A stretch of DNA of 64,000 nt from an uncultured Bacteroidota bacterium (lineage in GTDB: Bacteria; Bacteroidota; Bacteroidia; Bacteroidales; VadinHA17). Positions 1 to 64,000 of this stretch are shown here, piece after piece. The number at the start of each line of letters is the position of its first letter. The stretch's first letter is position 1. Made by a program: the position numbers and the translations under genes. The stretch is from NCBI GenBank assembly GCA_903824785.1, contig CAIJYD010000024.1, positions 1-64,000 of the forward strand, read 5' to 3'. The notes under the pieces are model-generated. The model worked only from the letters and a program-made list of their open reading frames with translations. It did not search any database and had not been told where the DNA came from.

Positions 1-156
1 CCACCCCTCCTTCAAAAGTAGGGGAAAGTTCCATTAACTTTAGAACCAGCGATATGGCAGACTAATCAACCACCCCGGCCGCAAATAAAAATCTTCAATA
101 AACTTATTAATTTTGTGTTGCGTCCACCCCTCCTTCAAAATGAGGGGAAACTTCTG
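1..156 (-). repeat. Dispersed repeat, about 1.3 units of roughly 122 bp
   Basis: Bases 1-82 are the exact reverse complement of 60901-60982 (82 of 82 by eye), and the partial second unit from 124 repeats the start of the first with a period of 123. Each unit carries a short hairpin formed by a CCCCT-AGGGG pair around a CTTTTGAAG core, and a GC-rich GGCCGGGGTGG block. There is no reading frame of note. This resembles the intergenic GGGGTGGTTGATT-type repeats scattered through many Bacteroidota genomes (general knowledge). The left end may continue outside the window. Confidence 0.85.
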
Positions 157-332
157 TTTATTTAACTCTGTTTTGACGATTCTATGTATTAATGTTTGAA
201 AACATAGCAGTTTTGGTGGGTCAACATCACTGAAATATCCAACATGCAGGATAATGCTACCCTCAAAAGTTAAGAATTATGCTTAATTTAAAGTTTATAA
301 ATTAAGCAGGTTAAAGTCCGGAGCTGCGGGTT
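157..332. other. Intergenic, downstream of transketolase
   Basis: AT-rich spacer with no ORF. The only structure seen is a 10-bp hairpin (281-290 with 298-307), about 26 nt past the transketolase stop on the minus strand. It lacks a clear U-run on that strand, so it is at best a weak terminator or mRNA 3' stabiliser. Confidence 0.4.
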
Positions 333-2375
333 TTAACTTTTTTTGCCGGAAAGATATTCAGTCACCTGGCGATAAACATTCTCAGCGGTGAACCCAAATT
401 TCTCGTCAAGTACCTTATAAGGTGCAGAATATCCGAAGCTATTCATACCCCATACAATTCCACCCGGACCGACAAGCCCTTGTAATGTAACTGATAATCC
501 GGCTGTTAATCCAAAAACAGGGACTTTTTCGGGCATAATAGATTTGCGGTATTCTGCAGTCTGGTTGCGGAACAATCCTTCTGAAGGTGCTGAGATGCAT
601 CTTACTTTGAGATTGTCTTTTTTTAACAGGGGCGTTGCCTCAATAAGGGTTGCAACCTCCGAACCACTGGCTATCAGAATAATATCAGGAGTTCCTTCGC
701 AGTCGCTGACGATATAGGCTCCGTTTACTGATTTCAGAGCATCTGAATACCTGTTGTTATTCTCGGATGGCAGATCTTTTATATTCTGACGGGAAAGGAT
801 AAGGGCGGTTGGTGTTTTTCTGTTTTCAAGAGCCATTTTCCAGGCTATTGTTGTTTCAGTTGCATCGGCAGGCCGCAGAACAACCATGCTGTTTTCGCCG
901 TGATGGTTTTTAAGGTGCTCCATAAGCCGCAACTGTGCCTCCTGTTCAACAGGCTGATGGGTTGGTCCGTCTTCTCCCACGCGGAAAGCATCGTGTGTCC
1001 AGATAAATATTACCGGTAATCCCATAAGGCATGCCAGCCTGAGTGCAGGTTTCATATAATCTGAAAAGACGAAGAAAGTGCCACAGGCAGGTATAACGCC
1101 ACCATGAAGAGCCATCCCGTTCATAACCGATGCCATTGTAAGTTCAGAAACACCTGCATGGAGAAATGAACCTGTGAAATCGCCTTTGGTAAACGGGTGG
1201 GTATTTTTAAGAAAGCCGTCTGTCTTGTCTGAGTTGGCAAGATCAGCTGATGCGACAATCATATTTTCGATCTTTGTTGCAAAGAGACTGAGCATGGTTG
1301 CCGAAGCGGCCCTGGTGGCCGATCCCTCTTTTTGTTGAATTGCTTTATAATCAATATCAGGAATTTCTGCTGAGTAGAAGGAGTGAAGCTTGCTGTTAAG
1401 CCCGCCGTTATTCAGGGCCCATTCATCCTTTCTTTTTTTCCATCCGGCAGCAACTTTGCTTTTTTCGGCAAGAGCATTCTTATAGAGTTCTCTGACCTCT
1501 TCAAAAACATGGAAAGGATTTTCGGCATCCCCTCCCAGATTGATCACCGATTTCACGAACGATCCGCCTGCTTCGCTGACCGGCATCCCGTGTGTTGATG
1601 TTTTTCTCTCAAAACTTTTTCCGTCATTATCCAGAAGCCCTTTTCCCATTATTGTTTTTCCAATGATAATGGTAGGCTTTTCCTGTTCCTTTACTGCTGA
1701 AGAAAGAGCCTCTCTTATCTGCACCTGATTGTTGCCGTCGATCTTTATTACATTCCAGCCCCAAGCCTTGTATTTCATAGCAGTATCTTCACTGGTTACT
1801 GCATTTGTTTCAGTTGACAGCTGAATGTCGTTTGAGTCGTAAAACATAATCAGGTTATTGAGTCCGAGGAAACCTGCAAGACGGCCTGCTCCCTGTGAGA
1901 TCTCCTCCTGAACCCCTCCGTCAGAGATGAAGGTAAATATCTTGTGAGAGAATAGTTCCCCGAAGCGGGCAATAAGAAACTTCTCGGCAATTGCAGCTCC
2001 AACAGCCATTGTATGACCCTGTCCAAGAGGCCCTGATGTGTTTTCAACACCCCTCATTACATCACGCTCAGGATGGCCGGGAGTAGGGCTTCCCCACTGG
2101 CGGAAATTTTTCAGATCCTCAGTGTTGAAATGGCCGGTAAGGGTTAATACAGAATAGAGCATTGGCGACATATGGCCGGGATCGAGAAAAAACCTGTCGC
2201 GGTTTATCCATGAAGGATCAGCCGGATCAAAACTCAGAAACTCCGAAAAGAGTATATGGATAAAATCGGCACCACCCATTGCGCCACCCGGATGGCCTGA
2301 TTTTGACTTTTCAACCATTGCCATGGCAAGTATGCGAATGTTATCGGCAGCTCTGTTGTTTATATCTGTATTCAT
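333..2375 (-). CDS. tkt: Transketolase
   Basis: Thiamine-diphosphate enzyme of the non-oxidative pentose phosphate pathway; it moves two-carbon ketol units between sugar phosphates in the cytoplasm. At 680 residues it is the usual full-length single-chain form. The N-terminal TPP domain shows the substrate-loop motif SGHPGG (26-31) and the cofactor motif SDGGVQEE with FYDSNDIQLS about 25 residues later; the first residue of the usual GDG is Ser here. The pyrimidine-binding domain has the catalytic glutamate in GVSELTMAS and the GEDGPTHQPVEQ substrate motif, and a normal C-terminal domain follows. It is a lone gene; the start ATG is 49 bp from the end of the upstream HAD gene on the same strand. 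It could serve the pentose flux linked to gnd at 46.5 kb, but the two genes are far apart. Confidence 0.97.
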   Translation of the reverse strand: MNTDINNRAADNIRILAMAMVEKSKSGHPGGAMGGADFIHILFSEFLSFDPADPSWINRDRFFLDPGHMSPMLYSVLTLTGHFNTEDLKNFRQWGSPTPGHPERDVMRGVENTSGPLGQGHTMAVGAAIAEKFLIARFGELFSHKIFTFISDGGVQEEISQGAGRLAGFLGLNNLIMFYDSNDIQLSTETNAVTSEDTAMKYKAWGWNVIKIDGNNQVQIREALSSAVKEQEKPTIIIGKTIMGKGLLDNDGKSFERKTSTHGMPVSEAGGSFVKSVINLGGDAENPFHVFEEVRELYKNALAEKSKVAAGWKKRKDEWALNNGGLNSKLHSFYSAEIPDIDYKAIQQKEGSATRAASATMLSLFATKIENMIVASADLANSDKTDGFLKNTHPFTKGDFTGSFLHAGVSELTMASVMNGMALHGGVIPACGTFFVFSDYMKPALRLACLMGLPVIFIWTHDAFRVGEDGPTHQPVEQEAQLRLMEHLKNHHGENSMVVLRPADATETTIAWKMALENRKTPTALILSRQNIKDLPSENNNRYSDALKSVNGAYIVSDCEGTPDIILIASGSEVATLIEATPLLKKDNLKVRCISAPSEGLFRNQTAEYRKSIMPEKVPVFGLTAGLSVTLQGLVGPGGIVWGMNSFGYSAPYKVLDEKFGFTAENVYRQVTEYLSGKKS

Positions 2376-2424
2376 TTTATTTTGAGGTTAAATATTTATA
2401 TTATTTATGTAAAAAAAGGATTAT

Positions 2425-3315
2425 TCATCTGGAGAAAAAAGCAGGAAATGAGGGAAGGTACCGTTCGAAATCAATGATGAGCTTATTTGCATAACTACCC
2501 GAAAAAGAGTTTGTTACAAATCTTTCAAGCCCTTCATACATAAAATTTTCCCACGATTCATCTTCCTTTCCCGGAATGATCGGAAAGAAGAGGATCCCGT
2601 TGCTCTTCGCAGCATCAAGATCTCCTTTGGCATCACCAATCATAAGAATGTTATTATCGGGATATTTGTTTTTTGCAGCTAAGGCAATATGTTCGGTTTT
2701 TGTTCCGTGCTCCTGCCCGGCAATTGCTTTCACATATTTTTTCAGGTCGTGCTCTTCCCATTCTCTGTTGAGTGCTTCAAGGGGAGTCTGTGAAACAATA
2801 ACCAGATCAGCAAAACCCGAGATGTCCTTAATAGCTGTTAAAGCATGAGGGAATGGCGGAATGTTGCAAAGCCACCTGCTGATATCCTCATTGACAGCCT
2901 CTGTCCATTTTACCACTTTTTCAAGTCCGGGACTATAATTCGATTCGAAATATTTTCTAAGAGAACTATTGCTCAGTTTTGATTCCGATCTGATCCACTT
3001 TTTTAATGAGGTCATATCGGGTAACTCGAAGCCTGAAGCCCTTATCTCTTTTCTTCCTGATAATAGTTCAAATACCTTTATTAATGAGGTAAAACGGTTG
3101 CCTCCCCTGTAGATCGAATATAGATTTACAAATTCCCATGTTTCCCGTACAAGTCCGGATATGGCAAAGAGTCCAAAATATTTTAAGGCGTTTGGGATGA
3201 AGAATTCCTTTTGTTTTACCTCCATAGAATCAAATACACAACCATCAGAATCAATACCAATAAAGAATTCATGGTCAGGTTTGAGGTCAGATAATATCTT
3301 CTGGTAATTCATCAC
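2425..3315 (-). CDS. HAD-superfamily hydrolase (phosphatase-like)
   Basis: Predicted cytoplasmic Mg-dependent phosphohydrolase of 296 residues. Motif I with the nucleophile Asp is seen near the N-terminus (GIDSDGCVFDSME, about residues 20-32). A helical C1-type cap follows at about 40-150. The motif II-like serine/threonine region is IVSQTPLEAL, and motif IV with the metal-binding acidic pair is MIGDAKGDLDAA (about 225-236). The cap and the Gly-Asp-x-x-x-Asp motif are as in phosphoglycolate phosphatase-like members, but the C-terminal 50 residues and the cap are not diagnostic, so no substrate is assigned. It lies 49 bp upstream of transketolase on the same strand, so co-transcription is possible. 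Confidence 0.8.
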   Translation of the reverse strand: MMNYQKILSDLKPDHEFFIGIDSDGCVFDSMEVKQKEFFIPNALKYFGLFAISGLVRETWEFVNLYSIYRGGNRFTSLIKVFELLSGRKEIRASGFELPDMTSLKKWIRSESKLSNSSLRKYFESNYSPGLEKVVKWTEAVNEDISRWLCNIPPFPHALTAIKDISGFADLVIVSQTPLEALNREWEEHDLKKYVKAIAGQEHGTKTEHIALAAKNKYPDNNILMIGDAKGDLDAAKSNGILFFPIIPGKEDESWENFMYEGLERFVTNSFSGSYANKLIIDFERYLPSFPAFFSR

Positions 3316-3473
3316 TTTTAAATTGCCATAAATATAAGGTAATTTAAAAAGAACTTACGCAGGGAATGCGAGAATAAACAGAGATATTCCGCGCTTCTTT
3401 TTAACTGTGCAACTAATATTTTCCGTTTGTGCAATGTGAAATTCCAAACCGGCACTTTAAGATTTCAGGGTAT

Positions 3474-4250
3474 TCAGAACCTGAAGCCAAATTTAATTTC
3501 GAGCCTGTTTAAGGCATTATTATATTTCGTCTTAACGCTGTTGTAATCCTTTTGCATATAACTCGTGGAGGAGTATCTGTAGGCGAAACTCAGATAGCTT
3601 TCAAAGTTTTCTTTGGCCCAGGAGATCCCTGTTCCAAAGGCGCAGGCCACACCACCCTTGTAATTATATGAAGTGTAATCGTAACGGGTTGCAGGTTCCT
3701 CATCGCCACCTCCGAGATGCATAAGGGCTCCGCCTCTTGCAAAAAAGAAAGGGGTTGTTTTTTTGTCAGTGAGCAGTCGTTTATATTCAAGAAACAACGG
3801 GGTTAATGGCTTTCCAATAAACTCCACGCCCGAACCAACATTTATAATATTTTTGGTTTTTATTGTATAACCGGCGAGCAGGTTAAAACTGAAGGGATCT
3901 TCATAACTGGTATTCTGTGCTCCTGCAAGCAATCCTGCTTCAAGGGCAAACCCAAAACCGTCAGCTTTGCGTGCTTCAAAAAAGGCAGTTTCCTTAGCAA
4001 ATTTTTCAACTTCCGATGCTTTGTAGAAGTAAATGCTTCCGTCTGCAACCTGAATTTTATAAATATCGTCAGAGATCTCAATCAGTTTCCCGTTGATGGT
4101 GCTTCCGGTTTTTAAGTAAAGAACATCTCTGTTTTTCTGTGCCGCAAGAGGGAAGGAGATGATTATCAGCATTATGAAGAGTAAGATAAGCTTTAACTTC
4201 GTTGAACTCGCAAGCTCGGTTGTGTTTTTGGTTAAAAATGCCAGGTTCAT
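3474..4250 (-). CDS. Predicted outer-membrane beta-barrel protein
   Basis: Not assigned to a named family. The N-terminus has a long hydrophobic segment ending in FPLAAQ, a plausible signal peptide cleaved near residue 38; the n-region of about 19 residues is long for a signal peptide, so a later start is possible. A short domain follows with the pattern GSTINGKLIEISDD then a D-G-S-I-Y-F-Y strand, a motif common in Bacteroidota envelope proteins. From about residue 95 the protein consists of alternating hydrophobic strands with aromatic ends and finishes in LEIKFGFRF, the terminal Phe signature of a beta-barrel. It is divergent from the LVIVD lipoprotein gene. Confidence 0.6.
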   Translation of the reverse strand: MNLAFLTKNTTELASSTKLKLILLFIMLIIISFPLAAQKNRDVLYLKTGSTINGKLIEISDDIYKIQVADGSIYFYKASEVEKFAKETAFFEARKADGFGFALEAGLLAGAQNTSYEDPFSFNLLAGYTIKTKNIINVGSGVEFIGKPLTPLFLEYKRLLTDKKTTPFFFARGGALMHLGGGDEEPATRYDYTSYNYKGGVACAFGTGISWAKENFESYLSFAYRYSSTSYMQKDYNSVKTKYNNALNRLEIKFGFRF

Positions 4251-4323
4251 AATAATTCAGGTTAAGGTATAAAAAAGTTTAGCACGATTTTTGTTTAGAT
4301 AAAAGAAACAAAATCCTCTTTGT

Positions 4324-5607
4324 ATGAAAGCAAAAATCATTCCATTTATAGTTCTTCTCTCTTTATTTTCATTATTCTTTTATTCATGTGAAGATTCCAC
4401 TTATAAAGAATATAAAGGTAACAATCCTGTTTATATGTCGTACGAAGATTTACGGTCATCTTTTGCTCAAGAGCAAAATTCAGATCTTAAGAATCCGGGG
4501 AAAATTTATTTCAAGGATAACTATATCTTCATTGTGGAGGAGCTTAAAGGAATACACGTTTTTGATAACAGCAATCCGGCTTCACCGGTTAACAAGGCAT
4601 TTATAAAAATGCCCGGGGTAGTTGACATCTCGATATCGGGTTATATAATGTATGCCGACAGTTACGTCGACCTTGTGGTTCTCAATGTTGAGGATATTGC
4701 TAATATTCATGAAGTTGGAAGAATAAAAGATATTCTCCCATATACTGTTCCGGCTATTGATAATTTATTTCCTGCGGCTTACGTTGATCAGACCAGAGGA
4801 GTTGTTGTGGGATGGGAATTAAAGACAATAAGGGAAAAGGTTAACACAGAAACTATCAGATATCCTATATTCATGCTTAGCAGCCTCTCGTTTATGGCTG
4901 ATAAAAACGCCACTGGTGCATCGTCAGGTATTAGTGGCAGCGGAGTTGGTGTTGGCGGCTCAATGGCGAGGTTTGGAATTAAGGATCAGGTTCTTTATGT
5001 TGTGGATAACAGCCTTCTGAAGGTTTTTGATATTACCGATAAGTTATCTCCTTCAAAAATAAATGAAATCTATCCGGGATGGAATGTAGAGACAATGTTT
5101 CTTACTGAGAATGAAATGTTTCTTGGTACAACTACAGGTATGGCCATTCTGGATATTACAAATCCTTCCTCTCCTGTATTTAAAACCTTCTTCCAGCATG
5201 CCCGAAGCTGCGATCCGGTGATTGTTGATGATACACTTGCCTATGTAACTCTCAGGACCGGAACTACGTGCGGCGGCAATCTGAATTGCCTTGATGTTGT
5301 GAACGTAAAAAATATAAATAAACCGGTAATGGTGAAATCGTATGGCATGAGCAATCCTCAGGGATTGGGTAAGGATGGCGATCTGCTATTCATCTGTGAT
5401 GGAAGTGCCGGATTGAAAGTTTATGATGCATCTGATCCTCTGAGCATTACCAGTCATCTTATTTATGCATATCCTCAGATCAAAGCCTTCGATGTTATTC
5501 CTTTCAAAAATGTTCTGATGCTTATAGGAGAAAACGGGCTTTATCAATACAACTATTCCGATGTCAGAAACATAACTCTGATGAGTACGATTCAGGTTGT
5601 GAAATAG
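4324..5607 (+). CDS. LVIVD-repeat lipoprotein
   Basis: Predicted surface or periplasmic lipoprotein of 427 residues, function unknown. The signal peptide ends in a lipobox (LFFYSC, Cys near 22). The rest is built of repeated beta-propeller-like units with the pattern G-hydrophobic-x-V-F-D-x-x-N/D-P-x-x-P, for example GIHVFDNSNPASPV, LKVFDITDKLSPSK, MAILDITNPSSPV and LKVYDASDPLS. These match the LVIVD repeat family that is abundant in Bacteroidota. A Gly/Ser-rich stretch near residues 195-215 may be a flexible loop, and one Cys pair (TTCGGNLNC) could form a disulfide. It is monocistronic and followed by a hairpin terminator. Confidence 0.8.
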   Translation: MKAKIIPFIVLLSLFSLFFYSCEDSTYKEYKGNNPVYMSYEDLRSSFAQEQNSDLKNPGKIYFKDNYIFIVEELKGIHVFDNSNPASPVNKAFIKMPGVVDISISGYIMYADSYVDLVVLNVEDIANIHEVGRIKDILPYTVPAIDNLFPAAYVDQTRGVVVGWELKTIREKVNTETIRYPIFMLSSLSFMADKNATGASSGISGSGVGVGGSMARFGIKDQVLYVVDNSLLKVFDITDKLSPSKINEIYPGWNVETMFLTENEMFLGTTTGMAILDITNPSSPVFKTFFQHARSCDPVIVDDTLAYVTLRTGTTCGGNLNCLDVVNVKNINKPVMVKSYGMSNPQGLGKDGDLLFICDGSAGLKVYDASDPLSITSHLIYAYPQIKAFDVIPFKNVLMLIGENGLYQYNYSDVRNITLMSTIQVVK

Positions 5608-5625
5608 TATAATCTTCTGGAATTA

Positions 5626-5680
5626 TTCAGGGTATTTTTTCTAAAAAACCGGATCCCGGATTACCCTGAATTTTATTTAA
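5626..5680 (+). terminator. Hairpin terminator after the LVIVD gene
   Basis: Arms 5626-5634 and 5662-5670 are perfect 9-bp complements, an inner CCGG/CCGG pair adds stability, and a T-rich tract follows. It lies just after the LVIVD stop codon. Confidence 0.6.
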
Positions 5681-5811
5681 TTTCATTCTAAATAATCAAT
5701 AATGTCATTTGAAAGTTTTTTTTAAAAGTATTGTTATTAATTTAACAGCACTTAATAGAAGAGCTGTTATTACTAATAAATAATATTTAATTACTTAAAA
5801 ATCAAATAGAA

Positions 5812-6276
5812 ATGTATCAGGTAGGAAATCTAGTTAAAGAGTTGTCCGATAAGCATGGTCGCGTCAGGGAAAGCCTTATGCCTATTCTTCAGGAGATCGT
5901 ACAGAAGCATAATTATCTCAATGATGAGGCTATGGTAGAGGTCGCCAGAGAGCTCGATATCTCAGCGGCGGAAGTTTATGGGACAGCATCATTTTACACC
6001 TTTCTCGACACTCAGGTGAAAGGAAAATATGTAATAAGAGTTTGTAAAACAATTACATGCTCAATGAAAGGGAAGAGTGATATTATTCATACTATTGAAG
6101 ATATGCTGAAGATCAGAGTCGGGGAAACAACAACCGATAAACAATTCAGTCTTATTGAGACTAACTGTATCGGTTGGTGCCATAAAGCTCCTGCAATTCT
6201 GATAAATGAATTGCCATATACTGAGCTTACACCAGAAAAAGTGAGTGAGATTATTAAAGATTACATGCAAAAATAA
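5812..6276 (+). CDS. hydC: NAD(H)-linked [FeFe] hydrogenase, NuoE-like subunit HydC
   Basis: Thioredoxin-like [2Fe-2S] subunit of a multimeric hydrogenase, homologous to NuoE of complex I; it passes electrons to or from the flavin subunit. The 154-residue length is typical. Cluster ligands are visible as RVCKTITC (C-x4-C) and ETNCIGWCHKAP (C-x3-C). The N-terminal helical bundle contains AAEVYGTASFYTFLDTQ, a NuoE hallmark. It is the first gene of hydC-hydB-hydA with short gaps (15 and 24 bp), so it is almost surely one transcript and one complex. No other complex I genes are near, which together with the [FeFe] catalytic subunit downstream argues against a respiratory Nuo assignment. Confidence 0.92.
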   Translation: MYQVGNLVKELSDKHGRVRESLMPILQEIVQKHNYLNDEAMVEVARELDISAAEVYGTASFYTFLDTQVKGKYVIRVCKTITCSMKGKSDIIHTIEDMLKIRVGETTTDKQFSLIETNCIGWCHKAPAILINELPYTELTPEKVSEIIKDYMQK

Positions 6277-6291
6277 ATATCCGGCTAAAAA

Positions 6292-7452
6292 ATGGAAAAT
6301 ACAGGACTAAATAAGGTTGACCTTATATTCGAAAAAATAGATAACAAAGAAGTGCTTGCGAAAGCCTTCAAAATGACTAAAGAAGAGATAATCAAAGAGG
6401 TACTAGATTCCGGTCTGAAAGGAAGAGGCGGTGCCGGGTTTCCAACAGGAATGAAGTGGAAATTCACTTCAGAGGAAAAGAGCCCTGAGAAGTACATTGT
6501 CTGTAATGCCGATGAAGGAGAACCGGGTACATTCAAAGACAGGGAAATACTCGACAGGGTTTCCAATAAGGTACATGGTGGAATGGCTATAGCAGGTAAA
6601 GCAATCGGAGCAAAAAAAGGTGTTGTTTACCTGAGGGGTGAATACAGGTATATGTTACCAAAACTGATGATCGAACTGACCTCTTTTCATAAGATGATAA
6701 AAGAGATAGGTTACGATTTCAATATCGAGTACAGGATGGGCAGCGGCGCATATATCTGCGGTGAGGAGAGCGCTCTTTTCGAGTCAATTGAAGGTAAGAG
6801 AGGTGAGCCACGCAACAAACCACCTTACCCGACTGTATCGGGTTTGTTTGAAAAACCAACATCAATTAACAATGTCGAGACTCTGGTAACAGCCATGATG
6901 ATTGTTAAGCATGGTGCAAAGAATTTCATACAGTACGGAACCAAAGATTCAAGAGGATCGAAAGTATTTTCTGTTTCAGGAGATACCCCTACTCCGGGTA
7001 TTTTCGAACTTGAACTGGGGATGACAGTGCTGCAGTTTGTAGATGAATTTGGTGATGGCGACACAAAAGCCGTACAGGTAGGAGGCGCATCCGGTTTTTG
7101 CGTTCCAAGAAAGAAGTTTGCTGAAACAATTATTGGCTTTGAAGGTGTCCCAACAGGTGGCTCAATGAAGCTATTCAACAGCTCAAGGTCGATGTACAAT
7201 GTTCTCCATAATTATCTCGATTTCTTTACCGAGGAGTCGTGCGGGCAGTGTACTCCATGCCGTGTCGGTTGCCAGCAGTTACTTAAAGGAGTGGAAAAAG
7301 TGAAGAAAGGTGAGGCCAAGTCAACATACCTGAATGAACTTATGAAACTGGCCGACTCAATGAAGATAGCAGCTAAGTGTGGTCTTGGACAGTCAGTTGG
7401 AAATGCCTTTAAATCGATAGTCGGCAATTTCAAAGAAGAGATCATCTATTAA
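6292..7452 (+). CDS. hydB: NAD(H)-linked [FeFe] hydrogenase, flavin subunit HydB (short form)
   Basis: NuoF-like subunit that binds FMN and NAD(H) and carries one [4Fe-4S] cluster. Seen: the glycine-rich NADH/FMN motif GRGGAGFPTGMKW (about 43-55), CNADEGEPGTFKDRE (about 73-87), YICGEESALFESIEGKRG, a SLBB-like domain, and cluster ligands ESCGQCTPCRVG plus a later Cys in AAKCGLGQS. At 386 residues it is much shorter than the about 600-residue HydB of well-studied bifurcating hydrogenases: both the N-terminal thioredoxin-like [2Fe-2S] domain and the C-terminal two-cluster ferredoxin domain are missing. The separate NuoE-like hydC may supply the former; nothing in the operon replaces the latter. 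The frame is intact and the stop is natural. Confidence 0.92.
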   Translation: MENTGLNKVDLIFEKIDNKEVLAKAFKMTKEEIIKEVLDSGLKGRGGAGFPTGMKWKFTSEEKSPEKYIVCNADEGEPGTFKDREILDRVSNKVHGGMAIAGKAIGAKKGVVYLRGEYRYMLPKLMIELTSFHKMIKEIGYDFNIEYRMGSGAYICGEESALFESIEGKRGEPRNKPPYPTVSGLFEKPTSINNVETLVTAMMIVKHGAKNFIQYGTKDSRGSKVFSVSGDTPTPGIFELELGMTVLQFVDEFGDGDTKAVQVGGASGFCVPRKKFAETIIGFEGVPTGGSMKLFNSSRSMYNVLHNYLDFFTEESCGQCTPCRVGCQQLLKGVEKVKKGEAKSTYLNELMKLADSMKIAAKCGLGQSVGNAFKSIVGNFKEEIIY

Positions 7453-7476
7453 TCATTTTAACAAAAACAGCGAATC

Positions 7477-9258
7477 ATGATAAATTTAATTATAAACGAC
7501 CAGAAAGTCTCGGTACAGGCGGGAACAACAGTTCTTGCAGCTGCCAAAAAACTGAAAATAAATATTCCGACATTATGTAATCACGACGACCTTTGCGTTG
7601 CAGGTAACTGCCGCGTCTGTATTGTTGAACAAAAAGGGGCAAGGACACTTATTGCATCCTGTGCAACACCGGCAACAGAGGGAATGGAGATCCACACAAA
7701 TACACTGAAGGTCAGAAATGCCCGTAAGCATATTGTCGAGCTTCTTCTCTCGGAGCACAGGTCTGATTGCACAAAATGTTATAAGAATCAGAATTGCGAA
7801 CTTCAGTCACTTGCAAATGAGTTTGCATTCGGCGACCATATTTTCCTCGACCTGGTAGAAGATAAAAAATATAGTATCGATCGGTCATCACCATCCTTTA
7901 TCAAAGACGACAGCAAGTGTATCAGATGCCAGCGTTGCGTGAGAACATGTTCCGAATTGCAGTATATTTCTGCCATTGCGGTAGCCAACAAAGGGGCCCA
8001 TCAGAAAATTTCATCCTTTCACGACAGGCCGATGAGCCATGTTGTCTGTACCAATTGCGGTCAGTGTGTAAACCGTTGCCCGACTGGTGCTCTTGTAGAA
8101 AAGACATATATCGATCAGGTATGGGATGCTATTTATGATCCTGATAAACATGTTGTTGTTCAGACTGCTCCTGCAGTAAGAGTGGCGCTTGGCGAAGACC
8201 TTGGATATGATCCGGGTGAAAGGGTAACCGGAAAAATGGTGAATGCCCTGAAACAGCTTGGATTCAACTCGGTTCTGGATACCGATTTCAGTGCTGACCT
8301 TACCATTATGGAAGAGGGGACTGAACTGCTTGTAAGGCTTAAAAAAGCTCTGGTAGATGGCGATACAAAGGTTTCCCTTCCAATGTTCACATCTTGTTCA
8401 CCGGGATGGATAAAATTTATCGAACATAAATATCCTGAGTTTCTTCCAAACCTCTCCACCTGCAAATCGCCGCAACAGATGTTTGGTGCCCTGGCTAAAA
8501 CATATTACGCCAAAAAACGCAATATCGACCCTTCCAAAATAGTTTCGGTATCAATTATGCCATGCACGGCAAAGAAGTTTGAAGCCGACAGGCCTGAGAT
8601 GAGGGCAAGCGGATACAAGGATGTTGATTATGTACTCACAACCCGCGAACTGGCTGTTATGATTAAACAGGCAGGTCTGGATTTCAGAAATCTTGAAGAG
8701 GCAATATACGATTCAATAATGGGCGAATCAACCGGTGCTGCAGTTATCTTCGGCGCAACAGGTGGTGTTATGGAAGCCGCATTACGTACTGCTTATGAGA
8801 TTGTTACCGGACGTGAAGTTCCTTTCGGAAACCTCAATATAACTCCTGTAAGGGGAATGGACGGTGTGAAAGAAGCTTCCATAAAGATAGAAGGTTGTGT
8901 GGAAGCGTGGAGCTTCCTTGAAGGCGCTGAACTTAAAATTGCTATTGCACACGGACTGGTAAATGCAAATAAAATCATGAAGCTTGTTAAGGAAGGAAAT
9001 GCTCCTTATCACTTTATTGAGATTATGGCATGCCCGGGAGGTTGCATTGGCGGAGGAGGACAACCTATTCCGACCAACATGCAGATCAGGAAAAACAGAA
9101 TGAAAGCCATTTATTCGGAAGATGAAAATATGGTTCTTCGTAAATCGCATCTTAATCCTGAGGTGGTGGCAATATATAAGGAGTTCCTCGACAAACCGAA
9201 TAGCCATAAGTCGCACGAACTACTTCATACACACTATGTTGAGAGGGATAATTTTTAA
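7477..9258 (+). CDS. hydA: [FeFe] hydrogenase catalytic subunit HydA
   Basis: Catalyses reversible H2 formation at the H-cluster; 593 residues. Domain order: N-terminal plant-type [2Fe-2S] ferredoxin (ligands in LCNHDDLCVAGNCRVC, about 33-48), a His/Cys [4Fe-4S] motif (SEHRSDCTKCYKNQNC, about 92-107), a two-[4Fe-4S] ferredoxin module (CIRCQRCVRTC and CTNCGQCVNRCP), then the large H-domain with L1 TSCSPGW (about 305-311), L2 MPCTAKKFE and L3 EIMACPGGCIGGGGQP, and the small-subunit-like tail at the C-terminus. L1 normally reads TSCCPxW; here the second Cys is Ser308. There is no extra C-terminal [2Fe-2S] domain. Together with HydB and HydC the complex probably couples NAD(H), perhaps with ferredoxin, to H2. 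The HydE/F/G maturases are not in the window. Confidence 0.95.
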   Translation: MINLIINDQKVSVQAGTTVLAAAKKLKINIPTLCNHDDLCVAGNCRVCIVEQKGARTLIASCATPATEGMEIHTNTLKVRNARKHIVELLLSEHRSDCTKCYKNQNCELQSLANEFAFGDHIFLDLVEDKKYSIDRSSPSFIKDDSKCIRCQRCVRTCSELQYISAIAVANKGAHQKISSFHDRPMSHVVCTNCGQCVNRCPTGALVEKTYIDQVWDAIYDPDKHVVVQTAPAVRVALGEDLGYDPGERVTGKMVNALKQLGFNSVLDTDFSADLTIMEEGTELLVRLKKALVDGDTKVSLPMFTSCSPGWIKFIEHKYPEFLPNLSTCKSPQQMFGALAKTYYAKKRNIDPSKIVSVSIMPCTAKKFEADRPEMRASGYKDVDYVLTTRELAVMIKQAGLDFRNLEEAIYDSIMGESTGAAVIFGATGGVMEAALRTAYEIVTGREVPFGNLNITPVRGMDGVKEASIKIEGCVEAWSFLEGAELKIAIAHGLVNANKIMKLVKEGNAPYHFIEIMACPGGCIGGGGQPIPTNMQIRKNRMKAIYSEDENMVLRKSHLNPEVVAIYKEFLDKPNSHKSHELLHTHYVERDNF

Positions 9259-9305
9259 AATAATTGAGAATAAAACCTAAACACCAATTTTACCTTAATC
9301 TTGAG

Positions 9306-9334
9306 AAAGCCGGCAGATCATCGCCGGTTTTTTT
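9306..9334 (+). terminator. Intrinsic terminator of the hydrogenase operon
   Basis: A CCGGC/GCCGG stem extended by A-T and G-T pairs (9306-9314 with 9323-9331), an 8-nt loop, and a run of T. It starts 48 bp after the hydA stop. Confidence 0.75.
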
Positions 9335-9375
9335 ACTAAAATTCACCAGTATAAGTATATTTAGTCAATAAAAAA

Positions 9376-9480
9376 ATGAGGTTAAGGGATGAATATTTAG
9401 AAATACCGGAGAAGAATAATGTGCAGTTTAAGGATGAATATGTCTTTGAATTCTTTGATGACAGATCTGTTTGGGATTAA
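9376..9480 (+). CDS. Possible 34-residue small protein
   Basis: ATG-to-TAA frame of 35 codons between two strong hairpins. The peptide is acidic and rich in aromatic residues (DEYVFEFFDD near the C-terminus), with an internal near-repeat KDEY/RDEY. There is no Shine-Dalgarno motif, which is normal for Bacteroidota. A good terminator sits 7 bp after the stop, as expected of a real short gene, and one ends 42 bp before it. No family is recognised; it may be non-coding. Confidence 0.35.
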   Translation: MRLRDEYLEIPEKNNVQFKDEYVFEFFDDRSVWD

Positions 9481-9486
9481 ATATTA

Positions 9487-9521
9487 AGGCCGTCTCATTC
9501 ATGTTATGAGACGGCCTCTTT
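9487..9521. terminator. 12-bp hairpin terminator between small ORF and tRNA-Lys
   Basis: Perfect 12-bp arms 9487-9498 and 9506-9517 with a 7-nt loop. On the plus strand the hairpin is followed by CTTTTCTG, ending the small-ORF transcript. On the minus strand it begins 8 nt past the 3' end of tRNA-Lys, so it may serve both directions. Confidence 0.75.
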
Positions 9522-9525
9522 TCTG

Positions 9526-9598
9526 TCGGTCCGGAGGGGATCGAACCCTCGACCCCATGATTAAGAGTCACGTGCTCTACCAGCTGAGCTACGGGCCG
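9526..9598 (-). tRNA. tRNA-Lys (anticodon CTT)
   Basis: The minus strand folds into a full cloverleaf of 73 nt: D-arm with GCTCAGCTGGTAGAGC, anticodon stem CGTGA/TCATG with loop CTCTTAA (anticodon CTT), and T-arm GAGGG-TTCGATC-CCCTC. The acceptor stem has one C4-A69 mismatch; discriminator base A; CCA is not encoded. Confidence 0.95.
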
Positions 9599-9720
9599 GA
9601 ATAAGAATGCAAATAAAGTTAAAACATCTGAGATTTGAAAGATTTAAATTAATATGTAGCTCTTTGTTCACCCTATTGCCGGGAGTAATGTTTACGGCAA
9701 GTGCTTTTATTAATAAATAC

Positions 9721-12654
9721 CTATCCTATTATATTGAGGATCTGTTGTATATCCAGGTCTTTAAGAGGGTTGTTGCTCGAAATAAAGGTGTCGGCCAGCC
9801 TTGATTTTTTCTCCTGAAGCCGTACGATCTTCTCTTCAATGCTATTGCTGGTAATATACCTGTAAACAAATACACTTTTATCCTGGCCAATTCTGTGAGC
9901 ACGATTCATTGCCTGCATCTCTGACGCCGGGTTCCACCATGGATCAAGAATAAATACATAATCGGCGGCTGTCAGGTTGAGCCCAACACCTCCGGCTTTA
10001 AGTGAGATGAGGAATATTTTATTTTCAGGATCATTCTGGAAGCTGTTTACTATTTTTTCCCTGTTAAGGCTTGCACCTGTGAGCATTGTAAAACGGGTTC
10101 TTTTCTTCCTTAATTCTTTGGCATATAGGTCGAGATGCTTAACAAATGATGAGAATACGAGTATTTTATGGCCTTCAGATACAACACTTTCCATATCCTG
10201 CAGGACGGTTTCAAATTTCCCTGAGCCGTTGGCATAATCCTCGTAAGCCATAACCGGATGGTTAGAGATCTGTCTCAGCTTCATCAGACCCTGCAAGACA
10301 ACTATCGCAGATTTTTCAAGACCGTTCGATTCTATGTTTTTGAGAATGCTGTTTCTTACGGAAGATTTTTCTTCATCGTACACTTTAAACTGCTCTTCGG
10401 TCATATCGCAGAAAACCATCTGTTCAGTCACAGGTGGCAGATCGCGGGCAACCATCTCTTTTGTGCGCCTCAGAATAAAAGGTTTAATGATCTTCCTGAG
10501 TTTTACCTCCTTCTTATCGTCACCCAGTTTTTCTATAGGTTTGGAAAATTCCCTCCGGAAAAAGGCTAAGTCGCCAAGTAATCCGGGGTTCACAAAATTA
10601 AGTTGTGTCCAGAGATCATTCAGGGAATTTTCAACAGGAGTACCGGTGAGAACCAGCTTGTAATCTGATTTAAGACGGGTAACCGTTTTGTACAACATAG
10701 AGGCAGGGTTCTTTATTACCTGACTCTCATCCAGTATTATATAATGAAACGGGAATGTGCTTATCAGGTCAATATCCTGTCTTATAGTGTGGTAGCTCGA
10801 TAGGATTATATCGAAATTCTGAAAATGGGAGGTTGACTTTTTACGCTGGTTACCTTTATGGCTACAGACTTTCAGTTCGGGAACAAACCTCTCTATCTCA
10901 TTTTCCCAGTTGTAAATAAGAGAGGCCGGAACAATGATGAGAGATGTGAGCTTTGGTTCGGAGCTGCCGAAGAGTGATATCTCAGGTTTTATATCCGGAT
11001 TCACCATTGGAATAATGGTTTCCTTATTATGCTGGAGAAGGGCAACCGTCTGAATAGTTTTTCCAAGCCCCATATCATCGGCCAGGCAACCGCCTAACCC
11101 TGCTGTCTGGAGAAAAACGAGCCAGTTAAGGCCATCGGACTGATATTGCCTCATCAGGCAATTGAGACCGGCAGGAGGTTTAAGAACCGGGATCTGATCG
11201 GGAATAAGCAGTTTTTCCAGTTTTCCGAAACCAACTCTTCCATCATCATTCAGAGTATCTGTTAGTAATGAAAAATGTTGCTTGTGGATTCTCAGGGTAT
11301 CTTCAGTAGTCTTTCCGAATTCAAAAATATTTTTATATTTCGAAAACCAGGTTTCCGGCAGGATAGCTATTGAGCCATCGGGTAATACATATTCCCTGAT
11401 ATCCTGAAGGATGTTCTTTTTGAACCGCGTAAACGGAATTTCCCAGCTTCCTATTTTGACAACTGCTGTCAGATCAAACCAGTCATTAACAATTTCACTG
11501 CTGATCTCGATATTTACAGGTTTCAGGTTGTAATTCTGGTCGAGCCTTGATTTTAAAGTAAATCCTGCATCAATAATTTCAGAATAACTGTTGTTCACAA
11601 TCTCTATCATCCCAAACAGCTCCTCTTTCCGCTTAAGATCGGAAGAAACTGGTAAGAAATTAATATCATCATCTGAAAAGAAGCCAAGTTCGCCTAACCT
11701 GTCACGGCACTCTTTTTCCCAGTTAAAATCGCGGTGTAATTTCCTGAATATATATCTCTCTTCTTTTTCCTCAAACAGAGTGAATGAGACAGAGCTTTCA
11801 TTGGAGTAAATTTCATTTTCATGATAGCTATATTTCAGGATCATTACAGGGATATTTTTCAACCCCATTTCAAGCTCCAGAATAGCTTTTTTTCCCGGAG
11901 TAACCTCAATTATTTCAAAACCGGAGCCAACAACCTTAAAATTATTTACAGCATTCAGCACAAAGCCGGTAAAATATTTAAGTTCAGTTTTTTTGGGAAT
12001 TACAATGTGCTCTTTGGTCAGGAATGGTTTAAGCTTTGGCCCATCTACATCAGAAACAAAGAAAACCGTATGATCGGCTCTTATAAGGCATGGTGACATA
12101 CAGAGGATGTCGTTTGAGATCCCTCTCATGTCAATTGCCTTTCCTGCAGCTTCGAGACTCAGATTATAGGTAGTTTGTTCTTCGGTTCTTATAAATCTGA
12201 AAACCGGTTCAGCATTATCCCCGCTCAGGCAAAGCTGATCTTCAATATGAAGCGAATCTGATTTTTTCTTCTGATAATAGACCGGAATATTTTCATCTCT
12301 TGAAATAGTCAGGCATTTATTGATTCTTCTTTCAATATAAGGCCTGATAAAGATCTCAAGGTTTACCGGAGTTAATTTTTCAAGAAAATCCTTTACCGTT
12401 TTATCTTTTGAGAATAATCTGAAAAGATTCCTGTCGTTATACTCGTTTATTATCTTTATTAGTTCACGCTCCTCAGATGTGAGAGTCTCAAGCGTCTCTG
12501 TATTTGGGAAAGGGGATAGGCATTCAAGAAACTTGTAGTATCCCCTGTTTGTTTCTTTTTGAATAATATAAGGAAGCAGAATAGATCCCCATATTCTGTG
12601 CTGGGAAAGTACAAGTGCAAAGAGCTTCTTTTTATTTTCAGTTCCTGTTTCCAA
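9721..12654 (-). CDS. SNF2-family DEAD/DEAH-box helicase
   Basis: Predicted ATP-dependent DNA translocase of the SNF2/RapA-like superfamily (977 residues), presumably remodelling protein-DNA complexes. The N-terminal half (1-500) has no clear motif and matches the bacterial SNF2-associated region in position. The motor domain starts at about 505: Walker A DDMGLGKTIQTVALL, motif Ia region LIIVPASLIYNWE, motif II as DESQ (ILDESQVIKNP) instead of DEAH/DEGH, motif III LTGTPVENSL. The second RecA domain holds motif V LKAGGVGLNLTAADYV and motif VI MNRAHRIGQDKSV. The gene is divergent from dinB, with a gap of about 170 bp; a shared role in DNA repair is only a guess. No associated methyltransferase or nuclease gene is adjacent. 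Confidence 0.9.
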   Translation of the reverse strand: METGTENKKKLFALVLSQHRIWGSILLPYIIQKETNRGYYKFLECLSPFPNTETLETLTSEERELIKIINEYNDRNLFRLFSKDKTVKDFLEKLTPVNLEIFIRPYIERRINKCLTISRDENIPVYYQKKKSDSLHIEDQLCLSGDNAEPVFRFIRTEEQTTYNLSLEAAGKAIDMRGISNDILCMSPCLIRADHTVFFVSDVDGPKLKPFLTKEHIVIPKKTELKYFTGFVLNAVNNFKVVGSGFEIIEVTPGKKAILELEMGLKNIPVMILKYSYHENEIYSNESSVSFTLFEEKEERYIFRKLHRDFNWEKECRDRLGELGFFSDDDINFLPVSSDLKRKEELFGMIEIVNNSYSEIIDAGFTLKSRLDQNYNLKPVNIEISSEIVNDWFDLTAVVKIGSWEIPFTRFKKNILQDIREYVLPDGSIAILPETWFSKYKNIFEFGKTTEDTLRIHKQHFSLLTDTLNDDGRVGFGKLEKLLIPDQIPVLKPPAGLNCLMRQYQSDGLNWLVFLQTAGLGGCLADDMGLGKTIQTVALLQHNKETIIPMVNPDIKPEISLFGSSEPKLTSLIIVPASLIYNWENEIERFVPELKVCSHKGNQRKKSTSHFQNFDIILSSYHTIRQDIDLISTFPFHYIILDESQVIKNPASMLYKTVTRLKSDYKLVLTGTPVENSLNDLWTQLNFVNPGLLGDLAFFRREFSKPIEKLGDDKKEVKLRKIIKPFILRRTKEMVARDLPPVTEQMVFCDMTEEQFKVYDEEKSSVRNSILKNIESNGLEKSAIVVLQGLMKLRQISNHPVMAYEDYANGSGKFETVLQDMESVVSEGHKILVFSSFVKHLDLYAKELRKKRTRFTMLTGASLNREKIVNSFQNDPENKIFLISLKAGGVGLNLTAADYVFILDPWWNPASEMQAMNRAHRIGQDKSVFVYRYITSNSIEEKIVRLQEKKSRLADTFISSNNPLKDLDIQQILNIIG

Positions 12655-12798
12655 AATGGTTCAATTGAAATATCCTGCAATGTTGGTCATTACCTCACAC
12701 TTTTCAAAATAATTTACTTTTAGATTTGTTATTGATAACGAAATTCTTTAGAAAATCCTGAATACCTTTTACTTTTGTCTGATACCTTCCGGATGAAT

Positions 12799-12805
12799 AA
12801 GGAGG
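12799..12805 (+). promoter_or_regulatory. Shine-Dalgarno-like AAGGAGG upstream of dinB
   Basis: Perfect AAGGAGG, rare in this window. It lies 18 nt before the CTG that best fits the DinB N-terminus and 42 nt before the first in-frame ATG, so its spacing suits neither. Confidence 0.3.
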
Positions 12806-12823
12806 TTAAACGGATTATATTTC

Positions 12824-13897
12824 CTGAGAAAGATTATACATATCGATATGGATGCTTTTTTTGCATCTGTGGAGCAGCTCGACAATCCGGAGCTCAGAGG
12901 TAAGCCTGTTGCCGTAGGTGGGAGCGGCGAGAGGAGTGTTGTAGCTGCAGCCAGCTATGAAGCACGGAAGTTTGGTGTCAGGTCTGCAATGCCTTCAGTA
13001 ATAGCAAGAAGGCTCTGCCCATCTCTTATTTTTGTAAAGCACAATTTTGAAAGGTATAATGAAGTTTCGGCCAGTGTGTTTGAGATCTTCAGGGAGTTCA
13101 CCGATATCGTTGAACCACTTTCCATAGATGAAGCCTTCCTTGATGTTACTGATGATAAAATGAAAATTGGTTCCGCCACAGTTATTGCGAGGAGGATACG
13201 AAATGAGATAAAATGCAGAACAGGGCTTACCGCCTCGGCAGGCATATCAGTAAATAAATTTCTTGCCAAAATAGCCTCCGATATCAACAAGCCTGATGGC
13301 CTGTTTCTTATCCGCCCAGAAGAGGCAGAGAAATTTATTGAAGAGCTGCCTGTGGAGAAATTCTTTGGGATAGGAAAAGTGACTGCAGAAAAGATGCATA
13401 AGCTTGGTATCCATAAAGGTGCAGACCTTAAGAAATGGGATATGGTATCGCTGGTAAGAAACTTTGGTAAGGCAGGTGTATTCTTTCACAACATTGTAAG
13501 AGGGATTGATGACCGTCCGGTTGAGCCGGGACAGGAGCGGAAATCGGTAGGAACGGAGCTCACTTACGAAAAAGATCTGACCACCCGTTTTGAGATGATT
13601 GCAGAGTTGTATAAGCTTGAAAAAGAGCTTATGGAGAGAATGGCTCATTCTGAAGCCACCGGCCGGACCATCACTCTGAAGATCAAATTCTCTGACTTCA
13701 GGCAGATAACCCGAAGCAAAACGCTTCAGCATTATATCCGCGATTTTGAAACACTCCATAAAGAGGTTTCATCAATCCGCAAAACTATTAAGCTTGAAGG
13801 TACCCGTATCAGGCTCATGGGAGTAACCGTCTCAAATCTCGAGACGGATGATTATGATGACAGACAATTGTATCTGTTTGACGATCAGGATTCTTAG
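12824..13897 (+). CDS. dinB: DNA polymerase IV (Y-family)
   Basis: Error-prone translesion polymerase. The first in-frame ATG (12848) would begin at MDAFFASVEQ and so lose the catalytic aspartate of the family motif HIDMDAFF. Reading upstream in frame gives RKIIHID directly before it, matching the conserved Pol IV N-terminus, so the gene is extended to the CTG at 12824 (357 codons); an in-frame stop lies a little further up. Other motifs: steric-gate region DAFFASVE, VVAAASYEARKFGV, the second metal site SIDEAFLDVT, the helix-hairpin-helix KFFGIGKVTAEKMHKLGI, a little-finger domain, and a C-terminal clamp-binding-like tail QLYLFD. The start codon is unusual; a non-AUG start or a small frameshift joining the ATG at 12793 are the alternatives. 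It is divergent from the SNF2 gene. Confidence 0.9.
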   Translation: MRKIIHIDMDAFFASVEQLDNPELRGKPVAVGGSGERSVVAAASYEARKFGVRSAMPSVIARRLCPSLIFVKHNFERYNEVSASVFEIFREFTDIVEPLSIDEAFLDVTDDKMKIGSATVIARRIRNEIKCRTGLTASAGISVNKFLAKIASDINKPDGLFLIRPEEAEKFIEELPVEKFFGIGKVTAEKMHKLGIHKGADLKKWDMVSLVRNFGKAGVFFHNIVRGIDDRPVEPGQERKSVGTELTYEKDLTTRFEMIAELYKLEKELMERMAHSEATGRTITLKIKFSDFRQITRSKTLQHYIRDFETLHKEVSSIRKTIKLEGTRIRLMGVTVSNLETDDYDDRQLYLFDDQDS

Positions 13898-13972
13898 CAA
13901 AGGAATAACTCCGGCAAAAGGTTGCTGATCAGAAGGGAAAAACACTTAACACAGCATACTCTTTTTGCTGAC

Positions 13973-15484
13973 CTATTTTCTATACAGACAACACTCCGGG
14001 AGGGATTTGTAAACCGCATCATCAGCCTTAACAAGAGGAGTATCGTGGCCTGTTTTTGCTATGGCTTTATGAATAGTTAAAAGGTCCGTTTTTGTACTGT
14101 CAAAATCAACAATGATTTTTTTGCTGATCATATCCCAAACAGCATTTTTGACACCATTTACCGAAAGAGAAGCTTTTTCAATTCTCTCCTTGCACATTTC
14201 ACAATTTCCTGAAACATTGAAAGTTGCATTTTTAAAATTAAGATTTCCGGCCTGACGTGTATTCATCATACTGGGTTTTCCCTCAAGCTGTGCAGCAGCA
14301 TCAACGCTGAAGGTTCCACTGGTGACAATCTCCTCACCTTCAGACAAGCCATTGATTATGACATAGCTATTACCCAGCATAGGTCCTGTTTCCACCTCAC
14401 GCATTCTGAAAATATTCTGATCAGTTCCGGGCTGCTTAACATAAACCACCGACCGTTTACCTGTCCAGAGGAGTGATGATTTCGGGATGATCATCTTATC
14501 GCGGTATTCATTGGGAGAAGAATAAACAACTCCTGAAACAAACATTTCCGGTTTGAGTTTACCTGCCTGATTGTCTGTCTCCACCCTCACCTTAGCAACA
14601 CGGGTGACAGGATCAATAACAGGATCAATGAAAATAACTGTGCCTGTATAGTTATTCCCCGGTAATGCCTGTACTGTGAAGGAGACTTTTTCTCCTTTGT
14701 TAATAAACCGGAGGTCGCTTTCATAGGCATCAAAGAGGATCCATACTTTTGAAAGGTCGGCAATTTCAAAAAGCACCGTACCCTGCGAAATGTAATCGCC
14801 GGTATTGACCCGTCTTTCAGTAACAATACCGCTGGTATTTGATTCAACTTCAAAGTTATTCCGGATAGTTCCTGAGGATTCAATATTACTGATCTGGTTA
14901 TCTGTAAGTTTCAGGTGCCTTAGTTTCTCGAGGGCAGCTTCGTAAATATCAGGTTGTGATTGCCTGGTTTTGGCTGCCTCCAGCAATTCCTGCTGACTAG
15001 TAATGAGATCAGGAGAATATATCTGTGCCAGGATCTGCCCTTTAACTACAGTTTCGCCGGTAAAATTTACATTTAGCTTTTCTATCCGGCCGGGAACATG
15101 TGCAACCTGGCTTTGCAAAAGTCTTTCATCAGCCTGCACTTTTCCGTATAAGCGCACCTCTTTAACAGCCATTTGTTTAGAAACAACGGAAGTAATCACA
15201 TTGGCAAGCTGAACTCCTTCACTGCTCAGGGATATTGCGTCTGTATCGGCAGGGGAGCTGCTGTTTGTGGCGAGCGGGATCAGATCCATTCCGCATATCG
15301 GGCATTTGCCTGCTTCCTCCATCCTTATCTGCGGATGCATTGCGCAAGTCCAGACAGTACTTTTAAGATTCTCTGTCAGAGCATCCTTGCTCTTCTCTTT
15401 TTTCACTTTCGGGCTGAAAATAATCCATCCTAAAAAAACGCCCGTAATCAGGGCAACAGTTAAAAAAAATATTTTTCGCTTCAT
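13973..15484 (-). CDS. cusB: CusB-like efflux adaptor with C-terminal HMA domain
   Basis: Periplasmic adaptor (membrane fusion protein) of a heavy-metal RND efflux pump. Order: signal anchor (1-24, ending GVFLGWIIF), a heavy-metal-binding segment with CAMHPQI and KCPICGMDLIPL (about 48-74), barrel-sandwich/lipoyl and helical-hairpin regions (about 95-240), a beta-barrel (240-380), then an added HMA domain from about 413 with SGNCEMCKERIE as metal site. The protein ends in GHDTPLVKADDAVYKSLPECC, a tail almost identical to that of the stand-alone HMA protein at 21.1 kb. Adaptors are normally 400-450 residues; the extra length is this HMA module. It overlaps cusC by ATGA, so the two are translationally coupled. 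Copper or silver specificity is inferred from the Met/His/Cys motifs. Confidence 0.92.
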   Translation of the reverse strand: MKRKIFFLTVALITGVFLGWIIFSPKVKKEKSKDALTENLKSTVWTCAMHPQIRMEEAGKCPICGMDLIPLATNSSSPADTDAISLSSEGVQLANVITSVVSKQMAVKEVRLYGKVQADERLLQSQVAHVPGRIEKLNVNFTGETVVKGQILAQIYSPDLITSQQELLEAAKTRQSQPDIYEAALEKLRHLKLTDNQISNIESSGTIRNNFEVESNTSGIVTERRVNTGDYISQGTVLFEIADLSKVWILFDAYESDLRFINKGEKVSFTVQALPGNNYTGTVIFIDPVIDPVTRVAKVRVETDNQAGKLKPEMFVSGVVYSSPNEYRDKMIIPKSSLLWTGKRSVVYVKQPGTDQNIFRMREVETGPMLGNSYVIINGLSEGEEIVTSGTFSVDAAAQLEGKPSMMNTRQAGNLNFKNATFNVSGNCEMCKERIEKASLSVNGVKNAVWDMISKKIIVDFDSTKTDLLTIHKAIAKTGHDTPLVKADDAVYKSLPECCLYRK

Positions 15485-16980
15485 ATTTTATTTCCATTTA
15501 TTTCAAGATTTCCTAACCTCCTTAACTTTGCAACAGATATATTCAGATCGGCAATTGCTTCTATTTGCTTAAGCTCAAATTCCAGTTTCTGTTGTACCAT
15601 ACGCAGCACATCCGTTAACCCTGAAGATGATACTGAGAAACTCTTCATCAACAGATCGAGTGACCCTGATGCAAGTTGAAGCTGGTTTTCATATAGTTTG
15701 ACACGGCGCCGGGCATCATTGTAAAACCGGAGTTCCTGATAGAATTCCATCTGCAGTGAGTTGGAAGTTGCACTATAACTCTGAGAAGCTGCGGTTCTCT
15801 GCAGTTCTGTTTCGGCTTTCCGGGCATTATATTTTTTCCGGTAAACCGGAAGGGTAATTGTTACCATTGGCATTATCATATCTCTGCCATTCATCGGAGT
15901 AACAGACATAACATTCTTATTTATGAGGGAATAATTGAAGCCGGCACCTACCATAGGATAACTCATCCGGGATACCATTTTTTTACGGGCTTCAATTGAT
16001 TGCTTTTCATAATCAAGCATATTGAGCATTGGATTATTTGCAAGCATACTATCGGAAGCTGAAAGAATGGAGATTCCAAGTGAATCGGGAACTATTATTT
16101 CAGGAGTGAGAACTGGCGAACCTGCAGGCCGGTTAAGATAATTGTTGAACTGAGCTGATATGTTGTCAGCCCGGGTTTTCAATAAAGAGACATTGTATTC
16201 CAGTTCACCTGATTCCATCTCGATCCGATAAAGGTCAGCCAATCCTGAATTACCTGAAGATGAGCTCATTTGACCTGTCTGCATTGGGGGAGAAGTCTGG
16301 CTTACGGATGTTATGCCCGAACCTGAACCATTATTACCCATACTCTGCATTGAAGCTGACCCGGAATTACTATTCTGTGAAACTCCCGGAGAGAGAGAAG
16401 GGGTTGAAGAAGGTGCTCCACTGTTTTCGGGTGAAGCTGCTTTGAATTTCACCAATGCCAGACGTTCAATTGTTTTCAGGATTTCAATGTTTTTTTCTGA
16501 AATACTTATCTCTTTGCGAATCTTGTAAAGTTCGTAAAATGTTCTCTGCACATCAAAGAAAATCTGCAATCTGGCATCCCGGAAGAGTTCAAACTTAGCC
16601 TTTGCCATCATGCTCATTTCATCTTTGGCATATCTGAGTACACCAAACCATGGAAACATCTGCATTAACCTTATATCGGCAACCTGACTACCGCTGACGA
16701 GTTCCATAGGACTCAGAAAAACGCCAAGGCTTAACTCCGGGTCGGAGAGAGCTCCTGCCTGAGCTGTTCTTTGCAAAGCAGTCTCATATTCTGTGAACCG
16801 CTGAAGTACAAGAGGATTGTTTTTGGCTGCTGTCTCGAGGTAAAAACTGAGGGAATCAGGTTGTGAATTGGCTGAAACAGTAAAAAACATGGAGAGCAAA
16901 ATGGAAATAAGCTGAATCTTCCATGAACGGTTTCTGTGTATTTCAGTTCTTTGTGTCAGAACATTTATTATTTCGGCCAT
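15481..16980 (-). CDS. cusC: CusC-like TolC-family outer-membrane efflux protein
   Basis: Outer-membrane channel of the tripartite metal efflux pump (499 residues). The hydrophobic segment ISILLSMFFTVSANSQ (about 25-40) is the signal peptide; two TolC repeats of long amphipathic helices surround beta strands (NRPAGSPVLTPE ends the first). Notable is a low-complexity Ser/Gly/Asn/Met-rich insertion of about 65 residues (about 180-245) between the first helix pair, absent from classical TolC proteins; it contains several Met (MQSMG, MQTGQM) and might be a flexible metal-binding loop or a simple-sequence expansion. The start is uncertain because the n-region before the hydrophobic core is long. 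It is transcribed after cusA (77 bp gap) and overlaps cusB by 4 bp. Confidence 0.9.
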   Translation of the reverse strand: MAEIINVLTQRTEIHRNRSWKIQLISILLSMFFTVSANSQPDSLSFYLETAAKNNPLVLQRFTEYETALQRTAQAGALSDPELSLGVFLSPMELVSGSQVADIRLMQMFPWFGVLRYAKDEMSMMAKAKFELFRDARLQIFFDVQRTFYELYKIRKEISISEKNIEILKTIERLALVKFKAASPENSGAPSSTPSLSPGVSQNSNSGSASMQSMGNNGSGSGITSVSQTSPPMQTGQMSSSSGNSGLADLYRIEMESGELEYNVSLLKTRADNISAQFNNYLNRPAGSPVLTPEIIVPDSLGISILSASDSMLANNPMLNMLDYEKQSIEARKKMVSRMSYPMVGAGFNYSLINKNVMSVTPMNGRDMIMPMVTITLPVYRKKYNARKAETELQRTAASQSYSATSNSLQMEFYQELRFYNDARRRVKLYENQLQLASGSLDLLMKSFSVSSSGLTDVLRMVQQKLEFELKQIEAIADLNISVAKLRRLGNLEINGNKI

Positions 16981-17057
16981 TTTTGGTAACAGGTTTTTTA
17001 AATTATTAATTATATGCAGGAGTAATTATAACTCCATATTTCAAATCCATCCAGATC

Positions 17058-20000
17058 TTATTGCTTCAGACTATTTTCCCTCCACATCGACTGGAATAGC
17101 GGAACGACAAAGATTGTCATCACCTGTATTATCATTCCGCCAAATGCCGGGATTGCCATCGGGATCATAATATCAGCTCCTTTCCCGTTTGATGAAAGGA
17201 CAGGGAGGAGAGCAATAACTGCAACTGCAGTAGTCATCATCGCAGGCCGAACACGTTTTATTCCGGCAAGGATAACAGCTTCACGCACTTCATTAACCGT
17301 GGCCGGTTTTTTCTCTTCAAATACCTGGTGAATGTAGGTTCCCATTATTACACCATCGTTGGTAGCAATTCCAAAGAGAGCAATAAATCCTACCCATACA
17401 GCTACACTAAGGTTTACCTGATGCATCTGGAACATATCACGAAGGTTAATCCCTGCGGCAGAAAAGTTCATGAACCAATCCTGTCCGTACAGCCAGAGCA
17501 TAATGAATCCACCCGAGAAAGCAACAAATACTCCCGAAAAATGGATAAATGAAGCAGTAACAGACCTGAACTGGAGATAGAGTAACAGTAATATTAAAAT
17601 GAGACTGAGCGGAATAACCAGTGACAGTCTTTTGGCAGCCCTTAACTGTTCTTCATAATTTCCGGCAAATTTATAAGTAACTCCTGCAGGTAAGATGATT
17701 CTGCCCGAATGAATATTGTCTTTTAAGATCTTTTCGGCTTCCTGAACAACATCAACTTCAGCCCTGTCTTCCTGTTTATCAAATATGACATGTCCTACAA
17801 GAAAAGTGTTTTCACTTTTTATCATTTGTGCCCCTCTCGAGTATTCAATATCGGCAATCTCTCCCACAGGCACCTGCACTCCATTCATTGAGGGAATAAG
17901 GATCTGTTTCATATCCTCCGGATTATCACGCAGTTCGCGTGCATATCTTACCCGTACGGGAAATCTTTCGCGTCCTTCCACTGATGTTGAAAGAGACATA
18001 CCACCGACAGTAACCTGTAATACATCCTGCACATCACTTACAGTCATACCATATCGTGCCATTGCTTCGCGGTTAAGCTTTATCCCGAGGTAAGGAGCAC
18101 CCACTGCGCGGTCGTAGAATACTGAAGAAGCCTTTACTGAAGGAACTTCCTTTAATGCTTTTTCAAACAAAAGCCCTGCCTCTTCTATGGAATTAAGATC
18201 GGGACCGGATACTTTCAGTCCCATTGGTGCACGCATTCCTGTTGAAAGCATTACCAGGCGCGTCTCAATAGGTTGCAGTTTAGGAGCGGAAGTGAGGCCG
18301 GGTATATTGGTAACTTTTACAATTTCGTTCCAGATATCATCAGGATTTTTAATCTGCGGCCGCCACTGACGGAAATATTCTCCCCTGTCATCGAGTATAA
18401 GAAAACGGTTGAGATTTTCAGAAATATGTTGAAATAATGGAGTGCTGGCTGAGATAAACCATTTATCATTGACCAGAACATTAAACAGACTCTCTGCACG
18501 GTCATATTTAATATTTCTCAGGCTATCAGCCTCATTTTTAAATCCATCCAGATAAGCCATTCTTCTTAACTTCTCAACGTCGAGCATAAATTTCCCGTTA
18601 TCATCCACTTTGAATCTGATCCGATGGCCATTTTCATTAAGGATATATTCGGAGCGGTAGCTGACTGTGTTTTCAAACATCTGGACAGGAGCCGGGTCGA
18701 GAGCTGAATTTACCCTACCCCATTTGCCAACAGCCACCTCTACTTCCGGAATGGAGGAGAGACGTTTGTCGAGTGTTTTGATATATTCCAGGTTCTTTTC
18801 AATACCGGAATGAGGCATACTTGTTGGCATTAGCAAAAATGAACCCTCATTCAGCGAAGGCATAAATTCTTTTCCGGTTCCGGGGAAGGTCCTGCAGGGC
18901 TTTTCCCATAATGCGGTCTGACGGAATTTTTTCCAGCCTGACTTTTCTGCACCTGTGGCAATAATGCCGAATACTCTATCGAAGCCCTGCCATATAAGCA
19001 GTCCAAGAAAAAGAGTAAATGCCGGAACGATAAGAAATTTCCACTTATTCTGTAAGATGAGACGCATTATCTTCTCATAGTAATGTACCAAAGCCATCAG
19101 AGTGATAAGAATTACTCCAACGATTATTGTGACAAACAGAAAGTTAACAAAGATGGTGTTATGTGCACCCAGAGGCAGCCATCCGACTGAGAGATAATAT
19201 GCTGCAACGATTACGGTAATGAAGATATTTATGTAACCCGGATACTCTTTTCGTTTTGCAGACCATCTGTCATCAGTAAGGTTATTAATACCCAGAGCTG
19301 TTAAAGCCAGAACAGGTAATGAGTGCCAGAAAATAGCAAGGAAGAGGCCTGCGATAATAAGAAGGCCATTCCAGATCTTCCGGATTTTTTTTGTATCGAA
19401 GTGGAAGTCAAAGAGAATATGAACGAGTGTAGGTAATACCACTATGCCAAGAATAAAGGCTGAAAGCAGAGCAAATGTTTTTGTAAATGCAAGCGGATGG
19501 AATAGTTTACCTTCCGAAGCCTGCATTGCAAATACAGGAAGAAAGCTGACAATTGTTGTTGCAATAGATGTTACTACTGCCGCTCTGACTTCGGTGGTAG
19601 CCAGATAAATTACCTGCATAAGTTTTTTGCCGCGGATTCCTTTATTTTCGGGCATTTCCAGATGCCTTAGTATATTCTCAACGTCAACAATCCCGATATC
19701 AACCATTACACCAATAGCGATAGCAATACCAGACAGGGCTACAATATTGGCATCAATCCCGAAGAACCTCATCAGGATGAAAGTCATTAATACCCCTACC
19801 GGCAATAATCCGGCTACAATGAGGGAGGCTCTGAGATTAAGTACCAGAATAATTATCACAATTATGCTTATCAGGATCTCATGCGTCAAAGCAGATTCAA
19901 GTGTTCCGATTGTTTCCTGTATCAATCCGGCCCTGTCGTAAAACGGGACGATAGTTACTTTTGAAATAGTTCCGTCTTTCCAAGTTTTCTGAGGCAAACC

Positions 20001-20990
20001 GGCTTCAATATCTTTTATTTTCTCCTTAACATTATTAATAACCTCCATTGGATTTGAACCATACCGGGCAACAACCACTGCACCGACGGCTTCTGAACCG
20101 CCTTTATCGAGGCCGCCACGGCGTGTGGCAGGGCCAAATGCCACTCGTGCAATATCTTTAATCCGTACCGGGACATTATTACGAACTGTAATTACTGATA
20201 ATTCCAGATCTTCAAGGCTCTTCAGGTAACCCAGACCGCGGATAATATACTCGACATTGTTTAGTTCAATTGTTTCAGCACCAATATCAAGATTGCTTTT
20301 TCTTACGGCATTCATGACATCCATAACCGAAACATTGAAAGCCTTAAGGGCATAAGGATCAATATCGACCTGATATTCTTTGATAAACCCGCCAACGGAA
20401 GCAACTTCAGATACCCCTTCTGCGGAAGAGAGGCCATACTTAACATTAAAATCCTGTATAGTTCTTAGCTCCTGAGGATCCCAGCCACCATTAGGCTTTC
20501 CTGTTTTTGGGTCGTGTCCTTCGAGAGTGTACCAGAAAATTTGTCCCAGGGCTGTTGCATCGGGGCCTAAAGCAGGTTGAGTACCATCGGGTAGTGTACC
20601 TGATGGGAGCGAACTGAGTTTTTCAAGAATTCGTGAGCGGCTCCAGTAAAATTCAATATTGTCTTTGAAAATTATGTAAATGAATGACATGCCAAACATT
20701 GAAGTACTTCTGATTGTCTTAACCCCCGGAATCCCCAAAAGCGCTGAGGTTAGAGGATAGGTCACCTGATCCTGAATATCTTTTGGTGACCGGCCCATCC
20801 ATTCAGTTGTAATAATCTGCTGGTTCTCACCAATATCAGGTATGGCATCGACAGGTACCGGGTTGCGTGGCAAAAGGCCGGACTTCAGTTCGAAAGGCAT
20901 AGTTACCAGCCCCATAACAATAAATGCAATAAGGAACAGGAAAGTTATAAGCCTGTTTTCGAGAAAATATCTTACGAGTCTGTTAAACAT
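17058..20990 (-). CDS. cusA: CusA/CzcA-family heavy-metal RND transporter
   Basis: Inner-membrane proton-driven pump of the tripartite efflux system. Typical family features: start MFNRLVRYFLENR, periplasmic porter motif WMGRSPKDIQDQVTYPL, TM4 motif with acidic residues for proton relay (GIAIAIGVMVDIGIVDVEN), second-half motifs ATNDGVIMGTYI and IKRVRPAMMTTAVAVIALLPV. A Met-rich stretch TGMRAPMGLKV lies where CusA has its substrate Met residues, supporting Cu(I)/Ag(I). At 1310 residues it is about 270 longer than E. coli CusA. The extra length is in a hydrophobic segment after TM6 (about 545-690, several added TM helices) and an insertion in the second periplasmic half (about 790-880). Frame and stop are intact. 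Confidence 0.95.
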   Translation of the reverse strand: MFNRLVRYFLENRLITFLFLIAFIVMGLVTMPFELKSGLLPRNPVPVDAIPDIGENQQIITTEWMGRSPKDIQDQVTYPLTSALLGIPGVKTIRSTSMFGMSFIYIIFKDNIEFYWSRSRILEKLSSLPSGTLPDGTQPALGPDATALGQIFWYTLEGHDPKTGKPNGGWDPQELRTIQDFNVKYGLSSAEGVSEVASVGGFIKEYQVDIDPYALKAFNVSVMDVMNAVRKSNLDIGAETIELNNVEYIIRGLGYLKSLEDLELSVITVRNNVPVRIKDIARVAFGPATRRGGLDKGGSEAVGAVVVARYGSNPMEVINNVKEKIKDIEAGLPQKTWKDGTISKVTIVPFYDRAGLIQETIGTLESALTHEILISIIVIIILVLNLRASLIVAGLLPVGVLMTFILMRFFGIDANIVALSGIAIAIGVMVDIGIVDVENILRHLEMPENKGIRGKKLMQVIYLATTEVRAAVVTSIATTIVSFLPVFAMQASEGKLFHPLAFTKTFALLSAFILGIVVLPTLVHILFDFHFDTKKIRKIWNGLLIIAGLFLAIFWHSLPVLALTALGINNLTDDRWSAKRKEYPGYINIFITVIVAAYYLSVGWLPLGAHNTIFVNFLFVTIIVGVILITLMALVHYYEKIMRLILQNKWKFLIVPAFTLFLGLLIWQGFDRVFGIIATGAEKSGWKKFRQTALWEKPCRTFPGTGKEFMPSLNEGSFLLMPTSMPHSGIEKNLEYIKTLDKRLSSIPEVEVAVGKWGRVNSALDPAPVQMFENTVSYRSEYILNENGHRIRFKVDDNGKFMLDVEKLRRMAYLDGFKNEADSLRNIKYDRAESLFNVLVNDKWFISASTPLFQHISENLNRFLILDDRGEYFRQWRPQIKNPDDIWNEIVKVTNIPGLTSAPKLQPIETRLVMLSTGMRAPMGLKVSGPDLNSIEEAGLLFEKALKEVPSVKASSVFYDRAVGAPYLGIKLNREAMARYGMTVSDVQDVLQVTVGGMSLSTSVEGRERFPVRVRYARELRDNPEDMKQILIPSMNGVQVPVGEIADIEYSRGAQMIKSENTFLVGHVIFDKQEDRAEVDVVQEAEKILKDNIHSGRIILPAGVTYKFAGNYEEQLRAAKRLSLVIPLSLILILLLLYLQFRSVTASFIHFSGVFVAFSGGFIMLWLYGQDWFMNFSAAGINLRDMFQMHQVNLSVAVWVGFIALFGIATNDGVIMGTYIHQVFEEKKPATVNEVREAVILAGIKRVRPAMMTTAVAVIALLPVLSSNGKGADIMIPMAIPAFGGMIIQVMTIFVVPLFQSMWRENSLKQ

Positions 20991-21053
20991 AAAAGTAAAG
21001 TATTACCGGGTCAGTACTTTCAGATGAAGAGTGACCCGGAAATTAAATCAGGG

Positions 21054-21413
21054 TTATTTGCTTCTTTCATAATGGCAGCAGCCAGGCAAAGCATTGTATA
21101 CTTTATCATCAGCTTTGTATTTTTCAGTATCGTGTCCGGCTGCTGCCAGCTTCTTACTGAAAGCATCAACGTTAGTCTTAGAAGGATCGAATGTTACCGT
21201 TACCATCTTATTTTTTGAATCCCAGGCAGCCGAGGTTGCACCTTCTGCCTTTACTGTTTTTTCAATACGGTCTTTGCACATTCCGCAATTCCCGGATACT
21301 TTAAATGATTCGGTTTTCGTTGGGCTGTCAGCTTTCGCAACAGTTAGTGAAGAACCGTTTGTTACCACCGCCATCAATAGAATAGCAGTAATAAAAAGTT
21401 TTAATTGTTTCAT
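21054..21413 (-). CDS. Periplasmic HMA-domain metallochaperone-like protein
   Basis: A 119-residue secreted protein: signal peptide MKQLKLFITAILLMAVVTNG, then one heavy-metal-associated fold with ligand motif SGNCGMCKDRIE (about 40-51) and the usual beta-alpha-beta spacing (VTVTFDPSKTNVDAF). It ends in GHDTEKYKADDKVYNALPGCC followed by HYERSK, a Cys-Cys/His tail shared nearly word for word with the end of the CusB protein in the same operon. It probably binds periplasmic copper and delivers it to the pump (inference from family and position). It lies 63 bp upstream of cusA on the same strand. Confidence 0.88.
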   Translation of the reverse strand: MKQLKLFITAILLMAVVTNGSSLTVAKADSPTKTESFKVSGNCGMCKDRIEKTVKAEGATSAAWDSKNKMVTVTFDPSKTNVDAFSKKLAAAGHDTEKYKADDKVYNALPGCCHYERSK

Positions 21414-21484
21414 AGATAAATGTTTAAATGAATGATTAGTATTTCAATATAGTATAATATGACCCCAAAAAGAGTAACTTTTCC

Positions 21485-21621
21485 CATGAACTCACCCCCT
21501 GCTTCGCGTTGTTCAGCATCCCCCTCTCTGCTCCGCAAAGAGGGGCAGTAACATTCTGTATGCCTGTGCATTCCCCCTCTTTGTGGAGCAGAGAGGGGGA
21601 AAGGAAGGGGGTGAGTTCATG
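21485..21621. repeat. 137-bp imperfect palindromic element
   Basis: Outer arms 21485-21500 and 21606-21621 are perfect 16-bp inverted repeats; inner arms 21520-21545 and 21574-21599 pair over 26 bp with one G-T wobble. It fills most of the 323-bp gap between the HYC and HMA genes, inside an apparent operon, and holds no ORF. The right outer arm shares AGGGGGTGAGTTC with the end of the tandem repeat near 61.1 kb, so it belongs to the same loose class of dispersed intergenic elements. No insertion-sequence gene is present. Confidence 0.8.
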
Positions 21622-21736
21622 CGGACTGATAAGATTGGCGAAATCCATAAACAAAAGAAGTTGCATACAAGTAATAATACAAACAGAGACAACAGGCTAA
21701 AATTTATTTTGCCTGCAGAAAATTTGAAGGATCAGA

Positions 21737-22153
21737 TCAGATACGGAAGATACACAAAGCGGAACGCAAAGGAGAGTCAGGATTATTTAATCCCGGTGGC
21801 CTTATTGTTGTGTCAGTAGAGGTAATTACCGTCTCATAGAAAGAGAGAGGAACATCCGGGGCAAAGATCATCGAATGAACCTGCTGTGCAACCTCATCAA
21901 TAAAAAAGGATGAAGGTGTATAGTTATTGCATATTGAATAGGCTGAAGTGATATCTTCACAGCAGTAATTAGTCAGAATATCCTGAAATGGGATGCTGTG
22001 CGAATGACGTTCCATGCCGCATGTAGCTAATTCACCTGTTAGTGAGACTTTTGTTGCAGCAACATAACCACCACAAAAATGTGTAGCAAATTTAACACTG
22101 ATTCCAGAGAAGGTAAGAAGTATTATAAGCGGTATGGTTATTAAAGCCTTCAT
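21737..22153 (-). CDS. HYC_CC_PP-family protein
   Basis: Short secreted protein (138 residues) with signal peptide MKALITIPLIILLTFSGISVK and the signature THFCGGYV, TCGME, NYCCED and a late Pro-Pro (RPPGLNN), the features after which the HYC_CC_PP family is named. Members are found in Bacteroidota beside copper and heavy-metal efflux genes; the function is unknown, and periplasmic metal binding through the Cys and His residues is a reasonable inference. It heads the minus-strand metal operon, separated from the HMA gene by the palindromic element. The last 40 residues, rich in Thr/Ser, are less typical. Confidence 0.75.
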   Translation of the reverse strand: MKALITIPLIILLTFSGISVKFATHFCGGYVAATKVSLTGELATCGMERHSHSIPFQDILTNYCCEDITSAYSICNNYTPSSFFIDEVAQQVHSMIFAPDVPLSFYETVITSTDTTIRPPGLNNPDSPLRSALCIFRI

Positions 22154-22352
22154 TTAAAATTAAAACAATTGTCCTGAAAAATTGTTTTCAAAATTATATT
22201 AAAAAATCTGAATAATCTCTGAGCAGTATGAGTATGTGTAAAATCCTCTATATGATAATTGTATGTTTTTCATATTGAGGGGATCTTTAAAACTGGATTT
22301 ATGATAATAATATTTCAACCGAAAAACATGTTATTAAACATAATTATGACGA

Positions 22353-23621
22353 TCAGAGAATCATACCTGCAGCAACAGTCTCATTTGTTCCTTCATCAAC
22401 AAATATCATGCTTCCGGTTATGTTATTTTTTTTGTAGGAATCAAAGAAGAGAGGTTTTGATGTTTTAATAGTGATCTCTGCAATATCATTCATATTAACT
22501 GTTGTGTTCTCAAAATCGTGCTCGAGGGTATTGATGTTCATCCTGTAGCTGATATTTTTTATTATGCCACCGGATTCGTTGCTGTTCAGTCTGATCAGAT
22601 ATTTTCCGCCGACCTTCATCGGACGTTCATTGAACCAGCAGATCATAAGTTTAATATCCTGGCTTATAACAGGTATATCGTTTGAAGCCACCAGCATATC
22701 GCCCCGGCTTATATCTATTTCATCTTCGAGGGAGATAGCAACAGAATCTCCTGCAATGCTCTCTGAGAGTGTTTTTCCGAGAACATCAATGCTTTTAATC
22801 TTTGATTTTCGCAGTGAAGGTAAAACAGTTATTTCATCCCCGGGCCTGAAAACGCCACCTGCTATCCGGCCTGCATAGCCTCTGTAATCATGAAATTCGG
22901 TGGTGTGTGGGCGGATAATTGTCTGAACGGGAAAGCGTTGATTCTCCGGATTTTTATTTTTTCTTATTTCAATGGTTTCAATCAGCCCCAGGAAAGTTTT
23001 GCCATTGTACCATTTCATATTTTCCGACCTGTCAACAACATTATCGCCATATTTTGCACTTAGCGGAATAAAGTGGGCATCGCTGATATTAAGTTTATTG
23101 ATGAGTAAACCCAGCTCCTCTTTTATTTTTGTGAATACTTTCTCGGACCAGTCGACCATATCCATTTTATTGATGCAGAATATAGTATGCCTTATATCGA
23201 GCAAAGATGCTATATATGAATGTCTTATGGTCTGTTCCAGAACCCCTTTACGGGCATCAATAAGAATTACTGCCAGGTCTGCAGTACTGGCTCCGGTTAC
23301 CATGTTTCGTGTATACTGAATATGTCCGGGAGTGTCGGCGATAATAAATTTTCTGGCAGGTGTGGCAAAATATCTGTATGCAACGTCAATAGTGATACCC
23401 TGTTCCCTTTCAGCTCTCAGTCCATCGGTCAGAAGGGAGAGATCAAGCTCTTCTCTTCCCAGACGTTTCCCGGACTGGACAATATGCTCCATCTGATCTT
23501 CGAAGATAGACTTGCTGTCGTAAAGTAAACGCCCTATCAGGGTACTCTTCCCATCATCAACGCTACCAGCTGTTGTAAACCTTAGAAGACTTTTGTTCGT
23601 GCTTTTTCCGTTAATTCCCAT
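22353..23621 (-). CDS. cysN: Sulfate adenylyltransferase subunit 1 (GTPase)
   Basis: GTP-driven regulatory subunit that powers formation of adenosine 5'-phosphosulfate (APS) by CysD. The translation-factor-like G domain shows G1 GSVDDGKSTLIG (about 17-28), G3 DTPGHIQYTRNM and G4 NKMD; two beta-barrel domains follow, as in EF-Tu-like proteins. Its 422 residues are normal for a CysN without fused APS kinase, and an APS kinase is encoded separately at 29.4 kb. It is the last gene of the pstSCAB-cysHDN minus-strand run, 140 bp after cysD; that gap contains a hairpin and short repeats. About 200 bp of featureless sequence separate it from the HYC gene. Confidence 0.95.
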   Translation of the reverse strand: MGINGKSTNKSLLRFTTAGSVDDGKSTLIGRLLYDSKSIFEDQMEHIVQSGKRLGREELDLSLLTDGLRAEREQGITIDVAYRYFATPARKFIIADTPGHIQYTRNMVTGASTADLAVILIDARKGVLEQTIRHSYIASLLDIRHTIFCINKMDMVDWSEKVFTKIKEELGLLINKLNISDAHFIPLSAKYGDNVVDRSENMKWYNGKTFLGLIETIEIRKNKNPENQRFPVQTIIRPHTTEFHDYRGYAGRIAGGVFRPGDEITVLPSLRKSKIKSIDVLGKTLSESIAGDSVAISLEDEIDISRGDMLVASNDIPVISQDIKLMICWFNERPMKVGGKYLIRLNSNESGGIIKNISYRMNINTLEHDFENTTVNMNDIAEITIKTSKPLFFDSYKKNNITGSMIFVDEGTNETVAAGMIL

Positions 23622-23657
23622 TTTCTCTCGTTACATAATTTTCTAATTCAAATAAAT

Positions 23658-23762
23658 GCTCAGGGCTCAGTGCTCAGTAAATGTACGGACCGCTCTGCCC
23701 TGTGCTCTACGCTCTGTGCCCTGACGAACCATGCGGTTGTCAGGGTCTTCGACTCTGTGCCC
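23658..23762. repeat. GCTCTGTGCCCT-type short repeats and hairpin between cysD and cysN
   Basis: Imperfect reiterations of GCTC-AGGG/GTGCCCT words occur six times in about 105 bp, and a strong hairpin (CCCTGAC 23719-23725 with GTCAGGG 23739-23745, inner AACC/GGTT) lies inside. Spacing is irregular and there are no spacers, so it is not CRISPR. It could affect the relative expression of the two subunits by mRNA folding. Confidence 0.6.
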
Positions 23763-24676
23763 TAAAAATAACCCTCCTTTTTCCTGTCTTCCATGGCGGC
23801 TTCAGACCGTTTATCATCATATCTTCCACCTCTTTCAGTGACTCTTGTAGCTGCTATTTCAGCAATTATCTCTTCAAGGGAGTCTGCTTTCGAGAGAGTT
23901 ACTCCGGTGCAGGTAATATCACCAATTGTCCTGCAGCGGACGTCGGTCTCGAAAACCTCCTCATTTGGTTTTAGCTGCATGAAGGGAGCCCATGCGAGAT
24001 AAACTCCGTTGCGGTTGAATATTTTTCTTTTGTGGGTATAATACAGTTCAGGAAGTTTGATATTTTCGTTCAGGATATACTGCCACACATCAAGTTCTGT
24101 CCAGTTGCTTATCGGGAACACTCTGAAATGCTCTCCGGAATGTTTTCTTCCGTTGAAGATATTCCATAGTTCTGGACGCTGGTTTTTAGGGTCCCACTGT
24201 CCGAATTCATTTCTGTGGGAGAAAAAGCGTTCTTTTGCGCGGGCTTTCTCTTCATCGCGGCGACCGCCTCCAATTGCGACATCAATCTGCAGTTCTTCAA
24301 CAGCATCCAGAAGGGTTACAGACTGCGCTTTGTTACGGCTGGCATTAACACCAAGTTCTTCAACAACTCTTCCTTTGTCAATTGAATCCTGAACATATTT
24401 GACAATAAGTTCTGCCCCGAATTCTTTTGCCAGATCGTCGCGGAACTTTAGTGTCTCTTCAAAATTGTGTCCCGTATCAATATGCATCAGGGTGAATGGG
24501 ATCCTGGCAGGCCAGAATGCTTTTCTGGCAAGATGAACCAGTACAATTGAATCTTTGCCACCTGAAAACAGCAAAACCTTTTTCTCGAACTGCGCCGCAA
24601 CTTCCCTCATCACAAAAATAGCTTCATCTTCAAGCTCCTTGAGATGTTCATCACTTATATTAATCTGATTCTTCAT
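23762..24676 (-). CDS. cysD: Sulfate adenylyltransferase subunit 2
   Basis: Catalytic ATP-sulfurylase subunit making APS from sulfate and ATP. It is a PP-loop (N-type ATP pyrophosphatase) protein with VLLFSGGKDSIVLVHLA (about 35-51), the family segment PFTLMHIDTGHNF, the loop AIGGGRRDEEKARAKERF and the C-terminal RCRTIGDITCTG then TERGGRYDD. Length 304 matches E. coli CysD (302). It starts 5 bp after the cysH stop, so tight coupling is expected; its partner cysN follows after a repeat-bearing gap. Confidence 0.97.
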   Translation of the reverse strand: MKNQINISDEHLKELEDEAIFVMREVAAQFEKKVLLFSGGKDSIVLVHLARKAFWPARIPFTLMHIDTGHNFEETLKFRDDLAKEFGAELIVKYVQDSIDKGRVVEELGVNASRNKAQSVTLLDAVEELQIDVAIGGGRRDEEKARAKERFFSHRNEFGQWDPKNQRPELWNIFNGRKHSGEHFRVFPISNWTELDVWQYILNENIKLPELYYTHKRKIFNRNGVYLAWAPFMQLKPNEEVFETDVRCRTIGDITCTGVTLSKADSLEEIIAEIAATRVTERGGRYDDKRSEAAMEDRKKEGYF

Positions 24677-24681
24677 TTTTT

Positions 24682-25377
24682 TTATTTAATATGACATCCG
24701 CACTCTTTAGGACCATCGTTTTCCCACCACCATCTGCCTGAGCGGAAATCCTGACCCTTAATTACAGCCCTGGTACATGGTTCACAACCGATGCTGACAA
24801 ACCCTTTATCGTGTAAGGAGTTATATGGAATATCATACTGTTTGAGATATCCTTCAACATCTTCAAGTGTCCAGTCAAATAGAGGATGGAACTTGAATAG
24901 TTTTTTATCAGGGTCATATTCAAGGTTGCTCATCAGGCTGCGATTGCCCGACTGATCAGCTCTGATTCCGGAGATCCAGCAATTCATGCCGGCTAAAGCC
25001 CTTGAGAGCGGAATAACCTTTCTCATTTTGCAGCACTCCTCCCGGTTCTCTACAGACTCGTAGAAACTGAAAGGTCCTTTTTCTGTTACCATTTTCTCAA
25101 CAGAAATATAATCAGGAAAACAGACGTTAATCTTTTTATTGTATTTAATAATAGTCCTTGAGAAGACATCGTATGTTTCAGGGAACAGTCTACCGGTATC
25201 AAGTGTTACAACTTTTATATCCAGATTGTTACTGAATATTTTATGAGTAATTACCTGATCCTCTATTCCAAAACTTGTAGTAAAAATTACCTTGCCGGGG
25301 TATAACGATACAAGCCTCATAAGCTGATCCTCAATGGTAATGCCTGCAAGTTGTGTTTTTAAATCATTCAAATTCAT
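24682..25377 (-). CDS. cysH: Phosphoadenylyl/adenylyl-sulfate reductase (APS-type)
   Basis: Reduces activated sulfate to sulfite using thioredoxin or glutaredoxin. The PAPS-reductase fold shows VIFTTSFGIEDQVI, VVTLDTGRLFPETY and ISGIRADQSGNRS. It has the Cys-Cys pair (REECCKMRK) and the CxxC pair (GCEPCTRA) that bind a [4Fe-4S] cluster in APS-using reductases and are missing in E. coli-type PAPS reductases, plus the C-terminal catalytic Cys in KECGCHIK. So the preferred substrate is likely APS, which would leave the product of CysC for other uses. 231 residues is typical. It is 49 bp downstream of pstB and 5 bp upstream of cysD. Confidence 0.93.
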   Translation of the reverse strand: MNLNDLKTQLAGITIEDQLMRLVSLYPGKVIFTTSFGIEDQVITHKIFSNNLDIKVVTLDTGRLFPETYDVFSRTIIKYNKKINVCFPDYISVEKMVTEKGPFSFYESVENREECCKMRKVIPLSRALAGMNCWISGIRADQSGNRSLMSNLEYDPDKKLFKFHPLFDWTLEDVEGYLKQYDIPYNSLHDKGFVSIGCEPCTRAVIKGQDFRSGRWWWENDGPKECGCHIK

Positions 25378-25426
25378 ATTGTTATTGTATATATTTGTAT
25401 ATCAACTAATTATATTTTCACTGCTA

Positions 25427-26266
25427 CTAACTGAAGCTTCCTGACAGGTATTCTTTTGTAAGCTGTTTTTTAGGATTTTTAAAGAATTCCTCAGTAGGAC
25501 CGGATTCAATTATTTTTCCAAGGTACATAAAGACAATATGGTCGGCTATCCGGCGGGCTTGCCGAAGGGTATGCGTTACAAGTATGATAGTGTATTTCTC
25601 CCTGAGTTTAATGAACAGTTCCTCAATTTTTTTGGTAGAGAGCGGATCGAGGGCAGAAGTAGCTTCATCACCAAGAATATATTCCGGTTCGATGGCGAGG
25701 CCTCTGGCCAGGCATAACCTCTGCTGCTGACCAATGGACAATCTTGATGCTGAAGTACGAATTCTGTCTCTTACTTCATCCCACAGACCTACATACTGAA
25801 GATACTGGATAACTGTCTGATTAAGAGCCTTCCTTCTTTTAATTCCATGAATACGGGGTCCGTATGCCACGTTGTCGAATATCGACATAGGCAATGGACA
25901 TGGCCTCTGAGCCAGCAATCCCATTTTTTTCCGGGTATCTATGACATTAACACCGGGGCTGTAAATATTTTCATCGTCGACAAAGACCTTACCACTGATT
26001 TTTACTTCAGGTGTTTCGTCGTGCATACGGTTGAGTGTTTTCAGAAATGTCGATTTGCCACATCCTGAAGGCCCGATAATACAGGTAATGCTTTTCTCAG
26101 GTATGGTGAGGTTGATGTCTTTTAAGATATGGTGATCTTCAATATAGACATCGAGATGCTCAATCTTAATGGATTGATTATTAATTACTTTTTTCAGAAG
26201 CGTTGGTTCTTTCATCTCAATGACAGAATTATCAGGTATTAGAGCCATTTGTTGGGTTATCATCAT
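25427..26266 (-). CDS. pstB: PstB-like ABC transporter ATPase (oxyanion uptake)
   Basis: ATP-binding subunit of a phosphate-type ABC importer. Walker A IGPSGCGKSTFLKTLNRMHD, Q-loop region MGLLAQRPCPLPMSIFDN, signature SRLSIGQQQRLCLARGLA (canonical LSGGQ has one change), Walker B ILGDEATSALDP (the family usually has L-L-D-E-P), H-loop VTHTLRQARRIADH. The overall PstB likeness (TLNRMHD, PMSIFDNVAYGPRIHG) is clear. A roughly 30-residue N-terminal extension precedes the domain; the second Met is also a possible start. It overlaps pstA by one base (TGATG) and is 49 bp from cysH. Context suggests sulfate as cargo rather than phosphate; this is inference. Confidence 0.9.
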   Translation of the reverse strand: MMITQQMALIPDNSVIEMKEPTLLKKVINNQSIKIEHLDVYIEDHHILKDINLTIPEKSITCIIGPSGCGKSTFLKTLNRMHDETPEVKISGKVFVDDENIYSPGVNVIDTRKKMGLLAQRPCPLPMSIFDNVAYGPRIHGIKRRKALNQTVIQYLQYVGLWDEVRDRIRTSASRLSIGQQQRLCLARGLAIEPEYILGDEATSALDPLSTKKIEELFIKLREKYTIILVTHTLRQARRIADHIVFMYLGKIIESGPTEEFFKNPKKQLTKEYLSGSFS

Positions 26267-27105
26267 CAGATTTTGTGTTTTGAAAATTTGGAACTAAAGT
26301 ACCTTGCCGAAAAACTCAGGATAAGGATCATCACGGTAAGGATGATTGCAGAGGCATAGGCACGGTTCTGAACCTCTTCCACAGGACTTCCGAGCTGGAA
26401 AAAGATTGAAAGGGGCAGTGTTGCGGCAGGAGAGCTGAGTGAGTCAGGGATGTTGTCAGTATATCCTGCTGTAAACAGGACAGTTGCAGCATCACCTATT
26501 CCTCTCCCAATGGCAAGCAATATTGCAGTTATCAAACCGGGGATAAGCTGCTTCAGAATAACCTTTATCATTTCATATTTAGTAGCACCCAGCGATAACA
26601 ATGCATCGGGAAGATCGCGGGAAAGCAGACGGGTTACCTCATCGAGCGAACGCATCATAAGTGGCATGATCAGCATTGCAACAGTTATTATTCCTCCTAA
26701 TAAAGAAGCCCGGATGCCAAGATAAATCATCAGGGCAAAGCCGAAAGCTCCGTAAACAATTGATGGTACGCCGAAAAGAATGTCAAGTGAAAAGCGGATA
26801 ATACTTGCGAACAAAGATTTCGCAGGAAGATAGAAATTGATATACATTACAAGCGGAACACTTATTACTGTGCTAATTGCAAGAGCTCCGAAGATAATAT
26901 AAAGTGATCCGATTATTGCATTCAGGACTCCGCCTTCCTTTCCGAGATAAAAACCACCACCGGGGACTTTTGTAACCATATCCAGTGTAAGAGCAGGCAA
27001 TCCTCTGTAAAAAACGGTTCCTATTATATAAACAAGAACGCCAAGTATGATCATCGCTGTGAGGATCATGATTATTTTAAATATTTTTTCTTCAATATAC
27101 TTCAT
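26266..27105 (-). CDS. pstA: PstA-like ABC transporter permease
   Basis: Inner-membrane permease of the phosphate-type importer, 279 residues with about six hydrophobic segments starting with IMILTAMIILGVLVYIIGTV. The cytoplasmic coupling loop SLGATKYEMIKVILKQLIPG is visible, followed by AIGRGIGDAATVLFTAGY, where classical PstA has a G-E-T-A-P-L-L-F-T-A pattern; the conserved Glu is Asp here and the Pro is Thr. This may point to a different oxyanion or just to lineage. It pairs with PstC (25 bp upstream). Confidence 0.88.
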   Translation of the reverse strand: MKYIEEKIFKIIMILTAMIILGVLVYIIGTVFYRGLPALTLDMVTKVPGGGFYLGKEGGVLNAIIGSLYIIFGALAISTVISVPLVMYINFYLPAKSLFASIIRFSLDILFGVPSIVYGAFGFALMIYLGIRASLLGGIITVAMLIMPLMMRSLDEVTRLLSRDLPDALLSLGATKYEMIKVILKQLIPGLITAILLAIGRGIGDAATVLFTAGYTDNIPDSLSSPAATLPLSIFFQLGSPVEEVQNRAYASAIILTVMILILSFSARYFSSKFSKHKI

Positions 27106-27130
27106 AATGAGCTAAAAACAGGACAAATAA

Positions 27131-28030
27131 TTATGAGAACTGATACCTTTTTTCAATCTGATTGAGAGTAAACCTTGAAAGGCCGTTAAATAACACTACT
27201 ATTATGAAGAGCAGGAAAGCTGAGAACATCAGAGCTGATTCATAACTTGGCATAGAAAGCATTTCGCCGTAGTTATTTGCGATAAGAGCGGGCAGGGGAT
27301 AGCAGGCATCAAAGACGGAATGTGGAATCTGGGTAATATTACCGCAAACCATTAGTACTGCCATTGTTTCACCAAAAGCTCTTGAGAGAGCAAGGACAAC
27401 TGCAGCGATGATTCCGGGGAATGATTTTCTCAGTATAACTTTCTTAACAGTCTGCCATTTGGTGGCTCCCAGACTTAAAGAGGCATCGGTCATTGCCTGT
27501 GGAATGGAACGGAATACTTCAACCATTATACTGATTAAAAGCGGAATGATCATTACAGCCAGAACAATGCCTCCGGCCAGAACGGTATAACCTGTGGAGA
27601 ACTCAACAAACCGGGGAGCTATTTTTCCGGCTATGAGCGGAACTACAGTTAAAGTACCCCATACTCCATATATTACAGGAGGTATGCCGGAGAGAAGATC
27701 AATTACCGGTTCAAAAAGCCGGCGGACTGTTCTGGAAGCATATGAGTTGAGATAGATACTTGTGAGGATAGAAAAAGGAAGGGCAATAATTATCGCAATA
27801 AGTGAAACATAAAGGGTACTGAGGATAAAAGGGAGAAACCCGAAATCGCCTTTAAAAGGTTTCCAGTTACTCGAGGAGAGCAATACCCAGAGGTTCTTCT
27901 CTTTCATAATCGGGAATGCTTTTAAAAAGAGGCTTATCCCTATCACAAGAAGAAGAAGAAGAGTAAAAATGGCTATCAGGACCATTAAATATCTGGCAGT
28001 TTTGTCTTTTATAACTCTTAACCTACGCAT
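27131..28030 (-). CDS. pstC: PstC-like ABC transporter permease
   Basis: Second inner-membrane permease (299 residues) of the same importer. N-terminal TM segment LMVLIAIFTLLLLLVIGISL, a periplasmic stretch, then a permease core with GIPPVIYGVWGTL, coupling loop SLGATKWQTVKKVILRKSFPG and ALSRAFGETMAVLMVCGN, a good match to the PstC consensus. Four bp separate it from pstS. Together with PstA it would form the heterodimeric channel. Confidence 0.9.
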   Translation of the reverse strand: MRRLRVIKDKTARYLMVLIAIFTLLLLLVIGISLFLKAFPIMKEKNLWVLLSSSNWKPFKGDFGFLPFILSTLYVSLIAIIIALPFSILTSIYLNSYASRTVRRLFEPVIDLLSGIPPVIYGVWGTLTVVPLIAGKIAPRFVEFSTGYTVLAGGIVLAVMIIPLLISIMVEVFRSIPQAMTDASLSLGATKWQTVKKVILRKSFPGIIAAVVLALSRAFGETMAVLMVCGNITQIPHSVFDACYPLPALIANNYGEMLSMPSYESALMFSAFLLFIIVVLFNGLSRFTLNQIEKRYQFS

Positions 28031-28034
28031 ATTT

Positions 28035-29030
28035 TTACTGTAACTTCTTTAGTTCGGACAATAACTTTTCTTTCGGGAGGGATATGTAACCGGCTTCATT
28101 AACGAATCTCTGCCCGTCAGATAAGACCCACCTGATAAATTCTGTCACTGTTTTGTTATTTTTAGGATTACCTTTCAGAACAAGAAAGAGCTCTCTTGCA
28201 GGAGGAGAGGGATATTTTCCTGAGGCAATTGCAGCTATCAGATCATTCATTGAATTATAAAAGTTCTCATCATTGTCGATCTTGCCGTTTCCGTTGAGAT
28301 CAACAGGTATAACCTTTATTCCTTTAAGCAGTTGCTTCGTTGCAGCATCATAAGCATAGCCGATATTATTAAATCCTATCCCAAGAGGGTCGTTTTTAAT
28401 TGCCTGTGCCAGCCCGGGATCACCAAAAACTCCTATCCCCAGCAGGTCTTCCTGCTTTTTATCAAAGAATTTTGCCCAGATCTCAGCAGCTCCGCAGGCA
28501 TCTGACCGTGTGTAAATATGAATCGGTGATTTTGATTTAGCCCCGAATGCCTGGGCCCAGGTTGTGTACCTGCCTGTTATCCAGATATCATTACCAACCT
28601 CTCTTCTTAAACCTCTTGTCATAATATCGTTCAGGGCAGGATTTTTATCACTTATAACAGCCACAACAGCATCTTTTGTTACCGCAATCGGGTAAGCTCC
28701 GTTTTTGAGCTCTTCGGGATATATTTCGCGCGAGACCATACCCATTTCCACCATTCCGTTAAGTGCATCAGAGATACCTTTTCCTGCACCACCCGCAGAG
28801 ATATCAAAACGCACTCCGGGATATGTTTTTTTATACTCATCGGCCCATTTTATTACCATTGGGTAAAGGGCAAAAGCACCAGAGATGCTTATCTGGCCGG
28901 ACCTCTTTTCCTGGCTGTAAGATTTTGGAACTGAGACTGTACAGGTAAGAATAAGAACGAGAAGAAAAGTATTGTTTATAAATTTCATTATGCCCTTTGA
29001 TACTGACGATATGATAATAGCTCTTTTCAT
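28035..29030 (-). CDS. pstS: PstS-like periplasmic oxyanion-binding protein
   Basis: Substrate-binding protein of the phosphate-type importer, 331 residues. The signal peptide is best explained by a start at Met15 (28988), giving MKFINNTFLLVLILTCTVS and cleavage near residue 40. The PBP domain begins ISGAFALYPMVIKWADEY (49-66). Anion-site motifs deviate from phosphate binders: the usual STT/ATF after SG reads AFA, and the Arg-x-x-Gly-Ser-Gly-Thr loop reads RSDACGAAE (175-183). Residues 244-255 (DLNGNGKIDNDE) form a textbook EF-hand calcium loop, not a standard PstS feature. It heads a seven-gene minus-strand run ending in cysHDN, with no phoU or phoBR nearby. Sulfate (or another oxyanion) is the likely ligand by context; phosphate is not excluded. 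Confidence 0.85.
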   Translation of the reverse strand: MKRAIIISSVSKGIMKFINNTFLLVLILTCTVSVPKSYSQEKRSGQISISGAFALYPMVIKWADEYKKTYPGVRFDISAGGAGKGISDALNGMVEMGMVSREIYPEELKNGAYPIAVTKDAVVAVISDKNPALNDIMTRGLRREVGNDIWITGRYTTWAQAFGAKSKSPIHIYTRSDACGAAEIWAKFFDKKQEDLLGIGVFGDPGLAQAIKNDPLGIGFNNIGYAYDAATKQLLKGIKVIPVDLNGNGKIDNDENFYNSMNDLIAAIASGKYPSPPARELFLVLKGNPKNNKTVTEFIRWVLSDGQRFVNEAGYISLPKEKLLSELKKLQ

Positions 29031-29431
29031 GGTTTTATGTTTACTTTCTCGGGCTTCAGAATAGAAATCTTGCTGATGCCCTGAGCAATAATAACTCCGT
29101 ATTATTTGATTTTTTATCTTTTCGTCAAAAGTAATTCAGCGAAAGGGATGATTCAGTAGTAATTATGCGATAAACAGATTGGTATTTATACATATATTTG
29201 TTTTGATAAGTTATTACAATTCAAGACAATTATTGATTGAATGCAAAAGCAGACATCTTTAGTTAACTAGTCAGCGGGTCAGTAGCTTTGTAAATATTTA
29301 ACCGGATAGTATTTATTAATAATATTACATTTAATCTGTTTCTCCTTGAATTTCTGGAAATGCATTGTTTTCAGTAGGGATTTTAACAGAATATGATTAA
29401 CTTTAAATAAGATTTATTACATACCAAACTC
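29031..29431. other. 400-bp divergent intergenic region, pstS / cysC
   Basis: AT-rich, no ORF and no riboswitch I can recognise. It must hold the promoters of both the pst-cys operon and cysC. A TATATTTG word on the plus strand at 29193-29200 resembles a -7 element but lacks a correctly spaced TTG and would leave a leader of about 225 nt. Confidence 0.5.
29126..29133 (-). promoter_or_regulatory. Candidate -7 element for the pst-cys operon
   Basis: The minus strand reads TACTTTTG, fitting the Bacteroidota TAnnTTTG consensus, about 95 bp upstream of the pstS start. No good TTG lies at the -33 position, so this is tentative. Confidence 0.3.
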
Positions 29432-29995
29432 ATGGTTAGCAAATCACTAAAAGAAAAATTTCTGAATCAGAAAGCAGTTGTATTATGGATGACCAGGCTT
29501 TCGGGTTCCGGGAAAACTACTCTGGCTGAAAATCTTGAAAGTGAATTGTTTTCAATGGGATATCTTGCACAAATTCTGGATGGTGATAATATGCGTTCCG
29601 GCATTAACAAAAATCTCGGATTTTCAGCAGAGGACAGAGAAGAAAACATAAGGCGTATTGCAGAAATTTCCAGGCTCTTTTTGAATTGCGGTTTAATTTG
29701 TATCAACAGCTTTATTAGTCCGACAAACAAGATCCGGGAAATGGCTAAGGATGTTATTGGCAGAGATAGTTTCATTGAAATTTTCCTTAATGCTCCTATT
29801 GAGATTTGTGAAAAAAGAGATGTGAAAGGGTTGTATAAAGCGGCAAGAGCAGGAAAGATTAAAAACTTTACAGGGATTGATTCTCCCTATGAAATCCCTA
29901 TGCATCCGGATATAGAAATTAATACCGGGGAGCTATCCGTTGAAGAATCAGTAGAAAAATGTATGAGAATAATTATTGAAAGGATAAGATCTTAA
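29432..29995 (+). CDS. cysC: Adenylylsulfate (APS) kinase
   Basis: Phosphorylates APS to PAPS. The 187-residue size and the motifs fit CysC: WMTRLSGSGKTTLAENLE (P-loop), LDGDNMRSGINKNLGFS, EDREENIRRIAEISRLF and NSFISPTNKIREMA, then GIDSPYEIPMHPDIEI. Oddities: the first Gly of the P-loop (usually G-L-S-G-S-G-K-T) is Arg22, encoded AGG, one base from GGG; and the usual SPY is SPT. These may lower activity or reflect a sequencing error. It is alone on the plus strand, divergent from the pst-cys operon, with a long leader region. Since CysH looks APS-type, PAPS may feed sulfotransferases instead. Confidence 0.93.
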   Translation: MVSKSLKEKFLNQKAVVLWMTRLSGSGKTTLAENLESELFSMGYLAQILDGDNMRSGINKNLGFSAEDREENIRRIAEISRLFLNCGLICINSFISPTNKIREMAKDVIGRDSFIEIFLNAPIEICEKRDVKGLYKAARAGKIKNFTGIDSPYEIPMHPDIEINTGELSVEESVEKCMRIIIERIRS

Positions 29996-30057
29996 GGAAA
30001 ATTCAAAGTTAAAAACATGAAAAAACTTTATCCGGACAGAACTTATAAAAGCCGGCA

Positions 30058-31506
30058 TTAACTGATCTCTGAATTGCCGATCTTCTTAATTTTCAGTAGA
30101 AGATCTTTCAGGTCATCCTCAGAGGTAACGGGATTGATTATTGTGAGCCTTATCCAAATTTTTCCATCTAGTTCGGTCTGCACTATATAAAATGAACCTT
30201 CCATGACGATTTTTGCCCTGATAACTGAATTAATCTGATTCAGGATAAGTTCATTGTAGCCTTCAGGGGCAAACCTCAGACAAACAATATTGCTCTCAGG
30301 TTCAACGGTCAGTTCGAGTTGACTGTCTGATTTTATTATCGTTGCGAGGCTTCGGGCCAGATCATATCTGCTGTCGATATATTCCCTGTAATAGCTGTTC
30401 CCATAATACTTCAGAGCAGTATAGGCAATAATGCCCAGTGCACTTTTGGTACATTCAATAGTTCGGATAGCACTGTTGTACCAGACATTATCCTGCGATT
30501 TCTGAAACAGGTAGGATGCTTTCTGGGCAAAAGTCTCAAACGATTTTTCGCCATCCCTGAACATTACCAGAGTATTGAGTGCAGGGACCAGAAGCATTTT
30601 GTGAAAATCGATAACAACGGAATCGGCTCTTTCAATCCCCGATATAAGTCCCTTATATTTATCGGAGAAGAGTACTCCCATACCATGAGCCCCATCAACA
30701 TGCATCCATAAATTATGCTTCTCACAGAAATCTGCAATTGTTTGAAGGTCATCGTAGGAGCCTGTTGCTGTAGAACACGAACTTGCAATAACTGAAATGA
30801 CTTTAATACCTCTCTTTTCGGCTTCGTTTTTAATCTCTTCAAGCAGATCTGTTCTCATTCTGAAATGCGAATCCACGGGCACTTTTATTGTCGATTCATA
30901 GCCTAATCCCATGATCTTAACATTTCTTCCAACGCTATAATGAGCCTGCTCAGATATCATATAACCAGGTCTTCTATTGTCCTTTACGCCCTCTTCCCAG
31001 ATATTATAATCTGTTTTTACCTGCCTGGCTGCAAGCATAGCTGTGAGGTTTCCTGCTGTTCCGCCATGTGTAAAGATGCCATCGTATTTCCCTGAGTATC
31101 CAATAATTGCCCCGAATCTGTTAACCACATTTTTTTCCAAAGCCATATTAACAGGCCCCATTTCGTAAATAGCTGCGCCATTGTTAAGAAGTGTTGTGCA
31201 GAATTGAGCCAGTACTGCAACCGGCAGGGGAGAGGTTACCTGATGACCGATGTAGTGAGGATGATGAAGATGGTTGGAACCTGAAATTACCCGTTTCAGG
31301 AAATCATTAAGCGGTTCATTTTCTCCGCCACCCGACTCAAATGAAAACATCTGAGCAAGCCTTTCAGGGTCATTCGATGGCAGAACCGGGATCTCTTTCC
31401 CGGACAATGCATCACCTAAATAGTCAGCTAACGTGTCAACAAGTTTATGCCCCTCCTTTCTGAATTCCTCAGGATTGAATGGCGAAGGTATTTTTGATTT
31501 ATTCAT
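30058..31506 (-). CDS. PLP-dependent amino-acid decarboxylase (group II)
   Basis: A 482-residue fold-type I pyridoxal-phosphate enzyme of the glutamate/aromatic/diaminobutyrate decarboxylase superfamily. Seen: HHPHYIGHQVTSPLP near 100, the PLP-contact segment THGGTAGNLTAMLAAR (about 145-160), HVDGAHGMG with the cofactor Asp (about 270-278) and the Schiff-base Lys in VIDFHKMLLVP (about 300). The C-terminal small domain ends in IWIRLTIINPVTSEDDL, as in this family. Substrate is not assignable by eye; diaminobutyrate, aspartate, tyrosine or glutamate are possible. The start is only 2 bp after the stop of the upstream HD-domain gene, so the two are co-transcribed. Confidence 0.85.
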   Translation of the reverse strand: MNKSKIPSPFNPEEFRKEGHKLVDTLADYLGDALSGKEIPVLPSNDPERLAQMFSFESGGGENEPLNDFLKRVISGSNHLHHPHYIGHQVTSPLPVAVLAQFCTTLLNNGAAIYEMGPVNMALEKNVVNRFGAIIGYSGKYDGIFTHGGTAGNLTAMLAARQVKTDYNIWEEGVKDNRRPGYMISEQAHYSVGRNVKIMGLGYESTIKVPVDSHFRMRTDLLEEIKNEAEKRGIKVISVIASSCSTATGSYDDLQTIADFCEKHNLWMHVDGAHGMGVLFSDKYKGLISGIERADSVVIDFHKMLLVPALNTLVMFRDGEKSFETFAQKASYLFQKSQDNVWYNSAIRTIECTKSALGIIAYTALKYYGNSYYREYIDSRYDLARSLATIIKSDSQLELTVEPESNIVCLRFAPEGYNELILNQINSVIRAKIVMEGSFYIVQTELDGKIWIRLTIINPVTSEDDLKDLLLKIKKIGNSEIS

Positions 31507-31508
31507 AT

Positions 31509-32333
31509 TTATTCAAATAATTCTGATTTCAGCTCATCGAAAAACCGCTTTATTATCTTATCGTGATGGTCATACCCCTTATTCATTAAGAAATCAGTTA
31601 ATGAATGGTTTTTACAGATAAGATTATTGAGCAGCTCAATAGCACCGCAATAACCTGATGGATGCTGACTTCCAAAGGTATAAGTTGTGGCCTGTTCATT
31701 GTATTCATTGAAGAAATTCCCGAGAATTTCGAATCTTGTTTTGTGTTTCATGATAAGGTCACCTGAAAAATCATAAGATATTCTGAAGTTTTCAAACCGT
31801 TTACGGGCATTTTTAATTACAAGGTGTCCAAGTTCAGAAGGATTGATACCTCTCATGAGATATATCTCTGAATACCTGTATATTCCTGCGAACCCGAAAG
31901 CATCAAGATCATCGGCAACGGAAAGAACAGAGGGAAGGTTGTGTTTCCCTGAAAAAGTTTTGTATTCTTTGTTGTCATGATTTTCGATAGCCTCCAGAAC
32001 ATCGACCCAGTCAGCTGTTCTGAGACTGTTTTTTTCAAGAAACCCGGTACATATTTCCCTGCTGTGATGGCCATGTATGATTCCCCTGTCTACCGACATT
32101 CCGATGTCGTGGAGGTAGCAGGCAATTATCAATCCGGAAGGGGAGAACGAATCATCTATCAGCTGTTTATCACTCAGTAATAAAGCGAGTTCCTTTGCAT
32201 ATCTCCACACTCTCCGGTGGTGGTCAATGCCATGTGAATAGAGAGATTTTTCATCATAAACAGTTTTGAAAAAATCCTCCAGAATTTTTTTATAACTGTT
32301 TTCAGCGAATTCTATTGAAACATTAAGATTCAT
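31509..32333 (-). CDS. HD-domain phosphohydrolase
   Basis: Metal-dependent HD superfamily protein of 274 residues. Ligands seen in order: HGIDHHRRVWRYA (first His), IIACYLHDIGMSV (the HD pair), HGHHSREICTGFL, NHDNKEY and a late Asp in SVADDLDAFG. This order fits soluble HD hydrolases acting on nucleotides or similar phosphates; no partner domain (GGDEF, ACT, TGS) is attached. It is the first gene of a two-gene operon with the PLP decarboxylase; a linked function is unknown. An intrinsic terminator isolates it from the gene upstream. Confidence 0.75.
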   Translation of the reverse strand: MNLNVSIEFAENSYKKILEDFFKTVYDEKSLYSHGIDHHRRVWRYAKELALLLSDKQLIDDSFSPSGLIIACYLHDIGMSVDRGIIHGHHSREICTGFLEKNSLRTADWVDVLEAIENHDNKEYKTFSGKHNLPSVLSVADDLDAFGFAGIYRYSEIYLMRGINPSELGHLVIKNARKRFENFRISYDFSGDLIMKHKTRFEILGNFFNEYNEQATTYTFGSQHPSGYCGAIELLNNLICKNHSLTDFLMNKGYDHHDKIIKRFFDELKSELFE

Positions 32334-32341
32334 TATGGGTT

Positions 32342-32375
32342 AAAAAAAAAGCAAAAGAACACGCCTTTTGCTTTT
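32342..32375 (-). terminator. Intrinsic terminator after the 81-residue protein gene
   Basis: On the minus strand a 10-bp stem (32365-32374 with 32348-32357) and a 7-nt loop are followed by nine T. Strong and well placed between the small gene and the HD operon. Confidence 0.85.
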
Positions 32376-32397
32376 GAACTGGTAGACAGATACTTAA

Positions 32398-32643
32398 TTA
32401 GTAGTTGATCATTTTCTTAGCTAAATCGAGTATCGTAGTGTCATCAAATGTAACAATACCTCCATCAGGTCCCTGTTCAAAATGAATTCCGACGCTTTGC
32501 CCCTTGTCAAAATTTCTCCCTCCGAAGTAGTTTCTGACTGTCTCTTCATTCAGATCCAGTTTTTCTGCAATCTGTCTCATACTACCGGAGGGCAACTGGT
32601 CTTTGATCTTCCGGAGTTCATTAAAGGTGATTGTTTTATCCAT
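32398..32643 (-). CDS. Small conserved Bacteroidota protein, possible DNA-binding
   Basis: 81 residues. The N-terminal half (about 5-42) reads like a helix-turn-helix: SGSMRQIAEKLDLNEETVRN with a following YFGG, resembling the first helices of Xre/LacI-type domains. The second half has GIHFEQGPDGGIVTFDDTT, probably a beta-hairpin, and ends in a short helix. I recognise the type as a small protein common in Bacteroidota but know of no assigned function. It has its own terminator and an upstream gap of about 160 bp, so it is probably an independent, perhaps well-expressed, transcript. Confidence 0.65.
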   Translation of the reverse strand: MDKTITFNELRKIKDQLPSGSMRQIAEKLDLNEETVRNYFGGRNFDKGQSVGIHFEQGPDGGIVTFDDTTILDLAKKMINY

Positions 32644-32804
32644 CTTAATCTAGGGTTATTTGTAAATATTGTAGTTTAAATCACATCAAAAACTCAAAGT
32701 TAATTAATAAATAGATAACATGAAAGGTGAATTTAACAATTTTGTAATAATGTTTTTCACTCTCTTCCTCCCGGAGGTGGATTTATTGGAATTGTTCCGG
32801 TCTG

Positions 32805-33560
32805 TCAGAGTTTTTTCATAAGTTCAAGAAATAACTCAAGTCCCTTTTTTTTCTCTTCATTGAATTCATAATCAATATTTTCGGTAAGATATTTCTTTAA
32901 TACAATATCGGTTATGTTTCCGGCTTTACTGAATTTTTTAACGACTGCTTCGATATTCTTTACACCTTTCCCGAGAGCCATATTGAACTCATCAATAAAT
33001 TCCTTGTCGAGTTTTTTGTTAGCAGTCCAGCATGCAAAAACAAAAGGGAGACCTGAGAATGCTTTCCATTCGAGTGCCAGGTCAATTTTGTGTCTGAAGC
33101 TGTTCTCGTATTCAAAACATTGATCACCAATCAGAACTACTGCTTCAGTGCGGCCAATATTAATAAAATCGAATCCTTTTGAGGTATTATTCCATCTGTA
33201 TTCGTTTTTCCACATGTTTTTGGCAAGTACCTTTGCGAGTGTTACAGAAGATCTCGACCGGTAGTCGAGGTGAATGGTCTCAATCTCTCCGAACCGACAA
33301 TTACTCAGAAGCATTACAGTTCTGACATTCCCGTTAGCCCCAATGCAATAATCACTTATGATATGGTATTCTTTCAGCTGAGGCAGTACTGCAACAGGAA
33401 TGAGGCCTATATCAACTTTGCCGCCAATAAGTTTTGCTGCGCAATCGGCCGGATGGTCGGTTTCAAGAATGACCCTGTTTTTTATGCCGCTTTCTGTAAG
33501 TCCGTAAATAAACGGATAGGTATTTGCATATTTAACGGCTGAAATCCTGATTTTCTCCAT
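32805..33560 (-). CDS. mqnA: Chorismate dehydratase MqnA (futalosine menaquinone pathway)
   Basis: Removes water from chorismate to make 3-enolpyruvyl-benzoate, the first step of the futalosine route to menaquinone. The 251-residue periplasmic-binding-protein-like fold without signal peptide is typical. Seen: ISAVKYANTYPFIYGL at the N-terminus, the segment VDIGLIPVAVLPQL (about 50-63), SDYCIGANGNVRTVMLLSN (about 69-87, the CIGANG motif) and LDYRSRSSVTLAKVLAK. MqnB/C/D are not in the window. Divergent from purB with a 76-bp promoter region. It implies an organism that makes menaquinone without the classical Men route. Confidence 0.88.
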   Translation of the reverse strand: MEKIRISAVKYANTYPFIYGLTESGIKNRVILETDHPADCAAKLIGGKVDIGLIPVAVLPQLKEYHIISDYCIGANGNVRTVMLLSNCRFGEIETIHLDYRSRSSVTLAKVLAKNMWKNEYRWNNTSKGFDFINIGRTEAVVLIGDQCFEYENSFRHKIDLALEWKAFSGLPFVFACWTANKKLDKEFIDEFNMALGKGVKNIEAVVKKFSKAGNITDIVLKKYLTENIDYEFNEEKKKGLELFLELMKKL

Positions 33561-33578
33561 ACTCTTTTTTTACATCTT

Positions 33579-33595
33579 CAAAAGTACTACTTTTG
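33579..33595. promoter_or_regulatory. Back-to-back TACTTTTG elements between mqnA and purB
   Basis: A perfect 17-bp palindrome (CAAAAGTA-C-TACTTTTG) places a TAnnTTTG -7 element on each strand, about 40 bp before purB ATG and about 20 bp before mqnA ATG. Clear TTG -33 elements are missing at the right distance. It is either a divergent promoter pair or an operator. Confidence 0.4.
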
Positions 33596-33636
33596 TACAT
33601 AACAGCAGAACAAATGAAAACTCAATCTGATTAATA

Positions 33637-34980
33637 ATGGAATTAAACTCTCTTACAGCCATTTCTCCTCTGGACGGAAGATACAGGAATAAAGTAGATG
33701 AACTCGATCTTTATTTTTCCGAATTCGGGCTCATCAGGTACAGGCTGATGGTAGAAGTTGAATATTTCATTGCCCTTTGCGAGATTCCGCTTCCTCAGCT
33801 TATTGATTTCAGGAAAGAAAATTTCAAACTACTCCGTTCTATATATGAGGAGTTTGAACTGACTGATGCGGAAAAAATCAAGGAGAGGGAGAAGATCACG
33901 AATCACGATGTAAAAGCAATAGAATACTTTATTAAGGAGAAGTTTTTTCAGAATGGCTTGGGAAAATGGAGCGAATTCGTTCATTTTGGTCTTACATCGC
34001 AGGATATTAACAATACTGCTGTTCCACTCTCCATTAAGGATGCTCTTATAAATGTCTATTTTCCTGTCTTCTATGAACTTAGAGAGACTCTGGCCGCATT
34101 TGCCGACGAGTGGAAAGATATTCCCATGCTTGCAAGAACTCATGGTCAGCCGGCTTCTCCCACCCGGCTGGGAAAAGAGATTGAGGTCTTTATAGCCCGG
34201 CTAGACGGACAGATGAAGTATTTCGGACAGATCCCTTATTCAGCAAAATTCGGAGGTGCAACAGGTAACTTCAATGCCCATAAGGCAGCTTATCCGGAAA
34301 TTGACTGGATCTCATTCGCCAATAATTTTGTAAATGAAGAACTTGGTCTTCAGCGTTCTCATCCTACAACACAGATTGAACACTACGATAACCTGGCTGC
34401 ATTATGCGATAATATGCGCCGGATAAATGTAATACTGATCGATATGGCCCGCGATTTCTGGACATATATCTCCATGGACTATTTCAGGCAAAAGATCAGG
34501 AAAGGGGAAATAGGCTCTTCTGCAATGCCGCATAAGGTTAACCCGATCGATTTTGAAAACGGAGAAGGCAACCTTGGGTACGCCAATGCTATTTTTGACC
34601 ATTTTTCGATGAAGTTACCTTTGTCGAGGCTGCAGCGCGACCTTACAGATTCCACAGTCTTACGAAATATCGGGGTGCCGATTGGACACTCACTAATCGC
34701 CTTTAACTCACTGCTGAAAGGTCTGAATAAACTTATCGTGAATAATGATAAAATAAAGAGCGATCTTGAAAACAACTGGGTTGTTGTTTCGGAAGCTATT
34801 CAGACTATCCTGCGGAGAGAGGGCTATCCCAATCCTTATGAAGCACTTCTTGACCTGACCAGGATAAACCAGAAAATCACGCACGAATCAATAGCGAATT
34901 TCATTGAAGACCTTGATGTCAGTGATGAAGTTAAAGCAGAACTAAAGGCAATCAATCCTTTTAATTACACAGGTTTTTAA
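33637..34980 (+). CDS. purB: Adenylosuccinate lyase
   Basis: Two steps of purine synthesis: SAICAR to AICAR plus fumarate, and adenylosuccinate to AMP plus fumarate. 447 residues, similar to E. coli PurB (456). Motifs: LTAISPLDGRYRNKV at the start, VHFGLTSQDINNTAVPL (about 113-129), ARTHGQPASPTRLGKE with the catalytic His, and the superfamily signature GSSAMPHKVNPIDFENGEGN with the flexible catalytic Ser loop. No oddities. Likely monocistronic, possibly read on into the ABC exporter gene 107 bp downstream. Confidence 0.97.
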   Translation: MELNSLTAISPLDGRYRNKVDELDLYFSEFGLIRYRLMVEVEYFIALCEIPLPQLIDFRKENFKLLRSIYEEFELTDAEKIKEREKITNHDVKAIEYFIKEKFFQNGLGKWSEFVHFGLTSQDINNTAVPLSIKDALINVYFPVFYELRETLAAFADEWKDIPMLARTHGQPASPTRLGKEIEVFIARLDGQMKYFGQIPYSAKFGGATGNFNAHKAAYPEIDWISFANNFVNEELGLQRSHPTTQIEHYDNLAALCDNMRRINVILIDMARDFWTYISMDYFRQKIRKGEIGSSAMPHKVNPIDFENGEGNLGYANAIFDHFSMKLPLSRLQRDLTDSTVLRNIGVPIGHSLIAFNSLLKGLNKLIVNNDKIKSDLENNWVVVSEAIQTILRREGYPNPYEALLDLTRINQKITHESIANFIEDLDVSDEVKAELKAINPFNYTGF

Positions 34981-35087
34981 TACATTGCAGGACTGATGAA
35001 CCGAGCATGTTTAACCGGAAACAGAAACCGGCATGAACAAAATAAAAATGCGAGCTCCATCCGACCTTTTAAAATTATTATGCACGG

Positions 35088-36905
35088 ATGAAGAATGTAA
35101 GGTTATTGTTAAAATATTTTGCCCCATACAAATGGTCGGCTGTCAGGAACATAGGTTACAATATTTTAAGTGCATTGTTTGCACTTTTGTCCTACACCCT
35201 TGCGGTGCCATTTCTGAAAATACTCTTCGATACGGTTGGAAAAGTGACCAATCCCGGCCATTTTGAGTTAACTGCAAGTTATATCTCGGCATTTTCAAAG
35301 TATTATTTATCTGCATTCATTGAAAAATACGGTCATGGTGGAGCCCTTCTGTTAATTGTCCTCATAGTTATAGTTGCCAGCTTCTTTAAAAACGGGTTTA
35401 TATTTCTGGCCAATAACAGTATGGCGTTTATCAGGGCAAGTACTGTAAGGGACCTGAGAAGAAAACTGTACCACAAAATTCTGAGACTTCCATTATCTTT
35501 TTTCACAGATGCAAGGAAGGGAGATGTAATGACCAGAATCTCAAATGATGTTCAGGAGATTGAATTATCTGTAATGGCTTCTCTTACAATGTTGTTCAGG
35601 GATCCGATGTACATTCTGATATTTGTTATATATCTGTTTGTCAGCAGTTTTCAGCTTACTCTTCTTGCGCTTGTCCTTCTTCCTATAAGCGGATGGCTGA
35701 TTGGCAGGGCAAGCCGTACTTTACGATCTTCTTCACTGCTCGGGCAGGAACATCTCGGAAGGCTTCTCTCTGTTGTTGAGGAGACGTTGACCGGATTACG
35801 AATCATAAAAGGTTTTAATGCAGAAGAAAAGATGAAGGCTCAGTTTGCCGAGTCGAACGAAAAATACTCAAAGGTTTTTAAGAGAATCACCCGGAAAGCC
35901 TATCTTGCCTCTCCTATCAGTGAATTTCTTGCCACAATTGTTGTAATGGTTTTGATGTATGTTGGCGGGAACCTTGCTCTGCACGGTGCCGGTAATATGT
36001 CGCCCGATAAACTTATGGCCTATCTGATTGTCTTCTCGCAGATCATTCAGCCTGCCAAGAACATAACAACAGCATACTTCAGCATTCAGAAAGGGATGGC
36101 TTCGATTGACAGGATAGACATGATCCTTAATGCCGATGATAAGATTTTTGAGAAGGAAGATGCATTGCCGGTTTCAGGGTTTAACGATTCAATTGAATTC
36201 GTCGGCTCGTGGTATGGTTATAACAACGAGCCTGTTCTGAAGGATATCAATCTCAATATAAAAAAGGGGCAGACTGTTGCAATTGTTGGAAAATCAGGCG
36301 CCGGAAAGTCAACACTTGCAGATCTCCTGCCCAGGTTTATGGATGTTGATAACGGCAGCATCCTTATTGACGGCGCAGATGTGCGCGATCTTAAAATCAG
36401 GGATCTGCGATACCTGATGGGAATTGTTAGTCAGCATCCAATCCTGTTTAATACCTCTTTCAGGGAGAACATTGCTTTCGGGTCGAAAACAGCTGACATG
36501 GAAATGGTTGAGGAGGCTGCCCGCATTGCCAATGCCCATGATTTCATTATGGAAACAGAATATGGGTACGAAACTATTGTCGGGGAGTCGGGTAACAAAC
36601 TCAGCGGTGGTCAGAGGCAGAGGATAAGTATTGCCAGGGCCATTATGGCCAATCCACCTATTCTTATCCTCGATGAAGCGACCTCTGCTCTTGATACAGA
36701 GTCAGAGCGACTCGTTCAGGATGCCATACTCAAACTAATGAAAAACAGAACCTCAGTTGTTATTGCTCACCGGCTTTCCACAATTCAACACGCCGATGTA
36801 ATTGTTGTTCTTGATGAAGGCAGGATAGCGGAAACAGGGACTCATGAGGAACTGATGAAGAAAGACGGATTTTACCGGAAGCTCCATAGCTTTCAGGCTA
36901 TATGA
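35088..36905 (+). CDS. MsbA-like ABC exporter (half-transporter)
   Basis: Type I ABC exporter of 605 residues acting as a homodimer. The N-terminal membrane domain (1-330) has about six TM segments and the RISNDVQEIE coupling-helix region; the ATPase domain (350-600) shows Walker A GKSGAGKSTLADLLPRF, signature SGGQRQRISIARAI, Walker B ILILDEATSALDTESE and H-loop VIAHRLSTIQHADV. This is the MsbA/lipid A flippase architecture, but multidrug exporters look alike, so the substrate is left open. The start ATG is chosen because MKNVRLLLKYFAPYKWSA is the typical N-terminus. Upstream purB and downstream GH35 are on the same strand with gaps of 107 and 68 bp. Confidence 0.88.
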   Translation: MKNVRLLLKYFAPYKWSAVRNIGYNILSALFALLSYTLAVPFLKILFDTVGKVTNPGHFELTASYISAFSKYYLSAFIEKYGHGGALLLIVLIVIVASFFKNGFIFLANNSMAFIRASTVRDLRRKLYHKILRLPLSFFTDARKGDVMTRISNDVQEIELSVMASLTMLFRDPMYILIFVIYLFVSSFQLTLLALVLLPISGWLIGRASRTLRSSSLLGQEHLGRLLSVVEETLTGLRIIKGFNAEEKMKAQFAESNEKYSKVFKRITRKAYLASPISEFLATIVVMVLMYVGGNLALHGAGNMSPDKLMAYLIVFSQIIQPAKNITTAYFSIQKGMASIDRIDMILNADDKIFEKEDALPVSGFNDSIEFVGSWYGYNNEPVLKDINLNIKKGQTVAIVGKSGAGKSTLADLLPRFMDVDNGSILIDGADVRDLKIRDLRYLMGIVSQHPILFNTSFRENIAFGSKTADMEMVEEAARIANAHDFIMETEYGYETIVGESGNKLSGGQRQRISIARAIMANPPILILDEATSALDTESERLVQDAILKLMKNRTSVVIAHRLSTIQHADVIVVLDEGRIAETGTHEELMKKDGFYRKLHSFQAI

Positions 36906-36973
36906 GAATATATCATCCGAAAGTTGGTGGCCTGAAATAAAGATAAAAAATATTTAGAAAAACAGATAAATAA

Positions 36974-38794
36974 ATGACAAAACTAAACATTGCAAAACTG
37001 CTTTTTGTATTTCTGATACTGAGCATATTACCGGTTCAGGCCCAGAGAGCCAAACATACTTTCACATTTGGGAGTTCAGATTTTATGCTTGATAATCAGG
37101 CTTTTCAGATTATCAGCGGCGAAATGCATCCTGCCAGAATTCCGGTTGAATATTGGCGCCACAGGATACAGATGGCTAAAGCAATGGGTTGCAATACTAT
37201 AGCAGCATACATTTTCTGGAATTTTCATGAGTCGGAAGAGGGTGTTTACGATTTTACCACCGGGAATCACAATCTGGCTGAATTTATGAGAATTGTTCAG
37301 GAAGAGGGTATGTGGCTTATTCTACGGCCTGGTCCTTATGTCTGTGCAGAATGGGAACTGGGAGGGATCCCTCCTTATCTCCTGCGTATTCCGGATATTA
37401 AACTCAGGTGTATGGACCCCCGTTATATGGCTGCAGCTGAAAAATATATTGCAAAGCTGGCTGAAGAGATCAAACCTTTTCTTATTACAAAAGGCGGCCC
37501 GTTACTGATGCTTCAGATTGAAAATGAGTATGGCAGTTTTGGAAATGACAGAAATTACCTGTTACGGCTTAAGGAAGTTTGGAGTGAAAATGGTATCGAT
37601 GTTCCAACCTTTACAGGCGATGGAGCAACAACATATATGCTTGAAGCAGGTTCTCTTCCGGGAAGTGCGGTAGGCCTTGACCCGGGAAGCTCGCTTGCCG
37701 ATTTTGAACTTGCCGCAAAAATGAACCCCGGGGTACCGGTTTTCAGCAGCGAGACCTATCCCGGATGGCTCACACACTGGGGAGAAAAATGGGTAAAGCC
37801 TGACACCACCGAGTTACTAAAAAGCGTTAAGTTTCTTATGGACAATAAGAAGTCTTTTAATTTTTATGTTGTTCACGGAGGAACCAATTTTGGTTTTACT
37901 GCAGGTGCTAATTCAGGAGGTAAAGGATATGAACCTGATGTAACAAGCTACGACTATGATGCACCAGTGACAGAGCAAGGCCAGGCCACTCCTAAATATA
38001 TGTCACTCAGAAAGCTCATCGGATCATACCTTCCAAAAGGGAAAAAACTGTTTCCAATACCTGAACCGGTTCCGGTAATTGAGATGACAGCAATTGGTTT
38101 ACAGCCTTTTACAACTGTATGGGATAACCTTCCACAACCTATTAGCTCCGTTCAGCCTAAAACATTTGAGGCGTATGGTCAGGATTATGGTTTCATCCTT
38201 TATAAGACTGAACTGGTGGGTCATAAAAAAGGAAAACTGACAGTAACTGATATTCACGATTATGCAACCGTTTTTCTTAATGGCCAGTATATCGGGTACC
38301 TCGACAGGAGGGAAGGGATAAATTCAATAGATATTCCTGAGAGCAAGGTGGAATTTCCTGTTCTTGAGATCCTTGTTGAGGCAATGGGACGTATCAATTT
38401 TGCCCAGAACCTTATTGACAGAAAAGGTATTACCGACAGGGTAACTCTTAATGGCATGACCCTGATGAACTGGAAAGTCTATAATCTGCCGATGGACAAA
38501 AAATTCATATTCAGCCTCCGGTCATCCGGGAAAACCCTTAACAAACCGGGTATTTTCTTCAGGGGAAGCTTTGTTATAACCTTAACAGGAGATACGTTTA
38601 TTGATGTTTCAAACTATACCAAAGGGATTGTATGGGTCAACGGGCATAACCTTGGACGCTTCTGGAATATCGGACCCCAGAAAAGGCTTTATTGCCCCGC
38701 TTCATGGCTTAAGTCAGGTGTAAACGAAATGTTGATTTTCGATCTTCATGAAACGGGTCCAAAACCTGTTTTCGGATTGAAAACCCTGGAATGA
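36974..38794 (+). CDS. Glycoside hydrolase family 35 beta-galactosidase, secreted
   Basis: 606 residues with signal peptide MTKLNIAKLLFVFLILSILPV ending near AQA. The GH35 TIM barrel shows ISGEMHPARIPVEYWRHRI (about 47-65), LILRPGPYVCAEWELGG (about 115-131), acid/base Glu185 in MLQIENEYG and nucleophile Glu260 in FSSETYPGW. C-terminal jelly-roll domains end with GIVWVNGHNLGRFWNIGPQ, as in GH35. It probably releases terminal beta-galactose (or glucosamine in some members) from glycans in the periplasm. It is next to, but convergent with, the uronate locus, so a part in pectin or glycan side-chain trimming is plausible. Confidence 0.93.
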   Translation: MTKLNIAKLLFVFLILSILPVQAQRAKHTFTFGSSDFMLDNQAFQIISGEMHPARIPVEYWRHRIQMAKAMGCNTIAAYIFWNFHESEEGVYDFTTGNHNLAEFMRIVQEEGMWLILRPGPYVCAEWELGGIPPYLLRIPDIKLRCMDPRYMAAAEKYIAKLAEEIKPFLITKGGPLLMLQIENEYGSFGNDRNYLLRLKEVWSENGIDVPTFTGDGATTYMLEAGSLPGSAVGLDPGSSLADFELAAKMNPGVPVFSSETYPGWLTHWGEKWVKPDTTELLKSVKFLMDNKKSFNFYVVHGGTNFGFTAGANSGGKGYEPDVTSYDYDAPVTEQGQATPKYMSLRKLIGSYLPKGKKLFPIPEPVPVIEMTAIGLQPFTTVWDNLPQPISSVQPKTFEAYGQDYGFILYKTELVGHKKGKLTVTDIHDYATVFLNGQYIGYLDRREGINSIDIPESKVEFPVLEILVEAMGRINFAQNLIDRKGITDRVTLNGMTLMNWKVYNLPMDKKFIFSLRSSGKTLNKPGIFFRGSFVITLTGDTFIDVSNYTKGIVWVNGHNLGRFWNIGPQKRLYCPASWLKSGVNEMLIFDLHETGPKPVFGLKTLE

Positions 38795-38829
38795 CGGAGC
38801 ATATTATCGTCATTCCAGGCTAACTTTTT
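38786..38829 (+). terminator. Terminator overlapping the GH35 stop codon
   Basis: 11-bp perfect stem (38786-38796 with 38808-38818) that includes the TGA stop, followed by CTAACTTTTTTTT. It separates the convergent GH35 and ceramidase-like genes. Confidence 0.85.
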
Positions 38830-38831
38830 TT

Positions 38832-40103
38832 TCAGAAAGAGTGGATCAGTTCGGAATATTTGCTGATAATAAGTTTTTCTGCTCCCGGCATAAGCCTGGT
38901 AACACATACTTCATATCCACCTTCAGTAAAGGATTTGTCGGTACAGATATAACCGGTTGTTCCATTGCAATGTGTTACCATTATGGTTTGGGCATATGGC
39001 GACCGGGTTTTAATATCCCTCCCGATTTCCGTCATTAATTCTCCTGAAATTCCTGATAATACCAGATCACCGATCTTTAACAGGGTAATTCTCACTTCGG
39101 TGTCCGGTCCGCTTTCGTAAGTGGTATGAGGCAGCTCATCTTTACCTGCTTTTTTCCCCGGGAGGGTCATTACTGCATTTATTGCCTGAAGGTCAATTAT
39201 GGGAAACATAGTTGCCCCGGCTGCAGATTTCCAGGCTTCATTTGCAACATGAAATCCAACAGCTTCAATCTCCTTGAAACTATTTCCCGGACCGTAAATC
39301 GGATTAATATCGCCTGAAGCGCCTATAGTTATGGCAACGACCACATCTTTTCCGGCTTTTTCTTTAATATATCGGGCTGCAGCACCCGGCCAGTCACCGG
39401 TAATACGGTAATTATCCTGACCGCTCACAGTGCCATGGCAAGGCCAGTTGACTAAGACCGCCAGAGTTTTACCATTCAGATCTTCAAACTTAGCCGTAAC
39501 AAGATCGTGGTCACAAAATCCATCAGGATTTCTTCCAAGCCCTACGCTTCCATCGGCAAAAACTGAACGCCGGTTAATATTCATATTGCACACACCTTTA
39601 CTTATCGACATTCTGACAGGAACGCTTTTCTTAGATGCATCCACAGAAAGATTGATAAGTTTTTCTTTGAGAAAGAGAAGATAATTATCAATTGTATGGA
39701 GAGTATCCGTTTCAGAGATTCTTGTTGCCGGACCTCCATGATTATGAACTGCAGAGATCATGATATTTTCAGCCGGAATGCCGGTTTTTGAAGAGATGGC
39801 TTTTCTAAGTTCGTCAACATAAGGTGAGCTGAAGCCAAGCAAGTCGGCAGTGATAAGCAGTATTTTTGTCTTCTCGCCGGTAAAATAGAGAGCCGAAGCA
39901 AAAAGCTCATCGTGAATTGAAGTGTGGGGTGTTTTCCTCGCACCATATCCGGCCATTAGTGTCGGTTTTTCAGGAGTGATATTTACCTGACTGGCTCCCA
40001 TCATGGTTGCAGCTTTGTCAATAGCCTTATTCTGAGCAGATAAACTCAATGGAATAAGCAGGATCATCGTGATCAGGAATCTGTAAGCCTTGGAGTTTTT
40101 CAT
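38832..40103 (-). CDS. Neutral/alkaline ceramidase-like secreted hydrolase
   Basis: 423 residues with signal peptide (FLITMILLIPLSLSAQ, cleavage near 24). Matches the N-terminal domain of neutral non-lysosomal ceramidases: MAGYGARKTPHTSIHDELF (about 47-65), LLITADLLGFSSPYVDEL, AVHNHGGPATR with metal-ligand His, VNWPCHGTVSGQDN and GASGDINPIYGPG. The C-terminal Ig-like ceramidase domain is missing, so it is a short form common in Bacteroidota polysaccharide loci, where the real substrate is unknown. It is the last gene of the eleven-gene minus-strand uronate run, 64 bp after the sialidase-fold gene; substrates other than ceramide are likely. Confidence 0.78.
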   Translation of the reverse strand: MKNSKAYRFLITMILLIPLSLSAQNKAIDKAATMMGASQVNITPEKPTLMAGYGARKTPHTSIHDELFASALYFTGEKTKILLITADLLGFSSPYVDELRKAISSKTGIPAENIMISAVHNHGGPATRISETDTLHTIDNYLLFLKEKLINLSVDASKKSVPVRMSISKGVCNMNINRRSVFADGSVGLGRNPDGFCDHDLVTAKFEDLNGKTLAVLVNWPCHGTVSGQDNYRITGDWPGAAARYIKEKAGKDVVVAITIGASGDINPIYGPGNSFKEIEAVGFHVANEAWKSAAGATMFPIIDLQAINAVMTLPGKKAGKDELPHTTYESGPDTEVRITLLKIGDLVLSGISGELMTEIGRDIKTRSPYAQTIMVTHCNGTTGYICTDKSFTEGGYEVCVTRLMPGAEKLIISKYSELIHSF

Positions 40104-40167
40104 TTTAGTACATTTTTAAAAAGGAATGGAAATGTAAAATATATTTTTGGTTTGTTTTATTTGATTA

Positions 40168-41340
40168 TTATTTGATTTCCAGAATAGTACCGGCAATATG
40201 GCGTGTGCCATTGGCTTTATTATAATAGTAAGTAACCAAAACTCTCTCTTTATCAAGCATTACGGGCCAGGTATAGCCGATATCTGAGGTTCCTCCGTCA
40301 TCACGGAGTATTATTTCAGGTGCAGTTGCAAAGTCGGTACACTCCGCATTTAAGATACGGGCACGTATTCCGAATGGTTTATGGCGGTATCCATAGGTTA
40401 GAAGTACTCTATCTGATGGCAGGCGCAAAGCGTTTAGCGGATGGCCCTGAAATCCCATTGACTCCCATTTGCCAAATGTTTTACCTCCATCGGTTGAACG
40501 CGCAATACAAGCTTTGTCATCAAAATCAGCTGTTCGTAAAAAAGCTACGATATCACCTTTTGGAGTTTCATAAACGGAGGTTTCGTTAAAAGTAACAGTT
40601 TTATCCACAGCCACAGGGGTTGAATATTTCCAGGTAACTCCATTGTCAGCCGAGATAAGAAGATGGACGGAGCTTTTTTTAGTTGAATCACCGGCAGCTA
40701 CAGCCCAGAAAATCTGACCATTTTTTCCTTCACATAATGCACCACGGTTAAAAGCAGACAAAGGTGTTCCAAATGGTGTATTATTAATTTCGGGAGCGAT
40801 GTGAGGAGGATAGAGTGGACCCATCCATTTTTTTCCGCCATCGACGGACCGGAGCAGATAGCCACCAAGGAATACCACACCGGAGCTAGCCTCAGCGAAT
40901 GGTTTTTTCATTGAGGTTATTCCTTCCGGCCGCACAAAGGCCCATCCGTAACTTGTACAGATTAATGTTCCGTCTCTCAGCTGAAGCAGGCAGGGATCCT
41001 GAGAGCCTCCAAACGGATGGGCATATATCAGTTCCGGTTCTCTGGTCCATTTCTCTCCATCGGCCGACCTGACAAGTACAAGAAAACTGTTAGGATCAAC
41101 GTGGTTAGTACTTTTTTCACCGAATATTTTTCTTTCCGGCGCCCGTCGGAAAGCAACAATTATCTCACCATCAGGACGTTTTATTACAGATGGGAATGAG
41201 GAGTAGAACATTGGATCTTCATAGATTACCAGATCCTTTATTTTTCTGACACCCGGAATAGTGTCGTTCCCTGCCTGAGCAGAAGCTATGCAGAAAAAAC
41301 AGGGTACTATGAATTTGAATAATTGCGTTATTCTTCTCAT
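40168..41340 (-). CDS. Sialidase-fold (BNR/Asp-box) secreted enzyme
   Basis: The frame is open from 41400, but Met at 41340 is preferred: it gives a proper signal peptide (MRRITQLFKFIVPCFFCIAS, cleavage after AQA) and starts 20 bp after the kdgK stop instead of overlapping it. Six-bladed propeller with four Asp-box motifs (SADGEKWT, SVDGGKKW, SADNGVTW, STDGGKTF). The arginine motif reads IVAFRRAPE, not the FRIP of true sialidases, so the substrate may not be sialic acid. No second catalytic pair is assigned. By context it may act on uronate-bearing glycans. About 390 residues. Confidence 0.75.
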   Translation of the reverse strand: MRRITQLFKFIVPCFFCIASAQAGNDTIPGVRKIKDLVIYEDPMFYSSFPSVIKRPDGEIIVAFRRAPERKIFGEKSTNHVDPNSFLVLVRSADGEKWTREPELIYAHPFGGSQDPCLLQLRDGTLICTSYGWAFVRPEGITSMKKPFAEASSGVVFLGGYLLRSVDGGKKWMGPLYPPHIAPEINNTPFGTPLSAFNRGALCEGKNGQIFWAVAAGDSTKKSSVHLLISADNGVTWKYSTPVAVDKTVTFNETSVYETPKGDIVAFLRTADFDDKACIARSTDGGKTFGKWESMGFQGHPLNALRLPSDRVLLTYGYRHKPFGIRARILNAECTDFATAPEIILRDDGGTSDIGYTWPVMLDKERVLVTYYYNKANGTRHIAGTILEIK

Positions 41341-41360
41341 ATCTTGATTATTATTGATTT

Positions 41361-42440
41361 TCACCGTTTCACCCTTGCATTTCCTTTCCAGATACTCCAT
41401 ACCTGTTCCTCATCGGCCGGCAGGGCATAATCGGTAAGGAAAGTGGTAGCCATGGCACCGCAGGCCCAGCCAAACTCTATCCATCTTTCAGGTTCCCATC
41501 CTTTAAGTATTGCGTAGAGCATGCCGCCCACAAAACCATCGCCTCCTCCAATACGGTCGAGAACATGAATAACCCGGGGTTCCACAATATGCCATTTTTC
41601 ACCTTCAAGCATTATTGCGCCCCAGTGATGCTCTCCGGAACTGATCACCTGCCGTAGGGTGGTAGCAAAAACAGAGGTACCTGGGTATGCTTTTTTTACG
41701 CTGCTTATCATCGACTTAAAGCTTCCGGTCTGATCAGCAAGATCTTTTCCGCCTGTTTCCGGACCTTTGATCCCGAGGCAGAGCTGGAAATCCTCTTCGT
41801 TTCCGGCAAGAATATCGGAAAGGCCGGCTATCTCTTTAAACAAATCCCCCAGTTCTTTTTCACGTTTTTCCCAGAATGAGGCACGGTAATTAAGATCAAA
41901 TGAGATTACTGTTCCGTGTTTTTTTGCAGCTTTTGCCAGTTCAAGGCAGAAGTTACCTGTTTCTGCCGACAATGCTGCAATTAGCCCTGAAAGGTGCAGA
42001 ACCTGTACCCCCTCTTTGCCGAAGATCCTCTCAAGATCGAAGTTTTTTGCATCAAGGGTTTTCCCAACCTCACCTGCACGGTCATTATGCACCCTGGGTC
42101 CCCGTGAACCATATCCGCTGTCGGCAATATTGAACTGATGACGATATCCCCATGGACCGCCCTGCTCGACTTCTACACCTTCAAACATCAGGTGGCGGCT
42201 TTTAAGGCTGTCCTTTATTATCCTTGCTATGGGGCTATCCTTTACAAATGTTGTAAGTACTTTTACCGGCAGACCCAGATATGCAGAGATTGTTGCAACA
42301 TTGGTTTCAGCGCTGGTGGCCTGCATAAAAAAGGTATCGCTGGTGTGAACAGGCTGGCCGTTCACCGGGGTAATGCGTACACCCATACTGGTTGGTACTA
42401 CCAGTGAATAAACAAAATTTTTTCTGACTACAATTTTCAC
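41361..42440 (-). CDS. kdgK: 2-keto-3-deoxygluconate kinase (PfkB family)
   Basis: Phosphorylates 2-keto-3-deoxygluconate (KDG) to KDPG, the common product of the uronate branches here. PfkB/ribokinase family, 359 residues: NVATISAYLGLPVKVLTTF near 50, VISFDLNYRASFW (about 180, a KdgK-like sugar-binding segment), AGNEEDFQ and the anion-hole/catalytic motif DRIGGGDGFVGGML with catalytic Asp. The family usually has 310-350 residues; the small excess is in the N-terminal third. It lies in the run lacI-uxaE-kdgK; gap to uxaE about 115 bp. The aldolase Eda is not in the window. Confidence 0.85.
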   Translation of the reverse strand: MKIVVRKNFVYSLVVPTSMGVRITPVNGQPVHTSDTFFMQATSAETNVATISAYLGLPVKVLTTFVKDSPIARIIKDSLKSRHLMFEGVEVEQGGPWGYRHQFNIADSGYGSRGPRVHNDRAGEVGKTLDAKNFDLERIFGKEGVQVLHLSGLIAALSAETGNFCLELAKAAKKHGTVISFDLNYRASFWEKREKELGDLFKEIAGLSDILAGNEEDFQLCLGIKGPETGGKDLADQTGSFKSMISSVKKAYPGTSVFATTLRQVISSGEHHWGAIMLEGEKWHIVEPRVIHVLDRIGGGDGFVGGMLYAILKGWEPERWIEFGWACGAMATTFLTDYALPADEEQVWSIWKGNARVKR

Positions 42441-42555
42441 CTTCTTAGTTATTTAATAATTAATATTTTATTGAATTAGTTTCTGCCTTATCGTAATATT
42501 CTCCTTTATCAGAAAAATTAAAATTAAAAAGTGAAAGCAATCTGATACCGGTTAA

Positions 42556-43809
42556 TTAACTGATATCGAATAGTCTGCATATATGTCTGTTGTAAATATT
42601 CTCATATACACATCGGGCAATAGTAGCTTCATTCTTTTCGAGCAGGATGAAATATTCATCCATCCTTAAGGCTGCAAGTTTATAAGCAACGTGGATCAGC
42701 TGCCGCATATTCGGGTTGTAATCTTTATTACCGGGAATATTCCTTAATGTGGCGGCGAATTTTTCACTTTCCCATTTCGTTACTTCAGTTTTTAAAGGAA
42801 GCGATGAGACATTAATGTCAATTACATCTGAATAAGGAGCACATAATTCATCTATTTTGTCAAGCGATTCGTAATAAATCTCTTTGACAAAGCTTAGTGC
42901 TTCGCCACCAGATTCTGCAAGGCCAATGACTTCTTCAAGCCATGTTGTGCCGGCGGTTTTAAGATGGATTCCCTTCTCATATTTTCTTATAATGGAACCA
43001 ATATATGGATAAATGGCAAATTTATCTGAACCTGAATGAATGCTCATTTTGAGGTTTTCAGGCAGACCAAATTCCTTTACTGCAAAATCTATTACCAGGA
43101 GATCAGCTTCAAATTCAGCTGCAAAGATCTCTGGATCACCAGCATAATCGACACCTTTATTGAATCTTCCGGAGAACTTGGGAGCTATTGTCTGAACCGG
43201 GATATTTTCGGAAGCAAGCATTTTCAGGATGAAAAATAGTTCAACCGGAGTCTGTGGAGAGGGTACCTCATCCATAGATACTTCAGTAACAAAATTGCCT
43301 TTACCTTTTACTTTTTCAATTTTTCTGAAGATCTCCCAGGCTTTTATCGCTGCGAAAAGGTATTTTTCCGCTATCTGCCTTATCTGCTCCATGGAGGTTT
43401 GGAATGATAAATCTGTTCCCGGTATTTTAAGATTGCCACTGTACTTATGAACACCTGACAGAAATTCTTCAATCTCAGCATTTTCAGCTCTCTTTCCAAT
43501 AAAAGATGCCACATCAATTGTAAAAAAGTCTGAACTCTCAATAAACTTTTCAACATTATCGGCGTTAATATGATCAGCATCAACGAAATATGCTTTTGTG
43601 AATCCCGCATTTTTTGTTGCCGAATCAGCTTCAATCCTTACATCAGCAGGTTGAGTGCCAATGGTGTTGTGCTCCCTGTTCGATTTATTCCAGACTGGGG
43701 TTATTTCAATGCCCTTTCCGGCAGCCGCGATTATTGCTTTAAGCTGTGCCTGACCCTGATGGCCAAACCGATCGCCAAGTCCGATTGAGTATTTTCCGAG
43801 TGTTTTCAT
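42556..43809 (-). CDS. uxaE: Tagaturonate/fructuronate epimerase
   Basis: Interconverts D-tagaturonate and D-fructuronate, letting galacturonate and glucuronate share one reductive branch. 417 residues, recognised by the N-terminal GLGDRFGHQGQAQLKA, VWNKSNREH, the conserved AYFVDADHINADNVE (about 75-89), MSIHSGSDKFAIYPYIG with metal-ligand His and Asp, and HLKTAGTTWLEEV. No tagaturonate reductase UxaB is visible, so galacturonate would have to go through this enzyme to UxuB. It sits 44 bp downstream of lacI on the same strand. Confidence 0.88.
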   Translation of the reverse strand: MKTLGKYSIGLGDRFGHQGQAQLKAIIAAAGKGIEITPVWNKSNREHNTIGTQPADVRIEADSATKNAGFTKAYFVDADHINADNVEKFIESSDFFTIDVASFIGKRAENAEIEEFLSGVHKYSGNLKIPGTDLSFQTSMEQIRQIAEKYLFAAIKAWEIFRKIEKVKGKGNFVTEVSMDEVPSPQTPVELFFILKMLASENIPVQTIAPKFSGRFNKGVDYAGDPEIFAAEFEADLLVIDFAVKEFGLPENLKMSIHSGSDKFAIYPYIGSIIRKYEKGIHLKTAGTTWLEEVIGLAESGGEALSFVKEIYYESLDKIDELCAPYSDVIDINVSSLPLKTEVTKWESEKFAATLRNIPGNKDYNPNMRQLIHVAYKLAALRMDEYFILLEKNEATIARCVYENIYNRHICRLFDIS

Positions 43810-43853
43810 TCTTAATATTTTAGTACTGTTAAGTTTATTTATAAGCCATTTTA

Positions 43854-44909
43854 TTATAAAAAGAAATCAACATTCTCAGAGGTTACAATATCAACCGGAA
43901 GGTACTCTTTTTTGCCGGGAACTTTATTCAGCGACAGGTACTCAAACAGCTTTTTTATTCCTTTATATGACTGTTCGTCAGGCCGCTGGCCGAGTAAAAA
44001 TCTGATAGTGCCTGACCTGAGACATCTGATATTTCTTTCCAGGAGATCATAACCGATGAGGTTTATAGTTTTCATTCCTTTTTCTTCAAGATAGGAGGCA
44101 ATAAGGTGTGATTTGGAACCGGTAATAAAGATTGATCCTATGCCGGGCGTTTCCATGAAGGCTTTTCCAAGTGCATTTTTTATACTATCAGGAGATGGGT
44201 CAGGAATATTAATAATTATTTTTTCCCCTTTGTTCTTTCCCTGCTTTTCAAAATAACTGAGAAACCCTTGTGTGCGGTTGTTAAGATGATGAACATTCTG
44301 GATATTGCCTGCAATATTAATAACAAGAATGTCGCTTTCAGGATGTGTGATAATGTCTGTCAGCTGGCCTCCAACCCTTCCGCTCTGAAATATGTCTTCC
44401 CCTGTATATGCAAGAAAATCAGTACTCTCAATAAAGCCGTCAACAAAAACAAATGGAATCTTCTCTTTAAAAAGGTTTGAACAAAAAGCGATTGATTCAG
44501 ATTTGAAGATCGGAGCCATAAGCACTCCGTCTGGTTTGAGATCTAAAACAGTGGCGGTTTTCGCCATAAAATCCGCTTCATCAAGCATATCGAAAGTGAC
44601 CGGTGTGAGTGTTACCGGAAAGGGATCAAGTTCTTCCATTGCACTGGCAATACCCAGGGGATGCTTTTCCCAGAATGAGTTGTCTTTAGCCGGTTCAGGA
44701 AGAAGTGAGACAAGATGAAAACGCTTCTTCAGTTTCAGAACCTGAGCCATGACATTGGGAGAATAATTTGTCTCTTTCAGTATCTGCTGAACTCTCTGTC
44801 TGGTCTCTTCTGCCACTTCACCTCTCTCATGAATAACCCTGTCGACGGTGCCTATTGAAACACCGGCAAGTTTAGCTATATCTTTTATTCTTGCTTTTCT
44901 AGGGGACAT
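43854..44909 (-). CDS. LacI-family transcriptional regulator of the uronate locus
   Basis: 351 residues. DNA-binding domain at 5-60 (IKDIAKLAGVSIGTVDRVIH, then the hinge NYSPNVMAQVLKLKK), followed by a periplasmic-binding-like effector domain. The variant TVDRVI (not TVSRVL) occurs in a subgroup of LacI proteins with sugar-binding domains of the type-4 periplasmic family. It is located between transporter and uxaE and probably responds to a uronate or KDG. A candidate operator with a central CG lies between uxaC and the GH105 gene. A hairpin terminator sits only 29 bp upstream of its start, so its own promoter must be squeezed in or read-through must occur. Confidence 0.85.
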   Translation of the reverse strand: MSPRKARIKDIAKLAGVSIGTVDRVIHERGEVAEETRQRVQQILKETNYSPNVMAQVLKLKKRFHLVSLLPEPAKDNSFWEKHPLGIASAMEELDPFPVTLTPVTFDMLDEADFMAKTATVLDLKPDGVLMAPIFKSESIAFCSNLFKEKIPFVFVDGFIESTDFLAYTGEDIFQSGRVGGQLTDIITHPESDILVINIAGNIQNVHHLNNRTQGFLSYFEKQGKNKGEKIIINIPDPSPDSIKNALGKAFMETPGIGSIFITGSKSHLIASYLEEKGMKTINLIGYDLLERNIRCLRSGTIRFLLGQRPDEQSYKGIKKLFEYLSLNKVPGKKEYLPVDIVTSENVDFFL

Positions 44910-44938
44910 TATGAACTTATCATTTTACAATTTTAAAG

Positions 44939-44970
44939 AAACATCCGGTAGGAATATTTACCGGATGTTT
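44939..44970 (-). terminator. Hairpin between exuT-like gene and lacI
   Basis: Perfect 12-bp arms 44939-44950 and 44959-44970 with an 8-nt loop; the minus strand continues with CTTTAAAA, a modest U-tract. It ends the transporter transcript or attenuates read-through into lacI. Confidence 0.6.
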
Positions 44971-44989
44971 ATCAATGTTATTAAGGACA

Positions 44990-46516
44990 TTAAATCTCAA
45001 CTTTTTTCATTTTTGGAACCATAAAATGCATTACAGCCCAGGCAATAAGGTATGCCAAAGCACAGAATATGAAGACAATAGTATAAGCAGTTGTCATATT
45101 ACTCTGAACTATAGGTACCTGTAAAGCTTTTAATTTTTCAAACATTCCCGGATCAATAGACTGAAGCTGCTTAACAACTTCTGCGGGGAGATTATTTAAA
45201 GATACTTTATCAATATTAATTACATCATCATACTTGTTAATCAGGTGTAATGATCTTATCTTCTCCACATATTCACCTAGATTATTTGCCTTGGCTTCAA
45301 CCCATGATTTTGCTATCCCTCCTGCGCGGAAGCTGTCAAAAAGCCATCCTGAAGCTTTGTTTACAACAATTCCTCCGATACCGCCAGCCATACCGCCAAT
45401 TCCGGTAACACTTCCAATTGTCTTTTTTGGGAACATATCAGAAACTGTGGTAAAGATATTCGCTGACCATGCCTGATGGGCTGCAGTGCCAATTCCGATT
45501 AAAAGAATAGGCATCCAATAGCTTATGTGTCCCAAAGGCTGGGCCAGAAGAACGAACAGCGGGAATAATGCTATTAAAAGCATTGCTTTCATACGTCCAA
45601 CGTAAGGATCATAACCTTTATTAATGAAGTATATGGGAAACCACCCACCAAAAATGCTGCCGACTGTTGACATTGTATAAAGTACTGCTAGAGGGAATGC
45701 AACCTGCATTCCGGTCATTCCATATTGTGCTTTCAGAAATGCAGGCAGCCAGAATAAATAAAACCACCAGACACCGTCAGTCATGAATTTTCCAAAGCTG
45801 AAAGCCCATGTCTGTTTGTATTTCAGGAGCTTTAACCAGGGTACCTTTTCATTATTTTCAGGAATCGCAGATTTTGATTCATCAAAATTGTCTGAATGGA
45901 TATAGTCATATTCAGCTTTGTTCAAACGCGTACTTCTCATCGGTACTTCATAAAGCCAGAACCAGAAAATAAGCCATGAGAATCCGATAGCTCCTATGAT
46001 GATAAATGCTGCTTCCCATCCAAGATGACTGACTATCCACGGAACAACAATAGGTGCAAGGATAGCGCCAACATTAGTACCGGAATTAAAGATCCCTGTA
46101 GCCAGAGCTCTTTCTTTTTTTGGAAACCATTCTGCTACTGTCTTAATAGCAGCAGGAAAGTTACCTGATTCTCCAAATCCGAGAAACCCGCGAGCAACTA
46201 TAAATCCTCCTGTACTCTTTGCCAGAGCATGTCCAATTGCTGCAATCGACCAGATGATCAGTGACCAGGCATAACCCCATTTGGTACCGAGCCAATCGAT
46301 GAAACGGCCGGCAAAAAGCAAGGAAATTGCATAGACAAACTGAAATGCTGATACAATGTTGGCATAGTCTGAATCACTCCAGTTGAATTGCACTTCCAGA
46401 GTATCCTTTAAGAGACTGAGAACCTGTCTGTCGAGATAGTTTACAGTTGTTGCAAAGAATACAAGTGCACAGATGGTCCACCTGTATTTACTGATTTTTC
46501 CATTTAGTTCTGTCAT
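44990..46516 (-). CDS. MFS hexuronate transporter (ExuT-like)
   Basis: Major-facilitator symporter of the anion:cation symporter family that takes up glucuronate/galacturonate. Twelve hydrophobic segments; N-terminal KYRWTICALVFFATTVNYLDRQ is the family hallmark (NYLDR), with GFGESGNFPAAIKTVAEWFP (about 125-144) and LATGIFNSGTNVGAILAP. At 508 residues it is longer than E. coli ExuT (about 430-470), due to a hydrophilic loop of about 90 residues before the last TM helix (about 390-475). It lies 23 bp from the upstream gnd gene, so it is in the same operon, which ends at the hairpin downstream. Confidence 0.88.
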   Translation of the reverse strand: MTELNGKISKYRWTICALVFFATTVNYLDRQVLSLLKDTLEVQFNWSDSDYANIVSAFQFVYAISLLFAGRFIDWLGTKWGYAWSLIIWSIAAIGHALAKSTGGFIVARGFLGFGESGNFPAAIKTVAEWFPKKERALATGIFNSGTNVGAILAPIVVPWIVSHLGWEAAFIIIGAIGFSWLIFWFWLYEVPMRSTRLNKAEYDYIHSDNFDESKSAIPENNEKVPWLKLLKYKQTWAFSFGKFMTDGVWWFYLFWLPAFLKAQYGMTGMQVAFPLAVLYTMSTVGSIFGGWFPIYFINKGYDPYVGRMKAMLLIALFPLFVLLAQPLGHISYWMPILLIGIGTAAHQAWSANIFTTVSDMFPKKTIGSVTGIGGMAGGIGGIVVNKASGWLFDSFRAGGIAKSWVEAKANNLGEYVEKIRSLHLINKYDDVINIDKVSLNNLPAEVVKQLQSIDPGMFEKLKALQVPIVQSNMTTAYTIVFIFCALAYLIAWAVMHFMVPKMKKVEI

Positions 46517-46539
46517 GCGGTTTATGTTCGTATATTTGT

Positions 46540-47994
46540 TTATACATTATAAGTCGATGAGGCAGTTGTTCCTCCTCTGCCTGTCCAGTTGGTATGGAAG
46601 AATTCACCCCTTGGTTTATCTGTGCGTTCATATGTATGCGCTCCAAAGTAATCGCGCTGAGCCTGCAAAAGATTAGCCGGAAGTTTTTCACATCTGTAGC
46701 CGTCGAAATAGCCAAGAGCTGAGGAGATTGCAGGTACCGGTATGCCATTTATTACAGCTGCCGATACAACGTTTCTCCACCCTTTCTGAGCTTTTTCCAC
46801 CTTCTCTTTAAAGAATGGATCGAGAAGGAGATTGGTAATTGTGGTATTATTATCAAATGCCTCTTTTATTTTACCAAGGAATGACGACCTTATTATACAA
46901 CCACCCCTCCACATCAGAGCTATTCCGCCGTAATTGAGTTTCCATTTATATTCTTCAGCAGCAGCCTGCATTAACGCATATCCCTGCGCATACGATACAA
47001 TTTTGGAGGCGTAAAGAGCGTCTTTGATGTCATTAATAAATTTAGCCTTGTCGCCCGAGAAGGCGGGAGCAGGGCCATTTAGAATTTTCGAAGCATTTAC
47101 CCGTTCATTTTTTACTGCTGAAAGACATCTTGAGAAGACTGCTTCACCAATTAATGTAAGAGGAATGCCGAGATCGAGAGCAGCAACACCTGTCCATTTT
47201 CCGGTGCCTTTTTGTCCTGCTGTATCAAGGATTTTATCAACCAGCGGTTTGCCATCCGTGTCCTTGAACGCAAGGATATCGCGTGTTATCTCAATAAGGT
47301 AGCTGTTAAGTTCACCTTCATTCCATTCTTTAAAGATCTGGTGCATCTCATCCGCGCTCAAACCGAGAAGATCTCTCATTACCTGATAAGCTTCCGTAAT
47401 AAGCTGCATATCACCATATTCTATTCCGTTATGAACCATCTTTACAAAATGACCCGCTCCGTTCTCTCCAACCCAGTCGCAGCAGGGAGTACCATCATCC
47501 ACTTTGGCTGCAATGGACTGAAAAATTGGTTTCACTGCAGGCCATGCTTCTTTCGATCCTCCCGGCATAATTGAAGGACCAAGCAATGCGCCCTCTTCAC
47601 CACCTGACACTCCGGTACCGATATAAAGAAGACCCTTACTCTCTACCAGGGCAGTTCTTCTGTTGGTATCGGGGAAATGAGTGTTTCCGCCGTCAATAAT
47701 AATGTCTCCGGGTTCAAGAAGGGGGATAAGAATTTCAATCATCTCATCAATTGCCTTACCGGCTTTGATCATTAGCATAACTTTTCTCGGTCTGGCGAGT
47801 GATGAAACAAGTTCTTCAATGGAATGAGCACCTACTATTTTTTTATTCATGGCCCTTCCTGAAATGAAGTCAACAACTTTCTGTGCCGACCTGTTGTAAA
47901 CTGATACCTGAAAACCTTTGCTCTCCATATTGAGAACCAGGTTCTCGCCCATAACAGCTAATCCTATTAATCCTATGTCTGATAATTTATTCAT
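46540..47994 (-). CDS. gnd: 6-phosphogluconate dehydrogenase (decarboxylating)
   Basis: Oxidises 6-phosphogluconate to ribulose 5-phosphate with CO2 release. 484 residues, the long form. Motifs: LIGLAVMGENLVLNMESKGF (Rossmann, 9-28), YNRSAQKVVDF (cofactor-specific Arg, as in NADP-type enzymes), IIDGGNTHFPDTNRR, GVSGGEEGALLGPSIMPGG and the signature KMVHNGIEYGDMQLITEAY with the catalytic Lys, plus TAGQKGTGKWT. It lies inside the uronate locus with 57 bp upstream and 23 bp downstream gaps. No glucose-6-phosphate dehydrogenase or gluconate kinase is in the window, so the source of its substrate is unclear. Confidence 0.96.
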   Translation of the reverse strand: MNKLSDIGLIGLAVMGENLVLNMESKGFQVSVYNRSAQKVVDFISGRAMNKKIVGAHSIEELVSSLARPRKVMLMIKAGKAIDEMIEILIPLLEPGDIIIDGGNTHFPDTNRRTALVESKGLLYIGTGVSGGEEGALLGPSIMPGGSKEAWPAVKPIFQSIAAKVDDGTPCCDWVGENGAGHFVKMVHNGIEYGDMQLITEAYQVMRDLLGLSADEMHQIFKEWNEGELNSYLIEITRDILAFKDTDGKPLVDKILDTAGQKGTGKWTGVAALDLGIPLTLIGEAVFSRCLSAVKNERVNASKILNGPAPAFSGDKAKFINDIKDALYASKIVSYAQGYALMQAAAEEYKWKLNYGGIALMWRGGCIIRSSFLGKIKEAFDNNTTITNLLLDPFFKEKVEKAQKGWRNVVSAAVINGIPVPAISSALGYFDGYRCEKLPANLLQAQRDYFGAHTYERTDKPRGEFFHTNWTGRGGTTASSTYNV

Positions 47995-48051
47995 AATTAA
48001 GTATTTATATTTAAGTTATTTCGTTTTTATGCCCTCATTATACCTCACTCC

Positions 48052-49038
48052 TCAAACCTGTCGCCCATAATACTCAGCCACAATCTCATCCATGACTTTG
48101 CTGGTTCGTGCGCCGGATATTCCTGTACTGGGTGAATTTCCTTTTCCTTCCAGAGTCTGCACTATTTTTTCAATCAGGTTAAGCTGAACATGCTCAGGTC
48201 TTTCGTTTATTATTTCAAGGCGACCGGAGCCATTGGTAACAATTATTGGTTCAAAGCTGAAAGTTGAAAACCTGATTGACCCTTTGTCTCCGGTTATCTC
48301 TATTATATCCCTGTTGCTTTCGGGTGAAACGGTGAAACACCAGGTACCTGTTCCTATAATATTTTCAGGGAAAATAAATTCTGCAGTAACCAGATCCTCA
48401 GCCTTGTATAAACCGGCATTGTTTAATGCAAATGATTTCACTTTTTGTATGGGACCGAATAAGAAATCGAAATAATCAAGCTGATGACATGCAAGATCGA
48501 AGAAATGGCCGCCTCCTGAGATCTCAGGGTCAACACGCCAGGGTGGATTTCCCGACTTCTCATCAGCCGAAGCATATTTGAATAGCTGGATCTGAAAAAA
48601 GAGAACTTTTCCTATGGTTCCGTTTTCAATAAGTTCTTTCACCTTGAGGAAGCCCGGTAGAGCTCTTCTGTAATAGGCAACAAACACAGGGACTTTATAC
48701 TTTTCCGATGCTTTGATTATTTCCAGGCATTCGACATGGTTTATCGCCATTGGTTTTTCAATATATACCGGTTTGCCGGCCTTAATTGATTCAATGGCAT
48801 ATTCAGCATGACTGCCCGGAGGAGTTGCAACATACACAGCATTAATCTCTTTGTCGTTAATAAGATCAGAAGCCTTTGAATAAAACCGCGGTACGTTATG
48901 CCGACGGGCATAATCTTCAGCCAGAAAAGGGTCTCTTCGCATAACCGCTGTCAGTCGTGAGTCTTTTACCTTGTTGAAGGCAGGACCGCTCTTTACTTCA
49001 GTGACATTGCCACAACCTATAATGCCCCAGTTTATCAT
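48052..49038 (-). CDS. Gfo/Idh/MocA-family oxidoreductase
   Basis: NAD(P)-dependent sugar dehydrogenase-like protein of 328 residues. The Rossmann motif is IGCGNVTEVKSGPAF (7-21); the family motif EKPMAINHVECLEII with the catalytic-region Lys is at about 93; the C-terminal domain has GGGHFFDLACHQLDYFDFL with the conserved His pair. The family acts on sugars and inositols; within this locus a uronate, aldonate or related sugar is likely but the substrate cannot be named. It is 19 bp from the LarA-like gene. Confidence 0.82.
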   Translation of the reverse strand: MINWGIIGCGNVTEVKSGPAFNKVKDSRLTAVMRRDPFLAEDYARRHNVPRFYSKASDLINDKEINAVYVATPPGSHAEYAIESIKAGKPVYIEKPMAINHVECLEIIKASEKYKVPVFVAYYRRALPGFLKVKELIENGTIGKVLFFQIQLFKYASADEKSGNPPWRVDPEISGGGHFFDLACHQLDYFDFLFGPIQKVKSFALNNAGLYKAEDLVTAEFIFPENIIGTGTWCFTVSPESNRDIIEITGDKGSIRFSTFSFEPIIVTNGSGRLEIINERPEHVQLNLIEKIVQTLEGKGNSPSTGISGARTSKVMDEIVAEYYGRQV

Positions 49039-49057
49039 TTGATGATTTCTGTTATTA

Positions 49058-50332
49058 TTAATTTGTTAATCTTTCTTTTGAAGTCCACAGACCAACGGCC
49101 GGATTTGAGATATAGAATATTTCTTCTCCGTCATCCATTTTGTTAAAGCCCTCTTTCAGCTTTTCCGGATTATACTTTTTCATCATACCGGTAAGGTCCT
49201 GATATTTGAAATTTACCGATTCTATCTCTTCCTGTGTCAGCTGACCGGGACAATATGTAATTGAAAACCGTCCCTCTGAACTGCCATGAATAAGATGGGC
49301 CGCAGCACTCAGGTTGTTGCGCAGCTCCTCGTTCTCTTTCAATGACTGGAGCGTTGCGGGTGTTCCCCTGTAACCATATTTTCTGATCAGCCGGTCGATC
49401 TCTTTATCCTCGCCGAACTCTTTAAGCCCCGGTGCAAGCACTATCAATTCTCCATTATCAGCCATTGCCATTCGTGTCCGGTAGACGCTTTTGTTCCCCA
49501 GCCAGGTGCTTTTGAATTCAGCCGGATCGAGGTACACGACTACTTTTGCAAGTGGTTTTTCAAGTATTGAAAAATTGACCTTGACAGATAGATCTGCAGC
49601 AAGTCTGAAAACCTCTTCATCATCGCCGATGAACAGACCCCTAATAACAAGCTTTCCTGTATTATCGCGGCCAATAACTGTATGTACATATACAACAGGC
49701 AGTTGTTTCATGAAATTAGCAGCTGCATAGTTTAACAGGCTTCTCACCGGATTAACCGCTTTTCCCATTATTCTCTCCATGCCGTAAACAGCACCAATAA
49801 AATGACTCTTATTAATTCCTTCCGGACCGCCTGTTCCTATCAGGAGGTTTTTATTGTAGTTGGCCATTCCGATAACTTCGTGCGGAACCACCTGTCCCAC
49901 AGAAAGAATAAGGTCGTGCCCTCCGTTAAAGACCAGTTTGTTAAGTTGTGCGGGCCATGAATAGTCGAGTGCTCCGTTGGTTATCTCTGAGATATACTCT
50001 CCGGGTACAGTACCGATTGTTACCACATCCTTTCTCCAGTCATGAACCCTGAACAGCTCTTCAGGCACCCCCTTGAACATAACTTTCAGATCATTGGGAG
50101 TCATTGGCGAGTGCGTTCCCAGGGCAGGCAGAATATCTTTAATTCCTGTCTTGTAATAATTATAAATAAGAGTGGTGAGATCGCCTGCTCTTGAGTGAAA
50201 ACGGGTTATGTCGGGAGGAACAATAAGTATTTTCTTCCTTGTACCGAGTTTGACTAAAGCGGAATAGAGGCCGAATTCAATGTCATTCGGACCCATTACG
50301 GTATTTTCCGATCCTGATTGATAGTAGATCAT
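49058..50332 (-). CDS. LarA-like nickel-dependent racemase/epimerase family protein
   Basis: Lactate-racemase-domain protein (424 residues). Seen: an N-terminal KILIVPPDITRFHSRAGDL, the LarA-type His segment ALGTHSPMTPNDL (about 90-102), GNYKN-like central region MANYNKNLLIGTGGPEG, and a C-terminal domain with APGLKEFGEDKEIDRL. LarA enzymes use a nickel-pincer nucleotide to move a hydride at an alpha-hydroxy acid; many homologues act on other hydroxy acids, including sugar acids. Its place among uronate genes suggests an aldonate or uronate substrate (inference). The cofactor makers LarB/C/E are not in the window. Confidence 0.78.
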   Translation of the reverse strand: MIYYQSGSENTVMGPNDIEFGLYSALVKLGTRKKILIVPPDITRFHSRAGDLTTLIYNYYKTGIKDILPALGTHSPMTPNDLKVMFKGVPEELFRVHDWRKDVVTIGTVPGEYISEITNGALDYSWPAQLNKLVFNGGHDLILSVGQVVPHEVIGMANYNKNLLIGTGGPEGINKSHFIGAVYGMERIMGKAVNPVRSLLNYAAANFMKQLPVVYVHTVIGRDNTGKLVIRGLFIGDDEEVFRLAADLSVKVNFSILEKPLAKVVVYLDPAEFKSTWLGNKSVYRTRMAMADNGELIVLAPGLKEFGEDKEIDRLIRKYGYRGTPATLQSLKENEELRNNLSAAAHLIHGSSEGRFSITYCPGQLTQEEIESVNFKYQDLTGMMKKYNPEKLKEGFNKMDDGEEIFYISNPAVGLWTSKERLTN

Positions 50333-50395
50333 TTTTATCTTTTTATTATTTATTCGTCATTCAGTTAAAGCAATATCCGGCTTTAAGTGTGTCAC

Positions 50396-51238
50396 TTATA
50401 CCCCGCTGTAAGCACTAAACCCACCGTCAACGGGAATTACAATACCGGTAACAAACTTTGATAAATCCGAGACAAGGTAGATAAGTGTACCTGTTAATTC
50501 TTCAGGGACGCAGTAACGTTCCATTGGTGTTCCGTTGATAATTTTTTTACCCCTGGCGGTAAGTCCTCCTGTTTTTTCATCGATAAGCAGAAATCTGTTC
50601 TGGTTTGTCAGAAGGAAACCCGGAGCAATTGCATTTACTCTTATACCTGTTTTTGCAAAGTGAACAGCCAGCCATTGTGTGAAGTTATTAACAGCAGCTT
50701 TTGCGGCGGAATAGGCAGCAATCTTGGTAAGAGGCCTGTAGGAGTTCATGGAAGAAATATTGAGGATAATTCCAGATTTCTTCTTCACCATATCAATTCC
50801 GAAAACCATTGATGGGATAAGAGTTCCTTTGAAGTTCAGATCAAATACCTTGTCGAACCCTTCAATCTGAAGTCCGAAAAAAGTATCTTCAGGATTCTCA
50901 TCTTCAGTACCTTCCATCTTTTCAAGTTTTGTTGTAGCAGCAGGGGAGTTTCCGCCAGCTCCATTAACAAGAATATCGACCGGGCCAAATTTCGCATTAA
51001 TCTCTTTTTTGGCACTCTCCAGGGAAGCCTTGTCCAGAACGCTTGCGGCAACGCCTATGGATGGTATGCCGGATTCTTTTTCAATTTCCAGAGCTACTTT
51101 TTCAGCGGCCTCTTTACTGAGATCAAGTATTACAGTTTTTACACCCTGAGCGGCAAGTGCTCTGGCCATGGTTGAGCAAATAATTCCGGCACCTCCGGTT
51201 ATTACTGCAACTTTATCTTTCAAATTCAGTTCGTTCAT
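50396..51238 (-). CDS. uxuB: SDR-type D-mannonate oxidoreductase (fructuronate reductase)
   Basis: Short-chain dehydrogenase that reduces D-fructuronate to D-mannonate with NAD(P)H. 280 residues. Nucleotide motif TGGAGIICSTMARAL (about 15-29), NNAG-equivalent VNGAGGNSP, catalytic Ser in ISSMNSYRPLT, YSAAKAAVN with Tyr and Lys, and the ending VPVDGGFSAYSGV, which with the long loop around residues 100-125 is typical of SDR-type mannonate oxidoreductases (as annotated in Thermotoga and Bacteroidota) rather than of the long-chain E. coli UxuB. It is 57 bp downstream of uxaC. The next enzyme, mannonate dehydratase UxuA, is not in the window. Confidence 0.8.
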   Translation of the reverse strand: MNELNLKDKVAVITGGAGIICSTMARALAAQGVKTVILDLSKEAAEKVALEIEKESGIPSIGVAASVLDKASLESAKKEINAKFGPVDILVNGAGGNSPAATTKLEKMEGTEDENPEDTFFGLQIEGFDKVFDLNFKGTLIPSMVFGIDMVKKKSGIILNISSMNSYRPLTKIAAYSAAKAAVNNFTQWLAVHFAKTGIRVNAIAPGFLLTNQNRFLLIDEKTGGLTARGKKIINGTPMERYCVPEELTGTLIYLVSDLSKFVTGIVIPVDGGFSAYSGV

Positions 51239-51295
51239 GTAAGTTATTTTAAATGTTAATTAGGCTAATTATAGGGGACTTAGTATTTCCGCATC

Positions 51296-52702
51296 TTATT
51301 TATTATCAAACCCAAAATACTCTTTGGCATTCTGGTAGGATATTCCTTCAATTAAAGGCTTCAGCAGTTCTTCTTCATCGGGGATCAGCCCTTTTTCAAC
51401 CTCTTCTCCAATAAAATTACAAACCAGCCTTCTGAAGTACTCGTGGCGGGGGTAGGAGAGAAAGCTTCTTGAATCGGTGACCATTCCTACAAATCTTCTC
51501 AGCAGTCCGAGTGAGGCAAGATCTTTCAGGTGTTTTTCCATACCTGATTTCTGATCGAGGAACCACCAGGCAGCGCCGTACTGTACCTTTGCGGCTGAAG
51601 AACCGTCATTGAAGTTTCCGGCCATAGTAATCATCATCTCATTATCAGATGGATTAAGATTATAGAGAATGGTCTTGGCAAGCTGATCGGTGTTATCGAG
51701 CCCGCTGAGAAATTTTGACATTTTAAGTGCATCCTGTGGAACACCAATGGAGTCCCAGCCTGTGTCAGGACCCATTTGCCTGAACATCCGCTCATTATTG
51801 TTTCTCATAGCCCCGACATGGAATTGCTGTGTCCAGCCACGCTTATGATTCATCCTGCATAGTTCGGTAAGGGCAGCTGTTTTGTATTTTTCAGCCTCCT
51901 CTGTTGATATGCCTTTCCCTTTGAGCAGTTTTCTGAATATATTATTAATCTCAGATGGTGTAGCTGAAGCATAATAGAAGCGGTCCATTCCATGGTCAGA
52001 GAGACGGCCTCCGGTTTCATGAAAAAACTTATGCCTGCTGTCTAGTGCTTCAACAAGTGTGTCAAAGTTCTTTATTTCAATACCACCTGCCTGTTCCAGT
52101 TTCTGAATGTAAGAGCTGAATTTTCCGGGGTCCTCTGTCTTAATAACATTGTCGGGACGGAAGGTAGGAAGGACAGGGATCTCAAATGTTTTTTTTAAAT
52201 TTATATGATGCTCAAGGTTGTCGGCCGGATCGTCGGTAGTGCAGATAACCTCTGCTTTCATTTTTCTGATCAATGAACGGGTACTGTACTCTTTGGTCCT
52301 TAGCATTGCAGAGGCTTTTTCATAAATCGCTTCTGATGTTGAAGGAGAGAGCAGTTCAAAGATGCTGAAGTATCTCGCAAGTTCAAGATGCGTCCAGTGG
52401 TATAATGGATTTCCTGCAGTTGCAGGCACTGTCTCTGCCCATTTTTTGAATTTATCTGTGGCTGAAGCATCTCCTGTGCAGAATTTTTCATTAATGCCGT
52501 TTGTTCTCATAGCCCGCCATTTGTAATGATCTCCTTCGAGCCATGCAAGCGTAAGATTTTCAAATAACCTGTCTTCGGCAATCATTGCAGGTGAAAGATG
52601 GCAATGAAAATCTATTACCGGTTGATTTTCAGCATATTTGCGATAGAGTCTTTCCGCAGTTTTATTCCCCAGAAGAAAATTCTCATTAATAAATGACTTC
52701 AT
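51296..52702 (-). CDS. uxaC: Glucuronate/galacturonate isomerase
   Basis: Isomerises D-glucuronate to D-fructuronate and D-galacturonate to D-tagaturonate. 468 residues, typical. Motifs: MKSFINENFLLGNKTAERLY at the start, VIDFHCHLSPAMIAED with metal-binding His pair (about 30-45), AEVICTTDDPADNLEHH, FHVGAMRNNNERMF and MVTDSRSFLSYPRHEYFRR. It is the first gene of the minus-strand uronate operon; the 239-bp divergent region to the GH105 gene holds the LacI-like palindrome. Confidence 0.97.
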   Translation of the reverse strand: MKSFINENFLLGNKTAERLYRKYAENQPVIDFHCHLSPAMIAEDRLFENLTLAWLEGDHYKWRAMRTNGINEKFCTGDASATDKFKKWAETVPATAGNPLYHWTHLELARYFSIFELLSPSTSEAIYEKASAMLRTKEYSTRSLIRKMKAEVICTTDDPADNLEHHINLKKTFEIPVLPTFRPDNVIKTEDPGKFSSYIQKLEQAGGIEIKNFDTLVEALDSRHKFFHETGGRLSDHGMDRFYYASATPSEINNIFRKLLKGKGISTEEAEKYKTAALTELCRMNHKRGWTQQFHVGAMRNNNERMFRQMGPDTGWDSIGVPQDALKMSKFLSGLDNTDQLAKTILYNLNPSDNEMMITMAGNFNDGSSAAKVQYGAAWWFLDQKSGMEKHLKDLASLGLLRRFVGMVTDSRSFLSYPRHEYFRRLVCNFIGEEVEKGLIPDEEELLKPLIEGISYQNAKEYFGFDNK

Positions 52703-52749
52703 ATCTTTGAGATGAATTGTAAATTTAATTAAATTTGAATATTATTGTA

Positions 52750-52765
52750 TCGTTAACGTGCACGA
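52750..52765. promoter_or_regulatory. Candidate LacI-family operator
   Basis: 16-bp inverted repeat TCGTTAAC-GTGCACGA (6 of 8 positions symmetric) with a central CG, the usual geometry of LacI-family sites. It lies between divergent uxaC and the GH105 gene, where it could control both arms. I did not find a second copy near the other genes of the locus. Confidence 0.45.
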
Positions 52766-52941
52766 AAATATGAATTTCAAGTCAATTAATCAATAAAATT
52801 GCATTAAGTCAGCAAGATTATTATTAAAAAAATATTAAACAGGATAAATGAAAAGTGATCAGATGTGCTGGCATTTTTAGAGTTTTTTATCAACAGGTTA
52901 GGTTCCATTGGTTTAGATATCAAAATTAAAAAGATTAAAAA

Positions 52942-54084
52942 ATGAGGAAATACATTTTATTGACAATTATGTTGATGAGTTCTGTTTCTCTTTTTTCACA
53001 GGAGAAAATGGTCTCTTCATTCAGCGATGAGCTGAATACAGCTGATATTAAGAAAGTTTGCAAAGCTGTTGCCGACTGGCAGATAAGAACGCCCCTGCTG
53101 CATAATACCGGCGACTGGACCAACGCGGCTCTTTATGCCGGAATGGTAGAGTGGGCAAAGGTTGCAGGAGATGATACTTATTTTGAGTGGGTAAAGGGTA
53201 TTGGAGAAAGTAAATCATGGTCTTATAATATACCTGAAAATCCACTTGACCAGTATCATGCTGATAATTACTGTATTGGCCAGGCTTATATTGAATTATA
53301 CCGTAAGTATAAGGATAAGAAGATGATACAGCCAATTAAGGATCATCTCGATCAGATCCTTAAAGAACCTGCAACAGGCTCTCTGGAGTTCTTATATACC
53401 GACAAATACTGGTCAACACAGCGATGGTCGTGGTGTGATGCACTTTTTATGGGACCAACTGTATGGGTAAGAATAGCTAAGGAAACCGGAAAGAAAAAGT
53501 ACCTTGATTTTATGTATCAGGAGTATAAGGCAACCACCGACTATTTATACGATAAGGATGAACATCTCTATTATCGCGACTCAAGATATTTCCCAATGAA
53601 GGAGGCAAACGGGAAAAAAATATTCTGGGGAAGAGGAAACGGATGGGTGTTTGCAGGGTTGCCTGTTATTATAAGAGAGGTTCCCGTAAAATATGAACAG
53701 AAGGATTATTTTGTTACCATTTACAAGGATATGGCTGCAAAAATTCTCTCACTTCAGTCAGCCGATGGGTTCTGGCATGCAAGTCTTCTCGATCCGGCAA
53801 GCTATCCTAATCCTGAAATGAGCGCTACAGCATTCTTCGTTTATGGAATGGCCTGGGGAGTGAATAACGGCTATCTTGATAAGGAGAAATATCTTCCTGC
53901 TATTGTAAAGGGCTGGAAATCAATGATTAGTTCAGTGTGGCCCGATGGGAAAGTAGGGTTTATTCAACCAATAGGGGCAGATCCCAAAAGTGTTACGCGT
54001 GATATGACAGAGGTATACGGTGTTGGCGGATTTCTTATGGCAGGAGCGGAGATTACACGACTTATTGATAAGGGAATCTTGTAG
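52942..54084 (+). CDS. GH105 unsaturated rhamnogalacturonyl hydrolase
   Basis: Cleaves the unsaturated uronic acid from the non-reducing end of oligosaccharides left by polysaccharide lyases. 380 residues, with signal peptide MRKYILLTIMLMSSVSLFS (cleavage near 20), so it is periplasmic. The (alpha/alpha)6 barrel shows WQIRTPLLHNTGDWTNAA, WSWCDALFMGPTVWV with the catalytic Asp at about 166, YYRDSRYFP, FWGRGNGWVFAGL and GVGGFLMAG. This fits family GH105 (YteR/YesR-like); GH88 is the alternative. It starts the plus-strand arm with kduI and kduD, which process the released keto-uronate. Confidence 0.92.
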   Translation: MRKYILLTIMLMSSVSLFSQEKMVSSFSDELNTADIKKVCKAVADWQIRTPLLHNTGDWTNAALYAGMVEWAKVAGDDTYFEWVKGIGESKSWSYNIPENPLDQYHADNYCIGQAYIELYRKYKDKKMIQPIKDHLDQILKEPATGSLEFLYTDKYWSTQRWSWCDALFMGPTVWVRIAKETGKKKYLDFMYQEYKATTDYLYDKDEHLYYRDSRYFPMKEANGKKIFWGRGNGWVFAGLPVIIREVPVKYEQKDYFVTIYKDMAAKILSLQSADGFWHASLLDPASYPNPEMSATAFFVYGMAWGVNNGYLDKEKYLPAIVKGWKSMISSVWPDGKVGFIQPIGADPKSVTRDMTEVYGVGGFLMAGAEITRLIDKGIL

Positions 54085-54158
54085 GTGTGATATCTGTTTT
54101 GGAAAAACGGGTTCCCCTGGCTGACTTTTTTTGAACAACAATTTATTAAAAATAAGAT

Positions 54159-54995
54159 ATGAAATCAGAACTCAGGTATGCAGCGCATCCGCATGATGCT
54201 AAAAATTATGATACAGAAAAGCTGAGAAAAGAATTTCTCATTGAGACTATTTTTCAGGAAGATGAGATATCACTGGTTTACTCAATGTACGACAGGTATA
54301 TTGTCGGGGGTGCTATGCCTGTAAAAAAAGCTCTGAAGCTTGAAGCTCCCGGCGATCTCAAAGCTTCCTATTTCCTCGAGAGAAGGGAGATGGGGATTAT
54401 AAATGTTGGTGGAAAAGCTGTTATTGAAGCAGGGGGCACGACCTATAACCTCGATTATAAAGAGGCTTTATATCTGGGAAGGGAGACTAAAGATGTGGTT
54501 TTTAAATCTGCCGATCCCTCAGCACCCGCAAAATTGTATATTAATTCTGCACCTGCTCACCATACCTTCTTATCAAAAAAAGTAACTTTAAAAGATGCCG
54601 AAGTGGTTGTCCTGGGAACTCCTGAAGCCTCTAATCACAGAACTGTGAATAAATTACTGGTTAATAGTGTATTAACCACTTGTCAGCTTCAGATGGGAAT
54701 GACGGAACTAAAACCCGGCAGTGTATGGAACACCATGCCGGTACATACACATAACAGACGGATGGAGGCCTATTTTTATTTTGAAGTACCTGAGAAACAG
54801 GGAATCTGTCATTTTATGGGAGAACCTGATGAGACAAGGCATATCTGGATGAAAAATGAACAGGCAGTCCTATCTCCTTCATGGAGTATTCATAGTGCAG
54901 CCGGAACGTCCAATTATACTTTTATCTGGGGAATGGCAGGAGAAAACCTCGATTACAGCGATATGGATGTCCGTCATCCGGATACTCTGAAATAA
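54159..54995 (+). CDS. kduI: 5-keto-4-deoxyuronate isomerase
   Basis: Converts 5-keto-4-deoxyuronate to 2,5-diketo-3-deoxygluconate. 278 residues, same as E. coli KduI. Cupin metalloenzyme: SRYAAHP-like start (MKSELRYAAHPHDAKNYD), VGGAMPVKKALKL, FLERREMGIINVGG, the metal motif MPVHTHNRRMEAYFYFE with His ligands and Glu (about 195-211), ETRHIWMKNEQAVLSPSW and HSAAGTSNYTFIWGMAGEN. It lies 74 bp after the GH105 gene and 47 bp before kduD. Confidence 0.97.
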   Translation: MKSELRYAAHPHDAKNYDTEKLRKEFLIETIFQEDEISLVYSMYDRYIVGGAMPVKKALKLEAPGDLKASYFLERREMGIINVGGKAVIEAGGTTYNLDYKEALYLGRETKDVVFKSADPSAPAKLYINSAPAHHTFLSKKVTLKDAEVVVLGTPEASNHRTVNKLLVNSVLTTCQLQMGMTELKPGSVWNTMPVHTHNRRMEAYFYFEVPEKQGICHFMGEPDETRHIWMKNEQAVLSPSWSIHSAAGTSNYTFIWGMAGENLDYSDMDVRHPDTLK

Positions 54996-55042
54996 TATTC
55001 TTGTTCCTTGCAAGCGCTGATTAGTAAAATAACTATTTAAAT

Positions 55043-55837
55043 ATGAAAGACTTATTTGATCTTACCGGAAAAGTGGCCCTCGTAACAGGTGGTACACATG
55101 GCATTGGCCTTGCAGTTGGCATGCTTCTGGCAAAAGCCGGCGCAAAAGTTTGTGTTAACGATTTACAGGATGAGAAACTTATCAGCTGCAGGGAGAGTTA
55201 TAAAAAAGAAGGTCTTGAGGTCTTTACCCTGAAATTCAATGTTACTGATGAAGAGGATGTTGACAGGGGAATATCCCTTATCGAAAAAACAGCTGGCCCT
55301 GTAGATATTCTTGTTAATAATGCCGGAATCATCAAGAGGATTCCTATACTTGACATGGCAATAGCTGACTACAGGCAGGTTATTGATGTTGATCTTATTG
55401 CACCACTTATTGTTTCAAAGCGTGTTGCCCCCGGAATGATAGCAAAGCGCAGCGGCAAGATTATCAATATGTGTTCGATGATGAGCGTTTACGGACGTAA
55501 TACAGTATCGGCATACGCCTCTGCGAAAGGAGGATTGAAACTGCTGACACAGAATATGACATGTGAATGGGCAAAATATAATATCCAGATAAATGGAATA
55601 GGTCCGGGTTACATTGCAACCTCCCAGACAGCTCCTATCCGCGAAAACGGCCATCCTTTCAACGATCTTGTTATGACCAGGACTCCGGCAGGCAGGTGGG
55701 GAGAACCGGAAGATGTTGCCAATGCAGCTCTCTTTCTTTCTTCAAAAGCCAGCAACTTTGTAAACGGGCATATACTTTATGTTGATGGCGGGATCCTTGC
55801 CAACTTCGGGTATGTCAAGGGAGAAAATGATATTTAG
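55043..55837 (+). CDS. kduD: SDR 2-deoxy-D-gluconate 3-dehydrogenase / gluconate 5-dehydrogenase
   Basis: Reduces 2,5-diketo-3-deoxygluconate to KDG. 264-residue classical SDR: TGGTHGIGLAVGMLLAKAG (15-33), NNAGIIKR, catalytic Ser in INMCSMMSVYGR, YASAKGG (Tyr, Lys), and C-terminal FVNGHILYVDGGILANFG. By sequence it is between KduD and gluconate 5-dehydrogenase types; the pairing with kduI favours KduD. Last gene of the plus-strand arm, convergent with the beta-barrel gene (28 bp gap, no clear terminator). Confidence 0.88.
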   Translation: MKDLFDLTGKVALVTGGTHGIGLAVGMLLAKAGAKVCVNDLQDEKLISCRESYKKEGLEVFTLKFNVTDEEDVDRGISLIEKTAGPVDILVNNAGIIKRIPILDMAIADYRQVIDVDLIAPLIVSKRVAPGMIAKRSGKIINMCSMMSVYGRNTVSAYASAKGGLKLLTQNMTCEWAKYNIQINGIGPGYIATSQTAPIRENGHPFNDLVMTRTPAGRWGEPEDVANAALFLSSKASNFVNGHILYVDGGILANFGYVKGENDI

Positions 55838-55865
55838 ACTAACGGATGGTTAATGAACCGGAGAA

Positions 55866-56756
55866 CTATTTCAGATAAATCCTCAGAATAGCCTTTATTC
55901 CGATTGCTTCGGTTGTTGCGCTGGCCGTTCCTCCCATGAGAGAGTTAATCTGGTCCACACCTGGTGATAGAATGAATGTATCAGGTGAAGCATTATCAGA
56001 GATTCCTGTGAGCGATCTGGAATAGCAGGCAGCCACACCAAACAGAACTTTCTTATGAATCATGAAATCAATTCCGGCTGAAGCAACTGCATTGAAATTG
56101 AACGGACTGAGTTCCATTGTTCCTTCTGCAGTGGTGCTTTTACCGACAGGAAAACCATAAGCCGGCAGGTTCTCAAGAAGAACATTATAGGCAGGGTAAT
56201 ACCCTTTATAGGTGAAAGAGCCGCTGCTACTGTAACTATTGTTTACAGGTTTAGCTATATTCACGCCGGGCTGAAGGAAGATCCCCAATGTTTTTCCGAG
56301 TGGGATCCTGATAATAATGGAGAACGGAAGAGAAATAAAATCCGCTTTCTGCATCTCAGAAATTCCTGACCCTGTAACCTGTTGTTCATATGATTCTTTT
56401 TCAGAATCGGTAGTAATATTATTATTCTGATAGGTATCAAGGGTGAGAAGAGCTTTATAGGAATTGAAATCTATTCCTGAGGAAAATCCAAAGAATCTTG
56501 AAAAGTAGTATCCAAATTCCACCGAACCGGAGTAAGAGTTCTGTTTGGTATAAAAAATCTCTGAGCCATTGAGGGTTATTGCATTATAAATATCAGTTTG
56601 AATGGGTCCGCCGCTAAAGCCAAAATAGAACCCCGGTCGTTCCGGTGGAACAACCTCTTCTTCCTGGGAAAAAATATCATTCTGAAAACAGAATAGAGTC
56701 ACGGCGGTGATGAGGAGTAGTCTGATATATGTTGATATTGGTTTCATCTTAAGCAT
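55866..56756 (-). CDS. Predicted outer-membrane beta-barrel protein
   Basis: 296 residues. Signal peptide about 1-31 (LLLITAVTLFCFQNDIFSQ), then a Pro/Glu-rich linker and alternating strands starting GFYFGFSGGPIQTD, ending AIGIKAILRIYLK. The type matches the PorT-like/OMP_b-brl outer-membrane barrels of Bacteroidota (FFGFSSGIDFNSY, LPFSIIIRIPLGKTLGIFLQPG). Transcribed directly after the T9SS-tagged M6 protease with a 19-bp gap, so it may be an accessory or surface partner of that enzyme, though barrels of this family have many roles. Confidence 0.7.
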   Translation of the reverse strand: MLKMKPISTYIRLLLITAVTLFCFQNDIFSQEEEVVPPERPGFYFGFSGGPIQTDIYNAITLNGSEIFYTKQNSYSGSVEFGYYFSRFFGFSSGIDFNSYKALLTLDTYQNNNITTDSEKESYEQQVTGSGISEMQKADFISLPFSIIIRIPLGKTLGIFLQPGVNIAKPVNNSYSSSGSFTYKGYYPAYNVLLENLPAYGFPVGKSTTAEGTMELSPFNFNAVASAGIDFMIHKKVLFGVAACYSRSLTGISDNASPDTFILSPGVDQINSLMGGTASATTEAIGIKAILRIYLK

Positions 56757-56775
56757 TGTTGTTCCTTTTCACCAT

Positions 56776-59721
56776 TTATTTTGAAACAATGATCTTTACC
56801 GAATAGAGCTCTTTATCATTCATAAGCACCTGAACGATATAGATCCCTTTATCCAGATTACTGACAGGGATCTCCTTTAGCAGTTCCTCACTTCCCTTCT
56901 TAGTTTGCAATTCCATCACTTTTATTCCTGACGAATTTAATAATCTGATAACGGCTTTTCCCTCTGATTCTTCATTTAAACGTAATGCAAAGCTCTCAGA
57001 TGCAGGGTTAGGGTAAACTGAAAGAGATTTGGTCCCTGATATTGAAACTATATTTGAGGAGTTTTTACATCCGTTTTTATCAATGATTTCAACACTGTAG
57101 CTTCCGGCCTTTTTGTTACTTGCATAGTATTGATTAACGGCATTTAATATCTTAGAACTGCCATATAGCCACTGGTAGCTGCTTATCGAATCTTTTAAAT
57201 CCGAACAGATAAGCACATCTCCCCATTTAGCCTTGATAACAGGTATTATCCCGGTTATCACGGTTACCTGCTTTTGAATGCTGAAAGCGCTTTCAGCACC
57301 ATCAAGGTTCACTGCAGTTACCCTGAAGTAATAAACCCTGCCTCTGGTGAGTCCTGTCAGGATTTTAAAAGTGTCTGATATAGATGTTGTTGACGAATCT
57401 ATTTTTGTAACCGGATTAGTCGAAGTACCTCCATAAATACGATAGCGGGTAAAATCAGAGCCTGTGCTTTTCCCCCAGCTAAGGGTTACCTTCACATTGC
57501 AGGAAGAGGCAGTTAATACTTCTGGTACTACTGAAGCCACAGATAATGTTTTTACGGTTAATATATTTGAGTTGAAACCTGTTCCGCCTGTGTTATAAGC
57601 TCTTATGCGATAGTAATATGTTGTTTTTGCAGTTAATCCGGTAATCTGGAATGAAGTGACATTACCAACATCTTTATCTGCAAAGCCTGAAACGAATGTG
57701 GTAAAAAGGTTACTGGTGGACATGTCCAGCCTGTATCCGGTTGCGGATGCTGTGCTGCTCCAGTTTGCATAGAGGGTTGTCTGAAGGACATTTGTTGCCG
57801 GTTTTGCCAATGGAGGGGTAAGTGAGTTGGCAACAAACCTGATTTCTGTTCCATAACCTGTTTCAGCAGAGCTTGTGGCATATGCCCGGGCATAATAAGT
57901 TGTTCCGGCTGTCAGTCCTGTTATGTTGCTTGTAAAAATGCCAATCCCGTTCCCATCGGAAGTTTTAGTCAGAAGAGCTGCCGTGGGTCCGGAAGAGGTA
58001 CTCCAGCAAACGCCTTTTGAAGTAATGGCTGCACCACCGTCAGCAGTTACATTGCCTCCGCTTATTGCAGTAGTTGAACCGATAGAAGAAAATGATGTTG
58101 TTGCTACAACAGGAGTGGTAGTATTTATTATAAAACCGAATGAAATAGTTTTTGCAGTGCTATTCTCGGATATATTGAGCAGAGGCAGAGCAGTATTGCT
58201 GCCGGCCCAGGATTTTGAGGAGGGAATAGTTGTATCTGTGAAAGATGTTTTATGCCCTGTTCCCGGGTAAGGCAATCCGCCATTGTCAATTACTCCATAG
58301 GTTGAAGGAGGGTTTCCCGTCGCACTGGCACAAACAGGATACATTCCCTGATGGCTGCCTGCATTAATGTCATTGTTATTCAGATGTTGTTCAATAAATG
58401 TTCCGTCGACATGGTATATTATCATTCCATGTCCGGGAATATACCCATCGAATTGCAGTTGTTGCCGGTTTTCAATAAGAAAATACTCATTTGCAGTAGA
58501 GGTATTCACCCTGTAAAAGCTGGTTCTGTTCTGCGCGGCATTGGAAAGGGTAATATTTGTGCCAGTAGTTAATGTGGTTGCAGTTGCCCATCCAAAAACA
58601 TATATTTTTGTATAAGGGTTTTGGTGAGCAGGTGAAATACCATCATTGTTCCACGAACCATCAGCCATCAGGTCCCAGTTTCCTGTTCCTGTATAAGAAC
58701 CACTTGTCTCATAGTCAGTATCATAAAAATCAGAAGCTCCTAGTACATGGCCAAACTCATGGCATATAACCCCTATATGTGTTATTGCGGAACCACTGTT
58801 TCCTCTTAACTCCGGAGAGCAGGAGTAGCTTATAACTTTTTTGCCGTCTTTTGTTACAGGTGAAATTTCCCAGGCATGTGCCCAGATACAGTCTGCATCT
58901 CCGCCGGCTTCTTCACCAAAACCTGCATAGATAACATATACACCATCGACAGTACCGTCATTATCATTGTCAAAATCGGCATAATTTACTGCAGCGTCGG
59001 CAAGGTTTACAGCTTCCGTAACAAGTTCGCGAGGCCTCACATCATCATCAGTGGAATTATTGGCTCCGTAAAAGTTCATATTATTCGCAGCAGTATAAGG
59101 ACCGGCAACCGTTACTGTTAAATCAAGCTGTTTGTAAGAGGTTTCTGTGTAATAATCCCTTACGCTGCCGGCGGCGCCTCCTGTAATATAGCCAACCTGG
59201 TTGAAGAGGTTTGTAAATTCAGTCTGGTTTTTTGTGAAACCCTTATCCTGAAAGCCGATCAGGATACATACCAGCTTTTTACTGCCGAATGCGGAAAACG
59301 ATTTCTGTGAACCCTTTTTATACATCCCTGCGATGCTTTTCATTATCCTTATCTGTTCGGTAGAATAGATAAGTCCTTTTTGAACTTTGCCGAGGAACTG
59401 ATTATCAGCCAGGCTTCTCTCAGATTCATTTCTTGCTGCTATGCCCGAAGGAGCCATATCACCTTTGGAGTCGGATACCGCATATTCAAAAATACCTTTG
59501 GTGTTGCGCATTATTGAATAACCATCAACAGTCCTGGCCCATTTTACAAACTCATCACCTTTAAGGATAATGGTAATCCTGGTACCATCTGTTTGATTGA
59601 TATTTACAGGGTATGGGTATGCCGTTACCCCTGATGCATACTTAGTTAATGCAAAAAGGATAAACGTAAAAACCAGAATCTGAATTTGCTTCCCCATTTT
59701 ATTCAGAAAAATTTCTGACAA
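56776..59721 (-). CDS. Secreted M6-family metalloprotease with FN3 domains and T9SS tail
   Basis: 981 residues. Signal peptide ILVFTFILFALTKYASGV near 15-32; M6 propeptide and catalytic domain with the zinc motif HEFGH (His321, Glu322, His325) inside VICHEFGHVLGASDFYD, preceded by DFDNDNDGTVDGVYVIYAGF, an Asp/Asn-rich likely calcium loop. After about 520 there are three fibronectin type III-like repeats (AGTTYYARAYATSS, AKTTYYYRIRAYNTGG, RGRVYYFRVTAVN) and an Ig-like domain, then the C-terminal secretion tail starting LSVYPNPASESF and ending VQVLMNDKELYSVKIIVSK, typical of type IX secretion cargo. So it is probably exported and anchored at the cell surface for extracellular protein degradation. 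The full T9SS machinery is not in the window. Confidence 0.92.
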   Translation of the reverse strand: MSEIFLNKMGKQIQILVFTFILFALTKYASGVTAYPYPVNINQTDGTRITIILKGDEFVKWARTVDGYSIMRNTKGIFEYAVSDSKGDMAPSGIAARNESERSLADNQFLGKVQKGLIYSTEQIRIMKSIAGMYKKGSQKSFSAFGSKKLVCILIGFQDKGFTKNQTEFTNLFNQVGYITGGAAGSVRDYYTETSYKQLDLTVTVAGPYTAANNMNFYGANNSTDDDVRPRELVTEAVNLADAAVNYADFDNDNDGTVDGVYVIYAGFGEEAGGDADCIWAHAWEISPVTKDGKKVISYSCSPELRGNSGSAITHIGVICHEFGHVLGASDFYDTDYETSGSYTGTGNWDLMADGSWNNDGISPAHQNPYTKIYVFGWATATTLTTGTNITLSNAAQNRTSFYRVNTSTANEYFLIENRQQLQFDGYIPGHGMIIYHVDGTFIEQHLNNNDINAGSHQGMYPVCASATGNPPSTYGVIDNGGLPYPGTGHKTSFTDTTIPSSKSWAGSNTALPLLNISENSTAKTISFGFIINTTTPVVATTSFSSIGSTTAISGGNVTADGGAAITSKGVCWSTSSGPTAALLTKTSDGNGIGIFTSNITGLTAGTTYYARAYATSSAETGYGTEIRFVANSLTPPLAKPATNVLQTTLYANWSSTASATGYRLDMSTSNLFTTFVSGFADKDVGNVTSFQITGLTAKTTYYYRIRAYNTGGTGFNSNILTVKTLSVASVVPEVLTASSCNVKVTLSWGKSTGSDFTRYRIYGGTSTNPVTKIDSSTTSISDTFKILTGLTRGRVYYFRVTAVNLDGAESAFSIQKQVTVITGIIPVIKAKWGDVLICSDLKDSISSYQWLYGSSKILNAVNQYYASNKKAGSYSVEIIDKNGCKNSSNIVSISGTKSLSVYPNPASESFALRLNEESEGKAVIRLLNSSGIKVMELQTKKGSEELLKEIPVSNLDKGIYIVQVLMNDKELYSVKIIVSK

Positions 59722-59781
59722 AATACAAAATATATATATTATTGTCCGATAAAACCTTAAAATCTCAGCAGATAATATTAC

Positions 59782-59849
59782 GCTGCTCTGCAGCTTTTAT
59801 ACATCGGTACAAACTCCTCGCTACAAATATCATGCTGCTCTGCAGCTTA
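59782..59849. repeat. Pair of GCTGCTCTGCAGCTT repeats
   Basis: The 15-mer GCTGCTCTGCAGCTT occurs at 59782 and 59834 (52 bp apart), each containing the near-palindrome GCTGCNNNGCAGC. It fills the gap between the M6 protease and the membrane protein genes and resembles dispersed intergenic repeats of Bacteroidota. No ORF. Confidence 0.6.
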
Positions 59850-59887
59850 TTATTGCGGTATAGTCACCCAAATATCGGTGAAAATAA

Positions 59888-60814
59888 TCATCCTTTATTA
59901 TCCGGATTATCAGGATGGTCATCCGAATAAGGTTTTGCATAGAGATCTTCGACCCTTACCCTGCCATTTTCTGAATTTTCCGATGAATAAGTCTCACCCT
60001 GTTCTTCTCCTGCTTTACCATTAAAATAGAGAATAGCTGCAAATATCGGCATTAAAGGAATAGTAAGGGCATTTACTGCTGCAGAAAGAATATTGAACAG
60101 TGGATTAGTTGTAATATCGACAAGAGTTGAAGTATCATCAGGATGCAGGATTGCCTTAATAAACCCGCCCGTAAACGGGATAAGGATAATCCCTGAAAGC
60201 ATAAGTGAAACGACAAGAATGATAATAATAAAAACGGCTACCCAGCCAATGTTAGCCCAGAAATTCCTGTGAGCAAGAGTGATTGTTCTGCTTATGGTTC
60301 TTCCTATGCCGGGATCTTCAACCATCAATACCGGCAGTATAAAACAGTAGAGTGTTGTTATATATAATACGGAAAAGAAGACCCCGATGACGAGGGCAAT
60401 TATTCCCAGGATAATTGCAATTGTTCCGGCAATGGCAAGAAGAACCATTAATATAAGGTATGGAATTAAATACTTCATTGATTTTTTTGCCGAGACAAAA
60501 ATATTGTTTTCACTGTTCAGCGGTTTGTAGATAATATGGTACTGGAGGATAGTTGTAAAGAGAAGGTTCAGAATCGATATTATCACAATAGGCACAATAT
60601 AATCCTTTAATTTATTGAGCATAAGTACCGGATCGGTCATAGATTGCAGCTCTTTGACATTGATAAAGGTTGAGACATATTGAATTATTAGTGACATAAC
60701 AAGGGAAATAAGAAACAATGAAAGGAAATTTTTCTTGTAAAACTCCCATAATAAATTCATTGCACTGTCAATATTCTGTTTGCCGTAAAGGGGATGGCTG
60801 CTGTAGTTCTCCAT
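59888..60814 (-). CDS. Multi-pass membrane protein, function unknown
   Basis: 308 residues with about six hydrophobic segments: FLISLVMSLIIQYVSTF, YIVPIVIISILNLLFTTI, YLIPYLILMVLLAIAGTIAI plus a following Ile/Val-rich helix, FWANIGWVAVFIIIILVVSL and one near 245-275. The C-terminal 40 residues are polar and acidic (GRVRVEDLYAKPYSDD). The layout resembles the glycerophosphodiester phosphodiesterase membrane-domain or DUF4013-like families, but I cannot assign it. Single gene, convergent with nothing; upstream region holds the tandem repeat. Confidence 0.7.
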   Translation of the reverse strand: MENYSSHPLYGKQNIDSAMNLLWEFYKKNFLSLFLISLVMSLIIQYVSTFINVKELQSMTDPVLMLNKLKDYIVPIVIISILNLLFTTILQYHIIYKPLNSENNIFVSAKKSMKYLIPYLILMVLLAIAGTIAIILGIIALVIGVFFSVLYITTLYCFILPVLMVEDPGIGRTISRTITLAHRNFWANIGWVAVFIIIILVVSLMLSGIILIPFTGGFIKAILHPDDTSTLVDITTNPLFNILSAAVNALTIPLMPIFAAILYFNGKAGEEQGETYSSENSENGRVRVEDLYAKPYSDDHPDNPDNKG

Positions 60815-60900
60815 AGTTTACTGTATTATTTTCTCCAAAACTAAACAATTATCCTCAATAATTTTCATTCGGAAGTCGAAAGTTAAACAGACGTTTCCCC

Positions 60901-61110
60901 GCGGCCGGGGTGGTTGATTAGTCTGCCATATCGCTGGTTCTAAAGTTAATGGAACTTTCCCCTACTTTTGAAGGAGGGGTGGACGCAACAAAAAATAATA
61001 AGTTTATTGCAGATCTTTATCTGCGGCCGGGGTGGTTGATTATTCTGCCATATCGCTGGTTCCAAAGTTAATGGAAGTTTCCCCTACTTTTGAAGGATTA
61101 AGGGGGTGAG
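60901..61110 (+). repeat. Two tandem units of the dispersed 122-bp repeat
   Basis: Units start at 60901 and 61023 (period 122) and share the GCGGCCGGGGTGGTTGATTA start and the CCCCTACTTTTGAAGG hairpin core. 60901-60982 equals the reverse complement of bases 1-82 exactly. The second unit diverges at its end to AGGGGGTGAGTTC, the arm of the palindromic element at 21.5 kb. Confidence 0.9.
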
Positions 61111-61206
61111 TTCCTGAAGAGGCAATTCAAACTTCTGGAGAAATGGCTTGTGGTATGCGGCATGACGCAATTATGTTTTTGAAAAATTGGGTCTTCAGGT
61201 ATATTC

Positions 61207-61268
61207 TTGTAGTATTTCCCCTACACAGTGTAGTATTTCCCCTACAGAAGATTGAGCGTTTCCCTTAC
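61207..61268 (+). promoter_or_regulatory. Three direct repeats upstream of the histidine kinase
   Basis: TGTAGTATTTCCCCTACA occurs perfectly at 61207-61224 and 61228-61245 and with five changes at 61251-61268, i.e. at 21- and 23-bp steps, close to two helical turns. Candidate binding sites for the downstream response regulator or its relatives. Confidence 0.55.
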
Positions 61269-61319
61269 AAGGATTGTTATTTATCAGTTGTATTTTTACA
61301 GTATTCAAAAGCTCTATTA

Positions 61320-62429
61320 ATGAAAACAGAACAATCCTCGGGACAGTTCATTATAAATGTACCCGGACAGAGTACTGAAACTTTGCAGGGTGGCGAAGAG
61401 ATGTATCGCCTTCTCATTGAGCGAAGCCACGACATTATTTATTCAATTTCAGCTGCGGGAATATTTACTTATGTTTCCCCCGTATGGACCGAACTTCTCG
61501 GCCACCCTGTAAATGAGGTTATTGGGAAATCATTCAAGGGGTTTGTACATATTGATGATCTGCCTGCGTGTCTGGTCTGGTTGCAAAATGTAATTGAAAG
61601 CGGTAAGCGGGCGGAAGGAATTGAGTACAGGGTAAGGCACAAGGATGGAAGATGGTTCCTGCACACCTCTAGCGCAGTTCCTTTTATGGATGAAACAAAT
61701 ACTTTTGCTGGTTATTATGGCATTGCTGCCGATATTACAGAAAGGAGGCGTGCCTTGGAAGAGAAAATCGCTATGGAACAGATGCACCTTCTGGCAAAGC
61801 ATACTGAAAAAGCAAGGGAGAGTGAAAGAGAATCTATTTCAAGGGATCTTCATGACGATCTTGGCCAGTCTCTTACAGCAATTAAAATTCATCTTGGATT
61901 TATTAAGCAGAGTGTTTCCGGTACTGAGATAGCTGCTAAAGTAGACAAAGTTACCTCAATGGTCAGCGATACAATCACGTCGGTTAGGAGAATAACTGCC
62001 AAGCTGAGACCGGAGATTTTTGATGATCTTGGTCTTGAGGCTTCAATACAATTTTACACAAAAGAATTTGCAGAGAGAAACGGAGTTGAGATTACTCTTA
62101 CAATTCATCCCCACCTGGCCATGCCAATTGATTCTTCTCTGATTATTTTCAGAATAATACAGGAATCACTGACCAATATTTCGAGGCATGCAAAGGCTAC
62201 CCGGGTCTATATTGCATTGAACAAGACTGATGATTCTATCATTCTCAGGATTTCAGATAATGGTGCCGGCATAAAAAAAGCTGAAATAGAGTCAAAAACA
62301 TCGTGGGGTATTATAAGCATGAAAGAAAGAGCTCATTCGCTGGGAGGATCATTTGAAATTTACAGTGAAAACGGGCAGGGTACCGTAATAAAAGTTGTTA
62401 TACCTGATAATTCAATAGTGAACATATGA
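61320..62429 (+). CDS. Soluble PAS-domain histidine kinase (HisKA_3 / NarX-like)
   Basis: Sensor kinase without membrane segments. Start at Met 61320 (MKTEQSSGQ) rather than the open-frame ATG at 61143, because the upstream part covers the direct repeats. PAS domain about 30-150 (YRLLIERSHDIIYSISAAG, SPVWTELLGHP, FAGYYGIAADITERRR), a short coiled coil, the HisKA_3 box with phospho-His in ESISRDLHDDLGQSLTAIK, then the ATPase domain with N-box QESLTNISRHAKA and G-box DNGAGIKKAE plus GIISMKERA. About 370 residues. It should phosphorylate the NarL-type regulator whose gene overlaps by 4 bp. The signal is unknown; a cytoplasmic PAS ligand is likely. Confidence 0.92.
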   Translation: MKTEQSSGQFIINVPGQSTETLQGGEEMYRLLIERSHDIIYSISAAGIFTYVSPVWTELLGHPVNEVIGKSFKGFVHIDDLPACLVWLQNVIESGKRAEGIEYRVRHKDGRWFLHTSSAVPFMDETNTFAGYYGIAADITERRRALEEKIAMEQMHLLAKHTEKARESERESISRDLHDDLGQSLTAIKIHLGFIKQSVSGTEIAAKVDKVTSMVSDTITSVRRITAKLRPEIFDDLGLEASIQFYTKEFAERNGVEITLTIHPHLAMPIDSSLIIFRIIQESLTNISRHAKATRVYIALNKTDDSIILRISDNGAGIKKAEIESKTSWGIISMKERAHSLGGSFEIYSENGQGTVIKVVIPDNSIVNI

Positions 62430-63052
62430 AAATTCTCATTTGTGACGATCATAAAATAGTCCGCGGCGGGCTGGGGCAGATTCTTCAGCAACTCCCGGGA
62501 GTGATATTAATTGAAGAGGCAGCCGATTCAGATGAAGCATTTGCGTTAATAAAGGAAGGTGCTTTCGATATTGTCATACTTGATATCTCACTTCCGGGAC
62601 TGAATGGAATGGATGTCCTTCAAAAGATAAAAGAAAAATGGCCGTCAACCAATGTGCTGATGTTAAGCATGCATCAGCCTGAAGTATTTGCCTTACGTGC
62701 CATTAAGCTCGGAGCATCGGGCTACCTTACAAAAGATACGGCAATGGAAGAACTGCTGGACGCAGTAATAAAAATATCGGATGGGGGGAAATATATTTCA
62801 TCATCTGTGGAGGCTATTCTTGTACAGGAACTTTCCGGTGATAAACCCTTGCAGAAACATGATTCACTTTCGAGCCGGGAGTTTGAGATAATGATTAGCC
62901 TTGCCAATGGAAAGTCGCTTTTGGAAATAGGAAACGAACTCTCTATATCCAACAAAACCGTGGGAACCTACAGAACACGGATCATGGAGAAGATGGTACT
63001 GTCAAAAAACATTGAGCTTACCTGGTACTGCATGGGGAATAGTCTGATTTAG
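62426..63052 (+). CDS. NarL/FixJ-family response regulator
   Basis: 208 residues. Receiver domain 1-120 with acidic pocket Asp7/Asp8 (ICDDHKIV), phospho-acceptor Asp53 (VILDISLPG), the conserved Ser in VLMLSMH and Lys in GYLTKD. A LuxR-type helix-turn-helix lies at about 145-205 (LSSREFEIMISLANGKSLLE, ISNKTVGTYRTRIMEKM). It is joined to the kinase by an ATGA overlap, so the two are made in fixed ratio. The direct repeats upstream of the kinase could be its own sites. Confidence 0.95.
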   Translation: MKILICDDHKIVRGGLGQILQQLPGVILIEEAADSDEAFALIKEGAFDIVILDISLPGLNGMDVLQKIKEKWPSTNVLMLSMHQPEVFALRAIKLGASGYLTKDTAMEELLDAVIKISDGGKYISSSVEAILVQELSGDKPLQKHDSLSSREFEIMISLANGKSLLEIGNELSISNKTVGTYRTRIMEKMVLSKNIELTWYCMGNSLI

Positions 63053-63053
63053 C

Positions 63054-63095
63054 TTGTCAACCTTTTCAACCCCTTCAACTTCTTCAACCCCGCCT
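63054..63095 (+). repeat. TTCAACC-type short tandem repeats
   Basis: Four TCAAC words at about 9-bp steps right after the regulator stop codon. Low-complexity; no ORF and no clear terminator. Confidence 0.5.
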
Positions 63096-63119
63096 TCCGC
63101 CAAAAATTAACCTTCCCTG

Positions 63120-63151
63120 TTGTAAATCATCTCAAAAAAGTAGTATATTTG
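63120..63151 (+). promoter_or_regulatory. Bacteroidota-type promoter of the hipBA-like operon
   Basis: TTG at 63120-63122 and TATATTTG at 63144-63151 with a 21-bp spacer match the Bacteroidota -33/-7 consensus. Transcription would start near 63158, about 30 nt before the antitoxin ATG. Confidence 0.65.
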
Positions 63152-63153
63152 TA

Positions 63154-63206
63154 TAATATATTAGCTACTAACTTATAATTGGCTATTAATGATTAATATA
63201 TTAGCT
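63154..63206 (+). promoter_or_regulatory. Paired 13-bp operator-like repeats at the hipB start
   Basis: TAATATATTAGCT occurs exactly at 63154-63166 and 63194-63206, 40 bp apart (about four helical turns). The first covers the transcription start, the second lies just inside the coding region. HipB-type antitoxins repress their own operon, so these are good candidate operators. Confidence 0.5.
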
Positions 63207-63521
63207 GATAATGATTTTGTTCTTGATGCATTTAGCCCTCCGGCCATAGCCAGAGAAATATCGAAACGCATACGAGAACGCAGACTTGAAATGAACCTTA
63301 CGCAACTTAACCTGGCAAGAAAATCAGGAGTTAGTCTTGGTACTCTTAAGCGTTTTGAGAGAAATTATGAGATTTCACTTAAGCATTTATTAATGCTGGC
63401 AGTAGTGTTGGATGCTACCGAGGAATTTGCCTTACTCTTTTCACGCCGGCAATTTGAAAACATTGATCAGGCTCTGAAATTCTCAACTAAAAAGAGGCAG
63501 AGAGGGAAGCGTAATGGTTGA
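63189..63521 (+). CDS. HipB-like Xre-family antitoxin
   Basis: 110 residues. Helix-turn-helix at about 20-75: IAREISKRIRERRLEMNLTQ, LARKSGVSLGTLKRFERN, with the following helix LKHLLMLAVVLDATEEF, and a basic C-terminus. It is the upstream partner of a HipA-like toxin; the stop overlaps the toxin start by 8 bp, as usual for such pairs. The start at 63189 is chosen as the first ATG after the promoter; it puts one operator repeat in codons 2-6. Confidence 0.85.
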   Translation: MINILADNDFVLDAFSPPAIAREISKRIRERRLEMNLTQLNLARKSGVSLGTLKRFERNYEISLKHLLMLAVVLDATEEFALLFSRRQFENIDQALKFSTKKRQRGKRNG

Positions 63522-64000
63522 AAATTTAAAATTAATTGAGATTTTCCTCGACTCCGTACGTCTGGGCAGGCTGGCTCTTTCACCAGACAAACGCTGTTTG
63601 TTCGAGTATGATTCTGATTGGATTCGTACAGGTTACTCCGTCTCTCCTTTTTATCTGCCTTTAAAAAGTGGACTGTTTACTGCCAGAGCTGAGCCATTTG
63701 GGGGGCTTTTCGGTGTTTTTGACGACAGCCTTCCTGATGGTTGGGGAAAACTGCTGATTGACCGATGGCTGGTTAGCAGTGGCATCAAACCAGGTAACCT
63801 TACTAAACTCGATAGACTAAGTCTCGTAGGGGAGAGTGGGATGGGTGCGCTTATCTATCGGCCTGCCTGTAACAACACTTTTACCGAAGTCCTTCGCCCC
63901 ATCAGTTTTTATGCCGACGAAGTGAAAAAGATCCTGAATGACGAATATACAGGATCAATTGAGGAGATGGTGAATAAGGCAGGTTCTTCCGGAGGTGCCA
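63514..64000 (+). CDS. HipA-like Ser/Thr kinase toxin, 3' truncated by window edge
   Basis: The frame opens at ATG 63514 and is still open at 64000 (162 codons seen). The visible part is the HipA N-terminal subdomain: VRLGRLALSPDKRCLFEYDS, PFYLPLKSGLF, GGLFGVFDDSLPDGWGKLLI with the family FDDSLPDGWG motif, LVGESGMGALIYRP, and at the very end the start of the kinase loop KAGSSGGA. In known HipA proteins this kinase phosphorylates glutamyl-tRNA synthetase and causes dormancy; family relatives have other targets. The catalytic residues lie beyond the window, so activity cannot be judged. Confidence 0.88.
   Translation, partial: MVENLKLIEIFLDSVRLGRLALSPDKRCLFEYDSDWIRTGYSVSPFYLPLKSGLFTARAEPFGGLFGVFDDSLPDGWGKLLIDRWLVSSGIKPGNLTKLDRLSLVGESGMGALIYRPACNNTFTEVLRPISFYADEVKKILNDEYTGSIEEMVNKAGSSGGA

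Follow-up and report, generated by a model that had tools for sequence, protein, structure and literature searches.

The locus analysed here lies in a 64-kb stretch of DNA (the window) from contig C24 of a 4.69-Mb Bacteroidota genome that is 97.8% complete. Seven genes run on the minus strand in the order pstS-pstC-pstA-pstB-cysH-cysD-cysN: a pstS-like gene for a substrate-binding protein (28035..29030, 331 aa as called), pstC-like and pstA-like permease genes (27131..28030 and 26266..27105, respectively), a pstB-like ATPase gene (25427..26266), a cysH of the APS-reductase type (24682..25377), and cysD and cysN, encoding the small and large subunits of ATP sulfurylase (23762..24676 and 22353..23621, respectively). 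The gaps between them, once recomputed, are 4, 25, -1, 49, 5 and 140 bp, and no terminator-like site was called in the one between pstB and cysH. On the plus strand, cysC, encoding APS kinase (29432..29995), is divergent, and the 401 bp separating it from pstS (29031..29431) presumably form the promoter region. The seven-gene operon described in the initial annotation, with its coordinates, its gaps and the divergent cysC, was reproduced in full from the open reading frames, Pfam and NCBIfam agreeing on the gene identities. The same annotation called the transporter “fused” into the operon: the pst genes are indeed co-operonic with the cys genes, but there is no gene fusion.

The best models for all four transporter components, S, C, A and B, are Pst ones. 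PstC is the only component to pass its NCBIfam cut-off (TIGR02138, 270.6 bits for a cut-off of 196.45); PstA and PstB fall just below theirs (TIGR00974, 185.1 for 193.45; TIGR00972, 336.8 for 343.2), and PstS, which matches PF12849 with an E-value of 2.7e-32, scores 113.1 bits with TIGR02136, under the cut-off of 206.6. With the CysPTWA/SulT ATPase and permease models (TIGR00968, TIGR00969, TIGR02139 and TIGR02140), the window genes score far below the cut-offs. Eight aligned relatives have open reading frames that begin at the position of Met15 of PstS, and the start is therefore more likely to be there (around 28988, for a 317-aa product); the motifs GAFALYP, GGAGKG, SRE and YTRSDACGAA (window letters) are invariant between the window protein and its relatives. 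CysH (TIGR02055, 239.0 bits for 235.3), CysD (TIGR02039, 408.5 bits) and CysN (TIGR02034, 542.3 bits) are all above their cut-offs, and CysC scores 228.7 bits with TIGR00455. The CysH sequence carries the CC and CxxC cysteine pairs. With an APS-type CysH, the route from sulfate through APS to sulfite takes CysD, CysN and CysH, and CysC is dispensable for it.

We then looked at the other anion importers of this genome. A tblastn search of the 64-kb window, in which each family was represented by one or two reference proteins, gave no match for phoU, DUF47, PiT or SulP, which bears out the earlier claim that no phoU lies nearby. The claim that no SulP is present is correct for the window only; the genome has one SulP, on contig C54. 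Across the genome, PhoU (TIGR02135) has no match at 1e-10. Two PiT permeases adjoin a DUF47 protein on contig C101, an arrangement typical of phosphate uptake; this genome would thus have a phosphate route independent of the pst-cys operon. Two further PstS-like proteins pass the PF12849 cut-off, with no adjacent pst permease in the 3.6-3.8 kb seen around them, and the operon's own PstC is the only one in the genome above the TIGR02138 cut-off. This last observation, together with a PstC that passes a phosphate-permease cut-off and with family names and fold matches that are all phosphate-type, would suit an ordinary phosphate importer placed beside cys genes by happenstance. We consider that reading very improbable: it is opposed by the PiT permeases next to DUF47, and also by the linkage and pocket data described below.

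To examine the linkage across Bacteroidota, a profile was built from nine related PstS proteins, and matches with E below 1e-105 were taken as strong members of the clade. Such members were found in 11 of 395 genomes sampled across the phylum, in 10 of 25 genomes of the window's genus (its own genome included), in two further genomes of the window's order and, for another order, in 112 of 400. This gave 131 distinct clade genomes, 22 from the phylum, genus and order searches and 109 from the other-order search, and the surroundings of the clade PstS were read for all of them in fetched stretches of 4 to 19 kb. cys genes lie in the stretch in 97 of the 131 genomes, i.e. 12 of the 22 (the window and 11 of 21 others) and 85 of the 109, which indicates that the pst-cys linkage is more than chance. 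phoU was found in none of the 131 loci (130 searched with a common query set, the window by tblastn). Distant matches (L017-L028) were set aside, being ordinary pst loci, and kept as controls with L105-L108; in these 16 canonical loci the same queries found cys genes in none and phoU in 13. The conservation that the initial annotation had proposed to check is thus present, in four families, and its converse, a linkage confined to the window genome, is contradicted by the same 97 genomes. The remaining 34 clade genomes are unlinked within the stretch examined, and four of those stretches, all from the large family, are shorter than 12 kb.

Gene order differs between the linked families. Within the window's genus, 8 of the 10 clade genomes share the order pstSCAB-cysH-cysD-cysN. 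Among the 85 linked loci of the other order, the nearest cys gene lies 131-1760 bp from the pst genes (measured between match ends; median 190); in 78 of them the pst genes are divergent from sir-cobA-cysG-cysH-cysD-cysN, as they also are in L117 and L118, and in the other 7 they follow sir-cobA-cysG-cysH on the same strand, separated from it by a porin gene. cysD and cysN were also seen in 5 of these 7 same-strand loci. In one genome of a third family (L111), pstSCAB sits inside the run cysH-D-N-cobA-cysJ-I-porin-pstSCAB-cysG, while in one of yet another family (L128), cysN, cysD, a cysK-like gene and cysH surround pstSCAB, the pst genes lying between the cysK-like gene and cysH. The linked genomes thus belong to four families and display at least four different arrangements. 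One family contributes 87 of the 97, and since its members are related, these cases are not independent; the evidence for linkage draws its strength less from the count than from the recurrence of the association in different arrangements. It is this recurrence in four families with differing gene orders, and the lack of phoU in all 131 clade loci, that the phosphate-importer reading has difficulty accommodating.

Next, we compared the PstS binding pockets. The phosphate contacts of E. coli PstS, which we take to be T10, S38, D56, R135, S139, G140 and T141, served as reference positions, and 137 distinct clade PstS were mapped to this numbering by alignment together with 12 canonical PstS, nine of them accompanied by phoU (observed in the locus or, in the case of E. 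coli, present in the annotation) and three not. For the PstS relative PhoX, PMC5439949 gives Ser34, Ser62, Asp80, Arg159, Gly164, Thr165 and Asn201 as the phosphate contacts. All 137 clade proteins have Ala at the Ser38 and Thr141 positions and Phe or Trp at the Thr10 position; the Ser139 position is Ala or Cys in 134 and Ser in 3. The phosphate-coordinating Ser/Thr residues (T10, S38, S139 and T141) are thus changed in 134 to 137 of the 137, whereas Ser38, Ser139 and Thr141 are present in 12/12 canonical proteins and Thr10 in 8/12. Arg135, Asp137 and Gly140 are retained in the clade. The position of Asp56 is Ser in all 137 and Asp in none, but Asp56 is kept in only 8/12 canonical PstS; its absence from the other four makes this loss uninformative by itself, and we rejected it as proof of specificity. 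The pocket change is common to linked and unlinked members of the clade, and this consistent absence of hydroxyls where phosphate would be bound again argues against an ordinary phosphate importer.

A tree of 49 proteins, built because the initial annotation had put forward a PstS tree as another check, places 38 clade PstS apart from 10 canonical ones with a support of 88/95, the tool flagging long branches; the separation appears well supported, if not decisive. The AlphaFold model of PstS has a mean pLDDT of 77, its best Foldseek matches are phosphate-binding proteins and its predicted fold is the one typical of such proteins; the structure confirms no more than the fold. Solved relatives identified by sequence are distant.

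We also asked which other genes accompany the clade in whole genomes. In the window's genus, cysD is present in 10/10 genomes with a clade PstS (in one of them, G417, as fragments) and in 5/15 without (Fisher p 0.0009, shared descent ignored); in the phylum sample, the corresponding figures are 9/11 and 143/384 (p 0.004, shared descent likewise ignored). Clade genomes G001 and G126 gave no match in a search for CysD as the ATP sulfurylase at E 1e-60. In a search for PiT as the phosphate importer, 20 of 22 clade genomes have one, the two without it being G282 and G108, and a PhoU-like match occurs elsewhere in the genome in 13 of the 22. SulP is present in 39 of the 50 clade genomes examined, and the Pst-type system, if it is a sulfate importer, would therefore often be redundant.

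Such frequent co-occurrence with SulP leaves room for a second substrate, and the system may instead import another sulfur anion or a related oxyanion (thiosulfate, a small sulfonate or sulfate ester, selenate, molybdate or tungstate), which would likewise account for the cys neighbourhood. That linkage points to a role in sulfur metabolism and not to an exact ligand, and the pocket is unlike that of phosphate binders, with only distant solved relatives to compare it to. However, the whole sulfate route, from ATP sulfurylase to sulfite reductase with siroheme synthesis, neighbours the pst genes in 83 of the 109 loci; sulfate requires that route, and sulfonates usually bypass its first steps. 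We thus regard import of an anion other than sulfate as unlikely, and thiosulfate or another oxyanion as a doubtful ligand.

Together, these results suggest that the PstSCAB system of the window is very probably a sulfate ABC importer, or one that at least takes up the anion feeding CysDN. Sulfate import would be the simplest function for this transporter, and the most likely one, because the transporter lies in or beside cys genes and has lost the residues that usually grip phosphate. The recruitment of a phosphate-type importer to sulfur nutrition, as the initial annotation proposed, is therefore supported by inference from the linkage, the separate clade and the changed pocket. In the proposed mechanism, sulfate would be bound by PstS in the periplasm and pass through a membrane channel formed by PstC and PstA, with PstB hydrolysing ATP; the imported sulfate would then be converted to APS by CysD and CysN and to sulfite by CysH, all produced from one transcription unit. 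A pocket that lacks the hydroxyls but retains Arg and helix N-termini would favour a dianion that is fully ionised and requires nothing beyond hydrogen-bond donors. Affinity is expected to be high and the operon to respond to sulfur limitation; phosphate would enter via PiT, and SulP may be complemented by the ABC system as a high-affinity route needed when sulfate is scarce.

The accessory genes extend this picture. Beside the pst genes, many relatives carry a gene for an outer-membrane protein of the porin type (PF07396 or PF13372) or for a DUF2490 protein, and some have a gene for an Rrf2 regulator there; these neighbours would serve uptake and control, respectively. In the window, cysC occupies the place where close relatives have rrf2 and the porin gene. 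An outer-membrane channel or DUF2490 gene is also found in the stretch of 27 of the 34 unlinked clade members (9/10 from the phylum, genus and order searches and 18/24 from the other-order search), with rrf2 in 7/10 and 0/24 of the same two groups. In Carboxylicivirga linearis, the genes that come after the unlinked pstSCAB encode an outer-membrane channel (PF13372) and a PiT permease, the best NCBIfam model of which is the sulfate permease CysP (237.8 bits, under the cut-off of 400); this neighbour may be read as a hint toward sulfate.

The rrf2 genes raise the possibility that the system is a sensor and not a supplier, reporting external sulfate to the linked Rrf2 as PstSCAB reports phosphate via PhoU. 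rrf2 does lie in the fetched stretch of 13 of 21 clade loci, and in the window's genus a conserved palindrome-like element, GTTAAGTATTWATAC, precedes the porin gene. However, no rrf2 adjoins the window operon, none was seen in the stretches of the 109 loci of the largest family, and Rrf2 proteins are not known to be under the control of ABC importers; a purely sensory role thus seems extremely improbable. As for the element, it is absent from the window's 401-bp intergenic region, where relatives have it, and the two weak matches elsewhere in the window, one of which (at 47996) lies between unrelated genes, are near chance (shuffled sequences have a mean of 0.33 matches, and 4 in 100 of them have at least two). 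GTTAAGTATTWATAC was therefore rejected as a shared Rrf2 operator.

Returning to sulfate import, the system resembles the PstSCAB phosphate importer (E. coli and TIGR02136 types) in its S-C-A-B order, its predicted fold and its Arg135/Asp137/Gly140, but differs from it in the lack of phoU in clade loci, in the changed Ser38, Ser139, Thr141 and Thr10 positions and in its linkage to cys genes. With the CysPTWA/Sbp sulfate importer (SulT family) it would share function and operon logic, and it shares the cys linkage (97/131); its components are nevertheless drawn from Pst families, the window PstB scoring 113.1 bits with TIGR00968 for a cut-off of 342.75. PMC11535334 presents two other cases. One, CysP of Bacillus subtilis, is a precedent for a phosphate-importer family (PiT) turned to sulfate, but is a single permease where the window system is an ABC importer. 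The other is a recent and unexpected TauE-family sulfate importer in Pseudomonas fluorescens and Acidovorax, co-operonic with assimilation genes in the latter, which belongs to a protein family different from the Pst-type system. Our search of open-licence papers found no report of a Pst-type sulfate importer or of its regulon. Recruitment of a phosphate family to sulfate is thus already known for PiT, while for the Pst ABC family, to which we would extend it, we found no precedent.

More broadly, the clade probably represents an unrecognised class of bacterial sulfate importers: Pst-family ABC systems in which the phosphate-binding hydroxyls are replaced almost throughout, many with an outer-membrane channel gene (PF07396, PF13372 or DUF2490) and some with Rrf2, that occur in eight or more Bacteroidota families and are currently modelled as phosphate uptake. 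If so, family models misname a clade of Bacteroidota transporters, pst-based phosphate-uptake capacity is overstated in these bacteria and sulfate uptake is missed. The clade would also offer a natural test of phosphate/sulfate switching in an oxyanion site, with one fold and a few defined positions changed.

Two further observations concern the window's genus. A second PstS family (L090-L100, 11 loci) differs in its pocket, lacks a pstSCAB set and has cys genes in none of its loci, and was left uncounted. Separately, seven genomes of the genus carry cysH or cysD with no pst genes next to them, and in four of these (L130, L132, L135 and L144) a small membrane protein, identified as DUF2061 by scanning two of the four loci, is encoded directly before cysH.

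On the cysC side of the pst-cys operon, cysC and a 401-bp spacer (window 29031-29995) occupy the place where close relatives carry a divergent rrf2 and the outer-membrane porin gene, and the window genome therefore lacks rrf2 and the porin gene beside this operon. A conserved, palindrome-like element, GTTAAGTATTWATAC, is observed 5' of the porin gene in loci L007-L010, L012, L119-L122 and L124-L127. It varies by one or two changes in some loci, forms a perfect inverted repeat in L119 and is followed in most loci by TTTTTATGCCAAT. We consider it a candidate Rrf2 operator or promoter.

At the other end of the operon, an RND-type efflux pump (PF00873) and small proteins are encoded 3' of cysN (window 17058-20990 and 21054-22153). 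The pump is conserved at the same place in L008, L016, L119, L126 and L133, and one of the small proteins displays, by visual inspection, a CxxC heavy-metal-like motif.

Other membrane proteins were also found in the window's genus. SulP is present in three of its ten genomes whose PstS belongs to the window's clade (G000, G402 and G417), and an additional, lower-scoring PiT permease in seven (G395, G400, G410-G413 and G415), with zero overlap between the two; they are possibly alternative sulfate permeases. A gene encoding a DUF2061 membrane protein lies immediately ahead of cysH in L130 (11060-11392), L132, L135 and L144, an arrangement seen in 4/7 of the genus members having cys genes without adjoining pst genes. 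Its product may have a different role in the membrane that is likewise linked to sulfur.

The genus also encodes a second, orphan PstS family without a pstCAB set (L090-L099), the pocket of which is different, with Thr at the position of Ser38, Ser at Ser139 and Ala at Thr141 (E. coli PstS numbering). In L091, an ABC-2-type membrane protein adjoins it. Finally, a PstS-like domain is found within a protein of roughly 580 residues in L101 (7309-9057, contig C37 of the window genome) and in L102-L104. Its PF12849 score is weak, and in L101 and L103 the domain is 25-28% identical to the window PstS. The L101 protein contains an additional glycine-cleavage-H-like domain (PF01597), and genes for 4Fe-4S and NrfD-type membrane subunits adjoin that of the PstS-like-domain protein.
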